DNA of 27,383 nt from a virus: the IMG/VR virus record IMGVR_UViG_3300036985_000421, positions 1 through 27,383 of that record, one strand, 5' to 3'. The notes beneath the pieces were generated by a model, which saw only the letters and a list, made by a program, of their open reading frames with translations, did no database searches and had not been told where the DNA came from. The translations under genes were made by a program, and so were the position numbers. Shown one piece after another: positions 1-27,383 of the stretch. Numbering within the stretch: the stretch's first letter is position 1; each line of letters starts with the position of its first letter.

Positions 1-1
1 C

Positions 2-136
2 ACGACGAGCTGGCGATGTCGTAGTGCTGACGCCAATGACAGTCTGCGGTCTTATGCTAGCGTTTCATTGGCGGAAGGCAAACTCATGCAATATATTGAC
101 GAGGCTTTGAGGACAGATAAAGCGATTATAAAGTAA
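2..136 (+). CDS. Possible 3' end of an unidentified gene (partial)
   Basis: One plus-strand frame is open from the left edge to a TAA at 134-136, giving about 44 residues that end ...DEALRTDKAIIK. The start lies outside the window. The stretch looks clearly richer in G and C than the DNA that follows and uses codons such as TGG, CGG and GGC, whereas the next 550 bases are AT-rich and full of stops. I recognise no family. A second plus-strand frame is also open from base 3 to a stop near 110, so the frame choice rests on length and on the charged, soluble-looking sequence. The gene could be the last one of an upstream plus-strand unit, or a fragment of transferred DNA. Confidence 0.4.
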   Translation, partial: TTSWRCRSADANDSLRSYASVSLAEGKLMQYIDEALRTDKAIIK

Positions 137-202
137 TGGTTTAGAATTAGAATTAACATTGATTATAACATACAACATAGAGTGTATATTAAAACTAACT
201 AC

Positions 203-214
203 ACTACATGTAGT
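203..214. repeat. 12-bp perfect palindrome ACTACATGTAGT
   Basis: The 12 bases are their own reverse complement. The same arms (ACTACAT and ATGTAGT) recur as a hairpin with a 7-nt loop at 5093-5113. It could be an operator half-site pair; chance is possible in AT-rich DNA. Confidence 0.4.
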
Positions 215-218
215 AGTC

Positions 219-341
219 AACAACATATACTTATTAAAGTCAATGACTTAGATCTACAAGATGATGTGGTCAACAGCATGTTAAGTTAATGCAACAACAT
301 TTAACAATCAAGCAACTACACCACTTAATGTTAACAACATT
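219..341. repeat. Short AACAACAT repeats with a small dyad
   Basis: AACAACAT occurs at 219-226, 293-300 and 333-340, with a near copy (CAACAGCAT) around 271. The last copy overlaps an inverted repeat AATGTT/AACATT (327-341). Clustered short repeats in gene-free AT-rich DNA can be protein-binding iterons, but three copies at unequal spacing is weak evidence. Confidence 0.3.
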
Positions 342-456
342 GCTACAACCACTTATTACTTAAGGGGATAGAGGGGGGATCACTCATGCACTTCATATAT
401 TGCACTGCAACTTAAAAAAATCTAATAAAAATTACACAATCTCCGTCGATTACCTA

Positions 457-485
457 TTGACTTTTACTTTAAAGTATGATATAAT
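457..485 (+). promoter_or_regulatory. Sigma70-like promoter P1 (TTGACT-17-TATAAT)
   Basis: TTGACT at 457-462 and TATAAT at 480-485 are 17 bp apart. TTGACTTTT is shared with promoters P2 and P3. An ATG lies at 492, just 6 nt after the -10 box, as at the other two promoters, but here it reads ATG ATG TAA with no gene behind it. P1 may simply be the first of two tandem promoters for the late genes, or a leftover from a lost gene. Confidence 0.75.
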
Positions 486-647
486 ATTCTTATGATGTAA
501 AGCATTTAGCGACAAGAGACATAGATAACACACAAAGTCCCACTAAACTCTAATCTCTTAACATTATATCAAATGTATGATGTATCGACCACAAGTCTAT
601 CTTTCCTATTAAAGATATAAATATCCCTCTTTACCTGTAAATATCTC

Positions 648-676
648 TTGACTTTTCTAATTACTTGTGATATAAT
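648..676 (+). promoter_or_regulatory. Sigma70-like promoter P2 for the small terminase (TTGACT-17-TATAAT)
   Basis: TTGACT at 648-653 and TATAAT at 671-676 have the optimal 17-bp spacer. The ATG of the next gene begins at 685, 8 nt after the -10 box, so the expected transcription start (about 6-8 nt downstream of the box) falls at or next to the start codon. The mRNA would have essentially no leader and no Shine-Dalgarno. The box, spacer length and ATG placement match P3 at 10268. Confidence 0.8.
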
Positions 677-684
677 ACTCTTAT

Positions 685-1251
685 ATGACAAATAATGTTA
701 AAAAGTACTCTTACAATGAACTAAAAGATGATTTGGGTCGTTATCGTACTCAGAGTCTCTTTTGGGAATTGAGATTTAGAGAAGATGAAGAGAAGTACCC
801 TTGCTTCTTTACTCTTAAAGATTATGACCTTGAGAAGGAGGGTATCTTATATCCTTCTCTTAAGAAAATTTACCTTTCGTATGATCACATACCTGAGTTT
901 GAGTATGAGTTTGCTCTAGATGTGTTTAACTCTTGGGATCATTGGCAACGTCTTGCTAACGACACAGTCCCTATGATCAAGAAAGAAATCAAAGCTTGGA
1001 GAGAAGAGTTGGACATTAGGATCAAAGCTAATGCTCTAAAGGCTCTTATTGCTACAGCTAGATTAGATGACTCTAAAGGTTTTAACGCTGCTAAGTATCT
1101 TGCTGATAAAGGATACTCTACTCTTACTAAAAGAGGTAGACCTTCTTCTGAGGAAGTAGAAAGAGAGTTAAGAGTTCAAGCAGGTGCTTCTAAAGAACTA
1201 GAAGAAGACATGAAGAGACTTGGTTTAAGTGTAGTGAATGGAGGACAGTAG
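685..1251 (+). CDS. terS: Terminase small subunit (putative)
   Basis: The 188-residue product should recognise phage DNA and load it onto the large terminase at the procapsid. The N-terminal part carries a pattern I associate with small terminases of T7-like aquatic phages: a Y-x-x-L-x-x-D-x-G-x-YRTQSLFWE stretch (about residues 8-29), a mid-protein SWDHWQRL stretch, then a basic helix with repeated Ala and Lys, and a C-terminal AAKYLADKGY...KRGRPSSEEV segment. The gene begins 8 nt after promoter P2 with no upstream Shine-Dalgarno, so translation is probably leaderless. The HNH gene follows 2 nt after the stop, a common neighbour of small terminases. Unusually, the large subunit is more than 5 kb downstream, beyond the fibre and lysis genes. 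The assignment is by remembered family pattern and position. Confidence 0.7.
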   Translation: MTNNVKKYSYNELKDDLGRYRTQSLFWELRFREDEEKYPCFFTLKDYDLEKEGILYPSLKKIYLSYDHIPEFEYEFALDVFNSWDHWQRLANDTVPMIKKEIKAWREELDIRIKANALKALIATARLDDSKGFNAAKYLADKGYSTLTKRGRPSSEEVERELRVQAGASKELEEDMKRLGLSVVNGGQ

Positions 1252-1253
1252 CT

Positions 1254-1523
1254 ATGCCGTTTATGACTAATGGTAAGAGAGATTACAAGAAAGAACTCGC
1301 TTGGGAACACAAGAATGCTAATGGTGGTTCTAAAAGAGTAGAAGATAGAGCAAAAAGAAATGCAGCTCGTAAGATAGTAGGACTTAAGGTAGGTGACTCT
1401 AGACAAGCAGATCACAAGGTACCTCTTACTTCTGGTGGATCTAATTCTAGATCTAACCTTAGAGTTGTGTCTGCTAAGACTAATCTAACAAAAGAAGCTA
1501 ATAGAAAAAAGAGAGCTAGCTAA
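1254..1523 (+). CDS. HNH-family endonuclease-like protein next to terminase
   Basis: This small basic protein (89 residues) has the HNH pattern in its second half: Asp53-His54 in QADHKVPLTSGG, then N-x-R-S-N-L-R-V-V (Asn68) and a further Asn77. The N-terminal 45 residues are rich in Lys and Arg, suiting DNA binding. HNH proteins encoded next to terminase genes assist cleavage during DNA packaging in several tailed phages, and the position right after terS suggests that role over a selfish homing function. The start lies 2 nt after the terS stop with GGAGG at 1242-1246, so the pair is translated together. The next gene starts immediately after its stop. Confidence 0.65.
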   Translation: MPFMTNGKRDYKKELAWEHKNANGGSKRVEDRAKRNAARKIVGLKVGDSRQADHKVPLTSGGSNSRSNLRVVSAKTNLTKEANRKKRAS

Positions 1524-2930
1524 ATGGCAAAGATTACCCTACCTACCATAGCATCAGGCTATGCTTCAATAACACAACTCAACTCTGCCTTCGACAGTAT
1601 AGAGCAAGAGTTTAATAACAAGGTCCTATATCGAGATAACCCAGCTGGTGAAGCTAACCAGATGGAAGTATCTATAGATATGAATAGTAATAGTATTACC
1701 AATGTGAATGGTATATCTACTGAAACTATTACTGTTGATGGTATTGACCTGACAGCTCAGATTACAGCCTCTCAAGCTTCTTCTGCTGCTGCCGCTGCTA
1801 GTGCTACCGCAGCTGCTAACAGTGCTTCTTCTGCATCAGGTAGTGCATCTACTGCTACTACTGGTGCTTCTACCGCTACTACCCAAGCCTCTAATGCAAG
1901 TACCTCAGCTTCAGCTGCTTCTACGTCAGCTACTAGTGCAGCAGCGTCAGCCTCTACTGCTACTACTCAAGCCTCTAATGCAAGTACAAGTGCTACTTCT
2001 GCTAGTGGTAGTGCTTCTACAGCATCAACACAAGCTTCTAATGCTAGTACTTCTGCATCAGGGGCTTCAACAAGTGCAACTAACGCTGCATCAAGTGCCT
2101 CTTCTGCATCAACTAGTGCAACAACAGCTACAAATAAAGCAAGTGAAGCTGCTACATCAGCCACAAATGCTACTTCTAGTGCCACTTCTGCTTCTACTTC
2201 AGCTACAAATGCAGCATCCAGTGCTACTTCAGCAAGTGGTAGTGCTACAACAGCCACTACTCAGGCTACTAATGCATCAAACTCAGCATCTGCTGCCTCA
2301 ACGAGTGCTACTAATGCCTCTTCTAGTGCATCCAGTGCCTCTACAAGCGCATCTAATGCTTCTACCAGTGCAACTGCAGCTTCATCTGCACAAACAGCTG
2401 CAGAATCTGCTCGTGATGCTACGTTAGCAGCTTTTGATTCATTTGATGATAGATACTTGGGGGCTAAAGCGTCTGATCCATCTGTTGACAATGATGGTAA
2501 TGCTTTATTAGCAGGAGCTTTATATTTTAATTCTTCTAGTAGTGTAATGAAGTTGTACACAGGCTCTGCTTGGGTGGCTGCTTACGTTTCAGGTACGGGT
2601 TTTGTAGCACAGACTTCTATTACTGGTTCTGCTGACATTCCTACAGGTACTACAGGTGAACGAGATGGTAGTCCTAGTGCTGGTTACTTTAGGTTCAACT
2701 CTGAAGAAGGTGCCTTTGAGGGTTACGATGGCTCTGCTTGGGGTTCTATTGGTGGCGGTGGTGGTGCAACTGGTGCTGGTGGTGATACTGTATTCCAAGA
2801 GAATAGCTTGATTGTAACTACTAGCTATACACTTACAACTGGTAAGTCAGCATCATCAGTCGGGCCTATCACTATCAATTCTGGCGCCTCAATTACCATT
2901 CCGTCAAACGCTAGATGGGTTGTGCTGTAG
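1524..2930 (+). CDS. Tail fibre protein with long Ala/Ser/Thr heptad-repeat shaft
   Basis: This is a 468-residue structural protein, probably the main fibre contacting the cell surface. The first 80 residues look like a fibre base that docks to the tail (ITLPTIASGYASITQLNSAF, then a short beta-like part with ITNVNG and ITVDGI). Residues about 82-300 are almost only Ala, Ser, Thr and Asn in a clear seven-residue pattern of the type STSATNA, with Ala at positions 4 and 7, which suggests a thin trimeric Ala-coil shaft. After FDSFDDRYLGAKA comes a globular part with a Gly-rich patch near 410-420. The C-terminus has an SSVGPITINSGASITIPS motif seen at the end of many aquatic phage fibres. The start is adjacent to the HNH stop. 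Confidence 0.85.
   Translation: MAKITLPTIASGYASITQLNSAFDSIEQEFNNKVLYRDNPAGEANQMEVSIDMNSNSITNVNGISTETITVDGIDLTAQITASQASSAAAAASATAAANSASSASGSASTATTGASTATTQASNASTSASAASTSATSAAASASTATTQASNASTSATSASGSASTASTQASNASTSASGASTSATNAASSASSASTSATTATNKASEAATSATNATSSATSASTSATNAASSATSASGSATTATTQATNASNSASAASTSATNASSSASSASTSASNASTSATAASSAQTAAESARDATLAAFDSFDDRYLGAKASDPSVDNDGNALLAGALYFNSSSSVMKLYTGSAWVAAYVSGTGFVAQTSITGSADIPTGTTGERDGSPSAGYFRFNSEEGAFEGYDGSAWGSIGGGGGATGAGGDTVFQENSLIVTTSYTLTTGKSASSVGPITINSGASITIPSNARWVVL
1767..2423 (+). repeat. Coding heptad repeat (Ala/Ser/Thr), fibre shaft
   Basis: About 30 heptads of the form S-T/S-S-A-T/S-x-A are encoded in frame. Codons vary from copy to copy, so the protein period is kept while exact DNA repetition is limited. 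Long open frames in other phases and on the other strand here are by-products of this composition. Confidence 0.8.
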
Positions 2931-2951
2931 TTCTTTAAAGGAAAATATATA

Positions 2952-3518
2952 ATGGCAAGTTCAATAAATGCGAGTACGAGTGCAGGGCTGGTAACCAGTG
3001 CTGATACTTCTGGCGATTTAAACATACAAAGCGGTGGCTCAACTAAGATAGCGGTGACATCAGCAGGTGTAGCGGTTACTGGATTGAGTAAGGCATCGTT
3101 GCCTACAGGTAGTGTGTTGCAAGTGGTGAGTGCTACTTATTCAACACAAGTTACATCAAGTAGTGCTACATGGGCAACAACAGGACTAACTGCTACCATT
3201 ACTCCAACATCCGCTACAAGTAAAATTCTTATATTTGTAAGTCAAAATGGTCTATATAAAAATGCAACAGATACTATGATGGGTTTAAGGTTGGTAAGAA
3301 ATTCAACCACCATCATTACATTTGAAATACAGGCATTGTATACAAATTCAACTGCAAAAAATGAAGGCGCATCATCTACTACTTATCTTGATTCTCCTGC
3401 AACTACATCTGCTGTAACTTATAAAACAGAATTAAATAATGCAAATGCTGCTGGTCTTGTTTATGCACAAGTTGCAACAGAATCTTCAAGCATTACTCTT
3501 ATGGAGATAGCAGCATAA
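2952..3518 (+). CDS. Short tail-fibre tip / structural protein, cassette 1
   Basis: This 188-residue protein is rich in Ser, Thr and Ala with a beta-structured feel. The first 60 residues (MASSINASTSAG...LNIQSGG...IAVTSAG) resemble the beta-repeat linkers of phage fibres. The stretch GSVLQVVSATYSTQVTSSS followed by LTATITPTSATSKILIFVSQ is a pattern I associate with aquatic phage fibre tips. The rest reads like a jelly-roll tip. A Shine-Dalgarno AAAGGAAA lies just before the ATG, and the stop overlaps the start of the next small gene (TAATG). It forms the first of three tip-plus-accessory pairs. Confidence 0.65.
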   Translation: MASSINASTSAGLVTSADTSGDLNIQSGGSTKIAVTSAGVAVTGLSKASLPTGSVLQVVSATYSTQVTSSSATWATTGLTATITPTSATSKILIFVSQNGLYKNATDTMMGLRLVRNSTTIITFEIQALYTNSTAKNEGASSTTYLDSPATTSAVTYKTELNNANAAGLVYAQVATESSSITLMEIAA

Positions 3519-3778
3519 TGACACTTCAATCTATATTTAAGCTATATCCGCAAGTTACTGTTATCTATGGTGACGAAGCCTTTGACGCTGATGGCAATCT
3601 AGTCGCATACGACCTAGACCTAGTTAAAGCAGAGCAAGCAGCCGAGGCTAAACGACAAGAGGCACTAGCCTACCTAGCCTCTACAGATTACATGATGACT
3701 GCTGACTACGATAAAGACACGACAGAAGTTAAAGTGTTACGAGCAGCAGCTAGAGCAGTTATACGAGGAGTAGCATAA
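3518..3778 (+). CDS. Small fibre-accessory protein (possible assembly chaperone), cassette 1
   Basis: An 86-residue acidic, mostly helical protein. It starts MTLQSIFKLYP, a beginning shared in outline with the 56-residue protein at 4378 (MTLFEKIKTLYP), and ends in an Ala-rich segment after a D-Y-M-M-T-A-D-Y-D-K motif. Small proteins coded directly behind fibre genes are often fibre assembly chaperones or tip adaptors; that role is inferred from position and size. Its ATG overlaps the stop of the fibre-tip gene, which implies translational coupling. Confidence 0.55.
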   Translation: MTLQSIFKLYPQVTVIYGDEAFDADGNLVAYDLDLVKAEQAAEAKRQEALAYLASTDYMMTADYDKDTTEVKVLRAAARAVIRGVA

Positions 3779-3779
3779 T

Positions 3780-4376
3780 ATGGCTGGAGTTATATTAAAC
3801 GGTTCAACATCAGGGTCAGTTACATTAGACCCACCAGCAGTAGCAGGTTCTACTGTCATTACCTTGCCATCAACAAGTGGCACTATGTTATTAAGCAATG
3901 GTGATGGTTCAGGTCTTACTGGTATTTCAGGTGCTAACTTTACTAATAACTATGTAAGGTTATCAGGAACACAACTTAATAATGCACAAAATAGTGTCAC
4001 AAAATATATACTAGAAACAGAGTTAAGTGATACCAATGGTTGGTGGGATTCTACTAATCATAAGTTTTTACCAAATAAAGCTGGATGGTATCAAGTTAAT
4101 TGTTCTTGGACTCCTTCTAGGGCGGCTACAGGAGTACTTCAATTTTATCATAGATTATATAAAAATGGAACATTCCAAGATGAGTTAGGTGGTAGAAATG
4201 TATCTTATGCAAATTCAACAAATTCAGGTCCAGGTCATGTGAATTGTACTTATTTTGCATATTTAAATGGCTCAACAGACTATCTTGAAAATTATGTATA
4301 TACCTATGATTATGGTGGCGGTGGTGATGGCTGGGTTACACTAACTCATATGTATATTAGTTGGGTAGGAGTTTAA
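3780..4376 (+). CDS. Short tail-fibre tip with C1q-like jelly-roll domain, cassette 2
   Basis: A 198-residue protein in two parts. Residues 1-55 are a fibre linker (MAGVILNGSTSGSVTL...VITLPSTSGTML...GDGSGLTGI), a stretch repeated in many phage fibres. Residues 56-198 look like a C1q/TNF-type beta sandwich: aromatic strands such as GWYQVNCSWTP, a FYHRLYKNGTF strand, and a Gly-rich end before WVTLTHMYISWVGV. Such domains make trimeric tips that bind host surface molecules. It begins 1 nt after the previous stop, and the 56-residue gene follows after 1 nt. Confidence 0.65.
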   Translation: MAGVILNGSTSGSVTLDPPAVAGSTVITLPSTSGTMLLSNGDGSGLTGISGANFTNNYVRLSGTQLNNAQNSVTKYILETELSDTNGWWDSTNHKFLPNKAGWYQVNCSWTPSRAATGVLQFYHRLYKNGTFQDELGGRNVSYANSTNSGPGHVNCTYFAYLNGSTDYLENYVYTYDYGGGGDGWVTLTHMYISWVGV

Positions 4377-4377
4377 C

Positions 4378-4548
4378 ATGACACTATTTGAAAAGATTAA
4401 AACACTATATCCTGAGTTTACGGATGATGACCATATTAATTCTTATGTAATACAAAATGATATGGATGGTAAAGGTGAGTATCTAGCTAGTTGGTCTCAT
4501 CCTACAGCACCAAGACCTACTGAAGAACAGTTACAGGGAGTAGCATAA
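4378..4548 (+). CDS. Small fibre-accessory protein, XkdW-like, cassette 2
   Basis: ATG at 4378 opens a 56-residue frame ending in TAA at 4546-4548, with AGGAG a few nt upstream. It starts MTLFEKIKTLYPEFTDDDH, continues with an IQNDMDGKGEYLASW block, and ends with PRPTEEQLQGVA. The DGxGxYxxxW...PTxEEL signature is typical of small proteins behind fibre genes (XkdW-like). The start resembles the 86-residue protein at 3518, so the two may be diverged copies. Its stop and the next start share bases (TAATG). Confidence 0.7.
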   Translation: MTLFEKIKTLYPEFTDDDHINSYVIQNDMDGKGEYLASWSHPTAPRPTEEQLQGVA

Positions 4549-5093
4549 TGGCTATCGTATTAGATGGAACAGCAAACACGGTAACACCGCTAAACGGAGC
4601 ATTAGGTGGAACTACACCTAGCACGGTGGCTGCTACTACAGTCGTAGCAAGCTCAACAATTAAAGGTGCAACTACCATTGCTGTAGGTAACGCTACACCA
4701 TCAGCTAGTGGTGCAGGTATTACTTTCCCAGCTACGCAAAGTGCTAGTACGGATGCCAATACGCTAGATGATTACGAGGAAGGCACTTGGACACCAACTC
4801 AAGGTAGTGGTGTTACTCGCTCAGGCTCTTTGGCTATAGGTGGAACTTATACTAAAATTGGTAGGGTTGTTTATGTTAAAGGTTACTTAGGGGCAACTGT
4901 ATCTGTTACTTCTGTTGGTGAATTAGTATCAGGATTACCTTTTGCAGCAGATTATAGTACCCTTGGTGGAGCTACTAACAATGCCTCAAATATTGGTGTA
5001 ACTATGATTGCATCAGGCACATCTGTTACTTCTCCAATAGCAATATCATCAACACCATATATTTATTTTGCAGTTATATACAATGTTTCATAA
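4548..5093 (+). CDS. Short tail-fibre tip with LDDYEEGTWTP motif, cassette 3
   Basis: A 181-residue protein. The N-terminal 75 residues are a Thr/Ala/Gly-rich linker (MAIVLDGTANTVTP, ATTIAVGNATPSASGAGITFP). Then comes ANTLDDYEEGTWTPTQGSG, a motif I know from the C-terminal tips of many tailed-phage fibres, followed by the usual GTYTKIGRVVYVKGYL strand and a beta-rich end. It probably forms a receptor-contacting knob. Its ATG overlaps the stop of the 56-residue gene. It is the third fibre tip within 2.2 kb. Confidence 0.75.
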   Translation: MAIVLDGTANTVTPLNGALGGTTPSTVAATTVVASSTIKGATTIAVGNATPSASGAGITFPATQSASTDANTLDDYEEGTWTPTQGSGVTRSGSLAIGGTYTKIGRVVYVKGYLGATVSVTSVGELVSGLPFAADYSTLGGATNNASNIGVTMIASGTSVTSPIAISSTPYIYFAVIYNVS

Positions 5094-5113
5094 CTACATC
5101 AGATTAATGTAGT
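5093..5113 (+). repeat. Small hairpin between fibre tip 3 and its accessory gene
   Basis: ACTACAT and ATGTAGT form a 7-bp stem with a 7-nt loop, overlapping the end of the preceding stop codon. No T-run follows, so a terminator is unlikely. It could affect coupling or mRNA stability. It repeats the arms of the palindrome at 203-214. Confidence 0.4.
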
Positions 5114-5133
5114 CGGACACAAAGGAGTTTTAA

Positions 5134-5373
5134 ATGGCATTAACTAAAGAAGTAAAGATTGACCAAATTACAGTAATAGAAAACGGCACGGTATTATTTC
5201 GTGAAGTTACTCGTATAGCAGAGGATGGTGTTCAATTATCACAAACATATCACCGTAGCTCACTAGCACCAGCATCAGACTTAACAGGTATTCCTGACAA
5301 TGTTGCTGCTATCTGCAATGTAGCATGGACACCTGAAGTCATTGCTGCTTATCAAGTGTCATTGCTAGCATAA
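5134..5373 (+). CDS. Small tail-associated protein, cassette 3
   Basis: A 79-residue protein preceded by AAAGGAG at good spacing. It has the layout MALTKEVKIDQITVIENGTV, then an LFREVTRIAEDGVQLSQTYHR core and a C-terminal ICNVAWTPEVIAAYQ segment. Proteins of this pattern sit near fibre and lysis genes in many aquatic phages; I know of no established function. By position it could help fold or attach the third fibre tip. Its stop overlaps the start of the membrane protein that follows (TAATG), joining the fibre block to the lysis block. Confidence 0.6.
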   Translation: MALTKEVKIDQITVIENGTVLFREVTRIAEDGVQLSQTYHRSSLAPASDLTGIPDNVAAICNVAWTPEVIAAYQVSLLA

Positions 5374-5654
5374 TGGAAAAGTTCATAGCCAAAGTAAACG
5401 CTTTCTTAAACCAGTTCTGTATCATGTGTAAAGTGCCTTGCGACAAGCAAATGCACTTCATCTGTGGCTTTATCATAGCTGCCGCATTGACACCGTTCAT
5501 TGGCTTCTACGCTGTAGTTGTTGTGGCTATCATTGCGCTACTTAAAGAGATATACGATGCACTACATCCTGACAAGCATACTGCTGACTTTTGGGATTGG
5601 GTAGCCACGACTTTAGGTGGTGCATTAGGTTTTGTTTTAATAAATTTACTATAA
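5373..5654 (+). CDS. Small membrane protein of the lysis cassette
   Basis: A 93-residue protein with about three hydrophobic segments (roughly 28-42, 44-58 and 78-92). Charged residues stand at fixed places: Asp24-Lys25 and His28 (DKQMHFICG), Lys58-Glu59 and Asp62 (LLKEIYD), then Asp72/Asp75 before ATTLGGALG. This D-K-x-x-H-F-x-x-G ... K-E-x-x-D ... D-x-x-A-T pattern recurs in small phage and bacterial membrane proteins of unknown role. Position just before the coiled-coil membrane protein and the peptidase suggests a holin or lysis helper, but conserved polar residues in membrane helices could also mean an enzyme or zinc site. Confidence 0.6.
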   Translation: MEKFIAKVNAFLNQFCIMCKVPCDKQMHFICGFIIAAALTPFIGFYAVVVVAIIALLKEIYDALHPDKHTADFWDWVATTLGGALGFVLINLL

Positions 5655-5666
5655 TAAGAGAAGATA

Positions 5667-5876
5667 ATGTCCGAAATCCTAGACTCAGTTGAATATGGAA
5701 AACTCATAGCTAAAGTAGAAATGCTTGAGAAGAAGATAGACAAGATGGAGAGTGCGCTTGATGAACTGCTTGCCTTAGCTAACAAAGGTCGTGGTGGGTT
5801 CTGGGCTGGCATGATGATAGCTTCTCTAGTAGGGGCTGTTATCTCTTATTTATCTCGTGTTTTTGTAGGTCACTAA
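5667..5876 (+). CDS. Coiled-coil single-TM protein, holin-like (XhlA type)
   Basis: A 69-residue protein with an acidic/basic helix at residues 12-40 (VEMLEKKIDKMESALDELL) that should form a coiled coil, then a Gly/Arg-rich turn and one membrane helix at about 44-66. This is the layout of small haemolysin/holin-like proteins such as XhlA. AAGAGAAG upstream is a fair Shine-Dalgarno. Its TAA overlaps the ATG of the peptidase gene (TAATG), which supports a joint role in lysis, either as holin or as a partner that brings the peptidase to the membrane. Confidence 0.6.
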   Translation: MSEILDSVEYGKLIAKVEMLEKKIDKMESALDELLALANKGRGGFWAGMMIASLVGAVISYLSRVFVGH

Positions 5877-6292
5877 TGCAACTCACACCTCACTTCTCTC
5901 TTGCTGAACTAACAGTTACTAATCAAAAGATAGATAATACTCCATCTAAAGAAATAGTAGAAGTATTACGCACTACTGCTTTCTATATGGAGAAGGTGCG
6001 AGAGTTACTAGGTAATGTTGCTATAACTATCAATAGTGGCTATCGTAGTCCTGATGTCAATCGTCAAGTAGGTGGCACTAGCAACTCGTCACACACTTAT
6101 GGTTATGCTGTGGACTTTACAGCCTATGGTCACACCGTTAAGACAGTAGCTAATATCTTAAGTAAAAGTAATTTAAAATTCGACCAATTGATTTATGAAA
6201 AGACTTGGGTTCATATATCCTTTGACCCTCGTATGCGTGGGAATATTCTCACACTCAAGGGTAAAGGTAAATACGTAAAGGGGATTGTATAA
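5876..6292 (+). CDS. M15-family peptidase endolysin (D-Ala-D-Ala carboxypeptidase fold)
   Basis: A 138-residue single-domain enzyme that should cut peptide bridges in the host cell wall at the end of infection. The zinc site is readable: NSGYRSPDVNRQVGG precedes SSHTYGYAVDF, giving His73 and Asp80 (H-x6-D), and WVHISF gives the third ligand His113; Glu108 in IYEKTWVH is the likely catalytic acid. It has the length of the compact phage M15 enzymes. There is no signal peptide, so it needs a holin. It overlaps the gene before it and the holin-like gene after it by a shared TAATG. Confidence 0.85.
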   Translation: MQLTPHFSLAELTVTNQKIDNTPSKEIVEVLRTTAFYMEKVRELLGNVAITINSGYRSPDVNRQVGGTSNSSHTYGYAVDFTAYGHTVKTVANILSKSNLKFDQLIYEKTWVHISFDPRMRGNILTLKGKGKYVKGIV

Positions 6293-6666
6293 TGTGGTCA
6301 GTATTATTTCCAGCACTTCTACCAGCTATCACGGATGGTGTTCGTGGTATTTTTGCTAAGATTACTAAAGGGGCAGGAGGTAATCCTGTCAATGTAACTG
6401 AGCGTATTCAACTTATGCAAGCAGAGACAGCTCGTTTGCAAGCACTAGCAGAGATAGATAAACCTGCAGGTGAACCAGCTCCTTGGGTAAATAACTTAAG
6501 GTCTAGCTTTAGGTATATAGCCATCATCGTTATTTGGTTAGCTACTATTGGTGCAGTATTCTCTACTACTGTACCTGAAGCTATTACTCTTATTATGCTT
6601 GACCTAAGTGGAGCTTGTATGAGCTTCGTTATTGGTGAACGTATGTATCTAACTTTAAGGAAATAA
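6292..6666 (+). CDS. Holin of the 3TM type (putative)
   Basis: A 124-residue membrane protein. After an amphipathic start (WSVLFPALLPAITDGVRGIF) and a hydrophilic middle come P-A-P-W65-V-N-N-L-R-S-S-F-R and two strong hydrophobic segments (about 73-92 and 96-114) ending in GERMYLTLRK. The W-V-N-x-L-R-x-x-x-R boundary before the membrane hairpin is typical of the three-TM holins seen in phages and gene-transfer agents. The start overlaps the endolysin stop, fitting a holin/endolysin pair. If correct, this is the strongest holin candidate of the three small membrane proteins here. Confidence 0.65.
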   Translation: MWSVLFPALLPAITDGVRGIFAKITKGAGGNPVNVTERIQLMQAETARLQALAEIDKPAGEPAPWVNNLRSSFRYIAIIVIWLATIGAVFSTTVPEAITLIMLDLSGACMSFVIGERMYLTLRK

Positions 6667-6668
6667 GT

Positions 6669-6941
6669 ATGCCAATTAAGAAGGGACAAGAAACATTTAG
6701 TGGTTACAATAAACCTAAACGTACTCCTAGTCACCCTACTAAATCTCATGCTGTTTTAGCAAAAGTAGGTGATAAAGAGAAGTTAATTCGCTTTGGTCAA
6801 CAGGGTGTTAGTGGTGCTGGATCTAACCCTAAAACTGCCTCTGAAAAAGCTAGACAGAAATCTTTTAAAGCTCGTCATGCTGATAACATTGCTAAAGGTA
6901 AGATGAGTGCTGCTTACTGGGCAGATAAGGTTAAGTGGTAA
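6669..6941 (+). CDS. Conserved small basic phage protein of unknown function
   Basis: A 90-residue very basic protein. It has the well-kept blocks GYNKPKRTPSHPTKSHAVLAK, then KLIRFGQQGVSGAG, and KSFKARHADNIAKGKMSAAYWADKVKW at the end. I know these blocks from many marine and freshwater phage genomes, where they sit near packaging genes with no assigned role. The charge suggests binding to nucleic acid. It lies 2 nt after the holin gene and 3 nt before the large terminase, so it is co-transcribed with both. Confidence 0.7.
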   Translation: MPIKKGQETFSGYNKPKRTPSHPTKSHAVLAKVGDKEKLIRFGQQGVSGAGSNPKTASEKARQKSFKARHADNIAKGKMSAAYWADKVKW

Positions 6942-6944
6942 TTA

Positions 6945-8480
6945 ATGTTGCAAGATAAATTTCAGGCAATTAGAGAATCTGCAGAAGCTGATCTATCTAC
7001 TTTTATTAAGTTAGTAGCTCCACATCTTCTACTAGGATCAGTACACTACGAACTAATAGAGTGGTGGAATAGACAGGATGCCAAGAGTAACCAGTTAGTT
7101 CTACTCCCTCGTGGTCACATGAAGAGTAAGTTAGCTGCTTATAGAACAGCTTGGTGGATTACTAAGAACCCTGAGACTACTATACTTTATGTATCAGCTA
7201 CTGCTGACTTAGCTGAGAAGCAGTTGTATGCTATTAAGCAAATCATTGACAGTCCTATCTACTTAAGATACTGGCCTGAGATGATTAACCCTGAAGAAGG
7301 TAAGAGAGAGAAGTGGGCTGTAGCAGAGATATCAGTAGATCACCCTAAGCGTAAGCTAGAAGGTATTCGAGATGCTACATGTAAAGCTGTAGGTCTAACC
7401 TCTAATACTACTGGTTTCCATGCTGACGTTGTAGTACTAGACGATATTGTGGTTCCAGGTAATGCTTACACTGAGGATGGTAGAGATAAAGTATCTTCAG
7501 CCTACTCACAACTAGCTTCTATTGAGAATCCAGGAGCTATGGAATGGGTTGTTGGTACTAGATATCACCCTAAAGATATTTATAATACAATGGTTCAAAT
7601 GAAAGAGTCTCTCTTTGATCAAGATGGAGATTTAGAATCAGAAGAAGAAGTGTATGAGCTCTTTCAAAAGGTTGTAGAAACTAATGGTGAGTTCTTGTGG
7701 CCCAAGCAATCTAGACCTGATGGTAAGACCTTTGGGTTTGATAATAAAGAGTTAGCTAGGATTAAAGCTAAGTATATTGATACTACTCAGTTCTATGCTC
7801 AGTACTATAATAACCCTAATAGTCTTGAGAACTCTAGAATAAACCAAGAAAAGTTCCAATACTTTGAGAGATCACTTCTCAATAACAGAGAGGGTGATTG
7901 GTACATAAAAGATAGAAAACTTAATGTATATGCAGCAATTGACTTTGCGTTCTCATTAAGGAAACAAGCCGACTATACTGCTTTGGTTACTGTTGGTGTA
8001 GATTCTCAAGGTAATTTCTATATCCTAGAGATAGATAGATTTAAAACAGATCGTATTGTAGAGTACTATAACCACATTGTAGCTGCTCAAGAGAAGTGGG
8101 GTTTTAGAAAGCTAAGAGCAGAGATTACAGTAGCTCAACAAACTATTGTAAAAGAACTAAAAGAGAGTTACCTTAAGCCTAATGGTATCCCTTTATCAAT
8201 TGATGAACATAGACCTACTAGACATCAAGGTGATAAGAATGAGCGTATTAATGCTATACTTGAACCTAAGTATGATAACTTACAAGTATGGCACTACAGA
8301 GGTGGTAACTGTCAATCTCTAGAAGAAGAACTAGTAATGAATCATCCACCACATGATGATATTAAAGATGCTTTAGCTAATGCTATGGCTATTGCTGTAA
8401 TACCCAAAGTGCACATGGGAGCTTTTACTATAGGTAAGAATGTAGTAACTCATAGTCGTTTTGGTGGTGTAAGCTATTAA
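6945..8480 (+). CDS. terL: Terminase large subunit
   Basis: The 511-residue packaging motor: an N-terminal ATPase drives DNA into the procapsid and a C-terminal nuclease cuts it. The ATPase has a T7-type Walker A, LLPRGHMKSKLA (about residues 53-64), and Walker B DVVVLDD (161-167). The RNase H-like nuclease shows VYAAIDFAFS (Asp333), Asp343 in KQADYTALV, and the terminal acidic pair in HPPHDDIKDALANA (Asp471/472). These are all the hallmark residues, so the enzyme looks intact. It is slightly shorter than T7 gp19. The portal gene follows after 15 nt with AAGGA before its ATG. The small subunit is separated from it by the fibre and lysis genes. Confidence 0.95.
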   Translation: MLQDKFQAIRESAEADLSTFIKLVAPHLLLGSVHYELIEWWNRQDAKSNQLVLLPRGHMKSKLAAYRTAWWITKNPETTILYVSATADLAEKQLYAIKQIIDSPIYLRYWPEMINPEEGKREKWAVAEISVDHPKRKLEGIRDATCKAVGLTSNTTGFHADVVVLDDIVVPGNAYTEDGRDKVSSAYSQLASIENPGAMEWVVGTRYHPKDIYNTMVQMKESLFDQDGDLESEEEVYELFQKVVETNGEFLWPKQSRPDGKTFGFDNKELARIKAKYIDTTQFYAQYYNNPNSLENSRINQEKFQYFERSLLNNREGDWYIKDRKLNVYAAIDFAFSLRKQADYTALVTVGVDSQGNFYILEIDRFKTDRIVEYYNHIVAAQEKWGFRKLRAEITVAQQTIVKELKESYLKPNGIPLSIDEHRPTRHQGDKNERINAILEPKYDNLQVWHYRGGNCQSLEEELVMNHPPHDDIKDALANAMAIAVIPKVHMGAFTIGKNVVTHSRFGGVSY

Positions 8481-8495
8481 TTAAGGAATATACAT

Positions 8496-10262
8496 ATGGC
8501 AGGTAAAGTCGCACAAATTAGAGAGTTACTTAATAGAGATACAATGGCAAGAACATTGTCAGGTCTCTATAATAACTGGTGGACACAACGTCGTGAGAAA
8601 GAGGCAGAGTGGAGAGAGTTGCGTAACTACTTATTTGCAACAGATACTACCACTACTACTAACAGTAAACTTCCTTGGAAGAATAAAACAACTCTTCCTA
8701 AACTTACTCAGATTAGAGATAACTTACATGCTAACTACATGGATGCTTTGTTTCCTAATGATAATTGGTTAAAGTGGGAAGGTTATAACTTAGAGTCAGT
8801 TACGGCTAAGAAACGTATTGCCATTGAAGCTTACATTAAAACCAAACTAAGAGAGTCTGAGTTTAGAGAAACTGTATCTAAACTACTATATGACTTTATT
8901 GACTATGGTAATGTATTTGCTGATGTTACTTTTGTGGATAAGAAACACATAGACCAAGTGACTGGTGAAGAAGTAACTACATACAGAGGTCCTAAGTTAG
9001 AGAGAGTATCTCCTTTTGATATTGTATTTAACCCTACATCTAGCTCATTTAAGGACTCTCCTAAATTCACACGCTACCTTAAAACAGTAGGTGAATTAAA
9101 GAAAGATCTCTTAACTCGTCCAGATCTTAACTATGATGAGGCTGCGTTTAACAAAGCTATTAATGCTCGTAAGAATATCTCTTCTTTTAAAATGGAAGAT
9201 GTTAATAAAGCAGAAGCTTATTTGTTTGAAGGCTTTGGCTCACTCCAAGAGTACTACCAATCAGGTTTAGTAGAGATACTAGAGTTTGAAGGTGATATCT
9301 ATGATGAAGTAAATGATACTCTACATGAGCGTCGTATTATTACAATCATAGACAGATCTTATGTTATTAGAAACATTGAGAACCCATCTTGGTTAGGTAG
9401 AGATACTAAACACCATGTAGGTTGGAGAGATCGTCCAGATAACCTATACTCAATGGGTCCTTTAGATAACTTAGTTGGTTTACAGTATCGTTTAGATCAC
9501 TTAGAGAACTTAAAAGCTGATGCACTAGATCTAACAATCCATCCCCCACTAAAAATAAAAGGTGATGTAGAACCATTTGAATGGGGTCCTGAGGCTACTA
9601 TCCACATTCCAGAAGATGGTGATGTAGAAGCTATGGCTCCTAATAGTGCTGCTTTCCAAGTAAACAATGAGATAGCTGCTTTACTAAATATTATGGAAGA
9701 GATGGCTGGTGCTCCTAAAGAAGCTATGGGTATCAGATCTCCAGGTGAAAAGACTGCTTTTGAAGTACAACAACTTCAGAATGCTGCTGGTAGAATCTTT
9801 CAACACAAGGTAAATAAATTTGAAGTAGAGTTACTAGAACCAGTAATCAACTCTATGTTAGAATTAGCTAGACGTAACATTGACTTAGTAGAGATAGCAA
9901 AAGTGATTGATACAGACCTAGGTGTTGCAGACTTCTTATCTATTACTAAAGATGATATTACTGCTAAAGGTAAACTACGTCCTATTGGTGCAAGACACTT
10001 TGCAGCAAGAGCACAACTAGTACAAAATCTACTAGGTGTATTTAATAGTCCTATTGGTCAACAGATTGCTCCACATGTTTCTGCTAAACGCTTGGCACAA
10101 ATGGTTGAAGAGTATATGGGTTTTGAACAGTATGACTTTATACAAGAGAACGTTGCTGTATTTGAACAAGCTGAAACTCAAAAGTTAGTTAATCAAGTAC
10201 AACAAACTCTCCAAGTAGAGCAAGCTACTCCTGTAGAAGAAGACATGTTGACACCACAATAA
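8496..10262 (+). CDS. Portal protein (head-tail connector)
   Basis: A 588-residue protein forming the ring at the capsid vertex through which DNA passes. It has the general course of T7-like portals: an N-terminal helical part with WWTQRREKEAEWRELRNYLFA, a DNLHANYMDALFPNDNWLKWEG block, the stem-proximal region with MGPLDNLVGLQYRLDHLEN (about 320-340), and a C-terminal helical crown with EEMAGAPKEAMGIRSPGEKTAFEVQQLQNAA. It is a little longer than T7 gp8 (536 residues). Position between terL and the scaffold gene agrees. AAGGA lies before the ATG. Confidence 0.9.
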   Translation: MAGKVAQIRELLNRDTMARTLSGLYNNWWTQRREKEAEWRELRNYLFATDTTTTTNSKLPWKNKTTLPKLTQIRDNLHANYMDALFPNDNWLKWEGYNLESVTAKKRIAIEAYIKTKLRESEFRETVSKLLYDFIDYGNVFADVTFVDKKHIDQVTGEEVTTYRGPKLERVSPFDIVFNPTSSSFKDSPKFTRYLKTVGELKKDLLTRPDLNYDEAAFNKAINARKNISSFKMEDVNKAEAYLFEGFGSLQEYYQSGLVEILEFEGDIYDEVNDTLHERRIITIIDRSYVIRNIENPSWLGRDTKHHVGWRDRPDNLYSMGPLDNLVGLQYRLDHLENLKADALDLTIHPPLKIKGDVEPFEWGPEATIHIPEDGDVEAMAPNSAAFQVNNEIAALLNIMEEMAGAPKEAMGIRSPGEKTAFEVQQLQNAAGRIFQHKVNKFEVELLEPVINSMLELARRNIDLVEIAKVIDTDLGVADFLSITKDDITAKGKLRPIGARHFAARAQLVQNLLGVFNSPIGQQIAPHVSAKRLAQMVEEYMGFEQYDFIQENVAVFEQAETQKLVNQVQQTLQVEQATPVEEDMLTPQ

Positions 10263-10267
10263 AAGAC

Positions 10268-10296
10268 TTGACTTTTCTATATTAGTATGTTATAAT
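10268..10296 (+). promoter_or_regulatory. Sigma70-like promoter P3 between portal and scaffold genes
   Basis: TTGACT at 10268-10273 and TATAAT at 10291-10296 with a 17-bp spacer begin 5 nt after the portal stop. The ATG of the next gene is at 10303, 6 nt after the -10 box, so the transcript should start at the start codon. The -35 region TTGACTTTTCTA is identical to P2. It gives scaffold, capsid and tail genes a second entry point and probably higher expression. Confidence 0.8.
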
Positions 10297-10302
10297 AGAG
10301 TT

Positions 10303-10527
10303 ATGGATTTAAAATCAGAGAAAGCAAAAGATTTAACTAAAAGAGAAGTGTTTATCTTACTTAGAGAATATCTGGATGAACAGATAGAATTATCTAGACG
10401 TAAGACTCTATCAGAAGATAGCTTCTCTTTGCCAAGTTGGTCTGAGTTTCAAGCTTATCAATTAGGAATCCAAAGAGCTTATTTTAAGCTCAAAGATGCA
10501 ATACCTGACCAAGGAGAAAGCAAGTGA
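10303..10527 (+). CDS. Small protein before the scaffold, predicted leaderless
   Basis: A 74-residue, mainly helical, charged protein (MDLKSEKAKDLTKREVFILLREYLDEQIELSRR...). I recognise no family. Small genes between portal and scaffold exist in many podoviruses, sometimes with roles in capsid assembly. It has no Shine-Dalgarno and sits 6 nt from the P3 -10 box, so it is probably read from a leaderless mRNA. Its TGA overlaps the GTG start of the scaffold gene (GTGA), so its translation may set the scaffold level. Confidence 0.65.
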   Translation: MDLKSEKAKDLTKREVFILLREYLDEQIELSRRKTLSEDSFSLPSWSEFQAYQLGIQRAYFKLKDAIPDQGESK

Positions 10528-11231
10528 GTAATGAAAATATTTTTGATAATCAGACCCCTGGTGATCAAGAACCTGTAGTAAACCAAGCACCTCAATTCCA
10601 GATTCCGACAGAAGCTGCAGAATTAGTAGGAGCTGGTAAGAAGTATCAATCAGTAGAAGATGCACTTAAATCTGTACCTCATGCACAAAAGCACATTCAG
10701 ACTCTAGAGACTGAACTAGCTAATGTAAAAGAAGAATTAAGTAAGAGAGCTACTGCTGAAGAACTACTTCAAGAAGTAAGATCTGGTTTAACAAGAGAGC
10801 CACAAACTCAGACTGTAGACTTTGATCCAAATAAGATATCTCAAATTGTTGAACAAACAATCGAGAATAAAGAGAAACTTAGAGTAGCTAAAACTAATGC
10901 TAGTTCTGTTGTATCTAAATTCACCGAGAAGTATGGTGAGAAGGCAGAAGAAGCTTACTTAACTATTGCTAAGGAATCAGGTTTAACTGTTCAGCAATTA
11001 AACTCTTTAGCTGCAAGCTCCCCAGGAGCAGTACTAAAATTAGCAGGACTAGGTACCACACAGACTGCCCCTGTATCTACCCCTCAGGGCACTGTTAATA
11101 CTCAGAGTGTAGGTAATACACAATCTAATGCTAATCTAACATCTAGAGTTCCGAAAGGAGCTACTACTAGAGATATGGTATCTGCATGGAAAGTAGCTGG
11201 CGAAAAGATTAAACAAACAGCAAATACTTAA
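10524..11231 (+). CDS. Scaffolding / capsid assembly protein
   Basis: A 235-residue protein with the look of a scaffold: an acidic, Gln- and Pro-rich start, a long coiled-coil helix at about residues 55-80 (HIQTLETELANVKEELSKR), another charged helical part to about 150, a low-complexity Thr/Gln linker, and a basic C-terminus (AWKVAGEKIKQ), the part that in scaffolds binds the coat protein. It starts at GTG (10524), chosen because AAGGAG (10511-10516) stands 7 nt upstream and the stop of the previous gene overlaps it. It lies directly before the capsid gene, as in T7 (gp9, 307 residues). Confidence 0.85.
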   Translation: MSNENIFDNQTPGDQEPVVNQAPQFQIPTEAAELVGAGKKYQSVEDALKSVPHAQKHIQTLETELANVKEELSKRATAEELLQEVRSGLTREPQTQTVDFDPNKISQIVEQTIENKEKLRVAKTNASSVVSKFTEKYGEKAEEAYLTIAKESGLTVQQLNSLAASSPGAVLKLAGLGTTQTAPVSTPQGTVNTQSVGNTQSNANLTSRVPKGATTRDMVSAWKVAGEKIKQTANT

Positions 11232-11261
11232 TAAATTTAATTAATAATAAAGGAAATAAAA

Positions 11262-12245
11262 ATGTCACAATCAACATCTAATACAACTGCCTTTGTCGAG
11301 GCACAGCAATATTCACAATTTATTTTAGACAACTTGCATGACTACTTGCTACCTGAAGGTATGTGGAGAGATGTATCTGACTTCGGTTCTGGTACTAATC
11401 TAAACATTAAAACAGTTGGTACTGTAACTCTTCAAGATGCAGCTGAAGATACACCATTAGTATTCAATCCAATTGATACTGGTACTATCTCTTTGGCTAT
11501 TACTGACTATGTTGGTGATGCTTGGAAAGTATCTGATGATCTACGTGAAGATGGTTCACAAGTAGACTCATTAATGGCTATGCGTGCTATGGAATCTACT
11601 CGTGCTCTAGGTGAGAACCATGAGTCTCGTTTCTTATCTGTAGCTGGTACTGCTCAAACTGCAGCTAACGTTAACTTAGTAAATGGTCGTCCACATCGTT
11701 GGGTTGCTGGTGGTGCTGCTGGTACTAGCCGTGTTATGACTTTGTCAGACTTCATTGCTATGAAATTAGCTTTTGATAAAGCTGGTGTACCTGCTGGTGG
11801 TCGTATTGCTATCGTTGACCCAATCGTTGAAGCTACTTTAAATAGCTTGACTAACTTGGTTAACGTATCAAACAACCCAATGTTTGAAGGTATCGTAACA
11901 GAAGGTTTCTCTCGTGATCACAAGTTCGTTAAAAACATCATGGGCTTTGATATCTGGACTTCTAACTACTTGCCAGTTAAAACTGCAACTGAAGCATTGA
12001 ACGCTTCTTCTTATGGTCTAGCTAATGACACTGCTGAAATCGGTGACGTAGCTAACGTGTTTATGAGTGTTGCTGATGATAGCACTAAACCTATCATGCA
12101 CGCTTGGAGACGCAATCCATTAACAGAAGGTTGGAGAGATAGCGAAGAACGTGCTGATAAGTTCCAAGTAACTTCACGCTTTGGCTTCGGTGCTCAACGT
12201 TTAGATACTCTAGGTGTTATCTTAACTAGTGGTTCTTCTTACTAA
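11262..12245 (+). CDS. Major capsid protein (HK97 fold)
   Basis: A 327-residue protein, close to T7 gp10A in length. It opens with an arm (VEAQQYSQFILDNLHDYLLPEGMWRDVSDF), then a region like the E-loop and long spine helix (LREDGSQVDSLMAMRAMESTRALGENHE), an A-domain stretch RIAIVDPIVEATLNSL, and a C-terminal QVTSRFGFGAQRLDTLGVI part typical of podovirus coat proteins. Position after portal and scaffold agrees. AAAGGA lies before the ATG. Codon choice differs visibly from its neighbours: CGT is preferred for Arg and AAC is common for Asn, where the terminase uses mostly AGA and AAT, which suits very high expression. A hairpin follows the stop. Confidence 0.92.
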   Translation: MSQSTSNTTAFVEAQQYSQFILDNLHDYLLPEGMWRDVSDFGSGTNLNIKTVGTVTLQDAAEDTPLVFNPIDTGTISLAITDYVGDAWKVSDDLREDGSQVDSLMAMRAMESTRALGENHESRFLSVAGTAQTAANVNLVNGRPHRWVAGGAAGTSRVMTLSDFIAMKLAFDKAGVPAGGRIAIVDPIVEATLNSLTNLVNVSNNPMFEGIVTEGFSRDHKFVKNIMGFDIWTSNYLPVKTATEALNASSYGLANDTAEIGDVANVFMSVADDSTKPIMHAWRRNPLTEGWRDSEERADKFQVTSRFGFGAQRLDTLGVILTSGSSY

Positions 12246-12256
12246 GTATTAGTGTT

Positions 12257-12280
12257 AGGGGGTTATTTAGGTAACCCTCT
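12257..12280 (+). terminator. Hairpin after the major capsid gene
   Basis: A 9-bp stem with one G-T pair and a 6-nt loop starts 12 nt after the capsid stop. The following bases are TCTCTAAAAA with no proper T-run, so it is more likely a partial terminator or an mRNA-stabilising end than a full stop. Confidence 0.6.
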
Positions 12281-12319
12281 TCTCTAAAAACTTAAATCTA
12301 ATTATTAAAAGGATATAAA

Positions 12320-12802
12320 ATGACTTTCGAAATTGATGCAAAACGTGGCGTTGCAAACCACTACGGTGTTCGTACTACTAACCAGAAATTTGGTGGTCAA
12401 GTAGATGACGATCTAATTAAAACAGCAGCTTGGACATTCTCATACAGTGATCTACCTGCAGGTGGCACTAACAAACTTCAGTATTCTATCCCAGCTTACG
12501 CTAAGATCTTGAATGCTCGTTTAGAAATTATCACTGCTTTCACTTCAACTTCTACTACTACTGATTTAACTGTAGGTTTAGAGCAAGCTGATGGTACTGA
12601 TATCGATCTAGACGGTTTGGTAACTGCTGCTAACGCTACTCAAACTACTATTGCTGATGTTGGTTTGATCACTGGTTCTGGTGCCTTGGTTGGTGCTTCT
12701 ATCGGTGCTGCAGCTGGTGAAGTGGTTGTTACTCCTTCAGTAGCTGACTTATTAACAGGTGAAGCTCGTTTAGTAGTTCAATATTTACCAGTAGCTCCTT
12801 AA
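12320..12802 (+). CDS. Probable capsid decoration / head-stabilising protein
   Basis: A 160-residue, beta-rich protein with small residues and many Thr, Ala and Gly. The ATG has AAAGGA upstream. I do not recognise a named family. It sits between two hairpins directly after the coat gene and shares the coat gene's high-expression codons (CGT, AAC, GGT). Both facts suggest a product made in large amounts, such as a decoration protein, rather than a tail part. Features seen: an N-terminal RGVANHYGVRTTNQKFGGQVDDDLI stretch split by aromatic residues, a TTDLTVGLEQADGTDIDLDGL strand pair, and an Ala/Gly-rich turn before VVVTPSVADLLTGEARLVVQY. Confidence 0.55.
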   Translation: MTFEIDAKRGVANHYGVRTTNQKFGGQVDDDLIKTAAWTFSYSDLPAGGTNKLQYSIPAYAKILNARLEIITAFTSTSTTTDLTVGLEQADGTDIDLDGLVTAANATQTTIADVGLITGSGALVGASIGAAAGEVVVTPSVADLLTGEARLVVQYLPVAP

Positions 12803-12820
12803 TTAGTAAATATTAAGATT

Positions 12821-12856
12821 AGGGAGGCTTTCTCATAAAGAGGGCTTCCCTTTTTT
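12821..12856 (+). terminator. Rho-independent terminator after the decoration gene
   Basis: GGGAGGC (12822-12828) pairs with GCTTCCC (12844-12850) with one G-T pair, closed further by A12821-T12851 and inner weak pairs, and is followed by TTTTTT. It separates the capsid block from the HNH and tail genes and should reduce transcription downstream, matching the lower need for those products. Confidence 0.8.
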
Positions 12857-12869
12857 CTAAGGAAAAGAT

Positions 12870-13196
12870 ATGACGATAGCTGAGAAAAGACTTAAAAATG
12901 GAATATCTCAAGCTACTAGAAGAAGTAAATTAAAGAAATATATCTCGGATATTGGATGCCTTTCATGTAAGGAACGCCATCCTGGTCTTTTAGAAGTACA
13001 CCATTTAAGCAAAGAAGCTAAACGGTATAAAAGAAGTCAAGACCTAATGTATAATGTTCAGGATATAAAAGCAGGTACTGCAGTTGTTTTATGTGCAAAC
13101 TGCCATAGTTTATTTCATTATCATTTTGGAGGAAAGATTAGTCCTTTCCCAGATCAAACAGTTGAATCTGTTTTAAAAGTAGTAAACTTAGAATGA
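12870..13196 (+). CDS. HNH endonuclease with zinc ribbon, probably mobile
   Basis: A 108-residue protein with a classical zinc-bound HNH layout: Cys30-x-x-Cys33, then LEVHHLS with His44/His45, then VVLCANCHSLFHYHFGG with Cys75-x-x-Cys78, Asn77, His79 and His83. Such enzymes nick or cut DNA, and free-standing copies in phages often behave as homing genes. It sits alone between the terminator and a gene that has lost a normal start, as expected of an insertion. AAGGAAAAG lies before its ATG. Its stop overlaps an ATG (ATGA, 13193-13196) that opens a 10-codon frame ending at the ATA start proposed for the next gene. Confidence 0.85.
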   Translation: MTIAEKRLKNGISQATRRSKLKKYISDIGCLSCKERHPGLLEVHHLSKEAKRYKRSQDLMYNVQDIKAGTAVVLCANCHSLFHYHFGGKISPFPDQTVESVLKVVNLE

Positions 13197-13221
13197 AGTC
13201 TCGAAAGGTAAGGGTAAAATC

Positions 13222-13878
13222 ATAACTATTCAGCATAAATTAATTACAGATCCAGATATCCATGAGCCTAAGGGTACAGCAACTGCACTTGCAAATCAAG
13301 TATATGCAGCAGATGGTTCAGGTAGTGGTAGTTGGCAGGACGTTAAACCTGCAGGGACTGTAGGAGCTGTAGCAAATAAAGTATATGTAACGAATGGTGC
13401 AGGTGCAGGTACATTGCAATATCCTGCTGGTAAACTATATGCTGATATGTATATTGATGGAGGGGCTACCTCTCAAACTCTTTCAGCAGGTTCTGCTTAT
13501 GCTAAACTAGATCCAGGTTCTGAATGGACAGCTGGTGCATATAAAGGTTTAACAATTAATGGTACCGATGGTACGATTACTCTTACAGAAGCTGGTACTT
13601 ATATGATTAGCTTTTGGGCTTCATTTAATACAGCTTCTATTGCCTCTGGTACAGACTATAACTTTAAGTACGCTATTAATGGTACTCCAGGTTCTAGAAT
13701 AATTAAAGTAGAAAAACATACAGCAGGTTCAGACTTATTATCTGTATGTGCTATGGGTTTAGCTACTGTTTCAGCAAATGATGTTTTATCTATTTATGTT
13801 GCAGGTGATGGTACTTCTTCAGGTACAACTATTACTGTAGTAGAAGCAGGTTTGACTGCTGTTAGGTTATCGGAGTAG
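13222..13878 (+). CDS. Head-fibre-like protein with C1q-type tip; start codon apparently ATA
   Basis: The frame is open from 13192 (after TAG 13189-13191) to TAG at 13876, but contains no ATG or GTG near its beginning; the first conventional candidate is TTG at 13414, well inside the conserved sequence. Upstream of that TTG the frame encodes good protein: I-T-I-Q-H-K-L-I-T-D-P-D-I-H-E-P-K-G, then two copies of a short motif (ALANQVYAADGSGSG, AVANKVYVTNGAGAG). Proteins of this kind, as I recall them, begin M-x-I-Q-H...HEPKG, which puts the start at ATA 13222. AAGGTAAGGG lies just upstream as a Shine-Dalgarno. The C-terminal 120 residues look like a C1q/TNF jelly roll. Its place among head genes suggests a head fibre; product length about 218 residues. 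Confidence 0.6.
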   Translation: MTIQHKLITDPDIHEPKGTATALANQVYAADGSGSGSWQDVKPAGTVGAVANKVYVTNGAGAGTLQYPAGKLYADMYIDGGATSQTLSAGSAYAKLDPGSEWTAGAYKGLTINGTDGTITLTEAGTYMISFWASFNTASIASGTDYNFKYAINGTPGSRIIKVEKHTAGSDLLSVCAMGLATVSANDVLSIYVAGDGTSSGTTITVVEAGLTAVRLSE

Positions 13879-13881
13879 TAT

Positions 13882-14631
13882 ATGGCTAAAATGACTCTTC
13901 TTGAGATTGTACAAGACATCTTATCAGACATGGATTCTGATGAGGTAAACTCTATTAATGATAGCGTAGAGTCTCTACAAGTAGCTCAAATGATTAAGTC
14001 TACTTACTACAATATCATTGATGGTAAGGATTACCCTTGGCTTAAAGAGTTGTTTCAGTTAGAGCCTAGTGGTAATGCAGCTAAACCTACATTCATGAGA
14101 TTACCAAGTACAGTGATTGACTTGGAGTGGATTAAATACAATGCAATTAAGCAAGGTGAGACTAAGAGTAAGTTAACTAAAGTAATATATAAAGATCCTG
14201 AGGCTTTCCTTGAGATTACAGATAAAAGAGATAGTACTGCTACTAATATTTTAGTAGAGACTGATTCTAGTGGAGTAAAGATAAATGCATTCACAGATAG
14301 AGCTCCTCAATACTTCACTTCCTTTAATGATGAAGACCTTGTATTTGACTCTTATGACTCTGACATTGATTCTGCATTACAGAACTCTAAGACACAATGT
14401 TACGGTAAAAGATCTGTAACCTTCTCTCTTCTAGATTCTTTTACTCCAGATCTACCAGTACAAATGTTTTCTTATCTTTTGAATGAAGCTAAGTCTAATT
14501 GCTTTGCTGTTCTTAAACAGTTACCTAATATTAAAGCAGAACAAGCTTCTATGTCACAAAAGCGTAGAATGAGTCAAGACGCTTGGAGAATTAAAAGAGG
14601 TATCTCTTACCCTAACTATGGGAGAAAGTAA
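13882..14631 (+). CDS. Tail tubular protein A (gp11-like adaptor)
   Basis: A 249-residue protein forming the ring between portal and tail nozzle. It begins MTLLEIVQDILSDMDSDEVNSI, continues with QVAQMIKSTYYNIIDGKDYPWLKELFQL, and ends SQDAWRIKRGISYPNYGRK. These are landmarks of gp11-type adaptors, especially the mid-protein aromatic FMRLPSTVIDLEWIKYN and the terminal Y-P-N-Y-G-R. It is longer than T7 gp11 (196). Two small genes and then tail tube B follow, the usual pairing. A 3-nt gap separates it from the head-fibre-like gene. Confidence 0.85.
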   Translation: MAKMTLLEIVQDILSDMDSDEVNSINDSVESLQVAQMIKSTYYNIIDGKDYPWLKELFQLEPSGNAAKPTFMRLPSTVIDLEWIKYNAIKQGETKSKLTKVIYKDPEAFLEITDKRDSTATNILVETDSSGVKINAFTDRAPQYFTSFNDEDLVFDSYDSDIDSALQNSKTQCYGKRSVTFSLLDSFTPDLPVQMFSYLLNEAKSNCFAVLKQLPNIKAEQASMSQKRRMSQDAWRIKRGISYPNYGRK

Positions 14632-14733
14632 ATGTTATCAACTGATACTTCTTTTGTAAATAAAGAAAAGTATAGTAAGTCTACTGTAAGTAAGAAAAAG
14701 AAATCTAAACAAACTAAAAAGAAGCCTAAATGA
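14632..14733 (+). CDS. Lysine-rich 33-residue microprotein
   Basis: ATG follows the tail tube A stop directly (TAAATG) and the 33-codon frame ends in TGA at 14731-14733, overlapping the next ATG (ATGA). The last 20 residues are almost only Lys, Ser, Thr and Gln (SKKKKSKQTKKKPK). The tight stop/start couplings on both sides argue for translation. The charge suggests nucleic-acid binding, or an unstructured tail whose translation couples the two neighbours. I recognise no family. Confidence 0.5.
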   Translation: MLSTDTSFVNKEKYSKSTVSKKKKSKQTKKKPK

Positions 14734-15011
14734 AAACATACACAACTCCTAATGGTAAAGAAATTCAAATCGTAAGAGATCCTAAGACTGCACACATTAA
14801 GATTCAGTTTGGTTCAGGTGGTGAGTTACCTCAAGAATTATCTGGTTTTTATACTTCAGAATCATTTGCATCTAGAACTATTGTAGGTTACCTAGAAGGT
14901 TTAGCTAAACAACCTGTAGAAGTAAAACAAGAAGAAAAAGAAGCTCCTAAAGAAGAAGTAATAGCAGTTAAACAAACTAAAAGTAAAGTAGCTCCTAGCA
15001 AGGAAGACTAA
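14730..15011 (+). CDS. Small hypothetical protein between the tail tube genes
   Basis: A 93-residue protein with a compact N-terminal part (MKTYTTPNGKEIQIVRDPKTAHIKIQF, then ELPQELSGFYTSESFASRTIVGYLEGL) and a C-terminal tail rich in Lys and Glu from about residue 63. I recognise no named family, though similar small Lys/Glu-tailed proteins occur at this place in other aquatic podoviruses. The start overlaps the stop of the microprotein and its stop is next to the ATG of tail tube B, so it is made along with the tail proteins. Confidence 0.65.
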   Translation: MKTYTTPNGKEIQIVRDPKTAHIKIQFGSGGELPQELSGFYTSESFASRTIVGYLEGLAKQPVEVKQEEKEAPKEEVIAVKQTKSKVAPSKED

Positions 15012-17261
15012 ATGGCATCTGCTACCGAAAAGGTTTACAGAAGTTTTGTTAAGGGTATAGTAACAGAGGCTAGTCCTCTTACATTCCCTGAGAATGCTTC
15101 TATAGATGAAGATAACTTTGTTCTTAATAGAACAGGTTCTAGATACAGAAGACTAGGTGTGGATTATGAGGACTATGGTTCTCTTACATCTACAGGTTTT
15201 GCTACATCTATCCTTTCTTCAGGTAAACAATCTTTTCATAAATGGACATCACCTGGAGGCAGTTCATCTGTATCTATTGGTGTAGTTCGTATTTATAATA
15301 AACTTTGGTTTATGGATTTACTTGCTAGTAGTCCTTCTGCATCTCTACTTAATGGTGGTGCAGCTTTAACTATAAGTGGATTAGCTAATAGCGATTTAGA
15401 AACTTCTATTATCAATAATAGTTTAGTTCTAGTATCTAAAGATTTACCTTTACCTATACTACTAACTTATAATCCTACTACTGATGCTGTAACTCAAGCT
15501 CAAGTATCTATTCTTACTAGGGATATTTGGGGTGTAGCAGACAGTTTAGGTATTGATGAAAGACCTATTACTCTTTCTAATCTACATAAGTACAACTTAC
15601 GCAATCAAGGGTGGTCTCCTAGAATTGAGACTGTAGGTGGTGCTGATGCTATTGATAAGACTTACACTGATCTTAGTTTCTATCCAAGTAATGCAGATAT
15701 CTGGACTCTAGGTAAAGATGGCAATGCTGCTAGCTCCTCATTTGAATACTACGTTCCTTCTGTACTACAAAAGAACTCAGTAGCTAACTCTTTAGTATCT
15801 AGAGGTAGTCACATTATTGATGCTTTCACAAGAGGCAGTCAAAGAGCTACTATTACTGGACTTACAGGTTTACCTACAGATCATGAGAATGGTACATTTA
15901 CTACTGTAGCTTCTTATGCTAGTCGTGTGTTCTACTCAGGTATTACATCTAACATTACTGGTGCTGACTCTAAATCTCCTAACTACTCTGGTTATATATT
16001 CTTTAGTCAGATTGTTACAGATAATGGTAAACTAGGTAATTGTTATCAAGAAGCTGATCCTACTGATGAAAACATTAATGACTTAATTGCATCAGATGGT
16101 GGTACTATTCAGATTCCTGAAGCTACTAATATTATTAAAATAGTAGCGTCTCAATCATCTCTTGTTATCTTTGCAGAGAATGGTATATGGGAACTATATG
16201 GTGATACTGGTGGCTTTATTGCTACATCATTCCAAGTAAGTAAGATCTCTAGTACTGGTATTCTTAATGCTAAATCTATTGTAGAAACTAACGGTAGTTT
16301 TATCTACTGGTCTAAAGCTGGTATTTATACTCTAGCTCAAGATTCAGTTAATGGTAGATTTACTGCTCAGAATATTTCTTTAGCAACCATTCAATCTTTA
16401 TTCTTAAAAATACCTGACTTAGCTAAAAACAATTGTAAAGGTTTTTATGATGAGAAAGAAAATAGAGTAAGATGGTTATATAATGATACTGATACCTACT
16501 CTGAAACTGCTTACATAAATAAGTATAATAGAGAGCTTGTGTTAGACCTTACTCTACAAGCATTCTATACTTCTACTATAGCTAGCTTAGATCTTAACTC
16601 ACCTTACATATGTGACTATGTAGATATTCCAGGTTACTCAGTAGCTAACATTGATACTGATATTGCTGTAGGTGCCGATGCTGTTATTATTACATCAGGT
16701 GATGCTGTTGTAATTGAACAAGATGTAGTATCAAGTAGAAGTTCTCAGTTCAGTTTCTTGACTATTACTGGTACCTCATTTACTTTATCTAAGTACAGTA
16801 GTCCTACTTTTACTGATTGGCCTTCTGCTAACTCAGGTGTAGGTAAAAACTACTTAAGTTATATGGTTACAGGTTATGAGTTGTTTGGTGATCTATCTAG
16901 ATTTAAACAAGTACCTTACATACACTTTTATTTTGACAGAACAGAAGATGGTTTTGTATTAGACAATGATAACCTTGAGTTAAACAACCAATCCTCTTGT
17001 TTAGTACAAGCACAATGGAACTGGGCTAACTCAGCTAATAGTGGTAAATGGGGTAACTCTTTCCAAGCTTATAAACTATTAAGAAACTACATTCCTTCAG
17101 GTGTATCTGATGCATTTGACTATGGAGAAGCTGTCATAGTTACTAAGAATAAACTAAGAGGTGTAGGTAGATCTTTAAGTCTTTATATCCAATCGGAAGA
17201 AGGTAAGGATATGCGGATCTTAGGATGGGCTATTACAGCAACTGCAGATGGAAAAGTCTAA
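15012..17261 (+). CDS. Tail tubular protein B (gp12-like nozzle)
   Basis: A 749-residue tail nozzle protein, near the size of T7 gp12 (794). It starts with the usual SFVKGIVTEASPLTFPENASIDEDNFVLNRTGS, split here by aromatic and charged residues, which is the standard opening of the gp12 group (many fibres pass through N-x-x-G-x-x-x-R). Mid-protein it has IIKIVASQSSLVIFAENGIWELYG (about 377-400) followed by SSTGILNAKSIVETNGSFIYWSKAGIY, characteristic beta-propeller strands of the nozzle. The C-terminal half is beta-rich. Placement right after tail tube A fits. The next gene begins at its stop. Confidence 0.88.
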   Translation: MASATEKVYRSFVKGIVTEASPLTFPENASIDEDNFVLNRTGSRYRRLGVDYEDYGSLTSTGFATSILSSGKQSFHKWTSPGGSSSVSIGVVRIYNKLWFMDLLASSPSASLLNGGAALTISGLANSDLETSIINNSLVLVSKDLPLPILLTYNPTTDAVTQAQVSILTRDIWGVADSLGIDERPITLSNLHKYNLRNQGWSPRIETVGGADAIDKTYTDLSFYPSNADIWTLGKDGNAASSSFEYYVPSVLQKNSVANSLVSRGSHIIDAFTRGSQRATITGLTGLPTDHENGTFTTVASYASRVFYSGITSNITGADSKSPNYSGYIFFSQIVTDNGKLGNCYQEADPTDENINDLIASDGGTIQIPEATNIIKIVASQSSLVIFAENGIWELYGDTGGFIATSFQVSKISSTGILNAKSIVETNGSFIYWSKAGIYTLAQDSVNGRFTAQNISLATIQSLFLKIPDLAKNNCKGFYDEKENRVRWLYNDTDTYSETAYINKYNRELVLDLTLQAFYTSTIASLDLNSPYICDYVDIPGYSVANIDTDIAVGADAVIITSGDAVVIEQDVVSSRSSQFSFLTITGTSFTLSKYSSPTFTDWPSANSGVGKNYLSYMVTGYELFGDLSRFKQVPYIHFYFDRTEDGFVLDNDNLELNNQSSCLVQAQWNWANSANSGKWGNSFQAYKLLRNYIPSGVSDAFDYGEAVIVTKNKLRGVGRSLSLYIQSEEGKDMRILGWAITATADGKV

Positions 17262-17265
17262 TGAA

Positions 17266-17565
17266 ATGGAAATTCTTTATAAGGAACCAGGTGCTTTCTT
17301 AGGACTTAGTTTTAGTAAAGAATTAAATAGTTATGTGTTACATACAGATGTTACTTCTTGGAGTCCTTCTGAATTTAAAAGGTATTTAAAAATATTTGAA
17401 AGTGTTTTAGATATGCTTTTTGATAGAGGTATAACAAGTGTTTACGGAATATGTGATACAGAAAAAGAGTTAAAGTTTAATCAAATGTTTGGTTTTGTTT
17501 TCTCAGGATTCAAAGCAACAGATACAGAAGGCACTGAAAGCTTTCTGTCTTATTTGGAGATATAG
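17266..17565 (+). CDS. GNAT-acetyltransferase-like internal core protein (gp13-like)
   Basis: I place the start at ATG 17266, 4 nt after the tail tube B stop with GGAAAAG about 9 nt upstream; an in-frame ATG at 17248 also exists but has no Shine-Dalgarno. The 99-residue product reads MEILYKEPGAFLGLSFS, then a helical middle, and ends GICDTEKELKFNQMFGFVFSGF, the part that in GNAT folds forms the end of the cofactor-binding region (N-x-x-x-G-F). Podoviruses often carry such a protein at this point (T7 gp13). A classical acetyl-CoA loop is not obvious, so activity is uncertain. Confidence 0.6.
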   Translation: MEILYKEPGAFLGLSFSKELNSYVLHTDVTSWSPSEFKRYLKIFESVLDMLFDRGITSVYGICDTEKELKFNQMFGFVFSGFKATDTEGTESFLSYLEI

Positions 17566-17566
17566 T

Positions 17567-18310
17567 ATGGAATATTTAGGTGGTGGTAAATGGGAATCTA
17601 TGGAGGTACATCATAGAGCTGGTTTTAAAGATCATAGACCTATGGCTGAAAAGAAAGCCATTGTTAAAGTAGCTAAGGTTGCTGCAGTAGCTGCTGCTGT
17701 TTACTATGGTGGTCCTTTCCTTGCAGGTGCTACAGGAGTTGGTACTACTACAGCTGCAGCTTATGGTTCACTAGGTGCTCTTGAAGCAGGTTCTGCTTTT
17801 GGTGCTATGGTTGGTGGTGCATCAGGTCTAGCTTCAATGGGTGGTCTAGCTCTACAAGGTGTTGGAATGATTAAAGCTAATGCTGCTGCTCAACAAATGC
17901 AAGAAAGTGAGCAAGCTAGAGTTGCTGCTGCTAATGAAGTACAAGCTTCTCAAGAAAGACAATCTAATCTAAATGCTCAAAGAGCTCGTATTGCTCAAGT
18001 AAGAGAGATGAATATTAGAAGAGGTAACATACTTGCATCTAGTGTGCGTAGTGGTACAGGTGCTACAGGTACCTCTGCTACTATAGGTTCAGGTGGTTCT
18101 TTAACTAGCCAATTAGGTGCTAACATTGGTTTCATTAATCAAACTCAATCTTTTGCTTCTGAACAATCTGCTGGTAACGTAACTGCTTCTAATGCTGCTA
18201 GTGCTACTTATCAAGCAAGTAATGAAGCTACTGGTTGGACTAGCCTAGCTTCTTTAGGTAAAGATGTATCTACTCAGTTTGGTGGTATTAAAACTATATT
18301 CAGTTCTTAA
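17567..18310 (+). CDS. Internal virion protein, gp14-like
   Basis: The likely start is ATG 17567, 1 nt after the previous stop; longer in-frame starts would run through the preceding gene. The 247-residue product has a short basic beginning (MEYLGGGKWESMEVHHRAGF), a hydrophobic Ala/Gly-rich stretch at about 35-100 that could enter a membrane, an Ala/Gln/Arg-rich helix (residues about 105-150), and a Gly/Ser/Thr-rich end. This is the layout of T7 gp14 (196 residues), which is ejected first and forms the outer-membrane part of the channel. The following two very large genes match the rest of the ejection complex. Confidence 0.7.
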   Translation: MEYLGGGKWESMEVHHRAGFKDHRPMAEKKAIVKVAKVAAVAAAVYYGGPFLAGATGVGTTTAAAYGSLGALEAGSAFGAMVGGASGLASMGGLALQGVGMIKANAAAQQMQESEQARVAAANEVQASQERQSNLNAQRARIAQVREMNIRRGNILASSVRSGTGATGTSATIGSGGSLTSQLGANIGFINQTQSFASEQSAGNVTASNAASATYQASNEATGWTSLASLGKDVSTQFGGIKTIFSS

Positions 18311-18334
18311 GAAGTTTTATAGGAATAATAAACA

Positions 18335-21300
18335 ATGGCACTTGATCCAAACTTAGTACTACCACCAGTAGAAACAAGCAACCCTATTTTATCTGAAGAA
18401 GCTAATCTAGATACTGCTTTCTATACTGCTGGTTCTTCTAGTCCTAATCCTATTGAAGACTTTAAAACTATTGCAGCAGAACTACGTCAAAAAGGTCAGT
18501 CAGACATAGTAGATAATGCAAAGGCAGCTTGGGAAAAGGAACAAGACTTAGCACTCAAAGACTCTGTAAAATTGTTTATAGAGGATGAGTCTGTTCCTAT
18601 GGATCAAAAGAGAAGTGCTCTTGAGTTGTATGCTACTGGTGGATATCTATCTAAAGATCTTAGAGATAAGTATGTACAGAAAGTAGCAGCAACTGAAGTA
18701 GGTACTACTCATAAAGAAAAAGAAGCGCAAGATGAGAATGTAAAGAACTTACAACTTCGTCTTGGTAAACTTGCATCTGAGCAACAGAAAGAAGACATTG
18801 TTAATTCAGCAACTACTCTTTCTGATTGGATGGGAGCTTCAGGTTCTGTATTAAGTGACATTGGTACTAGTGCTATTGCTGGTGTAGCAGGTGTTATTAC
18901 TGCTGTAGGTAGAATGGATGCACTAGCAGGTCAAGACTTAGCTAGAGAATGGTCAGCTATCTTACAAGATAATCCTACTGATCCTAATGTTATTCGTATT
19001 AAAGAATCTATCTTTGAGAAGTTAAGTCTACTTGGTGTACCTGCTAAAAAGATTGAAGAGACTTTAATTAACTCAGGTCTAAGTGGTGGTACTGCTTTAA
19101 CAACTAGTGTTATTGCTGATCCAGTTAACTTTGTTCCTGTAGGTATTGCAGCTAAAACTTTAGGTAAAGTAAGAAGAGGTCTTGGACCTAAGGTTCGTCC
19201 TGAGTCTCCTCTTAAAACTACTATTGCAGCTAACCCTGCAGTAGCTAAAGATTTAATTGATGATGCTATTACTGATCCTACTGGTTCTATTGCTACATCT
19301 TTAGGTACCACTAAAGGTACTCTTATTAATGAGTTTGTATTCCCTAATGCTCTAAGTAAAGCTGAATTAAAAACTCATCCTGATTTAGCAAAAGCAATCA
19401 TAGAAGCAGACAAAGAGATCTCTTCTGATTTCTTAAATGAAATGTTTGATCCTAACATTCAGAATGCTACTAGAAGACTAGATGATATAGATGCTACCTA
19501 CAAACTTCTACAAGAGTCTAGAGGTCCTTATTATAATCAATCTCTATCTAATGTTTTAATTACAGATAATGTATTTGAAGGTAGGGCTATTCTAGGTCCT
19601 AATGCTACCCACACTTACTATGACATTAATGATGTAGTAAATGGTTACTCTGTATTTGATGCTAAGAGAAAAGGGTTACCTGAAGATCAAAGAGGTGAGT
19701 TGCACATAGTAGATGCTACTACTGGTGTTAAGTATACTCCTGAGTCTTTGATTGCTGATCCTAAATGGCAGCCTACTGTTAAAGTAGTTACTCAAGAGAT
19801 CCCAGGTACTAAAAGAGCTAAAGCAGTTATAGATTCAGATGAAGAGTTTAGAGCTAAAGTAGATGCTCGTCTAGCTGCTATTGAAACTAAATTTAAAGAA
19901 CGAGTTGCTTTTTATCCTGAGATTAAGGCTACTAAAGAGCAGCAGGCTGTTATTCTAAAAGAAATGAAAGATAAGGAAGTCCTTAAACTTACTCAGGAAA
20001 GAGAAGCTAAGATTGCAGATAACAATAAAATAGATACAGAAGTTGTACCTAATGTTATTTCTACAAGACAAATCAATATAGCTTCTAAAGAGCCTAAACA
20101 GTTCTATCTTGAGTGGAATTGGAAGAAAGAGTATGATGAGCTTTCTCTAAGACTATTTGGTAAAGATGCTGTTAAGACTTCTATCTTAGGTATGGATGTA
20201 TCTGCTTTAGCTAGATCTAAGGTAGGTAACTGGATCTTTGGTACAGGTAGATTCCCTACTTGGTTTGAGGATAGTGCTCTTCGTATGTCTGAAAGAGCTG
20301 CTAAAAGAACTGCTCTTGTTATGAAGACTATCCGTAATGAAATTGGTAACACTAAACATCCAAAAGAATTATCTAAATTAATTGACGAAGCTGAAAGCAA
20401 AGGCATAGAACATTTCAGTACTAAAGATATTGCTTCTAGATTCCCTAATCTTACTACTAAAGAAGTAGATGACTTATTTAGAACCCATGTCTATTGGAGA
20501 AGAGTTAACCATTGGAACTGGTCATTAGCTAACTATCAATTCCTTAATCTATTAAATAAACAAGGCTATACTAAAGGTTTATATGTAGATAGTAAGTATG
20601 TTGGCCCTGTTAATGAGAACTTAAGTTTTGATCATGCAGGTATGGCTCCTAAGAAAGTGTGGGACTACGAGACTAACTCAGCAGTTCCATTCACAATACT
20701 TCCTACTAAAAAAGGTGCTGGTATCTATGATGTTAGCACTAAACAATTAGTTCAATTAAAGAAACCTGTAACTAATGATTCAGGTCAGATCTTTGAGTAT
20801 GCTTTAATTGGAGATACTAAAACTAAACTAGATATGTTACCTAGTAATGTATTACCTCGTATCCCTGGGTACTCTCCAGTAAAAACAGATGCTCATTTCT
20901 TTATTGACATTACTCCTACTAAACTAGAAGTTAATGGTGTAACTGTTACTGATCCTAATAGACTTAGAACACATACTGAAACAGTTGCTTCTGCTAAAAC
21001 TCAGTATGAAGCTAATATGTTACGTAAAGAGTTTGAAGAAAGATATCCAGATCATATAGTTAAAGATCGCCCAGATAGAGGTGCTTCTTATGGTAGAATT
21101 ATTGATGAGTCTGAAGCTCATGCTAATCTATTAAGAAATGCTATGCAAAGAGGAGAGAGACTAGAAGGTACTGGTACTATCGAAGATAGACTTATTACTC
21201 TTATAGATACCTCTCAGTCTTTAGCTAGACAAAACTCTATGCGTGTATGGGAAGATACTACACAAAAAGCTTTTGTAAAAGATTACTCACAGTTCTTAGT

Positions 21301-23236
21301 GGATGATAAATTCCCTGAGAGTTCTAATGATATCCATCCTCTTCCTAATATGAACAGAGAAGAGTTAAGAGCTTTCCAAGAAGCTAATCGAGTGTTTGAG
21401 TATTACGCTAAACTCAAGTCATTCTCTACATTTGGAGATGCTGTTTGGAAAGATACATTCCACGGTCTAGCTGATATCTTTGAACAATGGAAAATACCTG
21501 CTAACTTAGTAAGAGACGTAGCTAATAAAGGTAATTTAATTGCTGAAATACCTAAGCAGTTAGCTTCTACTATGTTCATTCATCTTAATCCTCAAAAACA
21601 ATGGATAATTCAACCTGCTCAATTTTTAGAATTAGTCACAATTTTTCCTGAAACAGCATTTAAAAACTTAGGTGATTTAGGAGCTATTAGAGTTGCATTG
21701 GCTTCTAAGAGTCCTATACTTAAAGGTAAGGCTACTCTATTTGAAAATTTAGCTAGAAAAATGGCTCCAGGTATGGATAAAGTAGAGTTTAACAGAACAA
21801 TTAAAGCTATTGAAGATTCAGGTTTATTACAATCTATTGACCATAACTTATTAGTTCATGGTGTATTTAATGATGTAAGTAGAGGTCTAAATGAAGGTAC
21901 TTGGGAAGGTGCTTATAGAAATCTAACTGCTGTTCCTAAAGCCGTAGTAAAAGGATCTAGAGCTGTAGGTTTTGACTTCTCAGAGTTAAACAATAGAATT
22001 GGTATTTGGTTACAAGTACGTGATATCTGGAAGTCTAGAAACCCAGGCAAGGATTGGGATACTCTTGAAACTAAAGAATACATCTCAGTAGAAGCTAATA
22101 AGTTAGCAGGTTCTATGAATAAAGCAGGTTCTTTACCTTATCAAAAAGGTGCACTAGCTGTTCTATTCCAGTTTGCTGCTATTTCTCAAAAGCAAACTCT
22201 TAACTTAATACAAGATAATGCTACACTCCTATCTCCAAATAGAAGAGCTGCTTTAGCTGCAACTCGTGCTGCTCTTTGGGGTACTAAGTATGGTCTTATT
22301 GGTGGTGCAGCAATCTACTATTACATCGATAGATCAGAGAATGAAGAAGTTAGAAAGTATGCAGATGATCTAAAAGTAGGTCTAGCAGATAGAGCCTTTA
22401 ATCAGTTCTTAAAAGCAGTTACTGGATCTGAGTACTCTGAAGTAAATATATCTACAACTATGTCTCCTTATGGTAACAGTACAGTAGGTCTACCTTATGT
22501 AGATGTGTTATTTGAGATGGCTAAATTAGTAGATGATAAACCTACTTCTGCTAGATTCCCAGCTCTAGGTGCAGTAGATACAGCTACTTCTGCTATTAAC
22601 ACTTTCCAATCTTACTTTATAACTGAAGAGTTAACGTTAGAGAATACTGGTAAAGCCTTTATGGAAGCTGCTTCTGTAGCTTCAGGTATGAGTAACTGGT
22701 CTAAAGCTCAACTTATGTTTGCTATGGGTGATAAAGTTACCAAGAATGGTAATCACTTAGGATTAAAAGCATCTAAGGCTGAAGCTCTAGCTCAGATGTT
22801 TGGTTTCACTACTACTAGAGAAGAGGCTTACTATGAGATCTTTAATGCCACTATGGAAGACAAAGCTGGCATAGATCAAATGGCTACTGATATACATCAA
22901 CAGTTAATGCTTAAGAAGAAAAGAGATGGTAATACCCATGCAGCTATGGATTATCAAGCTATGAATTCATTTATAGCAGTTCTTAAAGATTCTAATGACT
23001 GGCCTCAAAGTAGAATTAATAAAGTAATTGAGAAAGTAATAGAAAAAGATAGACAAAGTTACTTAGATAGTGATATCTCTATTCTTATGGATTTAGTTAA
23101 GAATGGTGCTGATATGAATGATAAACGAGTTCAGTATATTATTCCTAAATTAGAAAGTACTTTAAATCCTGAAACAGAAGAAGGTAAAGTAACACAAGAT
23201 CTTATAGATATATTGAAAAACAGAGGACAACTATAA
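18335..23236 (+). CDS. Very large internal virion protein (1633 residues), ejection complex
   Basis: The largest gene in the window. Size, position after the gp14-like gene and mostly helical, charged sequence suggest an ejected core protein like T7 gp15 or gp16, which form the tunnel across the periplasm. I find no transglycosylase motif in it. Visible features: an acidic N-terminal third, a hydrophobic Gly/Ala segment at about residues 168-195 (SVLSDIGTSAIAGVAGVITAVG), a long charged helix region around 520-580, and a second hydrophobic stretch near 1315-1335 (LWGTKYGLIGGAAIYYYI). AGGAAT lies upstream of the ATG. The TAA overlaps the ATG of the next gene (TAATG), so both are made in step. 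Confidence 0.7.
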   Translation: MALDPNLVLPPVETSNPILSEEANLDTAFYTAGSSSPNPIEDFKTIAAELRQKGQSDIVDNAKAAWEKEQDLALKDSVKLFIEDESVPMDQKRSALELYATGGYLSKDLRDKYVQKVAATEVGTTHKEKEAQDENVKNLQLRLGKLASEQQKEDIVNSATTLSDWMGASGSVLSDIGTSAIAGVAGVITAVGRMDALAGQDLAREWSAILQDNPTDPNVIRIKESIFEKLSLLGVPAKKIEETLINSGLSGGTALTTSVIADPVNFVPVGIAAKTLGKVRRGLGPKVRPESPLKTTIAANPAVAKDLIDDAITDPTGSIATSLGTTKGTLINEFVFPNALSKAELKTHPDLAKAIIEADKEISSDFLNEMFDPNIQNATRRLDDIDATYKLLQESRGPYYNQSLSNVLITDNVFEGRAILGPNATHTYYDINDVVNGYSVFDAKRKGLPEDQRGELHIVDATTGVKYTPESLIADPKWQPTVKVVTQEIPGTKRAKAVIDSDEEFRAKVDARLAAIETKFKERVAFYPEIKATKEQQAVILKEMKDKEVLKLTQEREAKIADNNKIDTEVVPNVISTRQINIASKEPKQFYLEWNWKKEYDELSLRLFGKDAVKTSILGMDVSALARSKVGNWIFGTGRFPTWFEDSALRMSERAAKRTALVMKTIRNEIGNTKHPKELSKLIDEAESKGIEHFSTKDIASRFPNLTTKEVDDLFRTHVYWRRVNHWNWSLANYQFLNLLNKQGYTKGLYVDSKYVGPVNENLSFDHAGMAPKKVWDYETNSAVPFTILPTKKGAGIYDVSTKQLVQLKKPVTNDSGQIFEYALIGDTKTKLDMLPSNVLPRIPGYSPVKTDAHFFIDITPTKLEVNGVTVTDPNRLRTHTETVASAKTQYEANMLRKEFEERYPDHIVKDRPDRGASYGRIIDESEAHANLLRNAMQRGERLEGTGTIEDRLITLIDTSQSLARQNSMRVWEDTTQKAFVKDYSQFLVDDKFPESSNDIHPLPNMNREELRAFQEANRVFEYYAKLKSFSTFGDAVWKDTFHGLADIFEQWKIPANLVRDVANKGNLIAEIPKQLASTMFIHLNPQKQWIIQPAQFLELVTIFPETAFKNLGDLGAIRVALASKSPILKGKATLFENLARKMAPGMDKVEFNRTIKAIEDSGLLQSIDHNLLVHGVFNDVSRGLNEGTWEGAYRNLTAVPKAVVKGSRAVGFDFSELNNRIGIWLQVRDIWKSRNPGKDWDTLETKEYISVEANKLAGSMNKAGSLPYQKGALAVLFQFAAISQKQTLNLIQDNATLLSPNRRAALAATRAALWGTKYGLIGGAAIYYYIDRSENEEVRKYADDLKVGLADRAFNQFLKAVTGSEYSEVNISTTMSPYGNSTVGLPYVDVLFEMAKLVDDKPTSARFPALGAVDTATSAINTFQSYFITEELTLENTGKAFMEAASVASGMSNWSKAQLMFAMGDKVTKNGNHLGLKASKAEALAQMFGFTTTREEAYYEIFNATMEDKAGIDQMATDIHQQLMLKKKRDGNTHAAMDYQAMNSFIAVLKDSNDWPQSRINKVIEKVIEKDRQSYLDSDISILMDLVKNGADMNDKRVQYIIPKLESTLNPETEEGKVTQDLIDILKNRGQL

Positions 23237-26085
23237 TGGCTACACAAACTCCAAAATTCTCAGAAACAATGTCTGATCCTAGCTTTAAAGCTTATGTTAA
23301 AGAGGGAGTAGTCAGTAAATTAGGTGGTGCTTCTTCTGCTGCTAACTTAGCTACACTTGCTGAAGTAGGTAAGATGGGTCTTGATGTACAAAAAAGTTAT
23401 GCTATGTCTAATCTTGAGAAACTACAAAAAGGTGAGATAGAAGATTACCTATCTAAAAGTCCTACTAGAGCTGCTGAAGTAGCACAAGAAGTTACTGCTT
23501 TAGAAGGTGTTATGGGTCAGTTAGATCAAAATACTCTAGTGCCTTTAGATGAAGGTCAGACTATGGAAGCATTTGATGCTAAGTATTCTGGTGTACAAGC
23601 AGAGCATGCTAAGAGATTAGACTATTTGAAGAAAGCATCTGAGCAAGGTGTTATGACTCCTGAGATGTTTGCTGAAAGAGTTATCAAGAATACTAGAGAA
23701 GCTGTTGCTAAAAACCCAGGTTTAGCTAGAGAACTTATGTCTAGTTCTCAAACAGTCTTAGAGTTATCAGGTATTCAAGGACGTATTCAACAAGATACTA
23801 ATCTTGCTACTCAACAAGCTAAAGCTATAGCTAAAGAGTATGCTGATATTTCTAGCGAGATGGATAAACGAAATATTGTTCCACCTTTATTACCTTCAGG
23901 TGAATTAGATTTAGGACAAGCTCGTGTACTAATTAATAAAAATAGAGCTGCTCAGTCTGCTTATGATACTAATCTACTAGCAAGTAACCAAGCTAAACTA
24001 ACAGATGAAAATGAGATCAGACAGCTAGTTAAATCAGGAGTTGTTACCGATATTTTTAATTTTGGTATTAATAAACTAGAACAGAATTTAACTACATTGT
24101 TTAATGATAATACTATTGACATTGCTAAAAAAGTAGAAACTGCTCAAAGAATGGTATTAGATGCAGAGCAAGAGTTATCAGGCTCCTTTATTGGCAAACA
24201 CATGGATGTTCCAGTAGTTAAGGATGGGTTTACTTCTTTTAGTAGACAAGCTAATCTATTATTTACTGCTGTTAGAGATGCTAAAGATGGTACTACTGCT
24301 TCTAAAGCATTAGCTAATACTAAAACTATTAAACAAGATCAACAAACTATTGACTTATTATCTAAAGTAGATGTAGCATCCTTTAATTTTATATCAGAAG
24401 CTGCATTAAAGTTAGGTCCTGCTATCTTTGATACGCCTGAAGGTACTAGATTAAAAATGGATATTATTACTTTGTCTAATAATATTATCAAAGGTATGCC
24501 TCTAACAGGAGAAGAGTTTAAGAAAGATCCTAGTATTAAAGATGGTTCTTCTAAGATAGCTACTACTTTAAAAGCAGCTGCTACTACTGTTGTAGAGAAA
24601 AAACCAGACTCAGTCTCACCTTTAAATAAAATATTTGGTGCTACTATTAGTTCTATCTTTGATAGTAAGGCTACTCCTACTGCTATGGATGCCTTTACTA
24701 GAATGGATGAAGTTAATAGCATTCTAAAAGATCCTAAGTTAGCTGAAGCTTGGAAAGATTTAGATGAAGATACTAGATCTAAAGTAAGTTCTATGGTTGA
24801 TAACTATAATGACCAATTAGCAGTATCTTTTGCTAACTACATTAAAGATCATCCTACTGAGAACATTAAACTAAGCATGCTTCCTGATGGTACTCTTGCT
24901 GCTACTGGTGGTTCTACTACCTTTAACAGAGACTTATTAGGTAGGGTTAACTCAGGTCTTAAGGCTTATGCTAATCTTCAAGGTACTACTACTGATAAAG
25001 TAAGAGATGAGTTCTTTGTGAATTACTATGGAGATGCTTTTGCTGATCAAGCTACATTCCTTGAGACTAGGGGTGCTAAGAATAATATTACTAATGTGGT
25101 TGATTCTACTACTAAACGTACTAAAGAATTTGCTTCTCTTGAAGAAGGTGTACAGTATTCTCAACAAAAAGTACTTGATATTTATAAAACTAACAAACGA
25201 TCTGTTGCTAGTATCGTAAATGTACTACGTCCTGAAGATGCAAGAGTTAATAGCTTCTACATGCCTCAATCAGACTATGTAAAACAAGTAGCTAAAACTA
25301 TGGGTGTAGGTGAGAGAGAGATCTTAGACTTAAGTAAACCTTACACTATGGCTAGTTTCTTATCAGCTGTTGCTCAAGTAGAGGGTAAATCTCTTTCTGT
25401 AGGTAGAATTGCAGATGCTATGTCTAAACCTCCTTTACCTGCTTCTTCTCAAGCATACTATAATGCTACACGACAAGCTGGTGAACAACGTCAACAAATC
25501 TATAATGGTATTGCTCAGTTCTTTAGACCAGTATCTACTCTTATAGATAAGGGTTATGCTACTGTAGGTGGTGTTGTAGTTGATTTAGCTACTATGCCAG
25601 CTCAAATTGCATGGGATATGGATCACTATAAGAAGACTGGTGAGTTAAAACATAAGTACGAAACTCAAGGTTTAACTCCTAATATTAGTAAATTAGTTAC
25701 TCAGGTGATTGCTCCTATTGAATCAGGGAGTCGTCAAATAGATCCTAAAACTAATAAAATTATTGAGTCCCCAGCTGGTGCTAAAGGTATTACTCAAGTT
25801 ATGCCTAAGACAGGTCGTAATCCTGGATATGGTGTAGCACCTTTACCTGAGAATGCTACTGAAGCTGAATACATTAAGTTCTCTGAGAATTACTTTGGTG
25901 CTATGCTTAAACTATTTAAGAATGACACAAGTAAAGCTTTAGCTGCTTATAACGCAGGTCCAGGTGCAGTACAAGATGCAGTAGATTTAGCAGGTCCAGC
26001 TTGGTTAGTAGCTCTACCTACTGAAACTAAAGACTATGTATTAAAAGCTAGATTAAGAGAAGCTAATTTGTTGGGAGAAAGATAG
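23236..26085 (+). CDS. Internal virion protein with C-terminal lytic transglycosylase domain
   Basis: A 949-residue protein. The last 130 residues are an SLT-type lytic transglycosylase: IAPIESGSR with the catalytic Glu829, then PAGAKGITQVMPKTG, and KALAAYNAGPGAV near 900, all three hallmark motifs of the fold. It should open a local gap in peptidoglycan as DNA enters. The first 800 residues are helical and charged with many Lys, Gln and Thr, as in core proteins. In T7 the same activity sits at the N-terminus of the larger core protein gp16 (1318 residues); here it is at the C-terminus of the smaller of two large proteins. The start overlaps the previous stop. Confidence 0.85.
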   Translation: MATQTPKFSETMSDPSFKAYVKEGVVSKLGGASSAANLATLAEVGKMGLDVQKSYAMSNLEKLQKGEIEDYLSKSPTRAAEVAQEVTALEGVMGQLDQNTLVPLDEGQTMEAFDAKYSGVQAEHAKRLDYLKKASEQGVMTPEMFAERVIKNTREAVAKNPGLARELMSSSQTVLELSGIQGRIQQDTNLATQQAKAIAKEYADISSEMDKRNIVPPLLPSGELDLGQARVLINKNRAAQSAYDTNLLASNQAKLTDENEIRQLVKSGVVTDIFNFGINKLEQNLTTLFNDNTIDIAKKVETAQRMVLDAEQELSGSFIGKHMDVPVVKDGFTSFSRQANLLFTAVRDAKDGTTASKALANTKTIKQDQQTIDLLSKVDVASFNFISEAALKLGPAIFDTPEGTRLKMDIITLSNNIIKGMPLTGEEFKKDPSIKDGSSKIATTLKAAATTVVEKKPDSVSPLNKIFGATISSIFDSKATPTAMDAFTRMDEVNSILKDPKLAEAWKDLDEDTRSKVSSMVDNYNDQLAVSFANYIKDHPTENIKLSMLPDGTLAATGGSTTFNRDLLGRVNSGLKAYANLQGTTTDKVRDEFFVNYYGDAFADQATFLETRGAKNNITNVVDSTTKRTKEFASLEEGVQYSQQKVLDIYKTNKRSVASIVNVLRPEDARVNSFYMPQSDYVKQVAKTMGVGEREILDLSKPYTMASFLSAVAQVEGKSLSVGRIADAMSKPPLPASSQAYYNATRQAGEQRQQIYNGIAQFFRPVSTLIDKGYATVGGVVVDLATMPAQIAWDMDHYKKTGELKHKYETQGLTPNISKLVTQVIAPIESGSRQIDPKTNKIIESPAGAKGITQVMPKTGRNPGYGVAPLPENATEAEYIKFSENYFGAMLKLFKNDTSKALAAYNAGPGAVQDAVDLAGPAWLVALPTETKDYVLKARLREANLLGER

Positions 26086-26823
26086 ATGTCAGCTTCTTTT
26101 AGAGGTATCTTAGGTGGTTTAATAGATGAGATACGAGGAAAGAGCAATGTGGAGAAAGAGCGTCAAGCCTATATGGAAGAGGCTCTTTACTTCAAGAAAG
26201 GATCTGAGATTAATGATCCAAGTCCAGGTAATAAGATCAATAGAAGCCAAGTAGATGCAATTGTATCTTCTGCTAATATGGGTGTTACTACAGGATTAAT
26301 GACTAAAGAAAGTGGTGATAGATTTATTGCTAATCAGTTTCAAGAATTAAGAAATGATTTTGCAGTTAATGCTAAAGACAAAGAAGGTAATGTAATTAAA
26401 CTTCCAGTAACTCCAGGTAAAACAAATAAAGCAGCAGATGTTTTATATGGGTTAAAGTCAGGTCAAGGTATTACTTTCTATGAACCTAACAAAGAAACTA
26501 AAACTGGTAGAGAGTTTTCTTCTGAAGGTAAAAGATATGCTACTGAAGATCCTAACTCACCATACAATAAAGATATTCCTCCTGAACAACTTCAAGCTAA
26601 CTCTAAAATAGCTTTACTTACTTGGATCTCAAAGCAAGGTAAAGATATAGATGAAACAACTATGAATTGGAATGGAGATGCTCGATATGGTGCTAAAGAA
26701 CATTTAGCTAAAGTAAAGAGAAGAGAAGAAGATCTAAATTCTGACTACAATAAGGACTTAAGATCTTATATGAGTGATAAATTTACTTTTGAGTCTAAAT
26801 TTAAGCTTAAGTCTAAAAAGTGA
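26086..26823 (+). CDS. Last late gene, putative virion protein of unknown function
   Basis: A 245-residue basic protein starting directly after the stop of the transglycosylase gene (TAGATG). I cannot name the family. Two short pieces are suggestive of wall hydrolases: LMTKESGDRF (Glu75) and, late, TTMNWNGDARYGAKEHLAKV (Trp195-Asn196-Gly197), which resembles the closing motif of some phage lysozyme-like domains. The middle segment GKTNKAADVLYGL and the Lys-rich end (ESKFKLKSKK) add nothing specific. By position it is the last member of the ejection or tail module. It is followed at once by the long inverted repeat. Confidence 0.55.
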   Translation: MSASFRGILGGLIDEIRGKSNVEKERQAYMEEALYFKKGSEINDPSPGNKINRSQVDAIVSSANMGVTTGLMTKESGDRFIANQFQELRNDFAVNAKDKEGNVIKLPVTPGKTNKAADVLYGLKSGQGITFYEPNKETKTGREFSSEGKRYATEDPNSPYNKDIPPEQLQANSKIALLTWISKQGKDIDETTMNWNGDARYGAKEHLAKVKRREEDLNSDYNKDLRSYMSDKFTFESKFKLKSKK

Positions 26824-26826
26824 CCT

Positions 26827-26911
26827 CTAGAATCGAGCTACAACGCATTTAAAATAAGATCCTATGTAATGCTATAGGAAAGTACTCTAAACTCGTTGTA
26901 GCTTCTTCTAG
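26827..26911. terminator. Long three-part inverted repeat between converging genes
   Basis: CTAGAA (26827-26832) pairs with TTCTAG (26906-26911), AGCTACAACG (26836-26845) with CGTTGTAGCT (26894-26903), and TCCTAT (26860-26865) with ATAGGA (26874-26879). The result is a rod of 6, 10 and 6 bp with internal loops. It begins 4 nt after the last plus-strand stop and ends 22 nt before the pqqA stop, so a two-way terminator or transcript end is likely. There is no strong T-run on either side, so a structured RNA or a recombination site remains possible. Confidence 0.6.
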
Positions 26912-26933
26912 TAGTGTCTATGACGATTTGACC

Positions 26934-27005
26934 CTATTTATTCATTACATACATTGTTACTTCGAAGCCAAAGCGCATTTCAGTTGCTTGAGGTGATGTC
27001 CACAT
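26934..27005 (-). CDS. pqqA: PqqA: precursor peptide of the cofactor pyrroloquinoline quinone
   Basis: The minus strand has AAGGAG, 6 nt, then ATG at 27005 and a 23-codon frame ending in TAG. The peptide begins MWTSPQATEMRFGF and continues with the PqqA signature E-V-T-M-Y. Glu15 and Tyr19 fall exactly at the residues that, in known PqqA, are joined by the radical-SAM enzyme PqqE (with the carrier PqqD) and become the PQQ skeleton. Length (known PqqA is about 22-29 residues), the start M-W and the end N-K also match the family. No pqqB, C, D or E is in the window, so the host must process it. PQQ serves methanol dehydrogenases and other quinoproteins. It is short enough to escape gene callers. 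A host-derived metabolic gene is the natural reading; a decoy peptide is an alternative. Confidence 0.9.
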   Translation of the reverse strand: MWTSPQATEMRFGFEVTMYVMNK

Positions 27006-27141
27006 GTTATTCTCCTTAATATATTACATACAAAATAGTTTGTGTCTAATAAATTGATAAATATTACACACAAATATAGTATAAAGTTATACTATACAAT
27101 TAGTATAGCATAACCTTAGTTTTATGTCATCAGTAAAACCA
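27006..27141 (-). promoter_or_regulatory. Probable pqqA control region with dyads and direct repeats
   Basis: The 136 bases upstream of pqqA contain a perfect inverted repeat TATAGTATAA-AG-TTATACTATA (27075-27096), an overlapping dyad CTATAC-AATTA-GTATAG (27092-27108), and a near-identical direct repeat, ATATTACATACAAAATAG (27021-27038) and ATATTACACACAAATATAG (27061-27079), exactly 40 bp apart. On the minus strand TTGTAT (27099-27094) and TATATT (27078-27073) could form a weak promoter with a 15-bp spacer inside the dyad. This is the layout of an operator overlapping a promoter. The TTGACT...TATAAT type used by the late genes is absent here. Confidence 0.55.
27075..27096. repeat. Perfect 10-bp-arm inverted repeat (operator-like)
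   Basis: TATAGTATAA and TTATACTATA are exact reverse complements separated by AG. A second dyad, CTATAC/GTATAG, shares bases 27092-27097 with it. A repressor or activator binding as a dimer is the simplest reading. Confidence 0.6.
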
Positions 27142-27303
27142 TTAACTTTCTATAATGTATTTACTGAACACTAGTCTCATGATCCCTACATGAATAACTA
27201 CTACCCATTTTAGATTATCCTCTTTGACATCGAACTCAGGGTTATCCATAAGTTCAGCACCAAAGACTAAACCACCTAGTGTTTCCCACGTAAATTCTAT
27301 CAT
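27142..27303 (-). CDS. Small hypothetical protein (53 residues)
   Basis: On the minus strand GGAGG (27315-27311) stands 7 nt before ATG (27303), and the frame runs 53 codons to TAA. The sequence starts MIEFTWETLGGLVFGAELMD, has an acidic middle (NPEFDVKEDN) and a hydrophobic beta-like end (LKWVVVIHVGIMRLVFSKYII). I recognise no family. It is too short for common gene-length cut-offs but has one of the best ribosome-binding sites in the window. It lies between the partial gene to its right and pqqA to its left, all on the minus strand, and is probably an early or middle gene. Confidence 0.65.
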   Translation of the reverse strand: MIEFTWETLGGLVFGAELMDNPEFDVKEDNLKWVVVIHVGIMRLVFSKYIIES

Positions 27304-27318
27304 TGTCGTACCTCCAAG

Positions 27319-27383
27319 TTATATTTCGCACACACCGCTTACACAAGCCAAAGTTTGAGCACCTTCAGTATTATCATCGAGTT
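27319..27383 (-). CDS. C-terminal end of a minus-strand gene (partial)
   Basis: The minus strand is open from the right edge to TAA at 27321-27319. The last residues read LDDNTEGAQTLACVSGVCEI. Two cysteines near the end (C-V-S-G-V-C) may bind metal or form a disulphide. The body of the gene lies outside the window and the family cannot be told. The next gene's Shine-Dalgarno is 4 nt after this stop, so the two are probably in one operon. Confidence 0.55.
   Translation of the reverse strand, partial: LDDNTEGAQTLACVSGVCEI

Follow-up and report, generated by a model that had tools for sequence, protein, structure and literature searches.

A podovirus genome fragment carries a 23-codon gene that encodes PqqA, the peptide substrate for synthesis of the cofactor PQQ. 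Sequence comparisons make it likely that this is a working phage-borne pqqA whose peptide would be made into PQQ by host enzymes, and that the gene has its own host-type promoter in many methylophages and probably here too. The virus would thereby probably top up a cofactor needed for methanol oxidation while it replicates. The fragment, hereafter the window, is a linear 27 kb IMG/VR virus record (IMGVR_UViG_3300036985_000421; 27,383 nucleotides).

The sequence-only reading of the window had described a 23-codon minus-strand gene preceded by AAGGAG and encoding Glu15 and Tyr19, all of which was confirmed by translation and by reading out the sequence (Table 1). Translation of 27005-26934 (- strand) gives MWTSPQATEMRFGFEVTMYVMNK, 23 residues from 72 bases, with Glu15-Val-Thr-Met-Tyr19 present. 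Its proposed identity as PqqA stood up to profile searches. The Pfam PqqA model PF08042 matches MWTSPQATEMRFGFEVTMYVMNK over its full length (profile 1-19; 39 bits, E 7.5e-10; curated cut-off 21.1 bits), and the NCBIfam equivalog model TIGR02107 scores 33.3 bits, above its curated cut-off of 20 bits. A six-frame search detected a single PqqA match in the window, at this gene, and the same search detected none in 14 control genomes. The peptide thus combines a profile score above cut-off, Glu and Tyr three residues apart, and a short ORF with a ribosome-binding site; by two curated models, it is PqqA. Sequence searches identified no relatives of the peptide in the PDB and no PHROGs family for it.

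Table 1. Features at the pqqA end of the window
Feature	Position	Strand	Basis or remark
pqqA, 23 codons, encodes MWTSPQATEMRFGFEVTMYVMNK	26934..27005	-	PF08042 and TIGR02107 matches; conserved in methylophages
Shine-Dalgarno AAGGAG	27012..27017	-	6 nt ahead of pqqA ATG; read from sequence
Predicted -10 box TATACT, TG ahead	27102..27107	-	Starts exactly 37 nt after operator start
Predicted -35-like hexamer ATGACA, overlaps operator edge	27125..27130	-	Promoter call
Putative PQQ-regulon operator TAATGGTTTTACTGAT	27129..27144	-	Top host-matrix match in the 27 kb window, 10.36
Second operator-like site (weak) TAATGTATTTACTGAA, 24 bp away	27153..27168	+	Second-best matrix match in the window, 10.13; host promoters have a second element ~23 nt from the first
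53-codon ORF just upstream of pqqA	27142..27303	-	Conserved in near relative

Terminase, portal, capsid and tail genes on the contig constitute a podovirus structural module. The terminase is 78% identical to those of the OM43 phages MEP401 and MEP402 and of a Manatee Spring podovirus, and the portal comparison agrees. An EMRFGFEVTMY pattern was found mostly in Methylophilaceae among the GTDB genome matches listed and, together with the terminase relationship, upholds the earlier suggestion of a methylotroph host. The closest long relative of the window (43.9 kb, ~96% nucleotide identity over the shared part) encodes an identical PqqA peptide. In each of the two, a same-strand module that faces the structural module and appears, from its predicted products, to hold nucleotide-metabolism genes ends with pqqA. 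An ORF judged from its sequence to be HNH endonuclease-like separates pqqA from the structural module in the near relative (L433, 9925-10254); the window lacks this ORF, and the corresponding spot (26856-26885) is flanked by the inverted repeat AGCTACAAC...GTTGTAGCT. A complete circular relative with a 78% identical terminase, MW202697, lacks pqqA, so the gene is not essential or obligatory in this group. As a host-type metabolic gene found on a bona fide phage contig and also in sequenced isolates, pqqA qualifies as an auxiliary metabolic gene.

Searching 50,697 phage records by tblastn with the 23-residue peptide yielded matches only in methylophages, one Manatee Spring podovirus and two records named 'Acinetobacter phage'. 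The methylophages, namely P19250A, Venkman, MEP301, MEP401, MEP402 and four Melnitz isolates, represent clearly different phage lineages, between which the genomic place of pqqA differs. Venkman, MEP301 and Melnitz were the only OM43 phage isolates until MEP401 and MEP402 were added (PMC10580990). Every OM43 isolate named in that report carries pqqA, as does P19250A (KX815270.1, 28085-28153, - strand; locus L004, 4001-4069). The place of the gene is unannotated in P19250A, Venkman, MEP301 and MEP401/402, and the ORF annotated there in Melnitz runs along the opposite strand. One of the 'Acinetobacter phage' records (CAKLQF020000010.1, L008) contains a bacterial pqqABCDE operon beside a polyphosphate kinase gene and is probably host DNA.

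To the isolates, IMG/VR adds at least 120 contigs that match a degenerate DNA pattern for GFEVTMY, a survey that leaves phages of alphaproteobacterial methylotrophs outside its scope; all 120 among the matches listed contain complete PqqA frames of 23-25 codons. Frame, start and peptide recur across many different phages, far above chance. Two such pattern scans were run, each with at least 120 matches, and the loci are mutually related, so that counts from them are not fully independent; IMG/VR contigs may contain some host DNA, which isolates do not. Nine viral contigs (L012, L021, L026, L032, L033, L036, L083, L087 and L117) encode other PqqA types without the Methylophilaceae-type operator described below, and these are perhaps phages of other methylotrophs. 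The suspicion that related phages carry the gene unseen is borne out by its presence in all named OM43/LD28 phage isolates and at least 120 IMG/VR contigs, almost never annotated. The idea of a phage PqqA was not wholly new, a Lake Baikal methylophage having been described with one in 2020.

The second IMG/VR scan left the codons for Glu15 and Tyr19 free. Absence of these residues from close relatives had been named beforehand as grounds for rejecting the assignment; both are retained in 120 of 120 among the matches listed, as in the identical peptide of the near relative, with the Tyr codon divided between TAC (63) and TAT (57). At codons that the first pattern left free, pN was 0.14 and pS 0.55 among 106 sequences, indicating that phage pqqA is under purifying selection. 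Of 138 phage pqqA genes, 132 have an AGGA core ahead of the start, and the phage peptide is identical to a host peptide in 59 of 152 phage loci (both among the matches listed). These figures bear on the alternative, raised in the sequence-only reading, of a decoy that occupies PqqD/PqqE. Such a decoy or inhibitor might equally occupy the leader peptidase, and it would lower host PQQ and redirect metabolism. A stand-alone peptide without its own enzymes could behave so. The reactive residues would be dispensable for a decoy, yet Glu and Tyr are kept in all 120 of the matches listed; moreover, hosts themselves increase pqqA copy number. Because of this conservation, and because so many phage peptides equal those of the host, we consider the decoy improbable.

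A functional phage pqqA would depend on host pqqBCDE, as had been anticipated, and the distribution of the pathway fits this dependence. In a search that covered PqqD and PqqE, neither PqqD nor a PqqE reaching the cut-off was detected in any of 39 phage records with pqqA, which comprised isolates and long contigs, and on this basis none of them contains a complete PQQ biosynthesis locus. A PQQ alcohol dehydrogenase accompanies pqqA in one of the 39, a 72 kb contig (IMGVR_UViG_3300025120_009955, L051; 34049-35731, 608 bits). Each of the eight hosts tested has 1-12 copies of pqqA, and seven have a full PqqE, the eighth being a partial single-cell genome. Methylophilaceae hosts are known to possess 3-12 pqqA copies, the remaining pqq genes usually being present as one set (PMC4109929). 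We also entertained the idea that phages copy the host operon arrangement, and dropped it; none of the three pqqA copies of OM43 strain LSUCC0665 adjoins pqqE.

PqqE, helped by PqqD, links the Glu of PqqA to the Tyr (PMC5715301). During infection, host PqqD would bind the phage peptide, host PqqE would cross-link it at Glu15-Tyr19, and the remaining host Pqq enzymes would turn the product into PQQ. We infer that PQQ supply rises as a result, so that PQQ enzymes, here host methanol dehydrogenases, would stay charged and electron flow would continue while host transcription fails. That phages carry only the substrate may be understood from the stoichiometry, since one PqqA would be consumed per PQQ, whereas the enzymes are catalytic and persistent. 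In Acetobacter, overexpression of pqqAB raised PQQ by 29% and that of the full cluster eightfold (PMC7936290); therefore, PQQ limitation may be only partly a matter of peptide supply.

Reading the regions upstream of pqqA revealed a recurring motif. A matrix trained on host pqqA promoters only, of which 101 of 121 contained the motif, describes the palindrome CTMATGA-WWW-TCATKAG. In the complete genome of LSUCC0665, two of its top four sites belong to the two pqqA loci, one to the pqqBCDE operon and one to a small secreted ORF, pqqB promoters having been outside the training set. In two more hosts the operator is the best site of its own locus ahead of pqqB (six hosts were scanned, and the pqqB start was located by a simple pattern in two). 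A palindromic operator marking host pqqA and pqqBCDE promoters is new here; we found no earlier description of it in the open-access papers searched. The LSUCC0665 site at the secreted ORF (G001, 686724-686739) lies 18 nt ahead of its 106 codons, making the ORF a candidate member of the PQQ regulon. In another OM43-type genome (L340, G008:C2:8238), an exact copy of the operator stands upstream of genes for a cytochrome c and for a glucose/sorbosone dehydrogenase (GSDH)-family protein.

The operator also bears on whether the peptide might have another purpose, as a signal or as the substrate of a different radical-SAM enzyme. Genomic context leaves its partner open, since the rest of the pathway, searched as PqqD and PqqE, is missing from the phages. 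Against this, the peptide passes models specific for PqqA, hosts have PqqE, and pqqA is linked to pqqBCDE through the operator. We give this explanation very little credence.

When the host matrix was applied to phages, 82 of 138 loci among the matches listed had the best operator site of the whole locus in the 220 bp ahead of pqqA, versus 2.1 expected. Forty column-permuted matrices placed a mean of 2.8 and a maximum of 7 of the 138 loci in this category, and the reversed matrix placed 2. Scores of at least 8 were obtained at 6 of 24 loci with other peptide types versus 71 of the 114 remaining loci (among the matches listed). The Venkman operator is weak, and MEP401 and MEP402, the closest isolated relatives of the window, carry pqqA without an operator that can be recognised (scores -4.7 and -0.1); the motif is likewise missing from some other phages.

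Promoter geometry separates phages from hosts. A TATAAT-like box is 60 nt from the operator start in 23 of 101 host promoters, where a second element, TTCATGA, follows the first by ~23 nt; in phages, the -10 box is 36-38 nt from the operator start in 29 of 94 cases among the matches listed. From these distances, the single phage site would thus stand in for the proximal element of hosts, with its centre at about -41 relative to the predicted start of transcription. Class-II activators usually bind at about this position. In the window, an independent promoter prediction ranked ATGACA-17-TATACT highest in this region. The operator score of ~10.4 is modest and falls inside the 2-16 span of best scores in pqqA-less relatives; it is position and spacing that argue for this putative site. 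A structured RNA leader was considered and rejected, as folding of the pqqA leader was no better than that of shuffled sequences (z -0.69). A 16-pair hairpin with a T-rich tail (27118-27082, - strand) overlaps the predicted pqqA promoter and may end an upstream transcript.

Two further explanations concern how gene and motif came to be retained. In the first, pqqA is functional and the motif is an inherited piece of host pqqA leader that has no regulatory role in the phage. The modest match in the window and its absence from MEP401/402 would be expected under such a scenario; however, the motif is kept in those 82 of 138 listed loci despite strong synonymous divergence (pS ~0.55-0.58), and its distance to the -10 box is fixed and unlike the main host distance. 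We regard this as unlikely, though deserving of more weight than the other alternatives. In the second, a host pqqA fragment was acquired by chance along with its promoter, with no metabolic reason for its retention. Small size, absence from some relatives and the many phage peptides that equal host ones accord with a passenger of this kind, but pqqA occupies different places in unrelated lineages, is under purifying selection, retains its ribosome site in the 132 of 138 listed genes and has a promoter spacing systematically unlike that of the host, all of which make a passenger hard to credit. On balance, we lean slightly toward a model in which unrelated lytic Methylophilaceae phages plug a stand-alone pqqA into the host PQQ regulon through a class-II operator-promoter, and a host activator sensing PQQ or methanol demand sets the dose of the cofactor substrate that the phage supplies. 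Host PQQ control would then switch on phage pqqA through a version of the operator at the class-II activator position.

These observations establish pqqA as a widespread auxiliary gene of methylophages that was overlooked because it is only 23 codons long. P19250A, the best-known freshwater isolate, from which pqqA had been reported absent, was said to encode none of the reported auxiliary genes (PMC7678222); judging from its genome sequence, that statement is incorrect for pqqA. The Melnitz, MEP301, MEP401/402 and Venkman papers make no mention of a phage pqqA. The gene is among the virus-encoded genes of a 2026 reservoir-sediment survey, which in its accessible portion makes no connection to methylotrophs (PMC13188868). 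Carriage of the peptide gene suggests that methylotrophs can be short of PQQ for want of PqqA rather than of an enzyme, in keeping with the unexplained multiplicity of host pqqA. In addition, the PQQ-regulon operator common to hosts and phages is a testable candidate, and phage pqqA can serve as a simple marker of the host where viral contigs are unassigned.

The window gene shares with the PqqA family (PF08042/TIGR02107) its length of 23 residues, full-profile match and Glu-x-x-x-Tyr pair, and it resembles many Methylophilaceae copies in standing alone with a ribosome site; it differs in being phage-encoded and without pqqD/pqqE. Cyanophage psbA and similar auxiliary metabolic genes supply a precedent in which a phage carries a fast-consumed host part of an energy pathway. 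Phage pqqA would follow the same logic, except that it encodes a consumed peptide substrate and its promoter is apparently tied to a host regulon. The T4-like methylophages VP_139 and VP_266 from Lake Baikal, described in 2020, likewise encode a viral PqqA, which was proposed to support methanol oxidation (PMC7678222). Those phages also carry methanol dehydrogenase, whereas here pqqA occurs without it, in unrelated small phages. The closest parallel in hosts is their multi-copy pqqA (PMC4109929), which has the same peptide type, stand-alone copies and operator; hosts typically have two operator elements and a -10 box 60 nt from the main element, whereas phages have one, at 36-38 nt.
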